A stretch of DNA of 50,240 nt, taken from assembly GCA_903887485.1 (NCBI GenBank), contig CAISPV010000088.1, positions 1 to 50,240 on the forward strand, written 5' to 3'. Below, one piece after another: positions 1-50,240 of this stretch (positions are counted from its first letter, which is position 1; each line of letters starts with the position of its first letter). The stretch comes from an uncultured Desulfobulbaceae bacterium (lineage in GTDB: Bacteria > Desulfobacterota > Desulfobulbia > Desulfobulbales > Desulfocapsaceae). The notes beneath the pieces are model-generated. The model searched no databases, was not told the DNA's origin, and saw only the letters and a program-made list of their open reading frames with translations. A program made the position numbers and the translations under genes.

Positions 1-57
1 CCGATGATCCATCTCGGTGATTTGAACTAACAATTTAGAAAAGGACTCGTTCTCCAT
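1..57 (-). CDS. 5' end of an unidentified ORF running off the window edge
   Basis: An ATG on the minus strand at 57 is preceded by a strong AAGGAGGG ribosome binding site and opens a frame that runs without a stop to the edge (19 codons, beginning MENESFSK). The strong start signal argues for a real gene. It points away from the truncated pilY1 fragment that begins just to its right, as would be expected if an insertion sequence had entered pilY1. The 19 residues are too few to name a transposase family, and no terminal inverted repeat is visible. The mobile-element reading is inference from position only. Confidence 0.4.
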   Translation of the reverse strand, partial: MENESFSKLLVQITEMDHR

Positions 58-76
58 GGTTCCCTCCTTCTTGTGA

Positions 77-1147
77 TATATCAAAAAGATAAGAACCATT
101 GCTTATTTTTCAACACTTAACGGGAACAGAGCCAAAAATAAAGTACTGAAAACTCTTAATACCGCCGGGACATTATCTTCATCCAGTCCATATTATTATA
201 AGAGTTTTAACAGTGATAATAACGCCTTCATTTCCGATCCCTTCACCGTTGATCTCGACCTTGATTACAAAGCAGATGCCGTCTATTTTGGAACCGAGAG
301 CTACGGACCAGCAGTTTCTCCAACATGGGGAGGAAAGCTCAGAAGAATCGTCATGAAAAATGAAACCAGCTCCCCACCCGCCATCCCGACCAACCCGACT
401 ACATGGGCTGGAGACAGCGTCCTGATAGATTTAGAAAAAAGTGCTACTGACCCGATTATTGGCAGCTATCAACCGATTACCGCTGCTCCTACGGTCGGCA
501 TTGACCCTGACGGCAACGAATGGGTCTTCTTTGGTACCGGCCGCTATTTTATCCGGGATGACAAGGACATTACCGATCAGCAGACATTTTACGGAATCAA
601 AGAACCTAGGAATGCTTCTCTCAAAAATACTTATGCCGAGGTTCTTCGCACCAAGATGTATGATTCGACTTCAGTTGAAGTCAATGCCACCACCAGTTTG
701 GTCACTGGTGGGACATGGACAGACAGTCCTTGGGGAGACTTCGTAAATGACACCAAGGCCAAGGCTGGATGGTATTATAATTTCACTAGCCCGGAAAGGA
801 ATTTAGGACAGGCAGCTTTATTTGGCGACCTCTTGTTCTTCACCTCCTACATCCCCTCAAATGACATCTGCACCTATGAGGGTTCCAGTTATCTCTATGC
901 CCTCTACTATTTAACAGGAACAGCTCCATCTCATGCTGTTATTCATGGCTCTACCACACCCACACCAACCGACAATCTCCTCAAGAGGAAGTTCATTGGT
1001 AAGGGCCTTGCATCTAAACCAAGTATTCACATCGGGAAAGATGGTGTAGAACTTATAGATCAACTTGGTGATTCATCTCTTTTTATAGAAAAAGTAAACA
1101 CACCCGGTTCGACAACATCAGGAAGGACATCTTGGGGGTACAGATAA
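77..1147 (+). pseudogene. pilY1: 3' remnant of pilY1 (type IV pilus tip/biogenesis protein)
   Basis: The frame is open from 77 to the stop at 1147, but there is no initiation signal at its left end; the first internal ATG (353) lies inside conserved sequence. The stretch DPFTVDLDLDYKADAVYFGT and, further on, IDPDGNEWVFFGTGRYF are typical of the C-terminal beta-propeller of PilY1, and the tail GRTSWGYR resembles PilY1 C-termini. PilY1 sits at the tip of type IV pili and takes part in pilus extension and adhesion. Full proteins exceed 1,000 residues, so at least two thirds are missing here. The break lies between about 60 and 200, next to a divergent ORF start. No other pilus gene is in the window. 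Identification is firm for the C-terminal part; the cause of truncation is not known. Confidence 0.7.
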
Positions 1148-1200
1148 AAAGTTTTTTCCTGTTCAAAAACAGGAATTAAGTTATTAAGAAAAATCATGCA

Positions 1201-1241
1201 AAAGACAGGTCGTTTGGGCAATCCAAACGACCTGTCTTTTT
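1201..1241 (+). terminator. Rho-independent terminator after pilY1
   Basis: A perfect 17-bp stem (1201-1217 with 1223-1239) closes a 5-nt GCAAT loop and runs directly into T residues on the plus strand. The left arm begins with A residues, so it could also work on the minus strand. It is 53 bp after the pilY1 stop. Confidence 0.85.
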
Positions 1242-1571
1242 ACACCTGCGAAGTATCCTACAAAAAGAAAAATACTTCTGTCCCCTTTTCATGAAACGAC
1301 TGGACGAAATGAACTCGTGATTTCGGAATCCGTCCTTCGTGAGCGCGGCGCTGGTGATCCAGATGCGCCCAATAGACGACAGGATATTGTCGCTGCTCTG
1401 CCCTTGTTATTCCGTTTCTAAATCAATAGAGCCTTTTTCAGAAATATCACATTGTGATGCCTCGTCACGAAATGACGTATTTTGCAGACGGGAAATTGTT
1501 ATAAGGGATTTTTGATTGCAAAACAGAAGAACTCGGCAAACCTGAGTATAGTATGAGTAGAAGCATGGGCC
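1242..1571. other. Intergenic stretch with no recognised gene
   Basis: There is no ORF with a start signal here. On the minus strand, short open stretches (for instance the one ending with a stop near 1416) have protein-like composition but match no family I recognise. They may be debris from the rearrangements that broke pilY1 and duplicated the glmM end. Confidence 0.4.
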
Positions 1572-1887
1572 TCAACCCAAATCCGCTTTGCTCACCATGG
1601 CACACAGCTCATCGGCCATTGCCTGAATCACTGATTCATCCTGCCCTTCAACCATCACCCTGATCAATGATTCAGTACCGGATGGACGCACCAGAATACG
1701 CCCGGTATCGCCCAGCTTCTGCTCCAGGCCCCGCACGGTGGCTGCAAAATCGGGGATATGATTCACATCTATCTGCGAAGAAGTGCGGACATTTTTCAGC
1801 ACCTGCGGAAAGTTCTCCATGACCGTGGCCAGTTCAGAAAGGGGCTTGCGTTGTTTTTTCATGATGGCAAGCAGTTGCAGGGCCGCA
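1572..1887 (-). pseudogene. Duplicated 3' end of glmM (about 105 codons, no 5' part)
   Basis: This 316-bp stretch aligns without gaps to 2680-2995, the 3' end of the intact glmM, at a fixed offset of 1,108 bp. By eye there are about 19 differences in 317 bp (about 94% identity), most of them synonymous; only 4 of the last 96 residues differ. Similarity stops sharply after the shared GGGCCGCA (1887 here, 2995 in the intact copy) and fades just past the stop codon. An in-frame ATG at 1862 exists, but a 96-residue GlmM tail has no catalytic residues and is unlikely to function. The higBA genes lie between the two copies. Confidence 0.85.
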
Positions 1888-1971
1888 GGACAAATTCATG
1901 AGTGGGTCGTAGAAGAGATATTGAATTGACCGATAAGATCGGCAATTACCAGCAAACAGCTTTTTTGAATA

Positions 1972-2289
1972 TCAAAATGTCGAGCCTGCCCCTAACCCGA
2001 AGTGATTTTTTACTTCTTTTTCGATTTTTTCACCTACCTTACTTTTGGCTATTTTCATATTGTACCGCATCTGTAAATTAAGCCAGAATTCAGGTTCAAT
2101 TCCGAAATACTTGCCAAGGCGTAACGCTGTATCAGCAGTAATTTCTCTTTTGCCATGTATAATTTGACTGACCCGATTCGCTGGTACGCTAATGTCTTTA
2201 GCTAATTGATTCTGAGCAATTTCCATCGGCTTAAGGAATTCTTCTAATAAAACATCGCCTGGCGTGATTGGAGTTAATTTTTTTGCCAT
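1972..2289 (-). CDS. higA: HigA-type antitoxin, XRE-family DNA-binding protein
   Basis: The 105-residue protein carries an N-terminal helix-turn-helix of the HigA/VapI group (roughly residues 20-65), beginning MAKKLTPITPGDVLLEEFLK and including the recognition-helix region VPANRVSQIIHGKREI. HigA neutralises the HigB mRNA interferase and normally represses its own operon. I place the start at ATG 2289, 4 bp after the higB stop, rather than at the upstream in-frame codon at 2313, because 2289 begins the family's conserved N-terminus and has a GGGG/AAGG ribosome site in front. The order toxin then antitoxin is characteristic of higBA. The cistron is followed by the remnant glmM end. Confidence 0.88.
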   Translation of the reverse strand: MAKKLTPITPGDVLLEEFLKPMEIAQNQLAKDISVPANRVSQIIHGKREITADTALRLGKYFGIEPEFWLNLQMRYNMKIAKSKVGEKIEKEVKNHFGLGAGSTF

Positions 2290-2293
2290 GACC

Positions 2294-2578
2294 TTACCCC
2301 TTGTGGTAATCAATAATCTCTACATCAAAAACATTTCCTTCCTTCCATATGAAACAAATACGCCACTGGTCGTTAATCCTGATACTATATTGACCTGTTC
2401 TCTCGCCTTTTAATTGTTCGAGTCTATTCCCTGGTGGCACTCGCAAACTTTTCAACGAAACAGTGGCATCAAGAACCTCAAGTTTAATTCTTGCTGCCCT
2501 GGCAATGCTCCTGAATTTTTTCACATCGAAGTCATTGAAGATCTTTTCAGTATCGTTGCACTTGAAAGTTTTGATCAT
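2294..2578 (-). CDS. higB: HigB-type toxin, RelE/ParE superfamily mRNA interferase
   Basis: This 94-residue protein belongs to the HigB (killer protein) branch of the RelE superfamily: it begins MIKTFKCNDTEKIF and ends with the family's core segment GQYSIRINDQWRICF followed by VEIIDYHKG. HigB toxins cleave mRNA on the ribosome; the conserved basic and aromatic residues near the C-terminus are present. It is the first gene of a two-gene unit with higA. A candidate operator overlaps the presumed -10 region immediately upstream. It was placed between two copies of the glmM 3' end, which indicates acquisition as a cassette. Length and residues look intact, so the pair is probably functional. Confidence 0.88.
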   Translation of the reverse strand: MIKTFKCNDTEKIFNDFDVKKFRSIARAARIKLEVLDATVSLKSLRVPPGNRLEQLKGERTGQYSIRINDQWRICFIWKEGNVFDVEIIDYHKG

Positions 2579-2584
2579 ATTTAC

Positions 2585-2606
2585 AATATATGACGCATAA
2601 CGTCAT
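2585..2606 (-). promoter_or_regulatory. Candidate higBA operator overlapping a -10 box
   Basis: An inverted repeat ATGACG-cataa-CGTCAT occupies 2590-2606, 12 bp upstream of the higB start, next to a minus-strand TATATT (2585-2590) that could be the -10 element. Antitoxin binding at a palindrome over the promoter is the usual way higBA units are autoregulated. No clear -35 box is seen. Confidence 0.5.
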
Positions 2607-2679
2607 TCATCAACAAGAAAGTGAAGATACGAAAAGACAGGGCCAAGAAATGCCGAAATATGAATGTGAGCATATAAGC

Positions 2680-4038
2680 TCAGCCCAGATCCGCCTTGCT
2701 CACCATGGCGCACAGCTCATCGGCCATGGCCTCAATCATTGACTCATCCTGCCCTTCGACCATCACCCTGATCAATGATTCAGTACCGGATGGACGCACA
2801 AGAATACGTCCGGTATCGCCCAGCTTCTGCTCCATACCCCGTACGGTTGCTGCAAAATCGGGGATATGATTCACATCTATCTGCGAAGAAGTGCGGACAT
2901 TTTTCAGCACCTGCGGAAAGTTCTCCATGACCGAGGCCAGTTCAGAGAGGGGCTTGCGTTGTTTTTTCATAATGGCAAGGAGTTGCAGGGCCGCAAGCGT
3001 GCCGTCGCCGGTCGTGATATGATCAAGAAACACCAGATGCCCGGACTGCTCGCCGCCAAAGGAATAGCCATTTTTCCGCATCTCCTCGACCACGTACCGA
3101 TCACCGACCTTGGTGCGCACCATCCGTCCGCCCATCTGCTGCATAGCCACTTCCAGGCCCATATTGGACATCACGGTCGCCACCAGGGTCTTCTTCTTCA
3201 GCTTCCGCTGCTTCAGCAGCTCGGCGGCGCAAATAGCCATGACATGATCACCGTCAATGATCCGCCCCTTTTCATCAGCAACAATGAGCCGATCGCCGTC
3301 GCCATCGAGCGCCAGACCGATATCGGCGCCAGTCTGCCGCACCACCTCCGCCATGTGCTCCGGATGCAGCGCCCCGCAGTCCTTATTGATATTTGTTCCA
3401 TCCGGGTTCACCCCAAAGGTGGTGACTTTTGCCCCCAGCTCCTCAAAGACATGGGGCGCCACGCCGTAGGTCGCGCCGTGGGCGCAATCAAGGACAATAT
3501 GAAAATCATCCAGAGTAAATTTCTGGGGAAAGGTATTTTTCAGAAAAACGATATACCGGCCCTTGGCATCATCAATTCGGCGAGCCCGTCCGACCTCATC
3601 GGCCACGGGTCTTAAGGCCGCCATCTTCTGGGAGAAGATCAGCTCTTCGATATCCGCCTCATACTCATCCGACAACTTGAACCCATCACGGGAAAAGATC
3701 TTGATCCCATTATCCTGAAAGGGGTTATGGGAGGCCGAGATCACCACGCCGGCATCGGCCCGCATGGAGGTAGTAATAAAGGCAATGCCGGGTGTAGGTA
3801 AAGGACCAACGAGCAGCACGTCCACGCCCATGGAACAGATCCCCGCGGCCAGGGCATTTTCGATCATATATCCTGAGATCCGGGTATCCTTGCCGATTAC
3901 GATCCGGTGCCCATGGGCGTGGTCTTTGACCAGGAAGGCAATGGCCCGGCCAACCTGCATGGCAATCTCGGTGGTCATGGGATAGATATTTGCCACCCCG
4001 CGTATTCCGTCTGTTCCAAATAATTTTTTCATGCTCAT
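2680..4038 (-). CDS. glmM: Phosphoglucosamine mutase GlmM
   Basis: GlmM interconverts glucosamine-6-phosphate and glucosamine-1-phosphate, the step before UDP-GlcNAc synthesis for peptidoglycan and LPS. The 452-residue length is normal. Visible motifs are the N-terminal [14 protein letters not shown], the phosphoserine loop SASHNP (Ser103), the metal-binding DGDGDR (Asp245/247/249) and the C-terminal phosphate-binding [12 protein letters not shown]. Two starts are possible, ATG 4038 or ATG 4032. It is the third gene of cdaA-cdaR-glmM, an arrangement well known from Firmicutes, where the CdaA/CdaR membrane complex and GlmM interact. Its last 316 bp exist in a second, diverged copy at 1572-1887 on the far side of higBA, so the current 3' end may be imported. 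Confidence 0.97.
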
Positions 4039-4211
4039 TCTGTCTTTTAATTTTATAAATGTTCAAACGCCGTTCCGTTCTTTCAGGGGAAAGCAGATAC
4101 GGTTCTGAATGCCCAAAACATTACTTGAATTTCGTCGCAAATCATGTCGCAATCTCGCAAAATTTGAGCAAGAAAGAAAGAAGGCCTCTCCCAATATTCT
4201 CGCCTCGCTGA

Positions 4212-5231
4212 TTATTCTTTTCTGGTCTTCTCGTCCAGCTTTGGCAAAGGCGGCGACTTCGGTTTTTCTTCACTATACGTCACCACCAAGGGTTCAACCT
4301 TGACAATCTGGATAAGATTCAAGGGATTTTCCTTGGGGGCAACCTTGACCGTCATCTGACCTGCTTCGCCATTATCGATGGCAGTCACCTTGAACAGGGA
4401 TTGCAGATCTTTATTTTCCCGGACCAGGCTTCTGGGCAAGAGCGCGGTAACCGTCACCGTGGAAGGGGTAATCTGCCGCGCCCCCACTTGGCCACTCAAC
4501 TCAATCGGCAGCCCGGAGATATGCTTCTCCACGGTTTCCTCAACAATGACCAGATCGGCGGTTACCGATGTTTCGCCGATCAAATCCAAAAGGGCCGGAT
4601 TCAGATCCAGGGGTATCTGTAACTGCGTCGATTGATTCATGCCACTGAGATCAATCGTCTGCGTCTGCAAGGCACCCAGTTGTGCCAATACCGCCTGTGG
4701 CCCGGTGATGGAGATAGTCTCCGGCTTCATCTTGACCGCCTGCAAAACATGGTGAGGCGCCAGATTTCCTTTGGTTATCGGCTTTACCGCAAGCTGTTTC
4801 TGGACAAGCTTATCCATGGAGAAAATGATCGAATCAGGCTGGGTACGCAGGACTTTTACCCCACGCGGCACAGAGATCAGGTGAGTCTCGTTCTTGATCA
4901 CCATTGTCCCGGGAACGGCCTGGGCAAGATCCACCTGTCTCGTGATATCGCCCTTTTCTATCTTCAATACCTGACTGCGCGGCCCGCTGATTGTGACTTC
5001 AATCTCCCGTTTGAACTGATTGGAGATAACCAGATCTCGCGGCAGATTGATGACTTCAAGAGGTACCAGCACGTTTTTATCGACGGTGTCATCGCCACCG
5101 ACGAAATACCAGAGGCCCACGGCCAGGATCAAAGAGATAAAACGAAGGGTCCAGTCTTTTGGCCACATCTCCTGAAAACGCCTGAGATCATGAACATGCA
5201 ATGACTTGTTTAACTGACTGAGTAGCTTCAT
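4212..5231 (-). CDS. cdaR: YbbR-domain protein, CdaR-type regulator of diadenylate cyclase
   Basis: This protein of about 339 residues has an N-terminal membrane anchor (segment around WTLRFISLILAVGLWYFVGG) followed by an extracytoplasmic region with several YbbR repeats, recognisable from recurring phrases such as VTISGP and ITGPQAVL. YbbR/CdaR proteins bind and modulate the membrane diadenylate cyclase CdaA. The start is set at ATG 5231, where ATGA overlaps the cdaA stop by 4 bp; a further in-frame codon at 5255 would give 8 more residues. The tail is charged and proline-rich. The 170-bp gap before glmM contains no recognised gene. Confidence 0.9.
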   Translation of the reverse strand: MKLLSQLNKSLHVHDLRRFQEMWPKDWTLRFISLILAVGLWYFVGGDDTVDKNVLVPLEVINLPRDLVISNQFKREIEVTISGPRSQVLKIEKGDITRQVDLAQAVPGTMVIKNETHLISVPRGVKVLRTQPDSIIFSMDKLVQKQLAVKPITKGNLAPHHVLQAVKMKPETISITGPQAVLAQLGALQTQTIDLSGMNQSTQLQIPLDLNPALLDLIGETSVTADLVIVEETVEKHISGLPIELSGQVGARQITPSTVTVTALLPRSLVRENKDLQSLFKVTAIDNGEAGQMTVKVAPKENPLNLIQIVKVEPLVVTYSEEKPKSPPLPKLDEKTRKE

Positions 5232-6019
5232 GATCGACTCACCCAACTCTTCCAAACCTGCGTCTGCGATTCTTTCACCACAAAAATGGCATGGAGTCCT
5301 TTGGTCAGGGTCATTTCATCCATCATGAGCGTCAGCGCGCCATGCTGCACCAGTGAGACATCCTGGGTCTCTTCCGAGACCACAATAACTACAGCATCGG
5401 TCTCCTCCGACAGACCGATTGCCGCCCGGTGTCTAGTGCCGAATCGTTTATTGATGTAAGGATTTTTGGTCAGGGGCAGAATACAGCCTGCCGTCTGAAT
5501 CCGCCCTTTACGGATAATCACTCCGCCATCATGCAGGGGGGAGACAGGCATAAAGATAGAGATCAACAGCTCTCTGCTCAAGCTGGCATCAAGATCAGAC
5601 CCGGATTCCACATAGTCACGCAAGCCGATCTCCCGCTCCAGGACAATCAAGGCACCAATGCGCCGTTTGGCGAGATAAAAAACCGCCCGGACAATTTCAT
5701 CCAGCTCCTTTTCGGCCATATCCGTATTTTTCTGGAAAGGAGATTTCCCCACCTGGGTCAGGGCCATGCGGATATCATGCTGAAAGACGATCACCACAAT
5801 CAACAGCAGGGAACTGAGGAAGGTCTTCAACAACCACTGCAGGGCTGCCATATGAAGGGCTATCGACATGAAATAGACGGCGCTCAGCACCACCAGCCCC
5901 AGTATCATCTGCACCGAGCGTGTACCCTTGATAATCAGGATAAGCTGATGAATGATAAAGGCCACCACCAGGATATCAAGCATGTCCTGCCAGCGAAGTA
6001 ATTTGAGTATTTCAAGCAT
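5228..6019 (-). CDS. cdaA: Membrane diadenylate cyclase CdaA (DisA_N domain)
   Basis: CdaA makes the second messenger c-di-AMP from two ATP molecules. Three predicted transmembrane helices lie at about residues 12-32, 37-56 and 62-80, followed by a DisA_N catalytic domain with the RHR motif (196-198, FGTRHRAA) and the segment PLHDGGVII. The usual DGA motif reads DGG here (164-166), a substitution that should be checked but that need not abolish activity. The length of 263 residues is typical. It is the first gene of cdaA-cdaR-glmM, translationally coupled to cdaR. c-di-AMP signalling is best known from Gram-positive bacteria; in this Gram-negative setting it suggests control of turgor, potassium or cell-wall synthesis. 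Confidence 0.95.
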   Translation of the reverse strand: MLEILKLLRWQDMLDILVVAFIIHQLILIIKGTRSVQMILGLVVLSAVYFMSIALHMAALQWLLKTFLSSLLLIVVIVFQHDIRMALTQVGKSPFQKNTDMAEKELDEIVRAVFYLAKRRIGALIVLEREIGLRDYVESGSDLDASLSRELLISIFMPVSPLHDGGVIIRKGRIQTAGCILPLTKNPYINKRFGTRHRAAIGLSEETDAVVIVVSEETQDVSLVQHGALTLMMDEMTLTKGLHAIFVVKESQTQVWKSWVSRS

Positions 6020-6294
6020 AAGATCAGGAAACAGAAGATAGGAAACAGGGAGCAGGAGGCAGGCAAAAAATCAGTTATGATTCATCGACAAATCATAGAG
6101 CTGATAATCCCTGACCTTCCAGGCATCATATTCTTTTTTCGAGTGTACAGCATAGACTCCGCTTCTTTCAAGACATACTTTACATAAAAGTTGAAAGTTG
6201 AAAGTCAAAGATGTTAGGTTGCGGTATATTATTTTTTCATGAATACCTTTTGTACTCTAAAATTTGTACTCAAAAATCTGAACCCTGACCAATC
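6020..6294. other. Divergent intergenic region between cdaA and the DUF748 gene
   Basis: This 275-bp region must hold the promoters of both flanking units, but no strong sigma-70 pair is obvious. It contains a short tandem GTTGAAA repeat at about 6189-6204. On the minus strand, the sequence before a TGA at 6071-6073 reads as a protein-like tail (AVHSKKEYDAWKVRDYQLY) without a start codon, possibly the 3' remnant of a gene once upstream of cdaA. I do not recognise the family. Confidence 0.35.
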
Positions 6295-9200
6295 ATGTCT
6301 GATCGTTTTGGCGCCATCTCCATCAATCCCGACCCCGCTCCTCCTTCTCAGCGGCCCAAAAAACCAAAAGCAAAGCCAGCACCACCATCGCGGCCAAGAC
6401 CAAAAAAACCAGCTTCGGTCCCAAAAAAATCACAGCGCTGGTTCATCCTGGCTGCGCTTCCGGTTTGTCTGCTTGCGGCCTATAGCGCCGGCGGTTTTTT
6501 CTTGGCCCCCTCGCTGCTGACCAGATACATCTCCAACTCTCTCCAACAAACTGCCAACATAGGCCTGACTGCGGGCGAGGCACGCTTCAATCCCTTTACC
6601 ATGCGGTTGCAACTGGGCGATATTTCGACAGTAGCGACCACTGGCAGCAAGCAGCCCCCGACGCCGGAAACCACGCTCGTGCACATTGATCATCTCCTCA
6701 TCAACCTGCACCTGATTGCCCTGCTGCGCAACAGTCTTGCCTGCAATAGTCTGGAGATTAAAGGACTGACCGCCTCACTCATCCGCTACCCGGACAAATC
6801 GTACAACCTGCCGTCCCTTGCCTTGGAAAACAATGCCAAGGCCGATACAGACTCCCTGTCCCGGCTGCCCCTGCTTTTTTCCCTGAACAATATCACGATC
6901 AGCGACAGCAAAATTTCCTTTGATGACCGCCTGGCCGGTAAAAAACACAGCGTGGAGCAGATCAAACTGGATCTGCCCTCACTTTCCAACTTCTCCTTTG
7001 GGGCCAAGGAATACATCCGCCCCCACTTTTCCGCCATCATCAACGGCAGCCCGGTGGAACTGACCGGCGAGGCGGCGCTGCCAGGTGAAAAGGGCCAGAA
7101 TGGACTGAAGACCAATCTCGCCTGCACGCTCCAGAATCTCGACCTGCCGCTCTATTTTGCCTACCTGCCGAAATCTGTGCCCCTGGTGCTTAACAAGGGC
7201 AAAGGCGAGGGCAAGATCCAGATTGTATTTACCCCCAAAGAGAAAAAGGGAGGCCGCCTGACCGTTGGCTTCCAACTGACGACAACCGGGATCGAGCTGG
7301 CCAACACCGAGCACTCACTGGCCATGACCGCGCCCTCACTGCAGATCGAGGGAAGCCTGCAACCACTTGATGGCGCCCTGCACATCCACAAACTGCACGC
7401 CGCGCAGCCACAATTCTCAGCAGATCAGGGTCACTTTTCCCAGGATATGGCCCAGCTCTTTGCCACTCCTGCCGCCGGCAAGGACGCACCGGAACAACCG
7501 CAACATCATCTGGACATTGACGCGCTCACCGTCGAAAATGGCGCCCTGCAACTGACCGACAAAGAGCATCAGGACGCTTCTTCACCACCCTGGACAGCCA
7601 TTCAAGTCCAAGTGAAAAATTTCAGCACCAGCCCGGAGCAGGGTAGGGACAAGGGTACATTTACCCTCAGCAGCAAACAGGAAAAGACCAGTGCGACCCT
7701 GAGCTGGCAAGGATCCTTTAACAGCCGGGGCATACCAGGCGGCACCCTGCAACTGGGCAACATCCAGACCGGCACCCTTCTCTCCTTCGTTGATCCGGTT
7801 CAGGCGAAAAACGCGTCGGGGTCTGCCAGTCTGCACGGCCACTTCAGCTTTGACCCGACAACGCAGAGATCCGGCATGGTCACCTTGCTCGACGCCACAA
7901 CCGAGATGCATGACTTGACCCTGCTCGACCAGAAACAGCCATGGCTTGCGGCCAAATCGATCCAGATCACCGGTACAAAGTTCAAGGAAGGCGACCTTGA
8001 TCTGGGGACCATTGCCCTCACCGAGAGCGCCCTCACCCTCCATCAGGGCAAGCTTCCAGCTTTTCTGCAAAGTTTCGGCGCCGACAAAAAGCCTATTCTG
8101 ATCCAAGGAATTGATTTTTCAGGAAAGGCTACTCTTCACCCTCAAAAAGAGAAAATGCCTGCCCTGGAGTTGTCCGAACTGCACATGAAGGCCGGCAACC
8201 TGACGGCTAAAAATGCCAGTCAGAACAACTTCGAATTTGCGGCCAGGATCAGCCAGGCAGGCTTGTTGAAGGCGCAAGGTCTGGTCGCGCTCTTTCCTGT
8301 ACGCGCCTCGCTCTCCCTGGTTCTGGCCGCTATCAATTCAGAACAGGTTGCCCCCTGGCTTCCCGATGCGCCCCTGTTTCAACAAGGCAAGACAAGCGTG
8401 CATGGCCAGGGGACCTACCGTTATCCTGAATCCAGCTTTACCGGCACCTTGCAGCTGAGCGAGGCATTGATTCGGGATGACGGAAAAAGTCCGGGTTTCA
8501 CCGCAACCAAGGTTGAACTGAATGATGTCACCATCAAGGCCAATCCGCTTCGCATCGGCATGAAGGAACTGATCCTTGACGCCCCAAAACTCACCTGGAA
8601 GCAGGAGGCAGACAGCCCCGGGCCGGTGGCCCAGATTGCCGCCTTTCTCCGCAATCTGCTCTCCCCGCCACCAAACAAGAAAAATCAGCAACAAGATGAC
8701 GGGAACTCCGCCCTGTCTGGTATCCAGAAGATCAGCTTTGACAAGGGCACCATCAACCATGAAGACCTGCGACTCGACCCACCCTGGTCCCATTCAATCA
8801 GTCAGGTCAAAGGTCAGATCACCAATCTGCAGGAGAAGGCTGACGCGGGCGCAGGCTTTGAGCTCTCTGGATTTGTTGACACGGCACCCTTTTCCCTATC
8901 CGGCTCTGGAGACTTCTTGACCAGCAAGGGCAACTGTACCACAAAGATCAACCTCAAAGGGATGCCGCTGCTACCATTCGAGGCGCAGATCACCCCGCTT
9001 CTTGATATCAACCCCAAGTCCGGGAGCTTTGATCTCTCTTACAGCAGCACCATGAAAAATGGTGAAGAAGAGGGAGAGGCGGCCTTTCTCTTCTCCGGGA
9101 TCAGCCCAGATTCCGCGGAATCGGACACCGCCCTGCCCCTGGCCTTGCTCGCCGACAGTCAGGATCAGCTCAAACTCCTGGTACCGCTGGCCAAGAACAG

Positions 9201-9861
9201 CACCCAACCCCTGCTCAAGCAGACTGTCGCCACCTTCCAGACCCTGATGGTCAAGGCCGACGTTGCCCCCTTGTTGCTGGCAGGAACCGAGTTTGCCGAT
9301 CTGCAAGACAAACAGTCCATCCCGTTCCCCGTCGGCCAAAGCTCATTTGACGGCAACGGCAGCGGGAGTGACAAGGAAACCTTACGCCGTTTTGCGACCC
9401 TGCTGGCCGCTCACCCTCATCTTGGCCTGACCCTCACCGGCATGGCCGACCCAGTCCATGACCGGGCCGCGATTTTGAAGACACTGGAAGAAAAAGAAAA
9501 AAAACGGGTGGCCCTGAAAAACGAGCAACGCTTACAGGAATGGCAAAAAAGACAAAAAGAGAAAGAAAAACGGCAAGCACCTCCCCAAACGCCGCCTCCA
9601 GGCAAGATCATCGAACAGGATATCCCCGTTCAGGAGGCCAAGCCCGCCCTGCTTAAGCCTGAGCCGGTCACCGTTTCAGACACCACACTCCATGACCTGG
9701 CCCAGGAGCGGGCCTTGCAGGTGTATGACTTCTGCACCACTGATCTCGGCATCGCCTCGGGACGGATCCGCCTCCAGGAAAAAGGCAAATTGAGCACCTC
9801 GGAGACAGCAGGGAACCAGGTGACCATCGGGATCCAGCATATCGAGCAAACAGGACAATGA
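6295..9861 (+). CDS. Large AsmA-like DUF748 inner-membrane/periplasmic protein
   Basis: This 1,188-residue protein has a short proline/lysine-rich cytoplasmic N-terminus (residues 1-47), one transmembrane anchor (about 49-70), then a very long periplasmic region of beta-rich repeats typical of DUF748/AsmA-like proteins (for example GEARFNPFTMRLQLGDIS and repeated phrases such as FSGKATL). Near residue 1020 it has an OmpA-like stretch (PFPVGQSSFDGNGSGSDKET), followed by a highly charged coiled-coil segment rich in Lys, Glu and Gln (about 1058-1085) and a short C-terminal domain. AsmA-like proteins are thought to act in envelope lipid transport or outer-membrane homeostasis. The next gene overlaps its stop by 4 bp, so the two are probably co-translated. 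The substrate is unknown. Confidence 0.85.
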   Translation: MSDRFGAISINPDPAPPSQRPKKPKAKPAPPSRPRPKKPASVPKKSQRWFILAALPVCLLAAYSAGGFFLAPSLLTRYISNSLQQTANIGLTAGEARFNPFTMRLQLGDISTVATTGSKQPPTPETTLVHIDHLLINLHLIALLRNSLACNSLEIKGLTASLIRYPDKSYNLPSLALENNAKADTDSLSRLPLLFSLNNITISDSKISFDDRLAGKKHSVEQIKLDLPSLSNFSFGAKEYIRPHFSAIINGSPVELTGEAALPGEKGQNGLKTNLACTLQNLDLPLYFAYLPKSVPLVLNKGKGEGKIQIVFTPKEKKGGRLTVGFQLTTTGIELANTEHSLAMTAPSLQIEGSLQPLDGALHIHKLHAAQPQFSADQGHFSQDMAQLFATPAAGKDAPEQPQHHLDIDALTVENGALQLTDKEHQDASSPPWTAIQVQVKNFSTSPEQGRDKGTFTLSSKQEKTSATLSWQGSFNSRGIPGGTLQLGNIQTGTLLSFVDPVQAKNASGSASLHGHFSFDPTTQRSGMVTLLDATTEMHDLTLLDQKQPWLAAKSIQITGTKFKEGDLDLGTIALTESALTLHQGKLPAFLQSFGADKKPILIQGIDFSGKATLHPQKEKMPALELSELHMKAGNLTAKNASQNNFEFAARISQAGLLKAQGLVALFPVRASLSLVLAAINSEQVAPWLPDAPLFQQGKTSVHGQGTYRYPESSFTGTLQLSEALIRDDGKSPGFTATKVELNDVTIKANPLRIGMKELILDAPKLTWKQEADSPGPVAQIAAFLRNLLSPPPNKKNQQQDDGNSALSGIQKISFDKGTINHEDLRLDPPWSHSISQVKGQITNLQEKADAGAGFELSGFVDTAPFSLSGSGDFLTSKGNCTTKINLKGMPLLPFEAQITPLLDINPKSGSFDLSYSSTMKNGEEEGEAAFLFSGISPDSAESDTALPLALLADSQDQLKLLVPLAKNSTQPLLKQTVATFQTLMVKADVAPLLLAGTEFADLQDKQSIPFPVGQSSFDGNGSGSDKETLRRFATLLAAHPHLGLTLTGMADPVHDRAAILKTLEEKEKKRVALKNEQRLQEWQKRQKEKEKRQAPPQTPPPGKIIEQDIPVQEAKPALLKPEPVTVSDTTLHDLAQERALQVYDFCTTDLGIASGRIRLQEKGKLSTSETAGNQVTIGIQHIEQTGQ

Positions 9862-10280
9862 CCACACTCCCCTTTCAAATATCATACACGACCTTACTGG
9901 AATGGCTGGGACTGCTTTCAGCGGCAACCTTTCTCATCAGTCTGCTGCTCATCCCCTTTCTTATCTCCAGGGCCTCTGCCGATTATTTTCTTATTCATGC
10001 GACGATTGTGGAGCAGCGACATAAACGTCATCCCGCTGTTGCCCTGTTGATCAAGGTCATCAGAAACAGCCTCGGGTACTTTCTCTGTCTCGCCGGCTTC
10101 ATCATGCTTTTCCTCCCCGGCCAGGGCATCCTTACCATCCTGATCGGGGTTTCTCTCCTTGATATTCCCTTCAGACATAAGGCACTGAATGCCCTGATCC
10201 ACCGGCCGGCCCTTCAGCACGCCCTGAACTGGATTCGCCGGAAAACAGACCGTCCGCCCTTTAATTTTCCCGACAAATAA
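9858..10280 (+). CDS. Small membrane protein of the PGPGW type
   Basis: The protein of 140 residues has two hydrophobic segments, about 13-37 and 74-98. The second carries LPGQGILTILIGVSLLDIPF, which fits the pattern of putative transmembrane proteins of the PGPGW family (there usually PGPGW; here PGQGI). The C-terminal half is basic and amphipathic. The function of the family is unknown. It starts inside the stop codon of the DUF748 gene (ATGA overlap), which points to a shared envelope-related role. The mutY start lies 19 bp downstream. Confidence 0.7.
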   Translation: MTTLPFQISYTTLLEWLGLLSAATFLISLLLIPFLISRASADYFLIHATIVEQRHKRHPAVALLIKVIRNSLGYFLCLAGFIMLFLPGQGILTILIGVSLLDIPFRHKALNALIHRPALQHALNWIRRKTDRPPFNFPDK

Positions 10281-10299
10281 AAAGGTGCGAGAAGCTACC

Positions 10300-11484
10300 A
10301 TGTTATTTGCTCTCACCCCGTTTCAACAGGCGCTGATCACCTGGTTTCACAGGGAGCAGCGCCCCCTGCCCTGGAGAGAAGGCTATATCCCTTACCAGAT
10401 CTGGATCTCCGAGATCATGCTCCAACAGACCCAGATGGAGAGAGTCACCCTGTTCTTTGACCGCTGGCTGCAACAGTTCCCGGACATCCACTCCCTGGCC
10501 CTGGCCCCGGAAGACAAGGTGCTCAAGTGTTGGGAAGGACTTGGCTATTACAGCCGGGCTCGAAATATCGGCAAATGCGCCCAGATCATTGTCCGTGATC
10601 ATGACGGGGTCATCCCCAGCGACCAGAAAACCCTGCTGGCCCTGCCTGGCATCGGTCCCTATACTGCCGGCGCCATCGCCTCCATCGCCTACAATCTCCC
10701 GGTTCCCCTGGTCGATGCCAATATCGGCCGCCTCTTTGCCCGGCTCTTTGATATCGATATCCCCCTGACGCAGGCCCAGAAATTCCTCTGGCAGAAGGCG
10801 GAAGAGCTGGTGCCCCAAGGCCATGCCCGCGCCTTTAACCAAGGATTGATGGAACTGGGAGCACTGATCTGCACCCCGAAAGATCCCGCCTGTAAACAAT
10901 GTCCCGTAAACCCCTTCTGCATCGCCCACCGGGACAAACTGATCGCCGAACGTCCCATCCCGCAAAAAGGCAAAAAACAGATCACCATTGAGATGGCAAC
11001 CGGCATTTTGACCCATCCGCAAGGAGATGGCCGGTTATTTATCCAGCAACGGCTGGCCGATGATGTCTGGGGCAGCCTCTGGGAATTCCCCGGCGGCCGG
11101 CTCAAAGAAGGGGAGCGACCTGAACAGGCCGTTGTCCGCGAGTTTTTTGAAGAAACCGGCTTCACCGTACAAGTCGATCAAAAAATAACAACCACCATCC
11201 ACCATTACACCCGCTACAAGGTGATCCTCCACTGCTTCCTCTGTTCCTTTGATCTCCTTGAATCAGAGGCGCGCCCAGACCCCATTCTCTATGCCGCCCA
11301 GGACTATCGCTGGGCGCTCTTGCCCGAACTGGCCAATTTTGCCTTCTCGGCAGGCCACAGAAAGCTCATCGAGTTCATAAACATTCAACCTCTATTCTTT
11401 GACTCAATAACATTACGGGAAAGCCACACCAACAGGAGCACAGGAAGGCCCATCATGGCCGTCGTGAAGAAAAAAGATTTATAG
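10300..11484 (+). CDS. mutY: A/G-specific adenine DNA glycosylase MutY
   Basis: MutY removes adenine mispaired with 8-oxoguanine. The N-terminal helix-hairpin-helix/GPD domain has the catalytic Glu38 in SEIMLQQTQ, the hairpin LPGIGPYTAGA and Asp139 in VDANIGR. The four cysteines of the 4Fe-4S cluster are at 191, 198, 201 and 207 (C-x6-C-x2-C-x5-C). The C-terminal NUDIX-like domain that recognises 8-oxoG keeps an intact Nudix box (about 266-288, GRLKEGE to REFFEETGF). ATG 10300 is preferred over GTG 10285 because GAGAAG precedes it. The last 33 codons run into the convergent ampG gene, so the C-terminus is longer than usual and has probably lost its original stop. Confidence 0.95.
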   Translation: MLFALTPFQQALITWFHREQRPLPWREGYIPYQIWISEIMLQQTQMERVTLFFDRWLQQFPDIHSLALAPEDKVLKCWEGLGYYSRARNIGKCAQIIVRDHDGVIPSDQKTLLALPGIGPYTAGAIASIAYNLPVPLVDANIGRLFARLFDIDIPLTQAQKFLWQKAEELVPQGHARAFNQGLMELGALICTPKDPACKQCPVNPFCIAHRDKLIAERPIPQKGKKQITIEMATGILTHPQGDGRLFIQQRLADDVWGSLWEFPGGRLKEGERPEQAVVREFFEETGFTVQVDQKITTTIHHYTRYKVILHCFLCSFDLLESEARPDPILYAAQDYRWALLPELANFAFSAGHRKLIEFINIQPLFFDSITLRESHTNRSTGRPIMAVVKKKDL

Positions 11485-12968
11485 CCCCAAGAGGCGACCA
11501 TTGTCCCGGAATAGCCGCCAATGAGTTTGGGAAACAGGGTCATGAGCGAGCTGAACAGGGCATACTGGACCGCGGTAAAAGAGATATTGGTCAGGCTGGA
11601 GAGAAAGGCAATAAAGGCGGTGCTGGCAAGTCCGGAGCAAAAATTGTCAGCGCCAATGACAAACGTCAGCACCGTCAGATCAGGGCCACTTTGAGCCAGA
11701 AGCATAAAGAGCAGATTGGCACCAACGGCCAGCAGGGCGCCGGAAAAGAGAATAGCATACACCCCGAAACGCGCGGTCAACATCCCACCAAAAAAGCCGC
11801 CAATCAGAGTCATGCCCAGGCCAAAGGTCTTGGTCACCGTGGCAATCACATTCTTGCTGAACCCCATATCCAGATAAAAGACGTTGGATACCACACCCAG
11901 GACGATATCAGAGACCCGGTAGAAACCGATGAGGAGAAGGAGCAAAATCGCTGTCTTTAAACCATATCTGCTGAAAAAATCCTGCAACGGGTCAACATAG
12001 GTCGCACGCACCACCTCCTGATCGACAATCCCAAGCAGGACAGCGCCCCTGGCAACAACGGCCGCCACTCCCAGGGCGAGCAACAGACGGCAAAACTCCA
12101 CCACAAACCCAACCAGCACCACATGGGTGCCTGCTCCCTGCACCAACCCCTCCTTTACTGAGGCAACAAGCGGGGCGCTGAAAAAAAAGCTGCCGCCAAA
12201 AGAGGCCGCCACCAGCACAAACAGGAGCAGGAATCGCAGATAGTGTTGCACAGAGTAGTGGTGCCTGCTGACGTCGTCATTTATCTCCGGTTCGGTGATA
12301 CATAGGGTGGTGATCACCCCAACAGACATGACCGCAGCCATGATCATATAGGTACTTTGCCAGGCCTCAAAACGATACAACTCCCTGGTTGTCCCAAACA
12401 GGGTGGCCAGATACAGCGATCCCGCGCCGGCAACCAGCATTCCGATCCGGTAGCCGGCAACATAGCTGGACGCGAGCAACGCCTGCATGGACACGCCGAT
12501 ACATTCAATGCGATAGGCGTCAATAACGATATCCTGCGTGGCAGAAGAAAATCCCAGCAGAACCGCGGCCAGGGCCATCGTAATCATCTTCCTCTCGCCC
12601 AGAACCGGATTGGTACAGGCCATCCACACAATGGCCGTCATAACGGACAACTGGGCCACCAATAGCCAGGAACGCCGCCTGCCCATCTTACTGGTAAGCA
12701 GGGGCAGAGGCATCTTGTCGATGAGCGGGGCCCAAATAAATTTAAAAGAATAACCAAGGGCAGCCCAACTGAAAAAAGTGACGGCGGCGCGATCAATTCC
12801 CGCCTCACGCAGCCAGACAGAGAGGGTGGAAAAAATCAGCAGGATAGGAATGCCCGCAGAAAAGCCAAGGAGAAACAAGCTCAGGATCTGGGGTTGCAGC
12901 CAGGCCTGAAATATCCGGGTGCGTGAGGGAGAAATCTCATTTTTCTTGCTCATTCTTGTCTTTTCCAT
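11385..12968 (-). CDS. ampG: AmpG-like muropeptide permease (MFS transporter)
   Basis: This 527-residue polytopic membrane protein belongs to the AmpG branch of the major facilitator superfamily. The N-terminal LSLFLLGFSAGIPILLIFST, then LREAGIDRAAVTFFSW and the loop MGRRRSW between early helices are typical. AmpG imports anhydromuropeptides released during peptidoglycan turnover for recycling. At least twelve hydrophobic segments are visible, and an extended cytoplasmic loop lies near residues 310-345. Two starts are possible, ATG 12968 and ATG 12953; neither has a strong ribosome site. Its 3' end overlaps mutY by 100 bp in convergent orientation. Cell-wall recycling fits the nearby glmM and the later murA. 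Confidence 0.88.
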   Translation of the reverse strand: MEKTRMSKKNEISPSRTRIFQAWLQPQILSLFLLGFSAGIPILLIFSTLSVWLREAGIDRAAVTFFSWAALGYSFKFIWAPLIDKMPLPLLTSKMGRRRSWLLVAQLSVMTAIVWMACTNPVLGERKMITMALAAVLLGFSSATQDIVIDAYRIECIGVSMQALLASSYVAGYRIGMLVAGAGSLYLATLFGTTRELYRFEAWQSTYMIMAAVMSVGVITTLCITEPEINDDVSRHHYSVQHYLRFLLLFVLVAASFGGSFFFSAPLVASVKEGLVQGAGTHVVLVGFVVEFCRLLLALGVAAVVARGAVLLGIVDQEVVRATYVDPLQDFFSRYGLKTAILLLLLIGFYRVSDIVLGVVSNVFYLDMGFSKNVIATVTKTFGLGMTLIGGFFGGMLTARFGVYAILFSGALLAVGANLLFMLLAQSGPDLTVLTFVIGADNFCSGLASTAFIAFLSSLTNISFTAVQYALFSSLMTLFPKLIGGYSGTMVASWGYKSFFFTTAMMGLPVLLLVWLSRNVIESKNRG

Positions 12969-13003
12969 TCAATATGGTTATGCTACATATGATAATAACT
13001 AAA

Positions 13004-13060
13004 GGTTCCTTCTAAGCCGTTAAAATAACCATATTATTAAATGGCAAGAACGGTTCCTTA
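13004..13060 (-). repeat. Degenerate half-copy of the dispersed intergenic repeat
   Basis: Read on the minus strand, this stretch contains CCGTTCTTGCCAT, about ten variable bases, then GTTATTTTAACGGC, matching the second half of the copy at 37403-37497 (CCGTTCTTGCCAT to GTTATTTTA). The arms CCGTT and AACGG can pair. It lies between the divergent ampG and cysS genes. Confidence 0.55.
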
Positions 13061-13141
13061 TATATTATTTAATAGACAGATACGTTTCTTTTTCTACTGA
13101 AATCATCGCCACAGATCAAGACATAAACACCTTTCGAGCCC

Positions 13142-14614
<1,473 letters not shown>

Positions 14615-14618
14615 CAGT

Positions 14619-15431
14619 ATGGCACATACCACAAGCCGAACACCAGCAGTAGCAGACCGTTTCTATCCTGGAGATCCGGGAATTCTAACCCGGGACATCC
14701 AGAGAATGACCCCGGCTCCAACAGCCCCGCAAAAGGCCTATGCCGTTGTTTCACCGCACGCGGGCTATATGTACTCAGGAGCGGTAGCGGCCGAGACCAT
14801 AGCAAGTGTTCACATCCCGGAGACAGTCATTATCCTGGGCCCCAATCATCACGGCCAGGGGGCGCCGATTGCGCTCTCCACCATCCCCTGGCAGATGCCC
14901 ATGGGCCGGGTTCCTATTAACACCGCCATCGCCGAGGCCCTTCTCGATACCAGTTCCGTCATTACCGTCGATGAAACGGCTCATCGTTTTGAACACTCCC
15001 TGGAGGTCCAGGTACCTTTCCTGCAGGCCAGACAAAAAAACCTCTCCATCGTCCCCCTTGTTATTTCCCATATCTCCTACCCCCTGTGTCAGGAAGTGGG
15101 AACAGCTCTGGCCAGGGTTATCGAAGGCGCGGGCCAAGAGATCCTGATTGTCGCCTCAAGCGATATGACCCATTACGAATCGCGGGCTGCAGCTGACAAA
15201 AAGGACCATTATGTCTTGAAAAAACTGGCCGACATGAATCCTGCCACTCTCTATCGCGCAGTCCTTGACTACAATATATCCATGTGCGGTATCATGCCGG
15301 TAACTGTCGCCCTCATCGCGGCCATAGCCTTGGGCGCAACCAAGATAAAACTTGTGCGCTATACTGATTCTGGAGCGGTAAGCGGCGACACCAACCAGGT
15401 GGTGGGTTATGCGGGAGTCATCATTGCCTGA
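14619..15431 (+). CDS. MEMO1-family protein (AmmeMemoRadiSam system protein B type)
   Basis: The protein has 270 residues and is of the MEMO/DUF52 family: it begins with RFYPGDPGILTRDIQ, then SPHAGYMYSGAVAA, ILGPNHHGQG, RFEHSLEVQVPFLQ and SSDMTHYESR, which contain the conserved histidines and acidic residues of the family's dioxygenase-like site. In bacteria such proteins often occur with an AMMECR1 protein and a radical SAM enzyme, but neither is in this window. Bacterial function is unknown. It starts 4 bp after cysS with GGGGGTG as ribosome site. Confidence 0.92.
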   Translation: MAHTTSRTPAVADRFYPGDPGILTRDIQRMTPAPTAPQKAYAVVSPHAGYMYSGAVAAETIASVHIPETVIILGPNHHGQGAPIALSTIPWQMPMGRVPINTAIAEALLDTSSVITVDETAHRFEHSLEVQVPFLQARQKNLSIVPLVISHISYPLCQEVGTALARVIEGAGQEILIVASSDMTHYESRAAADKKDHYVLKKLADMNPATLYRAVLDYNISMCGIMPVTVALIAAIALGATKIKLVRYTDSGAVSGDTNQVVGYAGVIIA

Positions 15432-15458
15432 TTTTTCTCCACCCATTCCTCTTTTTCC

Positions 15459-15487
15459 TTGACAGGATGGCGTAGATTTTCTAAATA
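15459..15487 (+). promoter_or_regulatory. Sigma-70 promoter for tRNA-Gln(CUG)
   Basis: A perfect TTGACA (15459-15464) is separated by 17 bp from TAAATA (15482-15487). The tRNA begins 24 bp after the -10 box. There is no other gene between. Confidence 0.85.
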
Positions 15488-15510
15488 AACAGCTTCATTG
15501 CGTTATCTGC

Positions 15511-15584
15511 TGGGGGATGGTCTAATGGTAAGGCGGCGGACTCTGACTCCGCTTATCGAGGTTCGAGCCCTCGTCCCCCAGCCA
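15511..15584 (+). tRNA. tRNA-Gln, anticodon CUG
   Basis: The sequence folds as a full cloverleaf: acceptor TGGGGGA pairs with TCCCCCA, the anticodon stem GCGGA/TCCGC closes the loop CTCTGAC (anticodon CTG), the T-arm carries GTTCGAG, and CCA is encoded (15582-15584). It reads CAG codons. A second glutamine tRNA, with UUG, lies at 46034-46108. A terminator follows directly. Confidence 0.95.
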
Positions 15585-15593
15585 AGTAAATTC

Positions 15594-15628
15594 AAGCACT
15601 TATCGTTAATTCGGTAAGTGCTTTTTTT
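15594..15628 (+). terminator. Rho-independent terminator after tRNA-Gln
   Basis: AAGCACTTA (15594-15602) pairs with TAAGTGCTT (15615-15623) over a 12-nt loop, and the right arm continues into a run of T residues to 15628. Confidence 0.85.
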
Positions 15629-15666
15629 GTTTTATTGCAGTTTGTACAACCCCTGTACAACTTTTT

Positions 15667-15846
15667 TTATTTTTGTTTTTTCACTGAGCCGTGGGAGTTA
15701 ACAGCCCAACTCGGACAGTGCCTGATCTTAGATATTGTTGCCAGTGCCACTTTCCCCTTCAAGGCCGGTGAGTGTCTCCGTCTCTTTCCTTTTGTTGTAT
15801 TCTTCTCCTTCCTCAGACTCACCCCATTACTACCAGGCGTTCTCAT
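15667..15846 (-). pseudogene. Remnant of an IS3-family OrfA (transposase N-terminus)
   Basis: A minus-strand reading frame of 59 codons from ATG 15846 contains KGKRRRHSPALKGKVALA, which resembles the N-terminus of IS3-family OrfA proteins (RRHSPEFKAKVALA pattern). Just after this the expected continuation appears in another frame (ALSELG, compare TLSELASQ), so there is a frameshift, and the rest of OrfA and all of OrfB are missing. It is a decayed insertion sequence directly downstream of tRNA-Gln. No terminal repeats are recognised. Confidence 0.6.
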
Positions 15847-15935
15847 TTTGTGAGAATCTGGAATAATATTTAGCCAGGCCTTAGCTAAGCATTAGCCAGA
15901 TGAGCACCATATTCAACCCAAATATCGCCTATTCT

Positions 15936-16032
15936 GATTGGCAGAAACACTTCCCAGTCAATATCAGTTGATTTTTTCCAGCGGACCACCTGCCTTATCG
16001 ATACGCTTAATCCGAAAGAATCGGAATTCTCT
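15936..16032 (-). pseudogene. Possible remnant of an IS5-like transposase N-terminus
   Basis: The minus strand reads FRFFRIKRIDKAGGPLEKIN, then a stop, and after a change of frame IDWEVFLPI. Together these resemble the N-terminal phrase of some IS5-family transposases (GDPLEKLN followed by IDWE-F-P). The similarity is short and judged from memory, so this is a weak call. Nothing resembling the DDE domain follows. Confidence 0.3.
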
Positions 16033-16232
16033 CTATTCTGACACCTCCATTCTCTGTTTAATGAAACGGCGTTTTGTTTTGGTGTCCACTATTTTCAAAC
16101 GACCTAAAAAAAAAGACTTGACTATAATATGAAAAGATCCCTCTGGGCACAGAACCTTAGATGCTTTTGATGGGTATTTTTTTACTGCGGCAAGGACACA
16201 CAAACAAGAGAATGAACGGTGACAGAGTGATC

Positions 16233-16361
16233 ATGAATAAGTACAAATACCGAATAACAAACAAAGTTAATCAAGAAATCTGGGTCTGCGAGACCTGCAA
16301 AAAGGGGGCAATTGAATCCATCTTGATCAATCCCCCAAAAGTTTTTCAAAACCAAATTTGA
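16233..16361 (+). CDS. Small hypothetical ORF with a CxxC motif
   Basis: A 42-codon frame from ATG 16233 encodes a peptide with VCETCKKG, a possible metal-binding CxxC pair. In-frame starts at 16212 and 16161 would lengthen it. The ribosome site is poor. It lies in the AT-rich accessory stretch between IS remnants and the OafA-type gene. I recognise no family, and it may be non-coding. Confidence 0.25.
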   Translation: MNKYKYRITNKVNQEIWVCETCKKGAIESILINPPKVFQNQI

Positions 16362-16460
16362 AACACAATCTTCTATTTCAACGCCAGATAGTCGATGTAC
16401 CCAGCCTCAGCACCACCATATAAAGAGACGCCCAAAGGCGACCGAACATCACCTATCAGG

Positions 16461-18317
16461 TTATATTTTGAGCTTAGAAAAAATATATCCTGCTGCTTGT
16501 CCACTACCATAAGAAGTTAAGTGTCCATCATCCCAAAAATAGAAGCCATCAGCACTCTTAAATCGACACTCCTGTTTAATACAAAAAAAATCGCTTGGAT
16601 CGACAAAGCTATTGGTGCCGGCAATTTCCCTCAATTTTGAGTTTATCACATGCAAATCCACGGAGATCGAAGCTTCAGATGTATCTATTTGATGGATATA
16701 ACAATCATTACTGATATCCTGCACACTATGATCGAAACGCGGACTTTGCCCAATAATCAAAACCTTGACTCCTTTTTCACGAAGCAAATCGACTGTTTTT
16801 TTAAGTTCCTCATAAGAAAATCCATTTTTTAGTGCCAAATTCCAGTCAGCCGACATTACAACCACGCGGATGTCATAGCTTGAAATAATACGAAATATTT
16901 GTGCAGAGAAGCTTTTGCATTCTCTGCGAAATTTTGGATCATAATTAAATGCGGGCGCACATCCGCTAGCAGTATACTGCAATACATTGGAGCTAATCAG
17001 GTCCAGATTCTCCTTGATTCCTGGAATATAGTGGGCGGCGAAAGAATCACCCCACAAAAGGGTATTAGATCTATTATGTGACTGCACAAAGCAGGATTTT
17101 TCTTGCCATTCAGAATAGTTCTGATTTTCGTCTAAGAAACATGTGCTCAGGTTGTATTTGGCTAAATCGAAATTAAATGAAACAAGATTATCACCGAATC
17201 TGGCAGGCCATCCCTCTGCAGCTCGAATTGCATAACCAGAAAGGACACTCAACATCATGCCTATTATGGCGGCGATAAATATTCTTTTACGTTGCCGTAG
17301 TGTTCCTCTCTTGCGAAATGGACGCTCAACATACTTCCATGACAATATCGCCATCATGAACGACAACACAACAATACCAACAGTAATAAAAACACTGTGT
17401 TTTTCATAAAATACTTGTTTGGCAAATACTATTATAGGCCAGTGCCATAGATAAAGTGAATACGAAATTAATCCAACAAATACAATAGATCGACAACTCA
17501 GCAATCGACCAGCAACAGATGTTCCATTCTGGCCGGAATAAATTATTAGCGCGGCACCAATACAAGGGAAAAGTGCATAGCCTCCAGGAAATGGTGTTCT
17601 TTCTGAAAACCGAAATATTGCCCATACAATCAATATCAGGCCAATAATTGACGCCACATCCCTCAAACGTTGACTACGGGGCGGGGGAAATAATTCGAGC
17701 GCAAGAAATGAGCCAAAAAGCAGCTCCCAAGCTCTGGTCGGGATCAGATAAAATGTTGCAGAAGGGAAATAATTAACTCCCCAGACACTAAGAACTAGAG
17801 ATATTACCGCAGCAGGCAGAAGAAACATTCTCCAACGACCTTGAAAATACCGATAAATCAGTAAAAGTATGATTGGAAAGATTAAATAGAATTGTTCTTC
17901 GACAGATAAGGACCAGGTATGCAATAGTGGTTTTGTCTCCGCCGCCGCCGAAAAATAATCGGTTTCCTTCAAAAAGAATATATTAGCAATAAAAAGAGTT
18001 GTAGCAATAACACTTTTACCAAAGTTTTTAAAATTCTCAGGAAGCATAAAGATTGCCGCGACAACTAAACAAAACGATATAACTGCAAACAATGCAGGAA
18101 ATATGCGCCTGATACGCCGTTCATAGAAATCAATTATTGTAAATCGGTCCTGCCTTATCTCTTCAGCAATAATCAAAGTTATTAAATAGCCTGAAATAAC
18201 AAAGAAAACATCAACCCCGACAAATCCACCACTGAACAGGTTAATTCCTGTATGATGCAAAACAACAGGAATAATGGCGAGAGCACGAAGTCCATCGATA
18301 TCTGGTCTATATTTCAT
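16461..18317 (-). CDS. OafA/YrhL-type membrane acyltransferase with C-terminal SGNH domain
   Basis: The N-terminal acyltransferase-3 domain (residues 1 to about 350) begins MKYRPDIDGLRALAIIPVVL and has about ten hydrophobic segments; GFVGVDVFFVISGYLIT and the RRIRRIFPAL loop are hallmarks. The C-terminal SGNH hydrolase-like domain (about 390-618) has the GDS block (LLWGDSFAAHY) and the DxxH block (DDGHLTSYG). Such fusions O-acetylate or otherwise acylate O-antigen, capsule or other surface glycans. ATG 18317 is chosen because MKYRPDIDGLRA is the family start; the upstream in-frame codon at 18332 is TTG. The gene is visibly more AT-rich than its neighbours, stands alone and is flanked by two tRNA genes and IS debris, all suggesting horizontal acquisition. 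Confidence 0.92.
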   Translation of the reverse strand: MKYRPDIDGLRALAIIPVVLHHTGINLFSGGFVGVDVFFVISGYLITLIIAEEIRQDRFTIIDFYERRIRRIFPALFAVISFCLVVAAIFMLPENFKNFGKSVIATTLFIANIFFLKETDYFSAAAETKPLLHTWSLSVEEQFYLIFPIILLLIYRYFQGRWRMFLLPAAVISLVLSVWGVNYFPSATFYLIPTRAWELLFGSFLALELFPPPRSQRLRDVASIIGLILIVWAIFRFSERTPFPGGYALFPCIGAALIIYSGQNGTSVAGRLLSCRSIVFVGLISYSLYLWHWPIIVFAKQVFYEKHSVFITVGIVVLSFMMAILSWKYVERPFRKRGTLRQRKRIFIAAIIGMMLSVLSGYAIRAAEGWPARFGDNLVSFNFDLAKYNLSTCFLDENQNYSEWQEKSCFVQSHNRSNTLLWGDSFAAHYIPGIKENLDLISSNVLQYTASGCAPAFNYDPKFRRECKSFSAQIFRIISSYDIRVVVMSADWNLALKNGFSYEELKKTVDLLREKGVKVLIIGQSPRFDHSVQDISNDCYIHQIDTSEASISVDLHVINSKLREIAGTNSFVDPSDFFCIKQECRFKSADGFYFWDDGHLTSYGSGQAAGYIFSKLKI

Positions 18318-18445
18318 GAGCGTTGTTGCCAAACAATGTGTGACCTATTGATTCTGGATCATGTTAAGATTTTTGTATAAACTCGTGTTTGGATTTTAGG
18401 GTAAAAAAATAGGGACACTCATTAAAAGGCACTTTGTCAAAAAAA

Positions 18446-18510
18446 AAGGACTTAACACCTTCAGATCCATGTTGCTAAAAAGCCAACAATCCGAAAAACG
18501 CTAAGTCCTT
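18446..18510 (-). terminator. Terminator after tRNA-Pro
   Basis: On the minus strand AAGGACTTA (18510-18502) pairs with TAAGTCCTT (18454-18446), followed by a run of T residues. The 47-nt loop has further weak pairing. It lies 7 bp beyond the tRNA. Confidence 0.65.
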
Positions 18511-18516
18511 GTATTT

Positions 18517-18593
18517 TGGTCGGGGTGAGAGGATTTGAACCTCCGGCCACTTGGCCCCCAGCCAAGTGCGCTACCAGACTGCGCTACACCCCG
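18517..18593 (-). tRNA. tRNA-Pro, anticodon GGG
   Basis: On the minus strand the acceptor CGGGGTG pairs with CACCCCG, the stem CTTGG/CCAAG closes the loop CTGGGGG (anticodon GGG), the T-arm carries GTTCAAATC, and CCA is encoded (18519-18517). It reads CCC codons. It marks the right edge of the AT-rich accessory stretch. Confidence 0.95.
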
Positions 18594-18606
18594 ATATGTA
18601 CCATGG

Positions 18607-18635
18607 TATGTACCATGGGTTTTTCCTGCTGTCAA
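18607..18635 (-). promoter_or_regulatory. Sigma-70 promoter for tRNA-Pro
   Basis: On the minus strand TTGACA (18635-18630) is 17 bp from TACATA (18612-18607), and the tRNA starts 13 bp later. A direct repeat of TATGTACCATGG (18595-18606 and 18607-18618) overlaps the -10 region. Confidence 0.75.
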
Positions 18636-18690
18636 CAGAGGGTCAATAATGGAGAACTTTAATACCCCCTTATCTCTTGCCCCTTTGCTG

Positions 18691-19053
18691 TTAGCCCTTC
18701 TCCTTGCCCTTATCATGCAACAGGGCGTTCATCTCACGAAGCTCAGATTTTATCTGCTCCAGACATCCAGCCGCATTCTGGGGTAAAACGGGTTGCACCG
18801 GCACCGTCTGACTACTGGCAAGAAACTTTCTGGCCCCGGCAATAGTATATCCCTGCTCATGAAGAAGGGTCTTGATGGCAAAAACCGTCTCCACGTCAAC
18901 ACGTCGATAAAGACGTTGCTGAGAGTTAGCTCGCTGCGGGCTGATGCTGGGAAATTCAGACTCCCAATAGCGAAGGACATGGGCTGCAACCCCAGCCAGT
19001 TTACTCACCTCGCCGATCTTAAAATAAAGCTTATCCGGTATCTCCGGTCTCAT
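18691..19053 (-). CDS. MerR-family transcriptional regulator
   Basis: This 120-residue protein has an N-terminal winged-helix of the MerR type: YFKIGEVSKLAGVAAHVLRY, WESEFPSISPQR and RLYRRVDVETVFAIK (residues 9-60). A short C-terminal part follows, rich in Gln and charged residues, without cysteines for metal binding. A small MerR-like gene downstream of ihfA at the end of the pheST operon is common in Desulfobacterota and Geobacter. The effector and targets are unknown. It is 42 bp downstream of ihfA and is followed by an independently promoted tRNA-Pro. Confidence 0.9.
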   Translation of the reverse strand: MRPEIPDKLYFKIGEVSKLAGVAAHVLRYWESEFPSISPQRANSQQRLYRRVDVETVFAIKTLLHEQGYTIAGARKFLASSQTVPVQPVLPQNAAGCLEQIKSELREMNALLHDKGKEKG

Positions 19054-19095
19054 ATCAAGGTTTTGCCCCTCTTAAAGGATGAATATAAGTAATAT

Positions 19096-19386
19096 TTATT
19101 CGTTAATCTGCTCCCTTAATCTTTTGCTTGGACGAAACGCCACCATCTGTCTTGGCTTGATGATAATCGTCTCACCAGTGCGCGGATTGCGTCCCCGCCG
19201 GGGATGTTTCTCCCTGACCGTAAAGGTCCCAAAATGAACAAGTTTAATAGAATTTGCATCAAGCAAAGAGCCCTTCATCCGGTCGAGAAAGGCATCAACC
19301 AGGGCGGCACAACTGTTCTGCGGATAGCCAAGCTGACCATTCATGACCTCGGCCAATTCCTTACGGGTAAGATTATCGTTATTCAT
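19096..19386 (-). CDS. ihfA: Integration host factor, alpha-type subunit (HU/IHF family)
   Basis: The 96-residue HU/IHF protein has the core VHFGTFTVREKHPRRGRNPR, with the DNA-bending proline in RNPRTGE, and the C-terminal KPRQMVAFRPSKRLRE. IHF bends DNA in recombination, replication and sigma-54 promoter activation. It is assigned to the alpha subunit from its position just downstream of pheT, as in E. coli; the start is 1 bp after the pheT stop. The beta partner is not in this window. Confidence 0.93.
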   Translation of the reverse strand: MNNDNLTRKELAEVMNGQLGYPQNSCAALVDAFLDRMKGSLLDANSIKLVHFGTFTVREKHPRRGRNPRTGETIIIKPRQMVAFRPSKRLREQINE

Positions 19387-19387
19387 A

Positions 19388-21832
19388 TCATCCTTCTCTC
19401 AGGGTTCCTTCAAATTTTGAACCCAGCATATTGACTATTTTAGTGTGAACTTTTTCTACATTCTTTTCGGTAAGCGTTTTCTGGGAGGAACGGTAAGTCA
19501 CCGACAGGGCAACACTCTTAAACCCGCTCTTTACCGAATCGCCCTGATACACATCAAAGATTTCACACTGTTCAATGAGCGGATCCTGCGCCTGTAGCAC
19601 CGCATCAACCAGCGCGCCGGCGGCAACGGTCTCCGGCACCAGCATGGCGATATCACGATTAACTGCCGGGAAGACAGGAAGCACGGTAAAGTTTTTGGCG
19701 ACAGGGGCCAGTTGACACAGGGCATCAAGGTCAAGATCAAAAAAGAACACATCCTGTTTGATCCCAAATTTTCTAAGAATCGCCGGAAGGATCCGGGCAA
19801 TAATCCCCAGTTCCTGATCGCCGGCACTGACAGCAAGAACTTGCAAGGGATCAGCAAAAGGCTCGATCTGATCCTGAACAGAAAGAGTGAAACGAAGCGG
19901 GGAGGCCATGCCTTCTTCTAGCAATCGCAACCCTTGCAGTAGATACTCCATTGCCCCTTTGGCATCAAGGATATCCACAGTCTGCTGTTTGCAATGATAG
20001 GGTGAAGATTCCCCAAAACGATTGCCGCTCAACACCCCAGCCAGACGCATTCTTTCCAGTGGCTGCTCATTGTCACCTTTGGGGGTGAAAACCTTGCCGG
20101 TCTCAAAGATTTTGATGGCAGTCTTCTGAAAATTGATATTACGCTCGACATTCTCAAGAAGTCCCGGCAGGAGCATGGTCCGCATGACCGACTGATCTTC
20201 GCTGAGCGGATTGACCAGTCGCACAAAATGGCAGCGAGGATCGCCCTCGGCAAGTCCAAGCCATTGCAGATGTTTTTCCGAGGTAAAACTGTAATTGATC
20301 GCCTCGAAATAGCCGATTCCCGCAAGCAACGTGCCGATTTTTGCCCTGATGATTCTGTTTGTATCCTGCTCGGGGTAACTCAACTGGACCGTGGGCAGGG
20401 TTGTGGGGATGGTATTATAACCAATCAGCCTGGCGACTTCTTCAACCAGATCGATTTCACGCTCGATGTCGACCCGGAAAGAAGGCGCCCCTACCCACAA
20501 GGTATCCGCATCTTTCTCTTTGCACCGAAAGCCAATGGAGGTCAAGGCATCGGCTATTTTTTCATAGTCGAGAGGGACACCAAGGAGCTCCGAGGTGCGG
20601 GAAATCCGCAGGGTGAGGGTATTGAAAGGCTTCTGACCGTAATATTTGTCGACACCGCCCGGCTCCGCAGTTCCACCGGCTACCTCACAGAGCAGCCTGA
20701 CTGCCCGTTCCATGGCAAGGAGACAACCGCCCGGATCAACGCCGCGCTCAAATCGGTAAGAGGACTCAGATGACAGGTTCAACTTACGTGCCGTTTTTCT
20801 GATCGAGATGGGATCAAAACAGGCGCTTTCAAGGAGAATGGCCGTGGTCGTGTCACTCACCTCTGAGTTCATGCCGCCCATGACTCCAGCTATAGCAACC
20901 GGTTGCACGCCATCACAGATCATCAGCATGTCGGCATCGAGCTTGCGCGCCACGCCATCCAGGGTGGTAAAATCCAGCTCATCCATCCGGGGATAGCGAA
21001 CAATAATTTTTTTACCGACAAGCTTATGAAAATCAAAGGCATGCAGGGGTTGCCCATATTCCATCATCACCAGGTTGGTGATATCAACCACATTATTGAT
21101 CGGACGTAACCCGATGGACAGAAGACGTTTGCGCAGCCACCAGGGTGACGGGGCAATAGTGACCCCGGTAATCAGCCTGGCGCCATAACGGGGGCAGAGC
21201 TCAGAAGATTCAATATCCACGGAAAACGTGGCGCAGGAAGCTTGAATCGCGGCGCTTTCCACTGGCAGGGTCAATGGTCGGCGAAGGATTCCGGCAATCT
21301 CTCTGGCAATACCGATAACCGAGGCGCAGTCAGACCGGTTGGGAGTCAGATCGACCTCAACCAGTGTATCGCTGAGTCCAAGGACGTGAATAAAGGACTG
21401 ACCATGGGGGGTATCGGCGGGTAACTCCATGATTCCACCGTGTCCGCTGCCAAGCCCTAGCTCCCGCTCAGAACAGAGCATACCGTAGGATTCGATGCCC
21501 CGGACCTTTGACTTCTTGATCTTGACCCCACCAGGCAGGGTCGTGCCGGGCAGGGCAATGGCGGTCGTCAGGCCTGGCCTGACATTGGGGGCGCCGCAGA
21601 CAATCTGCAGGGTCTCTGCACCCACTGCCACCTGGCACAGGCTTAAACTGTCGGCATCAGGATGGCGTTCAACCGAAAGAACCAGCGCGGTTTGAATGGG
21701 CGCCAACTCCTGAAAGAGCTCGGTTACCGCATCGACCTCAAGACCAAGCATAGTCAAGTGATCCGCCAGCTGCGCAGACGTAATTCCGTCTGTATTCACA
21801 TACTCATTTAACCAGTCGATGGTGAACTTCAT
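19388..21832 (-). CDS. pheT: Phenylalanyl-tRNA synthetase, beta subunit
   Basis: The 814-residue beta subunit pairs with PheS in an alpha2-beta2 enzyme. It begins MKFTIDWLNEYV and continues with an EMAP-II-like tRNA-binding domain (about 40-150, with VCGAPNVRPG), the B3/B4 editing region, the B5 domain with RPINNVVDITNLVM before it, a synthetase-like core and a C-terminal FDX-ACB anticodon-binding domain (about 715-810, FPAVNRDIAMLVP). Length and order are normal. It lies 16 bp downstream of pheS. Confidence 0.97.
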   Translation of the reverse strand: MKFTIDWLNEYVNTDGITSAQLADHLTMLGLEVDAVTELFQELAPIQTALVLSVERHPDADSLSLCQVAVGAETLQIVCGAPNVRPGLTTAIALPGTTLPGGVKIKKSKVRGIESYGMLCSERELGLGSGHGGIMELPADTPHGQSFIHVLGLSDTLVEVDLTPNRSDCASVIGIAREIAGILRRPLTLPVESAAIQASCATFSVDIESSELCPRYGARLITGVTIAPSPWWLRKRLLSIGLRPINNVVDITNLVMMEYGQPLHAFDFHKLVGKKIIVRYPRMDELDFTTLDGVARKLDADMLMICDGVQPVAIAGVMGGMNSEVSDTTTAILLESACFDPISIRKTARKLNLSSESSYRFERGVDPGGCLLAMERAVRLLCEVAGGTAEPGGVDKYYGQKPFNTLTLRISRTSELLGVPLDYEKIADALTSIGFRCKEKDADTLWVGAPSFRVDIEREIDLVEEVARLIGYNTIPTTLPTVQLSYPEQDTNRIIRAKIGTLLAGIGYFEAINYSFTSEKHLQWLGLAEGDPRCHFVRLVNPLSEDQSVMRTMLLPGLLENVERNINFQKTAIKIFETGKVFTPKGDNEQPLERMRLAGVLSGNRFGESSPYHCKQQTVDILDAKGAMEYLLQGLRLLEEGMASPLRFTLSVQDQIEPFADPLQVLAVSAGDQELGIIARILPAILRKFGIKQDVFFFDLDLDALCQLAPVAKNFTVLPVFPAVNRDIAMLVPETVAAGALVDAVLQAQDPLIEQCEIFDVYQGDSVKSGFKSVALSVTYRSSQKTLTEKNVEKVHTKIVNMLGSKFEGTLREG

Positions 21833-21848
21833 GAGATTTCAGAACTCA

Positions 21849-22865
21849 CTAAAATTGTGCGAGAAAACGCAAGTCATTTTCGTAATAAAGCCGAATATCG
21901 TTAATGCCGTATTTAAGCATGGCAATCCGCTCGATACCCAGACCAAAGGCAAAACCACTATAAACCTCAGGGTCATACCCAACCATTTTAAAGACCTCGG
22001 GATCAATCATCCCGGCGCCAAGGATCTCAAGCCATCCAGTCTGTTTGCAGACACGGCACCCCGAACCACCACAGATGACACAGGCGATATCCACCTCGGC
22101 GCTGGGTTCGGTAAACGGGAAGAAACTTGGCCGAAATCGCAAAGGCAGATCCTTATCAAACATCTTTTGCGTAAAAACAGTCAAAATCCCTTTCAGGTCA
22201 GCAAAAGAGACCTTGGTGTCAACAAGAAAGCCCTCAACCTGATGAAACATCGGGGTATGGGTGATATCAGAATCACAGCGATAGACCTTGCCCGGCGCAA
22301 TAACTCGCAGGGGAGGCTGCTGGCTTTCCATGATCCTGGCCTGCATGGGTGAGGTATGGGTACGCAGGAGGATAGAATCACTGACATAAAAGGTGTCGTG
22401 CATATCCCGGGCCGGGTGGTGTGCCGGAATATTCAGGGCTTCAAAGTTATAGTGATCATGTTCAACATCAGGACCCTCGGCCACCGAAAAACCCATGGCC
22501 TCAAAAATCGCGCAGACCTCATTCATGATCTGGGTCACCGGATGCAATCGGCCTCTCTCGGGATATCTGCCCGGCAGGGACAGATCTATCAAGTTTGCCC
22601 CTTTGGATCCAGACTGGGCGCTGCCGCCAAACAGTGCTTTTTTTTCCTCAAAGAGCTTCTCAATTTCTTCCTTGATGCTGTTCGCCAACTGGCCGACCCG
22701 TGGTCGCTCTTCCGGGGCCACAGCGCCAAGCTCACGCATGATGGTGCTGAACTGGCCTTTACGGCCGAGATAACGAATACGAAAATCTTCCAACTGACCG
22801 GCATCAACAAGTTGGTCAAGATTTTTTCCGGCTTCGTCCTGTAGGCTGAGTAGCTTTTGCTCCAT
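21849..22865 (-). CDS. pheS: Phenylalanyl-tRNA synthetase, alpha subunit
   Basis: The catalytic subunit has an N-terminal coiled coil (about residues 1-80) and a class II core with TSPMQARIM, the motif 2 region [20 protein letters not shown] and motif 3 region [17 protein letters not shown]. The region [17 protein letters not shown] contains a cysteine group seen in many bacterial PheS proteins. ATG 22865 is preferred; a TTG at 22874 lies upstream in frame. Length is about 338 residues. Confidence 0.97.
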
Positions 22866-22924
22866 GACTCTCAAAAATGTTGATACACGTTAAACCACGG
22901 TTATGATAACTGCCCCGAAAACAA

Positions 22925-22958
22925 TATGCCGGTTTCGATAGATATCAAAACCGGCATA
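22925..22958 (-). promoter_or_regulatory. Hairpin between rplT and pheS, possible attenuator or processing site
   Basis: An 11-bp perfect stem, TATGCCGGTTT (22925-22935) with AAACCGGCATA (22948-22958), lies in the spacer. On the minus strand it is followed by TTGTTTTC, a weak T-run. In enteric bacteria pheST is attenuated upstream; here a short ORF (18 codons, starting in the hairpin) has only one Phe codon, so a Phe leader-peptide mechanism is not supported. Confidence 0.45.
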
Positions 22959-22994
22959 GACTTCCTGCGTTCCTCTCTGAAAAAAAAAAGAGAA

Positions 22995-23351
22995 TCAGGC
23001 GTTGGCTGTTGCTGCTATTTTTACCACTTCAGAAAAAGCCGCCGCATCAAGAATGGCCATATTGGAAAGAACCTTCCGGTCAAGCTCTATCCCTGCCTTT
23101 TTCAGGCCGCCAATAAGCTGGCTATAACTGATGTCATTCATATGGGCGCCGGCATTGATGCGGGCAATCCACAAACGACGGAAATCACGTTTTTTGGTCC
23201 GCCGATCTCGGTAGGCATAAACAAGTGCACGATCTACGGCCTCTGTGGCTGTACGATAAAGACGACTGCGTCCACCCCGGAAACCTTTAGCCAGTTTCAA
23301 TACTTTATTTCTTCTTCTTCGGGCTTTAAACCCTCTTGTCGCGCGTGGCAT
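22995..23351 (-). CDS. rplT: 50S ribosomal protein L20
   Basis: The 118-residue L20 begins [20 protein letters not shown] and has the conserved segment [11 protein letters not shown]20 is an early 50S assembly protein and in other bacteria represses rpmI-rplT translation. It is in the conserved infC-rpmI-rplT order. Confidence 0.98.
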
Positions 23352-23456
23352 TTTTTTACTCCTCGTTGACTCTGTTGTCGGTAATCATAAAAAGGACAGC
23401 AGGAAAAACTAAAATGTTTAAATAATCTCTTTTACAACCATACACAGAAAGACCGA

Positions 23457-23654
23457 TTACATGTATGGCAAAATCCTGCGAATTCCTTTGACATCAGCGC
23501 AATTCACCAGACCTGATTTTCTCAGATTACGCTTCCTCTTTGTGGTTTTTTTAGTCAGGATGTGACTGGTAAAGGCCTTACCGCGTTTAATCTTTCCTGA
23601 TCCGGTCAGCTTGAAACGTTTAGCTGCGCCTCTTTTTGTTTTCATCTTTGGCAT
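23457..23654 (-). CDS. rpmI: 50S ribosomal protein L35
   Basis: The start is ATG 23654 ([20 protein letters not shown], 65 residues) because an AAAGGAG ribosome site ends 7 nt before it; the earlier ATG at 23672 would place this site inside the coding sequence. The basic [10 protein letters not shown] start and [20 protein letters not shown] tail are typical of L35. Confidence 0.97.
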
Positions 23655-23799
23655 AATGTTGCTCCTTTGCACTTCCTATAGAGTGCTGCCGCACTTTTCT
23701 TGATTCAAAAAAATGAGGCAACAGCTTATATTCAGTTTTAACTACAATTTTATCTCATTTCCGACAAAATAAATTATTTCAGTTTTTTTATCAACACTC

Positions 23800-24345
23800 T
23801 CACGCCTTGGGGCCAACAAACATTACCATCTGTCGTCCTTCCATCTTGGGTTCTTGCAAAATAACTGCATCTGCCTCCAGAGCGGCGGCAATATGCTGCA
23901 TGGCCTCCAGACCAATAGTCTGACAATAGACGATCTCACGCCCCCGGAAACGCATGGTAAGTTTCACCTTGTTTTTTTGCTGCAGAAACTTGACAACACT
24001 TCTGATCTTGAAACTCAGATCATGTTCATCGGTTTTGGGCCGGAATTTAATTTCCTTAGTCTCGACTGTCGTTTGCTTCTTTTTTGCTTCCTGCTCTTTT
24101 TTTGCCTGTTCGTAACGAAACTTATCGTAATTCATTATCCGACAAACAGGTGGATCAGCGTTCGCTGAAACCTCCACTAAATCAAGCCCTTCATCATCGG
24201 CTATCTTCAGTGCTTCGTCCACGGTTACTACACCCAACGGACTACCATCACTGCCAACGAGTCGGATCTGAGGATGACGAATCATGTCATTGATATTGGC
24301 CTTTACTTCACGTTGGACCGGGGCTCTTTTTCCTCTTTGTTTAAT
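23800..24345 (-). CDS. infC: Translation initiation factor IF-3, with an AUU start codon
   Basis: IF-3 binds the 30S subunit, prevents premature 50S joining and proofreads the start codon. The conserved core runs from IRLVGSDGSPLGVVTVDEAL to EPKMEGRQMVMFV. A start at the first ATG (24285) would remove the conserved N-terminal residues. The frame stays open upstream to an ATT at 24345-24343, placed 7 nt after GGAGG (24357-24353), which adds 20 residues (KQRGKRAPVQREVKANINDM region) and gives 181 residues. An AUU start for infC is known from E. coli, where IF-3 represses its own translation by rejecting this codon; the same control is inferred here. Confidence 0.95.
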   Translation of the reverse strand: MKQRGKRAPVQREVKANINDMIRHPQIRLVGSDGSPLGVVTVDEALKIADDEGLDLVEVSANADPPVCRIMNYDKFRYEQAKKEQEAKKKQTTVETKEIKFRPKTDEHDLSFKIRSVVKFLQQKNKVKLTMRFRGREIVYCQTIGLEAMQHIAAALEADAVILQEPKMEGRQMVMFVGPKA

Positions 24346-24449
24346 ATCTCTACCTCCCTGCGTTTACGAACTCGACACATTAAACGCCCAGCCCTGCGGC
24401 CAGACCGTTAAACCGTTATTTACCAAACTTGACTCAAAAACGACGAATC

Positions 24450-26378
24450 TTAAAGCCCTCGAAACTCTTTACATTCATCGGTAATTTTTACCGCAAAATC
24501 AACAACCGTCATTTCCGGCAAGTTTTTACCATCACGCAAACGAACAGTCACCGTTCCATTCTCTTTTTCTTTATCACCAATAATCAGCATATATGGGGTC
24601 TTGGCCATCTGTGCTTCCCTGATCTTATAGTTCAACTTCTCATTGCGCAAATCTTTTTCCACCCGCACCCCCAGTTTTCGCAACTGGGAATAAAGCTGTT
24701 CACAATAGTCTGCCTGGGCATCGGTGATATTCAACACCCTGACCTGCACCGGGGCCAGCCAAAGAGGAAAGGCACCCGCATAATGCTCTATCAGTACCCC
24801 GATAAAACGCTCCAGCGAGCCCATCAATGCCCGATGGATCATGATGGGTTGATGTTCCAAGTTATCAGCACCAGTATAGCTCATATCAAAACGCTCCGGC
24901 AGGTTGAAGTCTACCTGAATGGTAGAGCATTGCCAGGATCGTCCCAGTTGATCCTTGATCTTGATATCAATCTTGGGGCCATAGAAAACACCCTCGCCGG
25001 GATCAAGAGAATAGGCGAGTCCTTTCTTGTCAAGGGCCTGCTTCAGCGCCTCGGTAGCCTTCTCCCAATTGGCGTCACTGCCGACATATTTTTCAGGGCG
25101 GGTAGAAAGATAGATATCGTACTGATCAAAACCAAAGGTCCTGAGAATCAGCAGATTCAGCTCAAGGATATTGACAATCTCATCCTCCAGTTGCTCCGGC
25201 AGACAGAAGATATGGGCATCATCCTGAGTAAAACCACGCACCCGCAGCAGACCATGCAGGGCTCCGGCGCGCTCATAGCGATAAACCGTGCCCAACTCAC
25301 ACCAGCGCACAGGAAACTCGCGATAGCTCCTCTTGCGGCTGTTGTAGATCCCGATATGAAACGGGCAGTTCATGGGTTTGAGCTGATACTGCACCTCGTC
25401 AATGGCCATGGACGAGTACATATTCTCCCCGTAAAAATCAAGATGGCCCGAGGTCTTCCACAGATCCTGACGGGCTATATGGGGAGTGTACAACAGCTCA
25501 TAATCGTGATTATAGTGGGCCTCTTTCCAATAATCCTCGATCAGCTTTCTGAGCATGGCACCCTTTGGCTGCCAGAGGATGAGACCCGGCCCGATCTGAT
25601 CCTGGATGGTGAACAGCTCCAATTCCTTGCCCAGCTTACGGTGATCCCGTTTCTTGGCCTCTTCCAGGGTGAACAGATATTTCTTCAGGGCCTTCTGATC
25701 GAAAAAGGCGGTACCGTAGATTCGTTGCAGGACATCGTTCTTCTCATTACCGCGCCAGTAAGCCCCGGCAACTCTCAGCAATTTGAAGGCCTTGAGCCAA
25801 GAGGTATCAGGCAGATGAGGCCCTCGACACAAATCGACAAAATCACCAAGCTGATAGGTGGAGACCGCGTCGACACTAAGGTCCTGAATGAGCTCCACCT
25901 TATATTTCTCGCCCTGCTTCTCGAAGACCGCAATTGCATCAGAGGCCTTAACTTCGTTACGAATGAAAGGAAGCGCCTTACCGGCAATCTCCTCCATGCG
26001 GGCTTCTATCTTCTCAAAATCTTCAGGACTGAAGGTCTTGGCAAAGGCAAAATCGTAATAAAACCCATCATCAATAGCCGGCCCAATAGCAACCTTGACA
26101 TCATTTCCAAAAAGATCACGAACGGCCTGGGCCATAACATGAGCGGCACTGTGTCGCAGGATCTCAAGTCCCGCATCGGTCTCAATCTGGATAGGACTAA
26201 TAACGGCATCATTAATCAAGAGGGTACTGAGATCAACATTCTGGCCATCAACAATTGCCGCAACCGTGAGCTTGCGTTGTTTGTTGGACAAAAGTTTGGC
26301 AAACGCCTCCTGTACTGAAGTGGAGGTCGGCAGCTGGATGGTCTCACCATCCTGTAAAGTAACCTGGATATCTGTCAT
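24450..26378 (-). CDS. thrS: Threonyl-tRNA synthetase
   Basis: This 642-residue class II synthetase has an N-terminal TGS domain (residues 1-62), an editing domain with HSAAHVMAQAV, and a catalytic core with the zinc-binding cysteine in MNCPFHIGIY, the motif 2 region RYERAGALHGLLRVRGFTQD and motif 3 IHRALMGSLERFIG, then the anticodon-binding domain. It is the first gene of the translation operon and is followed after about 100 bp by infC. Its promoter should lie between it and tRNA-Val. Confidence 0.98.
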   Translation of the reverse strand: MTDIQVTLQDGETIQLPTSTSVQEAFAKLLSNKQRKLTVAAIVDGQNVDLSTLLINDAVISPIQIETDAGLEILRHSAAHVMAQAVRDLFGNDVKVAIGPAIDDGFYYDFAFAKTFSPEDFEKIEARMEEIAGKALPFIRNEVKASDAIAVFEKQGEKYKVELIQDLSVDAVSTYQLGDFVDLCRGPHLPDTSWLKAFKLLRVAGAYWRGNEKNDVLQRIYGTAFFDQKALKKYLFTLEEAKKRDHRKLGKELELFTIQDQIGPGLILWQPKGAMLRKLIEDYWKEAHYNHDYELLYTPHIARQDLWKTSGHLDFYGENMYSSMAIDEVQYQLKPMNCPFHIGIYNSRKRSYREFPVRWCELGTVYRYERAGALHGLLRVRGFTQDDAHIFCLPEQLEDEIVNILELNLLILRTFGFDQYDIYLSTRPEKYVGSDANWEKATEALKQALDKKGLAYSLDPGEGVFYGPKIDIKIKDQLGRSWQCSTIQVDFNLPERFDMSYTGADNLEHQPIMIHRALMGSLERFIGVLIEHYAGAFPLWLAPVQVRVLNITDAQADYCEQLYSQLRKLGVRVEKDLRNEKLNYKIREAQMAKTPYMLIIGDKEKENGTVTVRLRDGKNLPEMTVVDFAVKITDECKEFRGL

Positions 26379-26523
26379 CTGGGATATTTTTATAAAGGGT
26401 CTGCAAGCAATCCGTCATTCAAAAACAACTGTAAAAATGTGCTCAACACAAACAAATTCCCCAAAAATAAAGGCCAAAGAGGAAACGAAAAGCAGTGCGC
26501 CCGTTTTTCTTCAGCCTTATTTC

Positions 26524-26598
26524 TGGTAGGCGCGGGCGGTTTCGAACCGCCGACTTCTACCATGTCAAGGTAGCGCTCTCCCCCTGAGCTACGCGCCT
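26524..26598 (-). tRNA. tRNA-Val, anticodon GAC
   Basis: On the minus strand the acceptor AGGCGCG pairs with CGCGCCT, the stem CTACC/GGTAG closes the loop TTGACAT (anticodon GAC), the T-arm carries GTTCGAAAC, and CCA is encoded (26526-26524). It reads GUC and GUU codons. It stands between recR and thrS. Confidence 0.95.
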
Positions 26599-26725
26599 AT
26601 GTAAAACAATATCGCTTCAATATTTTTTTGAATTTACCAAGGACGATAGAAACTTCCTCAATTACCAGTAAACGTGACCCCTGTCAAGGGAAAATAGAAT
26701 TGACACTCCATGCTTTCCGGAAGAA

Positions 26726-27349
26726 TCAGTCCACACTTGTCCTGGTTTCAATGGCCCTGGCCAGGGTATGTCGATCCGCATATTTTATATCCATCCCCAT
26801 AGGGATTCCACAGGCCAGACGAGTCAGGATCACACCTTTATCATGGAGCAGGTCAATAAGATACGACGCAGTGGCCTCACCGGGAACGGTAGAACTGGTG
26901 GCAATGAGTACCTCCCGGACAACGCCACTGTTCACCCTGGCCACCAGCTCTTCAATCTTGATCTCACCAGGCCCGATCCCGTCCATAGGCGAGAGGACGC
27001 CATGGAGGATATGATAATGGCCGTGAAAGCTCCCGGTCTTTTCTATGGCCAGAAGGTCTCCCGGTTGCTCAACCACACAGATCAACGCCATATCCCGTCG
27101 CGGATCGGCACAGATAACACAGGGCTCTTCTTCAGAAAAGGTAAAACAGCAGGAACAGAGTTGGATTGCATCGTGCAATTCAGACAAGGCGGAGGCCAGT
27201 TCACGGGCATCTGCCCTGGGACGACGCAGGATATTCATGGCCAGCCGGGCTGCCGTTTTATTGCCAATTCCGGGCAACCGGCTCAGGTCCCGAATCAGGC
27301 GGTCAAGGGCTGGAGGAACGATCTGCACGACAGGAATCCTTTCAACCAA
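26726..27349 (-). CDS. recR: Recombination protein RecR
   Basis: RecR acts with RecF and RecO to load RecA at gaps. The 207-residue protein has the helix-hairpin-helix segment LSRLPGIGNKTAARLAMN, a zinc finger with Cys65, Cys68, Cys77 and Cys80, and a Toprim domain (ICVVEQPGDLLAIE onward) with GVLSPMDGIGP. The first codon of this frame is TTG and overlaps the ybaB stop by 8 bp; there is no nearby in-frame ATG, so a non-ATG start with translational coupling is likely. Confidence 0.95.
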   Translation of the reverse strand: MVERIPVVQIVPPALDRLIRDLSRLPGIGNKTAARLAMNILRRPRADARELASALSELHDAIQLCSCCFTFSEEEPCVICADPRRDMALICVVEQPGDLLAIEKTGSFHGHYHILHGVLSPMDGIGPGEIKIEELVARVNSGVVREVLIATSSTVPGEATASYLIDLLHDKGVILTRLACGIPMGMDIKYADRHTLARAIETRTSVD

Positions 27350-27662
27350 ACATATTGGAAAGACCAGGGAGGTTCAAGCCGCCGGTCAGTTTACCCATTT
27401 CAGCCTTGCCCATCTCCCTTGCCTTGCGCAGGGCATCGTTGGTGGCCGCAACAATCAGATCCTGAAGCATTTCGGCCTCTTTGTCGACGATCACGGCCCG
27501 CTCAATCACAATGGAGAGGATCTCGCTTTTGCCATTGGCGGTGACCGTTACCATCCCGCCGCCGGCACTGCCGGTAACCTGTTTCCGGCCAAGCTCTTCC
27601 TGGATCCTGGCCATATTTTGTTGCATCTGCTGGGCCTGCTGCATAATGCTGCTCATATCCAT
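27342..27662 (-). CDS. ybaB: YbaB/EbfC nucleoid-associated protein
   Basis: This 106-residue protein has the family's Gln/Met-rich N-terminal helix (SSIMQQAQQMQQNMARIQEE), central GSAGGGMVTVTANGK and C-terminal LIVAATNDALRKARE. YbaB forms tweezer-like dimers that bind DNA. Its place between dnaX and recR is highly conserved. Confidence 0.95.
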   Translation of the reverse strand: MDMSSIMQQAQQMQQNMARIQEELGRKQVTGSAGGGMVTVTANGKSEILSIVIERAVIVDKEAEMLQDLIVAATNDALRKAREMGKAEMGKLTGGLNLPGLSNMFG

Positions 27663-27744
27663 ATATTTGTTCCTCCGTGAAAATCTTGCTAATTGCTACA
27701 AACTTGATGGTCTCGTGAAAAGTCATCAAAGATGACCAAGCCAT

Positions 27745-29571
27745 TTACCTGAACCGTGGCCCCACCCGTATATCCCCTATCTGGCCATTAAATATCTCCG
27801 CAGTCATCAGGACCAAAGGATCATTGGCCAGAAGATGCCGCTCTTTCAAGGGGCTGTCCGAGCCATCTGGCGCCGCCTCACTATTTTGATCACGAAGAAC
27901 AAAACGCAGAGAGAGCTCTTTCTGAAAGAAATCAAGGACAAACTCAGTGAGCTTTTTTTTGGTATCATCCTTGCGCAACAAGGTGCAATTTGCCGGATCC
28001 GCATACTCGAGCAGCAACTCATACCCCTGCTCTTTAACCGAGTCAGCCCTTTGCAGATCCTGGGCCATCCAGACGGATCGGTCGCGCACATAGGTGATAA
28101 AATCCATCCAGTCCCGGCGCACACTGCGCTGATGGGGCTCAATGCGCGGAGCCGGATTTTCATCCGGGCTGTTCATCAATTCCGGAGGAGAAGAAGGCGT
28201 GTCATCTGGAGGACTTTCTTCTTCAAATGCCTCCTGCTTTGTTTTGACTTGCCCTGTTGACGCGAGAGGCACTGATGAACCCGCAGGAATTTCCGGCTGT
28301 TGGCTCGTCTCAACTATCTGTTTGCTCTCAGTTTTTTTATCAACTACGGGAGGCTGAGGCTGTTTTTTTTTTGCTATGGATGAAACAAACTCACTTGTTT
28401 CATCTCCCATCTGACTCTTGTCTTGTTGACTTCCCCCTGCGAGCAGAGTATCCAGCCGGGAAAGCAGAGTCGCAATCGGGACGACTTCATCACTCTGGAT
28501 GATTTTAAGAAAAGTAGTCTCCATGGCCAGTCGAGGCTGGCCCGAATAGCGCATCTCCTCAACACCCTGCATCAACAGGGTGAGCTTCATGTGCAGGGTC
28601 TGGGTGGAATGGTTGTCGGCCAGCTCCTGAAAAAGCGCCAGTTCCTGTTGCGAGATATCGAGCAGTTCGTCACACCCCTTAATCTTGCAAAGGATCAGCG
28701 CCCGAAAGCAACCCAACAGATCCGCGGTGAATCGCTTCAGATCCATGCCGTAGGAAAATGTTTCATCCAACGCCTGGAAGGCTGTTCCTGGATCATTCTC
28801 CAACAAAGCCCTTGTCAACTTAAGGATAACCTCACGACTGACCAGACCAAGCACCTGGATCACATCATCGGTACTGATCTCTTTTTCACCAAAAGAAAAG
28901 ACCTGATCCAGAAGACTGAGCCCATCCCGGACAGAACCATCGGCCTCCCGTACAATAAGATCGAGGGCACCCTGCTCGATCTGCACCCCATCAACCTCCG
29001 CAAGATTACGCAGATGCCTGCCCAGCTCTACCGGCGCGACGCGCTTCAATTCATAACGCTGGCAGCGCGAAAGGATGGTTATCGGAATTTTGTGTAGTTC
29101 GGTGGTGGCGAACATGAAAAAGACATGAGCCGGCGGCTCTTCCAGGGTCTTGAGCAGGGCGTTGAAGGCCTCGGTGGTAAGCATGTGCACTTCGTCAATG
29201 ATGATGATCTTGTACTTCGACGATGTGGGCAGGAATCGAATCTTTTCTTTGAGTTCGCGGATCTCCTGGATACCGCGATTAGAAGCGCCATCAATCTCTA
29301 TGAGATCAAGAGACGCGCCGGCAGTGATTGCCAGGCAAGACTTGCAGGTATTGCAGGGATTCTGGGCCGGGCCATTTTCACAGTTGATGGCCTTGGCCAT
29401 GATCCGCGCCAGGGTAGTCTTACCAACGCCACGGACGCCGGAAAAAAGGATCGCATGGGCCACCCTATCACGCAAGATACTGTTTTGCAGGGTCTTGACC
29501 ACAGGGCGCTGGCCAACGACCTCATCAAAGGTCTGGGGACGGGCTTTTCTGGCAAGGACCAAATAAGACAT
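27745..29571 (-). CDS. dnaX: DNA polymerase III tau/gamma subunit
   Basis: The clamp-loader ATPase has a Walker A GVRGVGKTTLARI (about 45-57), the zinc-binding cysteines in CNTCKSCLAITAG, Walker B IIIDEVHML, and the sensor SRCQRYELKRV. Residues about 380-470 form a low-complexity linker rich in Lys, Gln, Pro and Glu. The last part resembles domain V, which in tau contacts the polymerase core. At codons 400-403 there is an A10 run where slippage would produce a short gamma form of about 408-410 residues. Full length is 608 residues. It is followed by ybaB and recR and preceded by the 4.5S RNA gene. Confidence 0.96.
   Translation of the reverse strand: MSYLVLARKARPQTFDEVVGQRPVVKTLQNSILRDRVAHAILFSGVRGVGKTTLARIMAKAINCENGPAQNPCNTCKSCLAITAGASLDLIEIDGASNRGIQEIRELKEKIRFLPTSSKYKIIIIDEVHMLTTEAFNALLKTLEEPPAHVFFMFATTELHKIPITILSRCQRYELKRVAPVELGRHLRNLAEVDGVQIEQGALDLIVREADGSVRDGLSLLDQVFSFGEKEISTDDVIQVLGLVSREVILKLTRALLENDPGTAFQALDETFSYGMDLKRFTADLLGCFRALILCKIKGCDELLDISQQELALFQELADNHSTQTLHMKLTLLMQGVEEMRYSGQPRLAMETTFLKIIQSDEVVPIATLLSRLDTLLAGGSQQDKSQMGDETSEFVSSIAKKKQPQPPVVDKKTESKQIVETSQQPEIPAGSSVPLASTGQVKTKQEAFEEESPPDDTPSSPPELMNSPDENPAPRIEPHQRSVRRDWMDFITYVRDRSVWMAQDLQRADSVKEQGYELLLEYADPANCTLLRKDDTKKKLTEFVLDFFQKELSLRFVLRDQNSEAAPDGSDSPLKERHLLANDPLVLMTAEIFNGQIGDIRVGPRFR
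28363..28372 (-). promoter_or_regulatory. A10 slippery run in dnaX (possible tau/gamma switch)
   Basis: On the minus strand the codons GCA AAA AAA AAA CAG (400-404) contain ten successive A residues. A -1 shift gives seven new residues (TASASRS) before TGA; a +1 shift gives NSLSLP before TAG. Either would end the protein at the domain III/IV boundary, as gamma does in E. coli and Thermus. Confidence 0.6.
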
Positions 29572-29656
29572 GGATTTCTTGAAGAAAGGTGGCAGGATTA
29601 CGCTCTTGCATTGGCAGTGCCCCCGGACAAACAGAATGAGGACTGCACTAAAAAAT

Positions 29657-29757
29657 GATAGCCGGGCACCCTATGGCACACAAAGAGGGTCATTACCGTT
29701 GCTCCCTTCCGGACCTGGCGGAGTTCATGATTCTTTGTTGCACAGGACCCGGCTATC
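29657..29757 (-). ncRNA. ffs: 4.5S RNA (small bacterial SRP RNA)
   Basis: The minus strand has terminal complementary arms (GATAGCCGGG with CCCGGCTATC) and the nearly invariant apical SRP sequence CAGGTCCGGAAGGGAGCAAC. The length of about 101 nt fits the small SRP RNA that binds Ffh. It lies 86 bp upstream of dnaX in the same direction. Confidence 0.95.
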
Positions 29758-29952
29758 AAACCGAAATCTGGAATTGGATAGAAAAAAGAGAGAATTTCTG
29801 ACAGACACAATCCCCTTTCCCTTTTCTGAAACGATTCTATACCTGTTTCAGACCGTATCGTCAAGAAAATTAGAAGGAAAGAAAATGAAAGACCGCCCGG
29901 AAACAGATTATTGACAAGCTATCCATAATTCTATTAGTAATTCTTTTTTATG

Positions 29953-29995
29953 ATGATGGACTTGCGAAAACGAACCTACCCGTCCATCATTTTTT
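29953..29995 (+). terminator. Hairpin with T-run ahead of the broken Kef gene
   Basis: ATGATGGAC (29953-29961) pairs with GTCCATCAT (29982-29990) over a 20-nt loop and is followed by five T residues on the plus strand. No complete plus-strand gene lies upstream, so it could be a leader attenuator of the Kef fragment or the relic of a lost gene. A TTGACA at 29911-29916 lies before it, without a clear -10 box. Confidence 0.5.
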
Positions 29996-30027
29996 GATGG
30001 AACATCTCCCTTCAAAAGGTCCTAAAA

Positions 30028-30400
30028 ATGATTACCATGGAATTTCTGCAAACCACAACCGGGATCAACAGTACTGGGTGGGAAGCGCCTTTCTTGCCGG
30101 TTTCATCTTCAAACGGCTTCATCTGCCGCCCATGCTCGGATTTCTTCTTTCCGGTTTTCTCATGAACTATCTGGGGTTAACCAATGGTTCCCTGGCCCTC
30201 GACCAGATTGCTGATCTGGGCATCATTCTACTTCTCTTCTCTATCGGCCTCAAACTTGACCTCAAAGGCCTGAGCAAACCGGAGATCTGGGGCGGAAGCA
30301 CCGTTCATGCCCTGCTCACCATCCTCTTTCTCACCCTGCTGGACCTGGCCCATTTCACCAATCTGAATCTTGGCCAGGCCGCCTATCCCGCCATGCCGGA
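30028..30400 (+). pseudogene. 5' fragment of a Kef-type (CPA2) cation:proton antiporter
   Basis: ATG 30028 with an AAAGG site opens a frame (MITMEFLQTTTG) that must shift near 30060-30080 to enter the recognisable antiporter sequence GSAFLAGFIFKRLHLPPMLG, GFLLSGFLMNYLGLTNG and ADLGIILLLFSIGLKLDLKG. These are the first three or four transmembrane helices of the monovalent cation:proton antiporter-2 family, which as full proteins have about 400-650 residues and exchange K+ or Na+ for H+. Similarity ends around 30387, and the glycosyltransferase stop codon on the other strand begins at 30401. There is thus one frameshift plus loss of the 3' three quarters. Confidence 0.8.
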
Positions 30401-31561
30401 TCAAAAAAGAGAACGGTTCTTCCGGCGCAGCTCATCGAGAGGATAACGACTGCCTCGCCAGGAAATGCTGTTGTTCTTCAGGGTGGTAAATGTGGCCTTG
30501 AGAATGGTATAGACCGTGACGTAGGGGGTGACCAGGGCCGCCGGTGCCAGCCAGGGCGAGAGCCCACTATGTCGGGCCGCCTGGCTGAAAAAGGCAAGAC
30601 GCAGGACCACGGTGAGGGCGAAGAAAAGCCGGGGCAGGCCATGGCCAAACAGGACGCCCCATGGTGGTAGGATGGTGAGCAGACTAATGCCCACGGCCCC
30701 GGCCAGGGCCAGAGCCGTATTGAAGTTGGCCAGGGCAAAGATATTCTTCATCAGGCCGTCGATCATGGCCCCGGTGGAGGGGTACCAGTCCACCGTCACA
30801 AAATCATAGCCGCTGAGGCATTCCTGGCGCAGGCCTGCCTCCTTGATGATCTTACCGAGCATCAGATCGTCGATAGGATGCGTTTTGATGGCACCATGGC
30901 CGCCCACCTGCTCATAGGCCCGGCGGCGTACCATATTAAAGGCCCCTACCCCCATGAAGCGCCGGCTCCTGGGATTGCTGGCCAGCCACGGCTTGAAAAG
31001 CAGAAAGAGCCCGCCGCCCGCATCAAGGATGAAACTGTTGAGCAGCCAGCCCTTCGCCTTATTCTTGAAGATGAGACAAAGATGATCCAGCCCGGCCTGC
31101 TCAAGGCGGTGGACGGCCCGGGCCACGGTATCGGGAGCCATGTGAATATCGGCATCGGTGAAAAGCAGGATGTCGCCTTTGGCCAGAACAGCCCCACAAT
31201 GCAGGGCATGGTGTTTGCCGAGCCAGCCTACCGGCAGCTCATGAATATCAAGGATGATGAATCCGGGATAACGCTGCCACATCTCCCGCAGGATCTCCCC
31301 GGTTCCGTCCGTGGAGCGGTCATTGACCACGACAATCTCCAAGTTGGCATAATCCTGGTCCAGCAAGGTTTTCAGGGCCGGGCCAATGGTCTCCGCCTCA
31401 TTGCAGGCCGGGACAATGATGGAAACCAGGGGGGCGTCTGTTGCCGCGAATGGGGCAATGTCACCCAGACTGCCGAGATTGCGGCTACCGAGGGCAATGT
31501 CCAGGGTCAGCCAGCCCATGATGATAAACAGGCTGATGGCAACAAGCAACGCAGGTTCCAT
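30401..31561 (-). CDS. Family 2 glycosyltransferase with C-terminal membrane helices
   Basis: The protein has about 386 residues. An N-terminal membrane segment is followed by a GT-A domain with VSIIVPACNEAETI, VVVNDRSTDGT, the metal-binding DxD-like FTDADIHM and the acceptor-side HPIDDLMLGK. Two or three hydrophobic segments lie near the C-terminus, and the tail SISWRGSRYPLDEL resembles those of HpnB/CrtQ-like transferases. It would transfer a sugar at the cytoplasmic membrane; the acceptor is unknown, and no hopanoid or carotenoid genes are in the window. ATG 31561 is chosen; the upstream in-frame codon 31579 is TTG. It stands alone and its 3' end abuts a broken antiporter gene, which suggests a rearrangement. 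Confidence 0.85.
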   Translation of the reverse strand: MEPALLVAISLFIIMGWLTLDIALGSRNLGSLGDIAPFAATDAPLVSIIVPACNEAETIGPALKTLLDQDYANLEIVVVNDRSTDGTGEILREMWQRYPGFIILDIHELPVGWLGKHHALHCGAVLAKGDILLFTDADIHMAPDTVARAVHRLEQAGLDHLCLIFKNKAKGWLLNSFILDAGGGLFLLFKPWLASNPRSRRFMGVGAFNMVRRRAYEQVGGHGAIKTHPIDDLMLGKIIKEAGLRQECLSGYDFVTVDWYPSTGAMIDGLMKNIFALANFNTALALAGAVGISLLTILPPWGVLFGHGLPRLFFALTVVLRLAFFSQAARHSGLSPWLAPAALVTPYVTVYTILKATFTTLKNNSISWRGSRYPLDELRRKNRSLF

Positions 31562-31656
31562 AATAACCTTAGCAACCAATCACATTAAGATCTGCGACAA
31601 TTCGTAGTCCTGCACAAATTTCAGGGAACACTTCCGCCATCAAGAAGGGTGAATAT

Positions 31657-31824
31657 TTACTTTTCATACTTGATTTCAACCCATCGTATTGCCTGCTTCC
31701 GGTCACTGTTAACACCCAAGGAATAAAGGAAATATGTATAATTTTCGTTAACGATAGACGGAGTGGTAATAGTCGCCGTTAAAGCATGACCGGCCTGCTG
31801 CCCCCCGTAATTTACCTGAGCCAT
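31657..31824 (-). CDS. Small ORF or C-terminal gene fragment (55 codons)
   Basis: From ATG 31824 the minus strand encodes 55 residues with protein-like composition, including VNENYTYFLYSLGVNSDRKQ and ending AIRWVEIKYEK. It has no ribosome site. It could be the last part of a beta-rich surface or carbohydrate-binding protein whose front has been lost, but I cannot name a family. A perfect 24-bp palindrome lies 51 bp upstream. Confidence 0.35.
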   Translation of the reverse strand: MAQVNYGGQQAGHALTATITTPSIVNENYTYFLYSLGVNSDRKQAIRWVEIKYEK

Positions 31825-31874
31825 TATAGCAGAAGCTCTAATAGTAAAAAATAAATTTATACAATATCAAAATG

Positions 31875-31928
31875 TTATTAACAGCAATGAAAAATGAATT
31901 TTCATTCATTTTTCATTGCTGTTAATAA
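31875..31928. repeat. Perfect 24-bp AT-rich inverted repeat
   Basis: The arms at 31875-31898 and 31905-31928 are exact reverse complements separated by TTTTCA. The repeat contains the word AATGAAAAATGAA and its complement. It lies in the spacer between divergent genes, without a clean T-run. Confidence 0.9.
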
Positions 31929-32234
31929 ATAAATTTTATATAATAGAAAATTTCCCCTTAAATGTGTGGTAAACATGTGGCACGTTATTCACAAACACGA
32001 ATAACTGGAACAGTTTTGCTCAATATTCATCTTCGCTGAGCAACATGATAGAAAAGTTTTTACATCTCTCTACAGTCTCATAGAAGAAAGACAAAGAGCT
32101 ATCTTCTATCGTTATAATTATTGCGGCAGTATCGTTTGCATAACCTTTATATGCCGGAGAAAAAGAGGGAAAATGCTCTTTCTTCGACTCGTTTTAAAAC
32201 ACTTTTTCAGTGTATCAAGTTTAGGAGGCTCAGA
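31929..32234 (+). other. Upstream region of the ferredoxin-cytochrome-NrfD operon
   Basis: No gene is seen in this AT-rich 306-bp region. A TATAAT at 32113-32118 could be the -10 box of the operon, but the -35 region is poor (AAGACA at a 19-bp spacing). A good ribosome site TAGGAGG lies just before the ATG at 32235. Confidence 0.35.
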
Positions 32235-33002
32235 ATGAATATCGAGGACTTGGAAAAGGAAAAAAATGAAGGCATTGAGAACTTGCCTTTACAAGAACGT
32301 CGCAAATTCCTCCAGATGGGACTTGTCGTTACTGGTGTTTTCCTGGGAGGGTCAGTGCTGTCACTGACTTCAACATCGCATGCCAGCGATCAGAGTAACC
32401 AGGATAGGGATATCCCGGCAGAAGGCCAGTATCCATACCCCAAACATTATGGCATGGTCATGCGGCAAAACCGTTGTGTTGATTGTGAGAAATGCGTAGA
32501 GGCCTGTAAACAGACAAACCATGTGCCTGATGCTCATGGCGCCTACAGAACAGCAATCCAGGAACGACTGACCACTGAGAATGGTGCAGAAAAGCGGGAA
32601 TTCAGACCCGTCCTCTGTAACCACTGTAATCGGCCTCCCTGCGTCCGTGTCTGTCCGACAAAGGCAACCTATAAAGATCCTCAGACTGGCATAGTCGTCA
32701 TGGATTACGCCAAATGTATCGGTTGCAAGACATGCATGGCAGCCTGTCCTTATAACGCCAGATATTTCAATCACGAGAAATATGCCATCGATAAATGTAA
32801 TTTCTGCATCGATACCAGGCTTGCCGAGGGTAAAACTGAAACCGCCTGCGCCGCAGCCTGTCCAGCCAGGGTAAGAATTTTTGGGGATCTGAAAGACAAA
32901 TCCACTGAGATCTATCGTTTACTCCATACACCTGACACCAAGATCTGGGTTTTACGCCCTGACACTGGAGCCTTACCCAATGTTTTTTATATGAACGCAT
33001 AA
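32235..33002 (+). CDS. Tat-exported tetracubane ferredoxin subunit (NrfC/DsrO/QrcC type)
   Basis: The protein of 255 residues has a twin-arginine signal (ERRKFLQMGLVVTGVFLGG, Arg22-Arg23) and sixteen cysteines in four groups: 81/84/87/91, 128/131/136/140, 161/164/167/171 and 188/191/205/209, enough for four 4Fe-4S clusters. This is the electron-wire subunit of the complex iron-sulfur molybdoenzyme superfamily. It would sit on the periplasmic side, between the NrfD quinone-reacting subunit and a redox partner. ATG 32235 has a strong TAGGAGG site; an in-frame ATG at 32121 lies too far upstream. It is first in an operon with a hexaheme cytochrome and NrfD; no molybdopterin subunit is present. 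Confidence 0.9.
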   Translation: MNIEDLEKEKNEGIENLPLQERRKFLQMGLVVTGVFLGGSVLSLTSTSHASDQSNQDRDIPAEGQYPYPKHYGMVMRQNRCVDCEKCVEACKQTNHVPDAHGAYRTAIQERLTTENGAEKREFRPVLCNHCNRPPCVRVCPTKATYKDPQTGIVVMDYAKCIGCKTCMAACPYNARYFNHEKYAIDKCNFCIDTRLAEGKTETACAAACPARVRIFGDLKDKSTEIYRLLHTPDTKIWVLRPDTGALPNVFYMNA

Positions 33003-33035
33003 TCCAAACGATACTGAGAGAAAGAAGGGGAAACA

Positions 33036-33110
33036 GTGAATCCAAACAACTCGCTGATACAATTACAACAACTCAGCAAGACCATTCCTCTAATACTTGT
33101 CGATTTGTAG
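33036..33110 (+). CDS. Possible 24-codon ORF between the ferredoxin and cytochrome genes
   Basis: GTG 33036 follows an AAGGGGAAACA ribosome site and opens 24 codons (MNPNNSLIQLQQLSKTIP and six more residues), stopping at TAG 33110. The stop overlaps the start of the next gene's ribosome-binding region, the spacing expected of a coupled leader. It is not clearly a membrane segment, and chance is possible. Confidence 0.35.
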   Translation: MNPNNSLIQLQQLSKTIPLILVDL

Positions 33111-33128
33111 GAGAATAGGAGAAAACAA

Positions 33129-33824
33129 ATGATGCAAAAAAAAATAAAAACTATTGGAGCTGTCCTGCTGGCAGGATCTTTTTTCCTTGCCACCCACTCA
33201 ATAGCCGCTACAGCGTACGACGAAGGGACTTATGGTCCCGAGGCCCCTATTACCTGGGATAAACCGACCAAGGTGACATTTAGCCATAAAGTACACACCA
33301 TGGATTCAGGTCTGGCCTGCGATGCCTGCCACGATGGACTCTTTACTATGGAATCCGGAGCAATTCTGGCCACCGGTAAAATGACCATGGCCGCAATGGC
33401 AGAAGGAAAATTCTGCGGCTCCTGCCACGATGGCAATACTGCCTTTGCTACGAACACAAAATGTGCCTCCTGTCATAAGGATGTAAAAGAATTGACGCCA
33501 AAAGACCCCATCGTCTGGACCAACCCGGCCAAGGCTGTAGTTTTTTATCATAAGGCCCACACCGAAGGTTTGGGACTGGAATGCGATGCATGCCATGACA
33601 GCACGTTTGCCATGCAGAAAGGAGCAGCGGGAAAAGCAGGCAATTTTACCATGCAAGCCCTCTATGAGGGTAAATACTGCGGAAAATGTCACGATGGCTC
33701 TACCGCATTTGCCTCGAATACCCGTTGCAACACCTGTCATATTGGCGTCAAAGGCTATAACCGGATGATGGGAAACGACGGCGCTCACGGAGCAACCCAC
33801 AAGGACACAAAGGCTGGTCATTAA
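33129..33824 (+). CDS. Periplasmic hexaheme cytochrome c, duplicated triheme module
   Basis: After a signal peptide (residues 1-27) the 231-residue protein has six CxxCH heme sites, at Cys64, 96, 112, 152, 184 and 200. They form two copies of a triheme module offset by 88 residues: FSHKVHT-CDACH-CGSCHDG-CASCH and FYHKAHT-CDACH-CGKCHDG-CNTCH. The SHKVHT-type His before each first heme is a likely distal ligand. The pattern resembles the cytochrome c7 family. It should receive or deliver electrons between the NrfC-like ferredoxin and other periplasmic cytochromes. The C-terminus is His-rich. Confidence 0.92.
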   Translation: MMQKKIKTIGAVLLAGSFFLATHSIAATAYDEGTYGPEAPITWDKPTKVTFSHKVHTMDSGLACDACHDGLFTMESGAILATGKMTMAAMAEGKFCGSCHDGNTAFATNTKCASCHKDVKELTPKDPIVWTNPAKAVVFYHKAHTEGLGLECDACHDSTFAMQKGAAGKAGNFTMQALYEGKYCGKCHDGSTAFASNTRCNTCHIGVKGYNRMMGNDGAHGATHKDTKAGH

Positions 33825-33910
33825 GACCCAAATTGAAGACGTCACAAGGTCATGATGGCAATTCGTCCAAACACCCCTTGTGAAAGCAAACAAATCTGCA
33901 GGAGTAGAAA

Positions 33911-35104
33911 ATGACAAACAAATCAATATCAGCCATATTTGCCGAGACAGCGGAACCACGTCTGGCAACACCTGGCATGAACAGGGCGACGATCTTTTTT
34001 CTGATTGTGACCGTGGTTGGTCTCAGTTGCGGAGTACTCGCTTTTATTTTCGGTCATCATGTCATCTATCACAATACCCGCGAAATGCCATGGGGAATGC
34101 TGATCTCCACCTATGCCTTCTGGGCTATCACCTCCACGGGTTTATGTATTTATGCCGCCATGAGCCATGTCTTTGGCGGAACCCGAATGGGGATTGTCAG
34201 CAACCGTATGGTATGGATGTCTATTATCTGTATCATGGCCGCTTTTTCCACCATTGGTGTTGAAATTGCCAGCCCCCACAGAATGCTGATCTATAATATC
34301 CTCTCCCCCAACCCTACCTCCAACATCTGGTGGATGGGCACACTCTACGGTTTGGCCGTGGGTTGCATGATCGTTGAATTTGCCGGAATCGTTACCGGAC
34401 TTGCCAAGATTGCCCTGATCCTGGGCGTGTTTGGCGCAATCGCCGAGGTCTTGGCCAACAGTTGCCTCGGCGGCGTCTTTGCCACCCTTCCCGCCCGCCC
34501 CTACTGGTACGGCGCACAACTCCCCATCTACTTTCTCACTGCCGCCTTTCTCTCTGGCGCAGCCGCAGCCGTCCTTTTTAATTTTCTTGCCTACAAAATC
34601 CGGGGAGAAAAGATGAGTCAAGCCGTTCAACTTGCCGTGAAAAGTGCGGGCAAGGCCATGACCCTGGTCCTTATCCTCTATACCGTCGCCACCTTCTGGC
34701 GTCTGGTCAGTTTTTATGTGGGTGGACCTGAACTTGGCAGGACTGCGGGAAATGCCTTGATTAGCGGTCCACTCGCCATTAACTTCTGGGTTATGGAGAT
34801 CTGTATCGGCCTTCTTATTCCCATGATGCTGATAATTCTGTCACGGCTTGAGAATGTCGGCATGATAGCCTTTGCCGGATTTCTCGTTCTTGTTGGCCAG
34901 TTCGTGGCCCGCTATGACCTTGTTGTTGCAGGCCAGATCGTTCCCCAGAATCTTGGCTGGGATGGCCTCCCATCCTATTTCAGCTATGTCCCCTCCATCT
35001 TTGAATTTGGGGTCATTGCTGGTGGTATCGGTGTTGTTGCCTTTGGCTTTCTTATGGGTGAACGGGTATTTGGCAAGACCTTTACCCAAAAAGAACATCA
35101 TTGA
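33911..35104 (+). CDS. NrfD/PsrC-family integral membrane subunit
   Basis: This 397-residue protein has about ten hydrophobic segments (near 24-46, 64-85, 104-122, 139-160, 163-182, 201-222, 243-264, 280-306, 312-330 and 354-378), fitting the ten-helix DsrP/HybB-like branch of NrfD. Phrases such as WGMLISTYAFWAITSTGLCI and GGPELGRTAGNALISGPLA agree. NrfD proteins bind quinone and pass electrons to or from the periplasmic iron-sulfur subunit. It is last in the operon and is followed by a strong terminator. With the ferredoxin and the hexaheme cytochrome it resembles a DsrJOP or Qrc complex without the catalytic part. Confidence 0.9.
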   Translation: MTNKSISAIFAETAEPRLATPGMNRATIFFLIVTVVGLSCGVLAFIFGHHVIYHNTREMPWGMLISTYAFWAITSTGLCIYAAMSHVFGGTRMGIVSNRMVWMSIICIMAAFSTIGVEIASPHRMLIYNILSPNPTSNIWWMGTLYGLAVGCMIVEFAGIVTGLAKIALILGVFGAIAEVLANSCLGGVFATLPARPYWYGAQLPIYFLTAAFLSGAAAAVLFNFLAYKIRGEKMSQAVQLAVKSAGKAMTLVLILYTVATFWRLVSFYVGGPELGRTAGNALISGPLAINFWVMEICIGLLIPMMLIILSRLENVGMIAFAGFLVLVGQFVARYDLVVAGQIVPQNLGWDGLPSYFSYVPSIFEFGVIAGGIGVVAFGFLMGERVFGKTFTQKEHH

Positions 35105-35122
35105 TCTGATAAGTTCTTTTTT

Positions 35123-35162
35123 CCACAAAAAAAGCCGCTCAAATGAGCGGCTTTTTTTGTGG
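35123..35162. terminator. Bidirectional terminator between nrfD and murA
   Basis: An 18-bp perfect stem (35123-35140 with 35145-35162) with an AAAT loop contains GCCGCTC/GAGCGGC and flanking A7/T7 runs. It serves both converging transcripts. Confidence 0.95.
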
Positions 35163-35185
35163 AAAATCCAGTTATTCTACTGAGT

Positions 35186-36454
35186 TCATTCCTCTTCTTT
35201 CCAGACTGTAGCTCCCAGAGCAGTCAATTTTTCCACCATCTGCTCATAACCACGCTCCAGATGATAGATTCGGGAGATCTCGGTTCTGCCCTTTGCAGCC
35301 AGACCGGCAATCACCAGTGACGAGCTCGCCCTCAGATCAGTTGCCATAACCGGCGCACCATTAAAGCCAGCCCTGCCCACCCCTTTGACCACAGCAGTAC
35401 GGCCATCGATGGTGATATCTGCCCCCATCCGGTGCAACTCAGCCACATGCATGAACCTGTTTTCAAAGATCGTCTCATGAACCATCGATACCCCGTCACT
35501 CATGGCCATGAAGGCCATGAACTGAGCCTGCAGATCCGTTGGATATCCAGGATAAGGCATGGTGGTAATATCAACACCTTTAATCTGCCTTCCCGCTGTG
35601 GCATCCAACGTGATGGTGTTTTCCGTCTCCTTGACCTCCATCCCTGCTGCTCGCAACTTGTCCAGCAGGGATGGGAGATGCACAGGATTACAGTCAGTCA
35701 CCGTGGCCTTTCCCCCAGTGGCAGCAACCGCAATCAGATAGGTACCCGCCTCAATCCGATCAGGGATGATCTCACTTTCAGCGGCATGCAATCTCTCAAC
35801 CCCATGAATAGTCAACCGATCCGTATCACGCCCTTCAATCTCCGCACCCATGGCTATCAGCATGTCAACAAGATTACCGATTTCAGGCTCTCGTGCCGCA
35901 TTCTTGATGATCGTTGTTCCTTGAGCAAGTGCAGCGGCCATAACCAGGTTTTCCGTGCCGGTAACCGATGGAACATCAAAATAGATGGTACATCCCTGCA
36001 TCCGTCCATCAATCTCCGCATCCACATACCCCTGCTCCAGACGACAAGTCACCCCTAACTGCTCAAACCCCTTGATGTGAAAATTAATGGGCCTGGCCCC
36101 AATGGCACAGCCACCGGGAAGAGAGACCTTTGCCTTCCCCAGACGGGCCAGAAGCGGCCCTAACACCAGAACCGAAGCCCGCATGGTTTTCACCAGTTCA
36201 TAGGATGCCTCGGAATAGGTCAGATTGGTCGAATCAATCTTCAGGGTTGCCCCCTGCCTTTCCCAAGTGATCCCCAAGGATTCAAGAAGACGAAGAATCG
36301 TTCGGGTATCACGGAGATCAGGAACATTGGTCAGGGTATGCACCCCTTCCGCCAAGAGGGTTGCGGCAATAAGAGGCAGGGCCGCATTCTTGGCGCCACT
36401 GATCCGCACCGTACCGTACAAAGGCCTTCCGCCTTCAATAATGAGCTTTTCCAT
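35186..36454 (-). CDS. murA: UDP-N-acetylglucosamine 1-carboxyvinyltransferase MurA
   Basis: MurA transfers enolpyruvate to UDP-GlcNAc, the first committed step of peptidoglycan synthesis. The 422-residue protein begins [20 protein letters not shown] with the KNA motif (SGAKNAALP). The active-site loop is [11 protein letters not shown] with Cys116, the residue attacked by fosfomycin. It is last in the prfA-prmC-murA group, 21 bp after prmC, and ends at a shared terminator. Confidence 0.98.
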
Positions 36455-36475
36455 CTATCTTGTTCCTCTCCATTC

Positions 36476-37345
36476 TTATGTCATCTTCTTGGCATGCAAG
36501 ACCCTGTCCCGGCCAGTATAATCCTGCAACACCTCAACCCGCTCAAAGGTTTGCACGCCATCATCACTGGTAAAAAGCTGCATGACTGCCGGCCCCTGAT
36601 CTGCACCAATCTCCATAAAAAATTCACCGCCGGGCCTCAGCACCTGAGGCAAAGTTCTGTATATCCGTTGGATAATATCCAGCCCACCGACTCCACCATT
36701 GAGCGCCAGGTGCGGCTCAAAACACGCCACCTCTGGTTGCAATCCATCTCGCAGCTCCTGTTCACTCACATAGGGAGGATTAGAAACCACCAAGGAGAAA
36801 TGGGGGTGGGGGATAAAGGCACTGAGCAGATCTGCCTGCACCAAAGCAAGGCGATCAGCGACCCGATGCCTTGCCGCGTTTTTCTGGGTAACTTGCAAGG
36901 CTTGCGCCGAAAGGTCAACGGCTGTCACCATGCGTCCCATTTCAAGAGCGAGAATGATCCCAATAACCCCGCTGCCACAACAAAGATCAAGAACAGGGCC
37001 AGGTTGCCATTGCCCGTTTCTCGTTGCAGCAAAGACAGCCTCCAAAAGAAACTCTGTCTCAGGTCTCGGGATAAGGACTGCCGGGGTCACTAGAAAAGAA
37101 AGGGACCAAAACTCCTTTTCACCCAGGATATAGGCCGTGGGCTCATGCCCGGCCCGACGCGCCAGAAGGGTTAAAAATTCCTGTTCCTGTCGCTCATCCA
37201 CTTCAAATCTTGCCGCCAGAAACAGTCCTGATCTGGATTTTTTAAGACAGAACCCCAAAAGCAGTTCAACCTCAAGGGCAGCTTGTTCGACACCTGCCAC
37301 TTCAAGCTGACTGACTCCAAAACGAACAAGATCAATGACACGCAT
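36476..37345 (-). CDS. prmC: Release factor glutamine methyltransferase PrmC (HemK)
   Basis: PrmC methylates the glutamine of the GGQ motif in RF1 and RF2. The SAM-binding motif is VLDLCCGSGVIGI and the substrate-glutamine motif NPPY is in VVSNPPYVSE. I prefer ATG 37345 (MRVIDLVRFG, 289 residues) over an upstream in-frame TTG at 37378. It follows prfA, its substrate gene, in the usual order, but a dispersed repeat (37403-37497) lies between them. Confidence 0.95.
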   Translation of the reverse strand: MRVIDLVRFGVSQLEVAGVEQAALEVELLLGFCLKKSRSGLFLAARFEVDERQEQEFLTLLARRAGHEPTAYILGEKEFWSLSFLVTPAVLIPRPETEFLLEAVFAATRNGQWQPGPVLDLCCGSGVIGIILALEMGRMVTAVDLSAQALQVTQKNAARHRVADRLALVQADLLSAFIPHPHFSLVVSNPPYVSEQELRDGLQPEVACFEPHLALNGGVGGLDIIQRIYRTLPQVLRPGGEFFMEIGADQGPAVMQLFTSDDGVQTFERVEVLQDYTGRDRVLHAKKMT

Positions 37346-37402
37346 GAAAAAAGGAAAGCCAGAGATAAAAGAAATCAAGACAGAAGAGAACCAGCAGAGA
37401 AC

Positions 37403-37497
37403 TTAGGAGCCGTAACGAAATAACTGTTACATCCCTGACCATTTCGTTACGGCTCCTTAAGCCGTTCTTGCCATATAAATGTAACAGTTATTTTATT
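37403..37497. repeat. Dispersed structured intergenic repeat, best copy
   Basis: A 17-bp perfect inverted repeat (37405-37421 with 37441-37457; arm AGGAGCCGTAACGAAAT) is overlapped by a second one of 15 bp (37418-37432 with 37479-37493; arm AAATAACTGTTACAT). The two cannot form at the same time without a pseudoknot. The element aligns without gaps over about 93 bp with 42565-42657. Confidence 0.85.
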
Positions 37498-37525
37498 CCA
37501 ACAATTTAATTCAGAGAGTAAACAC

Positions 37526-38593
37526 CTACTCTAGTTCTTTCAACTTTTCCGCCTGATCATGACCGATCAACGGATCAATAACCTCGTCCAGTTTGCCATC
37601 CATAATCGAATCAAGTCGGTACAGGGTAAGATTAATGCGATGATCCGTCAGGCGCCCCTGAGGGAAGTTATAGGTGCGGATACGCTCGCTCCGATCACCA
37701 CTGCCAACCTGACTTTTACGATCCAGAGAGATCTTATCATGATGGGCCTGCTGTACCTGATCAAACAACCTGGCCCGCAACACCGTCAAGGCCTTGGCCT
37801 TATTTTTGTGCTGAGACTTCTCATCCTGACAGATAACCACCAGGCCCGTTGGCAAATGGGTTACCCGTACCGCCGAATCAGTTGTATTCACGCTCTGTCC
37901 ACCAGGCCCGGAGGAACGAAAGACATCAAATTTCAACTCATTCATCTTGATATCTACTTCTACCTCATCTGCCTCAGGTAAAATGGCAACAGTCACTGCC
38001 GAGGTATGAATACGCCCCTGAGTCTCTGTCTCGGGAACCCGCTGCACCCGGTGGGTTCCGCTCTCATACTTCATCTTGGAGTAGACCTGCTCGCCACTAA
38101 TCAGAGAAATAATCTCTTTAAAACCACCCGTCCCCAAAGAGCTGGAAGACATCACCTCCATCTTCCAACCTTGAGACTCGGCAAAACGGGAATACATCCG
38201 ATACAAATCACCCACAAAAAGTGCCGCTTCATCACCACCCGTCCCGGCACGAATCTCCAGGAAAGTATTACGCTCATCATTAGGATCTTTTGGCAGCAGC
38301 AAGAGACGAATATCATCTTGCAAAACCCTTTCTTTCTCCTTCAGCTCCTCAATCTCGACCCTTGCCATCTCTTGGATCTCTTCATCTTCATCACCCTGAA
38401 GAAGCAGCTTGTTATTCTCAACAGCCATCTCTACCTGTTGATACTGCGTATAAAGAGTGTAAAGCTTTAGCAGATGCGCATGCTCTCTCGCCACCTTCTG
38501 ATAAGCCTTCTGATCATTCATGAGCGATGGATCAGAAAGCCTACCCTCAAGATGGGCAACCTTTTCTTGCAGATCGTCAAACTTATCAAACAT
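37526..38593 (-). CDS. prfA: Peptide chain release factor 1
   Basis: RF1 reads UAA and UAG. The GGQ motif is in [11 protein letters not shown] (231-233 from ATG 38593), and the stop-codon-reading PxT tripeptide is PET (in [13 protein letters not shown]), where E. coli has PAT. ATG 38593 is chosen; the frame extends three codons to a TTG at 38602. Length is 355 residues, normal for RF1. It follows a terminator downstream of rpmE and so may have its own promoter or depend on read-through. Confidence 0.97.
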
Positions 38594-38632
38594 GGGATTC
38601 AAGAGGCAGGATGAGTGATGCGTGAAGAAAAC

Positions 38633-38668
38633 AAAAAGTCCACAACAATGTTATCCATTGCTGTGGAC
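38633..38668 (-). terminator. Terminator after rpmE
   Basis: On the minus strand GTCCACAGCAATG pairs with CATTGTTGTGGAC (one G-U pair) around a 5-nt loop, followed by TTTTTG. It lies between rpmE and prfA and would lower transcription into prfA. Confidence 0.8.
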
Positions 38669-38705
38669 CTGAGATAACTAAAAAAGGCAGATAATTCCGC
38701 CAAAA

Positions 38706-38924
38706 TCAAGACTTCTTGCTTTCGAAATGCTTGGCGTAGCGCTTGTTGAATTTATCAATACGTCCTGCTGTATCAAGAACCTTCTGTTTCCCCGTAAAAA
38801 ATGGGTGACAGGCAGCACAAATTTCAACCTTCATCTCAGGCTGCAACGTACCAATCTCCACTTCATTTCCACAGGCACATACTGCTTTTATTGTATAATA
38901 TTTTGGATGGATATCTTTCTTCAT
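38706..38924 (-). CDS. rpmE: 50S ribosomal protein L31 (zinc-binding form)
   Basis: This 72-residue L31 begins [20 protein letters not shown] and keeps the zinc-ligand cysteines (CACGN and CAACHPF), so it is the zinc-containing C+ form rather than the zinc-free paralogue made under zinc starvation. It lies downstream of rho in the same direction. Confidence 0.97.
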
Positions 38925-39141
38925 AATTCCTTTCCCTCAGGAACAGGCCAAAGAGACTGTTCAGCTTATCTTTAATGACGCCCCAAAGTGCTCCTTCATG
39001 CAAACACTTCACAAAAACATCACAGCACATGCTACAAATAAAAAAATTACTATAAATAAATAAGACAAGAATTTCAATAAAAAAACTTAATTACCGACAT
39101 CGCCCTCTTGAACGCAAAACCAAATCTTAATCAGCCATCAA

Positions 39142-40392
39142 TCAACTATTCATGGATTCAAAAAATTCCTTATTGGTCTTATGGTGTTTCATCTTGTCTA
39201 TAAGGAACTCTACTCCATCAGCAGGATTCATGGAACTGAGCAACTTCCGCAGAATCCATATGCGATTGAGAGTGTCCGCATCCAGCAGCAAATCCTCTTT
39301 GCGGGTGCCGGAGCGCTTGACATCAATGGCCGGAAAAATCCTCTTCTCGGCCATCTTCCGATCAAGCACCAGCTCCATATTCCCTGTCCCTTTAAATTCT
39401 TCAAAAATTACTTCATCCATCCGGCTTCCTGTTTCAACCAAGGCGGAGGCAATAATGGTCAGACTGCCTCCCTCCTCTATATTTCTGGCTGCCCCAAAAA
39501 AACGTTTTGGTTTCTGCAGGGCATTTGCCTCCACACCACCTGAGAGGATCTTGCCGCTGGAGGGAGTCACCGTATTATAGGCCCGGGCCAGCCTGGTGAT
39601 ACTGTCAAGAAGAATCACTACATCTTTTTTATGTTCCACCAACCGTATTGCCTTCTCAAGCACCATCTCGGCTACCTGAATATGGCGCTGAGGCGGCTCA
39701 TCAAAGGTTGAGCTGACAACCTCAGCCGCCAAAACCGACCGGGCCATCTCGGTGACCTCTTCCGGTCGCTCATCAATGAGCAGGACAATCAGATAGACAT
39801 CGGGATGATTTTTAACGATGGAATTAGCAATCTTCTGCATCAGGACAGTCTTACCGGTGCGTGGCGGCGCCACAATCAACCCCCGTTGCCCTTTGCCAAT
39901 GGGGCACATCATATCGATCAGCCGCATGGAATAGTTATCAGGCTGCCATTCAAGATTTAATTTTTCATCAGGGTGCAGTGGTGTCAGGTTGGCAAAAAGA
40001 GTCTTTGTCTTTGCTGCCTCAGGTGGATCAAAGTTAACAGTCTCAACCTTCAGCAGGGCAAAATAACGCTCTCCCTCCTTGGGTGCACGAACCAATCCAT
40101 CAATAGTATCACCCGTTCGCAGATTCAACCGCCTGATCTGCGATGGTGAGACATAAATATCATCCGGGCCTGGCAGGTAATTATAATCAGGGGCCCTTAG
40201 AAAACCAAAGCCATCAGGTAGAATTTCCAAAACTCCACCGCCGCGAAGCTTACCATCTTCATCTGCCTGGGCCTGCAAAATAGCAAAAATAAGTTCCTGT
40301 TTACGTAAGGAACTCACGCCCTCAATCTTGAGCTTTTGACCAAGTTTTACCAACTCATCAATTTTCTTCAGCTTTAATTCTGCTAGGTTCAT
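39142..40392 (-). CDS. rho: Transcription termination factor Rho
   Basis: Rho is a hexameric RNA-dependent ATPase. From ATG 40392 ([20 protein letters not shown], 416 residues) the protein has the N-terminal helix bundle, the RNA-binding cold-shock-like domain ([20 protein letters not shown]) and the RecA-like core with Walker [13 protein letters not shown] and the Q-loop and R-loop regions. AAAGGA precedes ATG 40392. The frame extends 21 codons to ATG 40455, giving a cysteine-containing extension ([16 protein letters not shown]) that has no match to the family and is probably untranslated or a separate leader feature. Confidence 0.97.
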
Positions 40393-40973
40393 TAATCCTT
40401 TTCTCCTATTATGGGCTCCCACAGGGCAATGGGAAAAACAATCTTTGTCATCCAAGAGTTCTCCCGGATGACAAGAGAATCACAAAAAACCGCCCTTAAT
40501 TGCAGATAGGGGTTATTGAAGTGATTTCACTTTTATTAATCTTGGGCAATTCACATCCCCTCAAGGAATGCTCACCCGTATAAGAAAAACTACAAATCAG
40601 ACTGATCACAACCTAACCAATCTTCCGAAGTACTGAATCACCAAAAATCACCACTATAGGCGCTATTCGGTTCTATGCAGACACTTACAAAATGGCCAGA
40701 TATGAAATATTCTTTATTTCTTAGTATTTATGATCTAAAGGATGGGACAGGGGCAAGGTTTGTACTGAAATAATTATTTTGAAGACTTTCTCTTTCTTTG
40801 CTCACAGCAACCAGTCACCAAATGTGACCTGTAAGCATATATGGAACACAGTATTGTAAACAGATCGGACAAAGGCAGGATTTTTTACTGATGCTTGCAA
40901 GTATATACGTACTTCAAAAAACCATGTCAACCTTTTTCACCAACTCAAGCCCACTTAAAGTAAAAAAATCAAT
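40393..40973 (-). other. Long rho leader/intergenic region
   Basis: There is no recognised gene. If the promoter at 40902-40930 is used, the rho transcript has a leader of about 500 nt. It contains small hairpins: GTCATCC with GGATGAC (40447-40472), AAGTGA with TCACTT (40519-40532) and GTCAC with GTGAC (40814-40828). In E. coli rho has a long autoregulated leader, so similar control is possible. Confidence 0.5.
40902..40930 (-). promoter_or_regulatory. Strong sigma-70 promoter upstream of rho
   Basis: On the minus strand TTGACA (40930-40925) is exactly 17 bp from TATATA (40907-40902). It lies 44 bp downstream of the coaE stop and about 510 bp upstream of the rho start codon; no other gene lies between. 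Confidence 0.75.
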
Positions 40974-41570
40974 TCAACCACTCAAAAAACTGGCCAGATG
41001 ATAGATCTGCAGGATTGTCAGGGCCAAAGGACCGGAATTTTCAATCACCGAATCAGCCCGCAAGGCTTTTTCCTCAAGAGAAATCTGGGTGCTCAGAGCA
41101 GCCCTACTAGCCTCTAGGCTTACCAAGTCACGTCTGACAATACGTTGGGCACAACACTCATGCCCTGCATAGACGACAACAATCCAATCGAAATCATCCT
41201 GCCAGCCGACCTCAAACAGCAAGGGTACCTCAACCACCATCCCTGTCAGACTCGACCTCTTTTCTGCTGCCCGGCTCATGATTTCCTGACGAACAAGCGG
41301 ATGCAGGATGCGCTCTACCCCTTGACGCACCACAAGATCTACAAACAGGGCCTTACGCAGAGCAGGCCGATCAATATTGCCGGTCAAATCAAAAAAACGA
41401 GCACCCCATTTTTTCTGGATACCCAGCCATCCTGGCATATGCGGTTGTAACAGATTACGGCACAGAATATCAGTATCAAGCACATCATAAGCCAGCAATT
41501 TGCCCAGAAGTCCTGCCACAATACTCTTGCCTGCACCCATACCTCCTGTAACTCCGACAATCACAAGCAC
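40974..41570 (-). CDS. coaE: Dephospho-CoA kinase
   Basis: CoaE phosphorylates dephospho-CoA in the last step of coenzyme A synthesis. The 198-residue protein has a P-loop GVTGGMGAGKS at the N-terminus, DVLDTDILCRNLL and VVEVPLLFEVGWQ, which are conserved. The start is GTG 41570, within the last codons of the upstream pseudouridine synthase gene (10-bp overlap), so translation is probably coupled. Confidence 0.95.
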   Translation of the reverse strand: MLVIVGVTGGMGAGKSIVAGLLGKLLAYDVLDTDILCRNLLQPHMPGWLGIQKKWGARFFDLTGNIDRPALRKALFVDLVVRQGVERILHPLVRQEIMSRAAEKRSSLTGMVVEVPLLFEVGWQDDFDWIVVVYAGHECCAQRIVRRDLVSLEASRAALSTQISLEEKALRADSVIENSGPLALTILQIYHLASFLSG

Positions 41571-42544
41571 TCCCGCTCGACTTGTTTTGTTTCATCGGCA
41601 AGCTGATCAAGAATCAAGGAAAAATCAGGCCACAATGGGGCCGAAAAAACAAGGGACCCTCCGGTAACAGGATGGATAAAACTCAATTGGGTGGAATGAA
41701 GCAATTGCCTGGGAAATTTTCTTTTTCCCCGTCCGCCACTATAGACATTATCACCAGCTACGGGATGCCCTATGGAAGCCATGTGCACTCGAATCTGATG
41801 AGTACGCCCGGTTTCAATCTGGAGCCGAACAAGACTGAACCCAGAAGAAAATTCCTGAAGCACCTGCCAACTTGTGGCAGCGTACCTTCCATCCTCCTTG
41901 ATAGCCATTTTCTGACGATGCACCGGGTGTCTGCCAATTGCCGCCACGATCCGCCCTGTTTTCTGCTCCAGAATACCATGCAGCAAGGCCAGGTATTGTT
42001 TATCAACCATTCGGGCCTTAAAGGCATCAACAAGTTTTCGATGCGTCCCCTCCTCTTTGGCCACAACCATAAGGCCAGAGGTATCTTTATCAAGACGATG
42101 GACAATCCCGGGCCTGACCGCATCATCACCAACACCGGCAATGGCTTGGCAATGATACAGCAAGCCATTCACCAGGGTACCTGTCTGATTTCCACTGCCA
42201 GGATGCACGACCAGCCCAGGAGGCTTAGAAAGGACCAGGAGATACGAATCCTCAAAAAGGATTTCAAAGGGTATTTTCTCCGGCAATAGATCCATTGCCG
42301 GAACCACAAACAGAGATCCGGCGACACACTCTCCAGCCTTCAAACAATAGCTGCTTTTCCTTTCAAGACTATCAACCTTGATCAATCCAACCCGAACAGA
42401 TTCAGTTAAAATCGAACGGGAGGCCTCAGGGACAGCACGCACCAGAAAGTGATCTAAACGACACCCAGCCTGCTCGGCTGGGACATAAAAGATAAAAAAA
42501 TTCTCTGAAGGAGAAGGAACAAAAGAAGATTGAAAATGACTCAT
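41561..42544 (-). CDS. RluA/RluD-family 23S rRNA pseudouridine synthase
   Basis: This protein has an S4-like domain (CRLDHFLVRAVPEASRS onward) and a pseudouridine synthase domain with the catalytic aspartate in GIVHRLDKDTSGLMVVAK, plus ETGRTHQIRVHMASIGHPV. RluD modifies helix 69 of 23S rRNA; the family is clear, the exact target positions are not. ATG 42544 (MSHFQSSF) is chosen since ATG 42577 lies inside a dispersed repeat element; length from 42544 is 327 residues. The gene is translationally coupled to coaE. Confidence 0.92.
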   Translation of the reverse strand: MSHFQSSFVPSPSENFFIFYVPAEQAGCRLDHFLVRAVPEASRSILTESVRVGLIKVDSLERKSSYCLKAGECVAGSLFVVPAMDLLPEKIPFEILFEDSYLLVLSKPPGLVVHPGSGNQTGTLVNGLLYHCQAIAGVGDDAVRPGIVHRLDKDTSGLMVVAKEEGTHRKLVDAFKARMVDKQYLALLHGILEQKTGRIVAAIGRHPVHRQKMAIKEDGRYAATSWQVLQEFSSGFSLVRLQIETGRTHQIRVHMASIGHPVAGDNVYSGGRGKRKFPRQLLHSTQLSFIHPVTGGSLVFSAPLWPDFSLILDQLADETKQVERECL

Positions 42545-42564
42545 GACTGACAGCCATGCAAAGA

Positions 42565-42673
42565 CTTTAGGAGCCATTGCGAAAGAACTATTACATTTTT
42601 GACCATTTCCTTACGGCCCCTTATGCCGTTCATGGTATTTCAATGTTACAGTTATTTTTGAACAACGGCTTAT
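42565..42673. repeat. Dispersed structured intergenic repeat, second full copy
   Basis: It aligns without gaps to 37403-37497: TTAGGAGCC at the left, TGACCATTTC in the middle, TGCCGTTC, and ATGTTACAGTTATTTT at the right. Here the right part extends to GAACAACGGCTTA, which pairs with TATGCCGTTC to form an outer hairpin. It lies between carD and the pseudouridine synthase gene. Confidence 0.85.
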
Positions 42674-42731
42674 TACAAATAAAATTTCATACAAATACGA
42701 CACGAAACACTTACAAGACGCCACACAAATT

Positions 42732-43214
42732 TCAAGAGAACATCTTCTCAATCTGATCTGCAGTTTTGGTCTCATCCATATCCCGGGCCAAAGAAATTTC
42801 TTTTACTAGAAGATTTTTCGCGGTATCCATCATCTTTCTCTCTCCATAGGAGAGTTCTTTATCGACGCTAAGAAGAAACAGATCCCGGAGAACAACCGCC
42901 ACCTCAAAAATGGATCCCGTCTTGATCTTTTCCATGTAATCGCGATAACGACGGTTCCAGGTCTGGGCGCTGATCGAAATATCCCGATCCCGCAAAATCA
43001 CCATAACCTTTTCCACCTCAGTTTTATCAATAATAGCACGAAGTCCTACATTAGCACTGTTTCTGGTAGGAATCATGATCTTCATATCATTTTCAATGAT
43101 CTTCATGACATAAAATGAATGATCCGTCCCCGCAACCGTCTGAGTCTCTATAGACTCAATCACCCCTACACCATGAGCCGGATAAACGGCCATATCGCCT
43201 GCAAGAAACACCAT
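42732..43214 (-). CDS. CarD/CdnL-family RNA polymerase-binding regulator
   Basis: CarD-type proteins bind the RNA polymerase beta subunit and stabilise open promoter complexes, often at rRNA promoters. The N-terminal Tudor-like domain reads FLAGDMAVYPAHGVGVIESI; the C-terminal helical DNA-binding domain contains WNRRYRDYMEKIKTGSIFEV and LSYGERKMMDTAKNLLV. The 160-residue length is normal. It has a GGAGG site directly before ATG 43214. Confidence 0.95.
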   Translation of the reverse strand: MVFLAGDMAVYPAHGVGVIESIETQTVAGTDHSFYVMKIIENDMKIMIPTRNSANVGLRAIIDKTEVEKVMVILRDRDISISAQTWNRRYRDYMEKIKTGSIFEVAVVLRDLFLLSVDKELSYGERKMMDTAKNLLVKEISLARDMDETKTADQIEKMFS

Positions 43215-43470
43215 ATCCTCCTGGTCAAGATGAATTGTCTGAACACGATCCTTTTGCCTTCATAAGGATGATGTTACATTTCGTAATAAATGGAAGCCAT
43301 CAAATAACATTAACGACTCCCCCCATATCCCACATAAAAGCTGAAAATTCATCAGCCAAGGCATCACCGATTTCAGCTTCAACAACAATAAAAACATGTT
43401 TTATTACTAACATATTTTTTTAAATTATGCTCTTTAAAAAAGGTTCTTCCTCTGAAGCGTACCGCAATGC

Positions 43471-44067
43471 TCACGGTTTTATGGTATTTAACAGATTCAT
43501 TGCCTTGGCAATTCCATCGCACACAAGATACTCCAGACCCTTTTCAATATTATCCATCCTCTGCTCCAGAAGCATTCTTTCATCTGGCGAAAAGGGTGCC
43601 AACACATATTTTTCCACCGGCATTCCCGAATAAAGGCTCAACCTTCCCGGCCTGCCGATACCCAGCTTTAATCGCAAAAAATCCTTTGTCCCCAAGTACT
43701 CAACCAATGAACGTATGCCATTATGACCACCCGCCCCACCCCCGGCAACCAATTTTACCCGACCAAGGGTCATATCCAGATCATCATGCACCACAAGTAT
43801 CTGCTCAGACCGTACTTTGTAAAAATCGACATATCTGGCCACAGCCCTACCACTCAAATTCATAAAAGTACTTGGCTTCAGCAGACATATCTTACCCCCC
43901 CACAAAGTAAGCTGCGCAGAATAGGCCTGCCATTTTTCGTGATCAACAGATACCCCAAACCTTCTGGCAAGCTCATCAATAACGATAAATCCAGCATTAT
44001 GCCGTGTGTCAGCATATTCACTACCAGGATTCCCTAAACCAACAACTAAAAACATATTTTCATTCAT
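43471..44067 (-). CDS. pth: Peptidyl-tRNA hydrolase
   Basis: Pth releases peptides from prematurely dropped peptidyl-tRNA. The 198-residue protein has Asn13 in VVGLGNPGSEY, the catalytic His23 in TRHNAGF, Asp95 in VVHDDLDM and the GGGAGGHNGIRS loop. It follows rplY (ctc) but is separated from it by a terminator and a partial dispersed repeat. Confidence 0.97.
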   Translation of the reverse strand: MNENMFLVVGLGNPGSEYADTRHNAGFIVIDELARRFGVSVDHEKWQAYSAQLTLWGGKICLLKPSTFMNLSGRAVARYVDFYKVRSEQILVVHDDLDMTLGRVKLVAGGGAGGHNGIRSLVEYLGTKDFLRLKLGIGRPGRLSLYSGMPVEKYVLAPFSPDERMLLEQRMDNIEKGLEYLVCDGIAKAMNLLNTIKP

Positions 44068-44241
44068 ACAGTCACATCAAGCCATCTTCAGAAATAACTG
44101 GGACATTGAGATATTATCATGCTCATCACAAGGGGCTTGTCGCTCTTCACACCCCAAGAGCACATCATTTGGGAGCCCACTCCGCAAGCAACAACTATGT
44201 CAGATAAGCGAAACGAAGACAAGACTCCGACCACATGGTCA

Positions 44242-44292
44242 TCGTAACGAAATAACCAGAGAGGCATTTGTTCTTTTGTTACGGCTCCTAAA
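44242..44292. repeat. Dispersed intergenic repeat, partial copy
   Basis: TCGTAACGAAATAAC at the left and GTTACGGCTCCTAA at the right match the outer hairpin of the copy at 37403-37497, with a different middle. The arms still pair (CGTAACGAAATAAC with GTTCTTTTGTTACG, 12 of 14). It lies between pth and the rplY terminator. Confidence 0.65.
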
Positions 44293-44293
44293 T

Positions 44294-44328
44294 AAAAAAT
44301 CCGGAAAAAGCCATAGCTCTTTCCGGAT
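44294..44328 (-). terminator. Terminator after rplY
   Basis: On the minus strand ATCCGGAAAGAGC and GCTTTTTCCGGAT form a stem (44328-44299) followed by TTTTT. It lies 41 bp beyond the rplY stop. Confidence 0.85.
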
Positions 44329-44368
44329 AAAGGATAACACAACTATCTTGTTTTAATATTGTTTTAAA

Positions 44369-44932
44369 TCAAGCTGCAGAGGGTGCCTGGATTGTTACAC
44401 AGACTGCGTCACCGGATGTGACCATCTTGACATTATCAGGAAGAACCAGACTGTCGGCTATAAAGTTATCACCAATAGCCAGCTCTGTCACATCCACCTC
44501 AAAAGTATCGGGGACATCAAGAGGATTTCCTTCTACTGTCACTTTCCTGGTAACAACCTCCAAAATCCCACCAACATCCACACCTTTAGCAGCACCAGTC
44601 ACGACTAGATCAACGGTAAACCTGCGGGCCTTATCCAAGGGAATCTCATAGAAATCGGCATGAATCAAGGTATCGCGGACCGGATCCGTCTGCAACTCCT
44701 TAATCAAAACATACCGGGAAGAATCCCCTTCGATATTTAAAGTAATAACCGCATTGCGCCTTTGAATTTTCAATAATTGTTTAACAAGCGGCAGGGTCTC
44801 AAGCTGAAGCGACACTGGCTCACGACCTGTTCCATAAATAACTGCCGGGGTATTTCCGGCCATCCGTAAACGCCGCATGGCCCCCTTCCCAAAATCTTTT
44901 CTTACTGAAGCAGACATTTCCTGTTGAAGCAT
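44369..44932 (-). CDS. rplY: 50S ribosomal protein L25, long Ctc/TL5 form
   Basis: The protein has an N-terminal 5S rRNA-binding L25 domain (VRKDFGKGAMRRLRMAGNTP, AVIYGTGREPVSL) and a C-terminal TL5/Ctc domain (VDVGGILEVVTRKVTVEG to VTSGDAVCVTI). The long form is induced by stress in some bacteria. ATG 44932 is chosen because GGAGG lies 5 nt before it; the frame continues upstream to 44947. It follows prs. Confidence 0.93.
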   Translation of the reverse strand: MLQQEMSASVRKDFGKGAMRRLRMAGNTPAVIYGTGREPVSLQLETLPLVKQLLKIQRRNAVITLNIEGDSSRYVLIKELQTDPVRDTLIHADFYEIPLDKARRFTVDLVVTGAAKGVDVGGILEVVTRKVTVEGNPLDVPDTFEVDVTELAIGDNFIADSLVLPDNVKMVTSGDAVCVTIQAPSAA

Positions 44933-45048
44933 TTTTTCCTCCATCACGTTCCTGCATCACCTGCGAAAAACAGACAATCACAGAACTTATTTATCTAAAA
45001 ATACGATTATGCAGATCTTTTTCAAACTATCAAGCCAACACTGATCAG

Positions 45049-45987
45049 TTACACGAAAAGCGAACTTACCGAATCTTCATTATGAATACGATCAATGGCC
45101 TCAGCAAGAAGCTGAGACACAGACAATACTTTAATAATATCACATTGCAGGGCATCTCCACGCAAGGGAATGGAATTGGTGACGACCAGAGATTTAATAC
45201 ATGAGTTATTCAGACGTTCAATAGCAGGCCCTGATAAAACAGGATGCGAGCAACAGGCATGCACCTCCTTGGCGCCATGTTCAAGCAACGTCGCTGCCCC
45301 GTTACAAAGGGTCCCGGCAGTATCCACCATATCATCGAGAAGAATCGCAACCTTGCCTTTGACATCACCAATCACATTCATGGCCTGACATTCATTAGGG
45401 CGATCCCGCCGCTTATCAATAATAGCAAGGCCAGCATCAAGCCGTTTGGCAAAGGCACGAGTCCGCTCAACTCCACCGGCATCAGGTGATACCATAACCA
45501 CGTCCTTGAATTGTTCCTTAATATACTTCAACAACACGGGAGCGGCATACAGATGATCCACCGGGATATTGAAAAAACCCTGAATCTGTCCGGCATGTAA
45601 ATCCATGCACAGAACACGGCGCACCCCTACCGCCATAAACATCTCCGCCACAACCTTGGCAGAAATCGGCACCCTGGGGGCAACTTTTCTATCCTGGCGT
45701 GCGTAGCCATAATAGGGCACGACAGCGGTAATCCTGCGGGCCGAGGCCCGACGTAGGGCGTCAACCATAATCACCAACTCCATCAGATGATCATTGACGG
45801 GGGTACAGGTTGGCTGAATAATATAGACATCATCGCCACGAACATTCTCTTTTATCTCAATAAATATCTCACCATCACTGAATTTCCTCACATCCGCCTC
45901 AGACAAGGGCAGATTAAGGAATTCGCAAATTTCACGAGCCATTTGCGGATGGGCATTACCAGAAAAAATCTTCGGGGCTTTTGACAT
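45049..45987 (-). CDS. prs: Ribose-phosphate pyrophosphokinase
   Basis: Prs makes PRPP from ribose-5-phosphate and ATP for nucleotide, histidine and tryptophan synthesis. The 312-residue class I enzyme has [16 protein letters not shown], the ATP-binding region with [14 protein letters not shown], the catalytic flexible-loop region and the PRPP-binding motif [13 protein letters not shown]. It lies after tRNA-Gln(UUG), downstream of ispE. Confidence 0.97.
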
Positions 45988-46033
45988 AATAAATTTCTAT
46001 ATTTATGGTAAAAGGATATCCAACCTGTTTATC

Positions 46034-46108
46034 TGGCTGGGGTGGAAGGGATCGAACCTACGAATGCCGGGATCAAAACCCGGTGCCTTACCGCTTGGCG
46101 ACACCCCA
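46034..46108 (-). tRNA. tRNA-Gln, anticodon UUG
   Basis: On the minus strand the acceptor TGGGGTG pairs with CACCCCA, the stem CCGGG/CCCGG closes the loop TTTTGAT (anticodon TTG), the T-arm carries GTTCGATCC, and CCA is encoded (46036-46034). Its first base follows the last base of the ispE stop codon with no gap, so it must be cut out of an ispE transcript. Confidence 0.95.
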
Positions 46109-46993
46109 TCACACAGGTTGAGTTACAAAAACTTTTACACCATTTTGTTGTTCTAATACATGAACAGCCTGCCGAACGAGAGTTGACACTCTGCCATCCT
46201 CGTCGGGAAATATCCCGAAAACAGTTGGACCACTTCCAGACATCAATACCGAAGAAGCACCCAAGCCAAGAAGGTTCTGCTTAAAACGCTCTATTTCAGG
46301 ATACGAAGGAAGAGTTATCTGTTCCAGATCATTGCTTCCTGCATACGGAAAAACATGACTGGTTTTTTTTTGAGAATCACACAATTTAGAATCTTTGTCT
46401 GCCATTGTCAACGCATATTTTTCATACACCCAACGCGTGGACACAGGAAACCCCGGATTAACCAGAACAAACGTGCAATCTTTAAGGGATGACACCGCGC
46501 TCATCTGATCGCCTATCCCTTCCGCCCGAACAGCACCAAAGTCCGTAACGAAAAAAGGAACATCTGCCCCCAATGGCCTGGCCAACGCGACAAGTTCAGC
46601 TGCAGAAAAACCAGCCCCAAACAGCCTGTTCAACCCGGCAAGTACGGTCCCGGCGTCACTGCTCCCCCCCCCAAGCCCGGCAGCGATAGGGATATTTTTC
46701 TCAAGGGTAATATTGACCCCTACTTTTTCACATTTACATGCAGCGAAAAATGCCTCTGCTGCCCTGAAGACAATATTGGATCGATCTTCAGGTAAATCGG
46801 AATCAGGACATCGCAAAATAATTCCCGCATCATCTGTTACCGTAAGTGTAACAAGATCACATAGATCCAGTTTCTGCATCACGGTATCCAGATCATGATA
46901 CCCATCCGGGCGTCTTCTTATAATCCGCAAAGACAGATTCACCTTGGCCGGCGCCCGAAGGACAAGAGATGCTCCAGAACCCACCAGCACCAA
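46109..46993 (-). CDS. ispE: 4-diphosphocytidyl-2-C-methyl-D-erythritol kinase
   Basis: IspE is the ATP-dependent kinase of the MEP isoprenoid pathway. The GHMP-kinase motifs are LRAPAKVNLSLRI at the N-terminus, the glycine-rich PIAAGLGGGSSDAGT and the C-terminal SVLMSGSGPTVFGIF. There is no ATG start; I place the start at TTG 46993, 6 nt after GAGGGGA (GTG 46990 is an alternative; the frame is open to TTG 47008). The stop codon TGA abuts tRNA-Gln. Confidence 0.93.
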   Translation of the reverse strand: MVLVGSGASLVLRAPAKVNLSLRIIRRRPDGYHDLDTVMQKLDLCDLVTLTVTDDAGIILRCPDSDLPEDRSNIVFRAAEAFFAACKCEKVGVNITLEKNIPIAAGLGGGSSDAGTVLAGLNRLFGAGFSAAELVALARPLGADVPFFVTDFGAVRAEGIGDQMSAVSSLKDCTFVLVNPGFPVSTRWVYEKYALTMADKDSKLCDSQKKTSHVFPYAGSNDLEQITLPSYPEIERFKQNLLGLGASSVLMSGSGPTVFGIFPDEDGRVSTLVRQAVHVLEQQNGVKVFVTQPV

Positions 46994-47038
46994 GCTATTT
47001 CCCCTCAATCTGACATCTCAACACAAAGTTCAAACTGC

Positions 47039-47359
47039 TTACCTTTTAACGGCCTTTACAAAGCGCATCTTTACATCATAAAGAATACCTTTCAGCATCC
47101 CCTCCTCATCCGATGTCAGATTCCCTTTTGTCTTTTCCTGCAAAAGCATCAAGGTATCGATACCATGCCGGGCCAGATCATAATCGATCTGCTTCTTTCC
47201 TGTTGCAGGATCAGCTATTTCACCCAGATGATACAGCACCGACGTATTGAGAGACATGATAAAAGCAGGAAAGGTCACATTAGGCATAACGCATTTCCCT
47301 TCTCGATCAGGAACCTTTCCTTCTCCACAAGGACAGCCCTGTTCTTTTTGTTCATCCAT
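47039..47359 (-). CDS. DUF1844-family protein
   Basis: This 106-residue protein has the family core PNVTFPAFIMSLNTSVLYHL, GEIADPATGKKQIDYDLARH and IDTLMLLQEKTKGNLT. The N-terminus holds three cysteines (CPCGEGKVPDREGKC). DUF1844 proteins are widespread in Desulfobacterota and Planctomycetes and have no known function. It lies between serA and ispE in the same direction. Confidence 0.88.
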   Translation of the reverse strand: MDEQKEQGCPCGEGKVPDREGKCVMPNVTFPAFIMSLNTSVLYHLGEIADPATGKKQIDYDLARHGIDTLMLLQEKTKGNLTSDEEGMLKGILYDVKMRFVKAVKR

Positions 47360-47453
47360 AGCGTAACCCCAACTCCTTTAAACCGTCTTTCACAAACAAC
47401 CGTAATAGAAAATATCGTGACCGCCACAGGAACGCCGCAACAAATTCAGCTTG

Positions 47454-49049
47454 TTATTTATAACGTATCATTTCTAGGGCAATAGCCCCATCTATGTACT
47501 CAAGGGCCTGAACATCAGCCAGCAATTCTTTAGAAATCGGCACATTGGTGTTGAGGAAAATAACATTCTGCTCACTAGCCTCCTCCCGGCCAACTGTCAT
47601 CCTGGAAATATTGACGCCCGCCTTACCCAGGGTAGTGCCAAGCTCACCAATCACACCCGGAACGTCTTTATTATACACCAGAAGCATGGGGCCTGCCGGC
47701 AGTGCTTCCAAACGGAAGGCGTTCAACCGGACTAATCGAGGCTCTTTTTTACCAAAGACGGTTCCCACCAGAACATTCTCGCTCTCGCTGGATTTAACCC
47801 TGATGGTCAAGGTGTTGGTAAAATCATCAGACTGTTCTGTTCTGGACTCGACCACCCTTATTCCCCGCTCGCGGGCAATAACCGGGGCGTTCACGTAGTT
47901 AACCGCCTCCTGAAGGATAGGGGTAAACAGCCCTTTCAAAAAGGCAACGGTAATGGGGCTGGTATTCATATCCGCCAGATCACCACTGTATTCAATGCTC
48001 ACATCCTGCACACTTCCTTTGGCGATCTGCATATGCAAGGAACCCAACATCTCTCCCAAAGTGATATAGGGACCAACCTGAGCCAGCACGTCGCCGCTGA
48101 CCGAAGGCACATTTACCGCGTTGGCAATAACCCCGGTCTTCAAATAATCAGCCACCTGCTCGGCAATGGTCAGGGCCACATTTTCCTGGGCCTCACTGGT
48201 GGAGGCACCAAGATGCGGGGTACAGATAAAATTATTTAATCCCAGCATCGGGCAGTTTTCCATGTTAGTTGGCTCTACAGCATAGACATCGAGGGCCGCG
48301 CCCGCAATCTCACCATCAACCAGGGCCTTGTACAGGGCCTCTTCGTCACAAACACCACCGCGCGCACAATCAATGAACATGGCATCTTTCTTCATGTTCT
48401 TGAAGAACTCGGTAGAAAGAACCTTGTCCGTCTCTTTGGTCAAGGGAACATGCACGGTGATATAATCAGAACGTTTGGCCAGCTCTTCCAGGCTAACCAG
48501 CTCCACTCCCAGCTTATCTACCAGATCTTTGGGCATATGGGGGTCATAGGCAATGACCTTCATCCGCAGCCCCTGCGCCCTGTTAGCGACAATGGCGCCA
48601 ATCCGGCCAATACCGAATATTCCCAGAGTTTTGCCAGTCACCTCACGACCCATGAAACTCTTCTTCTCCCATTTTCCGGCCTTCATCGAGGCAGTGGCCT
48701 GGGGAATATTGCGTGACAAAGACATTATCATGGCAATGGCATGTTCAGCCGCGGTGGTGGCATTGCCATCCGGCGCGTTCATAACCACAATCCCTTTCTG
48801 GCTGGCCGCCGGAATATCGACGTTATCCAGACCGATACCAGCACGGCCCACCACCCGCAACTTGCCGGCCGCCGCGATAATATCGGCCGTCACCTTGGTA
48901 GCGCTGCGAATCACCAGACCATCATAATTGCCAATAATATTCTTCAACTCTTCCGGGGCAAGGCCGGTATTGATATCAACTTCCAGACCGGCATCACGTA
49001 AGATCTGCGCTCCAGCAGGAGACAGATTATCACTAATCAGTACTTTCAT
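47454..49049 (-). CDS. serA: D-3-phosphoglycerate dehydrogenase, long form
   Basis: SerA catalyses the first step of serine synthesis. The 531-residue protein is the long type: substrate and NAD domains (1-315; Rossmann GIGRIG at 146-151, Arg230 in CARGG, His279 in TPHLGAST), an intervening ASB domain (about 320-450), and a C-terminal ACT domain (about 455-528, LVYNKDVPGVIGELG) that usually senses serine. GAGGAG precedes ATG 49049. Confidence 0.97.
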   Translation of the reverse strand: MKVLISDNLSPAGAQILRDAGLEVDINTGLAPEELKNIIGNYDGLVIRSATKVTADIIAAAGKLRVVGRAGIGLDNVDIPAASQKGIVVMNAPDGNATTAAEHAIAMIMSLSRNIPQATASMKAGKWEKKSFMGREVTGKTLGIFGIGRIGAIVANRAQGLRMKVIAYDPHMPKDLVDKLGVELVSLEELAKRSDYITVHVPLTKETDKVLSTEFFKNMKKDAMFIDCARGGVCDEEALYKALVDGEIAGAALDVYAVEPTNMENCPMLGLNNFICTPHLGASTSEAQENVALTIAEQVADYLKTGVIANAVNVPSVSGDVLAQVGPYITLGEMLGSLHMQIAKGSVQDVSIEYSGDLADMNTSPITVAFLKGLFTPILQEAVNYVNAPVIARERGIRVVESRTEQSDDFTNTLTIRVKSSESENVLVGTVFGKKEPRLVRLNAFRLEALPAGPMLLVYNKDVPGVIGELGTTLGKAGVNISRMTVGREEASEQNVIFLNTNVPISKELLADVQALEYIDGAIALEMIRYK

Positions 49050-49454
49050 TTTAACTCCTCATAAGTCATAAATAAGTCATAATGCGAATTATAATTCTTT
49101 ATGGATCAACCTAGCCTATATCCACCCAAAGTGGACAGATATAAGGAATTTTTATCCATTGCAAGACCTTACCCGAAATCGCCACACCAACATCAATAAT
49201 CTCCGAATCTCACGACAAAATTTCACAAAAAGATAAATACTATACAAGTTTCAACCAAAGAGAACAACAAAATACAACACTTTTCCACAAACCAATTTTC
49301 GCTCCGCAACCCCTGTAAACATAGTCGAATATGCTTTTCCGCCATCATAGCTATTGAACAATAGAGTTGAAAACGATATAAAGAGGTCTTTTCATGCTTT
49401 ATTCTACGTTGCAACTATACTGATCAGTTAAGCCGATCATTTTAAGGAGTTTCC
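49050..49454. other. Divergent intergenic region between serA and gltX
   Basis: No gene is supported in this AT-rich 405-bp region. It must hold the serA and gltX promoters. A TATACT at 49416-49421 is a possible -10 for gltX, but no good -35 is seen. A short hairpin TCCAC-CCAAA-GTGGA lies near 49120-49134. Confidence 0.35.
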
Positions 49455-50240
49455 ATGACAGAAACACGACTGCGCTTTCCGCCGAGTCCCACCGGTTATC
49501 TCCATATCGGCGGGGCTCGAACCGCCCTTTTCAACTGGCTCTATGCCAAAAAAACAGGCGGCAAACTGATCCTGCGCATTGAGGACACGGACGCCGAACG
49601 TTCTACTCAAGACTCAATCCAGGGCATCCTCGACGGACTCAACTGGCTGGGCATTGACTGGGATGAAGGCCCCTATTTTCAGACAGAATTCAGCGCCGAT
49701 CATCTGGCCGCCGCCAACCGGATGCTGGCAGAGGGCCATGCCTACAAGTGTTTTTGCACCAAGGAAGAGCTTGAAGCCAGAAAAGAAGCGGCCATGGCCG
49801 CCAAACAGGAAATGGGCTACAATGGCGCCTGCCGTAACCTAACCCCTGAACAGGTCGCTGAAAAAGAGGCCGCAGGACTGCCCTTTGTCATCCGCTTCAA
49901 GGTACCTGAACGGAGCGGCATGCTCGGTTATGACGACAAAGTCCTCGGGCGCATCGAACACAGCTACAACGAGGTTGATGACTTTGTCATTGTCCGCTCC
50001 AACGGCAAGCCCCTCTACCTGCTCTGCAATGTGGTGGATGATATTCGTGACCGGATCACCCATGTGCTCCGCGGCCAGGACCACATGACCAATACCACCC
50101 GCCAGGTCCTGCTCTACGAGGCACTGGGGGCCCCCTTGCCGGTCTTTGCCCATATGCCGCTCACCCTCGATCTGAAAAAGGCCAAGATCTCCAAACGCAG
50201 CCATGGCGAGATCGTGGCCGTTCATTTTTATAAAGAGCAC
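49455..50240 (+). CDS. gltX: Glutamyl-tRNA synthetase (5' part, runs off the window)
   Basis: ATG 49455, 5 nt after AAGGAG, opens a frame of 262 codons that reaches the window edge without a stop. It has RFPPSPTGYLHIGGARTALF with the HIGH-like HIGG, RIEDTD, a cysteine group (KCFCTKEELEARK and NGACRN) and the KMSKS-like KISKRSHG. It is a class I synthetase of about 470 residues. Whether it is discriminating (Glu only) or also charges tRNA-Gln cannot be told from this part; two tRNA-Gln genes occur in the window. Confidence 0.96.
   Translation, partial: MTETRLRFPPSPTGYLHIGGARTALFNWLYAKKTGGKLILRIEDTDAERSTQDSIQGILDGLNWLGIDWDEGPYFQTEFSADHLAAANRMLAEGHAYKCFCTKEELEARKEAAMAAKQEMGYNGACRNLTPEQVAEKEAAGLPFVIRFKVPERSGMLGYDDKVLGRIEHSYNEVDDFVIVRSNGKPLYLLCNVVDDIRDRITHVLRGQDHMTNTTRQVLLYEALGAPLPVFAHMPLTLDLKKAKISKRSHGEIVAVHFYKEH

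Follow-up and report, generated by a model that had tools for sequence, protein, structure and literature searches.

The intergenic repeat described here belongs to a genuine, mobile family with members in MAGs from several phyla. A complete copy is 106 bp long, is non-coding, and consists of two successive hairpins whose loops are complementary to each other. Our preferred explanation, which we regard as probable but by no means secure, is that the family comprises short non-autonomous mobile elements, which a Y1 (HUH) enzyme may mobilize in trans in the form of single-stranded DNA. Elements of this kind are already known, and the unusual traits of this one are the pairing of its loops and its landing at stop codons. 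We advance only tentatively the further proposal that it represents a new class of single-stranded DNA mobile element that has loop-paired ends, lands directly after TAA with an end of its own that imitates the target, uses stop codons as safe sites, and has crossed phylum borders. A search of openly accessible papers found no published account of this repeat, and the family has been missed by annotation pipelines in many sediment and groundwater genomes.

Copies within the analyzed window

The window is the whole 50,240-nucleotide stretch of DNA analyzed here, from an uncultured Desulfobulbaceae bacterium. Copy 1 is a full element with a decayed right end (37403-37508, plus strand in the orientation of model R1, 99.4 bits); copy 2 is also a full element (42567-42672, plus strand, 101.7 bits). 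The original prediction had placed an element at 37403-37497 and 42565-42673; these are real copies, but their full length is 106 bp, with the boundaries given above. Two partial copies that had also been proposed are indeed related and prove to be halves, both on the minus strand: 44242-44292 consists of hairpin 1 only and 13004-13060 of hairpin 2 only. For the former, a weak full-length match to the covariance model covers 44196-44291, and the latter is not listed by the model at E ≤ 0.5. When compared with element parts, all four places outscore every one of 1002 mononucleotide-shuffled segments. A further model match, at 31868-31925, was dropped after comparison with element parts and shuffled segments.

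In the model orientation, the element reads TTA, hairpin 1, TTA, hairpin 2, TTA, which is TAA on the opposite strand. The consensus is TTA - GGAGCCGTTACGAAAT - loop - ATTTCGTTACGGCTCC - TTA - T - GCCGTT - loop - AACGGC - TTA. Copy 1 contains, as had been claimed, two perfect and overlapping inverted repeats, with 4 nt in common. The first forms hairpin 1 (37405-37457, plus strand), with 17-bp arms at 37405-37421 and 37441-37457. The second is a 15-nt complementarity (37418-37493, plus strand) between 37418-37432, in the loop of hairpin 1, and 37479-37493, in the loop of hairpin 2. Hairpin 2 itself (37461-37505, plus strand) pairs GCCGTT (37461-37466) with a decayed arm at 37500-37505.

Both full copies sit between genes of the same strand. 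By transcription, copy 1 has upstream of it prfA, coding for release factor 1 (37526-38602, minus strand; PCRF and RF-1 domains), and downstream a PrmC-type methyltransferase gene (36476-37378, minus strand). The prfA stop is 17 bp from copy 1, which does not lie on it. Copy 2 lies between a CarD-like gene upstream (42732-43214, minus strand) and a pseudouridine synthase gene downstream (41561-42577, minus strand). All four window copies are intergenic, as originally stated, with the reservation that the longest ORF of the synthase gene, 41561-42577, may begin inside copy 2. Intrinsic terminators were considered as an identity and rejected, with no terminator-like site inside either full copy; next to copy 2 or straddling its edge are two terminator-like sites and a promoter-like one.

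Copy number and distribution

A covariance model built from 63 copies finds 83 places in the genome that contains the window, and the prediction that these sequences form a family therefore stands. This count applies at E ≤ 0.001 and results from merging 102 rows for overlap and reverse strand, with 150 of 1463 candidates scored; the weakest of the 83 may be sister repeats. With a window copy as query, blastn gave 48 rows in the same genome (40 of 66 candidates scored) and matched 22 of 38 genomes, own genome included. By rank, matches occur in all 17 genomes of the genus, in 1 of 8 other members of the family and in 4 of 13 other members of the order. In a sample of the phylum searched with stricter filters, 6 of 198 genomes match at E ≤ 1e-5, and the distribution beyond the genus is patchy.

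An exact 23-base core is present in at least 118 stretches. The MAGs that carry it, many of them from uncultured sediment and groundwater bacteria, have labels that include Desulfobulbaceae, Desulfocapsaceae, Desulfurivibrio, Desulfoarculaceae, Geobacter, Methylomirabilota, Holophagaceae, Acidobacteria and others, although such taxonomic labels can be wrong. Three Holophagaceae loci have a common variant of their own, which argues against stray contamination there. The MAG designated G232, labeled Methylomirabilota, contains the element at 75 places, of which 73 are nearly full-length; its main subfamily comprises 22 copies with a median difference of 2 in 106 bases and at most 5. Carriage by phages or plasmids was rejected after blastn gave no match in phage or plasmid records, and viral contigs contain no exact match to two element patterns.

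Empty sites and the insertion target

For 25 copies in the own genome, the flanks were joined without the element and searched in four congeners, from which 28 matching stretches were fetched. Alignment was carried out for 27 pairs of filled site and relative; the pair L276/L202, with an unalignable left flank, was omitted. In five pairs the flanks align completely and are separated by exactly three bases (TTA, TTA, TCA, TTC and CCA). Two more, both involving L194, have CTG with a one-base shift; two involving L197 have two bases between the flanks; and seven have a single TTA at the junction or one base off, with 1-6 bases of the left flank unaligned. Poorly aligned left flanks accompany TCA (L272) and TTG (L275) in a further two. 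The remaining pairs are ambiguous (L269 and L281), have a shared insertion (L314), or are too diverged (six pairs). Thus, congeners lack the element and have a single triplet at positions where filled sites have two, one per end, and because of these empty sites we conclude that the element is mobile.

Each insertion point is a single short target, most commonly TTA. There are exceptions, in that L204 and L193, which have TTA on both sides, correspond to TCA or TTC in relatives, and L186 (left TTG, right TTA) corresponds to TTA in G015 and to CCA in G012. At three filled sites whose two triplets differ, the empty site agrees with the right one: L194 has TTA on the left and CTG on the right, with CTG in two relatives; L200 has TGA on the left and TTA on the right, with TTA when empty; and L186 agrees on the right in G015. 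We therefore favor, short of proof, the reading that the old target is the triplet at the right end and that the TTA at the left end is the element's own.

A competing explanation is that the element is a classical MITE, that is, the relic of a DDE insertion sequence whose transposase binds similar ends and duplicates a 3-bp TTA target. We consider this possible but rather unlikely. The ends are partly inverted repeats: in many copies the terminal TTA (left) or inward TAA (right) is followed by 12 nt and then AAATAAC, and the covarying loop arms described below could be inner parts of such ends. TTA is present at the left end of 150 of 166 copies and at the right end of 128, with a single triplet when the site is empty. 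The size and the non-coding, intergenic, multi-copy habit fit as well, as do the empty sites; the available parts of two papers describe bacterial MITEs (Correia/NEMIS, RUP, Chunjie, ERIC) as similar in size, in being non-coding and intergenic, and in having target-like ends (PMC2229807, PMC10969869).

However, the unlike triplets of L194, L186 and L200 match the empty site on the right only, and a non-TTA triplet is found on the left in 16 of 166 copies and on the right in 38 (p = 0.0016, with copies that are not independent). This asymmetry is conservative because the search pattern allowed fewer changes on the right. In G232, non-TTA triplets number 0 on the left and 7 of 45 on the right. 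A target duplication, for which a check had been suggested, would fit the TTA at both ends of most copies, but at the informative sites with unlike triplets the match is on the right only. Typical MITEs have TA ends and a duplicated target, whereas the ends here are TTA and the evidence leans against duplication. Moreover, this element has two hairpins by virtue of an additional, third arm in its interior, and hairpin 1 with its inner arm would be unnecessary for a DDE end. One-ended copies among the matches listed were reverse-strand self matches, diverged copies, or copies interrupted by another repeat, and none in the fetched loci was recognized as an autonomous relative with these ends. 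The earlier suggestion of a MITE is borne out as to mobility, though we do not class the element as a proven MITE.

Conserved hairpins with complementary loops

Copy 1 folds as RNA with a z score of -5.78, and none of 200 shuffles was as good or better; taken singly, the other three window copies are near chance (z = -1.51, -1.92 and -1.42). Structural statistics were obtained from 63 aligned copies, 38 of whose rows come from loci found through the exact core. Base pairs were assigned by hand and then counted; RNAalifold gave no structure on this alignment. Over the 63 sequences, pairing is present in 88.7% of cells for stem 1, 91.5% for stem 2 and 65.7% for the loop-loop helix. A T.T mismatch in the middle of hairpin 1 (columns 12/48) occurs in 59 of 63 copies, and copy 1 is among the few that are perfect.

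It had been proposed that the two inverted repeats compete, so that an RNA could switch between two folds. This idea is not supported: in 62 of 63 copies the pair of hairpins has a lower energy than the long hairpin that would replace it, with medians of -23.7 versus -4.6 kcal/mol, and the pair is favored in 61 of 63 copies on the opposite strand (RNA energies in both cases). Given this difference in stability, we prefer to interpret the second inverted repeat as loop-loop pairing, through which the two hairpins could kiss. In the mechanism that we envisage, such kissing loops would unite the two ends of the element.

The loop-loop helix has 81 double changes that keep pairing, versus 47.6 ± 5.8 in shuffles and 26-50 in versions slid out of register, and a covariation score of 0.247 versus 0.145 (shuffled) and 0.09-0.11 (slid), although kinship among copies inflates such counts. 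In two other measures there is no excess: pairs with a double change number 8 versus 8.2 in shuffles, and pair types 28 versus 28.7. The claim that structure is kept by compensation is accordingly upheld by the double changes but not by these latter measures. That two of five measures are no better than shuffles is compatible with a second alternative, in which complementarity was never selected for pairing, and the inverted repeats close to the ends stay alike either because an enzyme binds both or because template switching at quasi-palindromes makes them uniform. Paired arms are, after all, inverted repeats by definition. Nevertheless, the arms are not generally evened out, given the prevalence of the T.T mismatch (59 of 63), and the sequence of the loop arms varies freely while their complementarity persists; we consider this alternative doubtful. 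If the loops do pair as we suppose, their free variation combined with complementarity makes the pairing of ends through kissing hairpins directly testable.

Insertion at stop codons

Stop codons are hit above their share of the available TAA sites. In G232, 27 of 42 right ends follow an open frame of at least 100 codons that ends there, versus 14 and 3 in the other frames. The triplets at these ends are TAA (23), TGA (2), TAG (1) and TAC (1), and 26 of the 42 copies give a long open frame an in-frame stop. Elsewhere, 21 of 93 right ends follow such a frame (other frames, 8 and 9). In the own genome, the numbers are 5 of 23 (other frames, 1 and 1), with two of the five ending in CAA, which is no stop; at a threshold of at least 60 codons a different frame reaches 7, so the excess is small there. 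Frames of at least 100 codons also end at the TAG of the left-hand TTAG, in 7 of 23 own-genome copies (other frames, 1 and 2) and in 17 of 90 copies elsewhere (6 and 4); in G232 the value is at background level (9 of 44, versus 13 and 14). Distances from element to ORF end peak at exactly -4 and -3, in a set in which the genome labels of four loci are wrong. For comparison, TAA stops account for about 4% relative to the extragenic TAA sites of the window (14 versus 349), and the corresponding value in ten copy-holding G232 loci is 0 to 0.5, mostly near 0.1, both on crude gene calls. Loss of harmful insertions may account for part of the excess.

Because the element starts with TTAG and inserts at TTA(G), a gene hit at its stop codon still has a stop afterward; this shared beginning of element and target preserves a stop for either neighboring gene. 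Two G232 insertions lie at sites where relatives have TGA stops. At L204 (the end of an nrdR-like gene) and at elements 1 and 3 of L057, the element-free relatives have TGA and the filled allele TAA. The stop codon at these loci changed with or before insertion. If our explanation is correct, a tiny parasite multiplies in compact genomes almost harmlessly by rebuilding the stop codon on which it lands.

A cis-acting RNA at gene 3' ends, selected there for mRNA stability or processing and moving only secondarily, would suit the many copies that, read in the sense direction, directly follow a stop codon, the same-strand genes around both full window copies, and the effects on mRNA reported for REP and ERIC, but it is improbable, given that neighbors vary by copy with no conserved gene set (25 clusters listed), that G232 copies are young yet already at stops, and that the window copies contain no terminator-like site.

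Relation to known elements

The original statement that the element is not recognizable as a known REP, ERIC or RUP is supported. E. coli carries REP and ERIC, and one copy gave no blastn match in an E. coli collection; nor did Rfam yield a match over the element at the gathering score, its five matches in the window all lying elsewhere. We file the element with neither REP nor IS200/IS605, although it works most like them, because the tested features fail for both.

Like REP/BIME sequences (RAYT, TnpA-REP), the copies are short, intergenic, multi-copy hairpins that form mosaics of units. TnpA-REP requires a tag in the REP hairpins that it recognizes, as well as a mismatch in those of E. coli (PMC8266576), and Pseudomonas REP has heads such as GTAGGAGC (PMC2817692). 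The element similarly has a tag, TTAG, directly before the hairpin and a stem irregularity in its prevalent T.T mismatch. However, this tag departs from the GTAG (or CGTC) by which the part of PMC3733652 consulted defines REP/BIME. Also unlike REP/BIME, the 106-bp unit joins two unlike hairpins with complementary loops, TTA stands at both ends in the same direction rather than as inverted heads, and no RAYT adjoins any copy in the loci examined.

IS200/IS605 elements and their non-autonomous derivatives share with our element the end hairpins, a target-like end and, on the reading favored here, insertion 3' of a short target. In contrast, no tnpA (Y1) lies between the ends of this element in the loci examined. 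The IS200/IS605 guide tetranucleotide, which PMC6006769 places 5' of each hairpin foot and distinguishes from the target, is also missing: read along the minus strand, the hairpin directly follows TAA.

Two other comparisons are brief. The MIRU of mycobacteria is a small repeat at gene junctions that contain a stop codon; as generally described, it has this placement in common with the element and differs in sequence and target. An integron attC site was rejected, the core boxes (RYYYAAC and GTTRRRY) being absent from the consensus by eye.

Candidate enzymes

Units are also found singly, and head-to-tail copies have one TTA in common (L055 and L132). This last feature, together with the polarity of the element and the hairpin with its fixed mismatch, suggests single-strand transposition by a Y1 enzyme. 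On the minus strand, which would be the transposing strand of copy 1, the element would be inserted 3' of a TAA target and would terminate in its own TAA, with a presumed Y1 (HUH) enzyme acting in trans on single-stranded DNA. It is from architecture and polarity that we infer such an enzyme.

There are 10 Y1_Tnp genes in the own genome and 5 in G232. RAYT-like proteins of the two are 42-53% alike, with Y1_Tnp confirmed for two, in a comparison covering the L174, L237 and L239 proteins. A RAYT-like match is present in 22 of 22 element-bearing genomes versus 10 of 16 others (p = 0.003), a weak association, in that 17 of the 22 come from one genus and some matches, such as that in G015, are remnants. 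Several observations stand against our preferred explanation: the Y1 loci examined are free of copies, G015 is copy-rich yet has Y1 only as a remnant, some targets are not TTA, the guide tetranucleotide is missing, and the own genome has only a small excess at stop codons. Specifically, 63 partly overlapping Y1_Tnp/RAYT loci (with flanks of about 1.5 kb where the contig allowed) contain no copy (best E, 0.41), the chance expectation being about 2.4 copies in 28 of them, and fuzzy matching around 15 Y1 loci detected no part of the element. Among recurrent neighboring proteins in the 25 clusters listed, no transposase was recognized by eye. The MAG with 75 places and the clean empty sites provide material for finding the enzyme.

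Associated repeats and other RNAs

A sister repeat occurs in tandem at L043, L179 (G000:C84, approximately 2836-3053) and L151. Its first hairpin (TTTAGAAGCCGTTA...) is like that of the element, T.T mismatch included; its second half is different and ends in GGAGTTGGCGGTTTAG. The right flank of L191 (G000:C90, approximately 17355-17490) has a further repeat (TTATGCCGCTTCAAAGAAACAGCC...GGCTGGTTCTTTGAGAGGCG, on one strand), which adjoins a first hairpin of divergent sequence and has dozens of matches in the congeners G004, G015, G002 and G012 (query positions 1576-1653). A GC-rich hairpin (...TGTCGCTCGC...GAGCGACC) lies inside the element at G000:C101:11508-11667, G000:C56:14888-15053, L158 and L019; in several copies it is located at the same place, in the second arm of hairpin 1. 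The window also contains a small SRP RNA (29657-29754, minus strand) and four tRNA genes, all of them ordinary.
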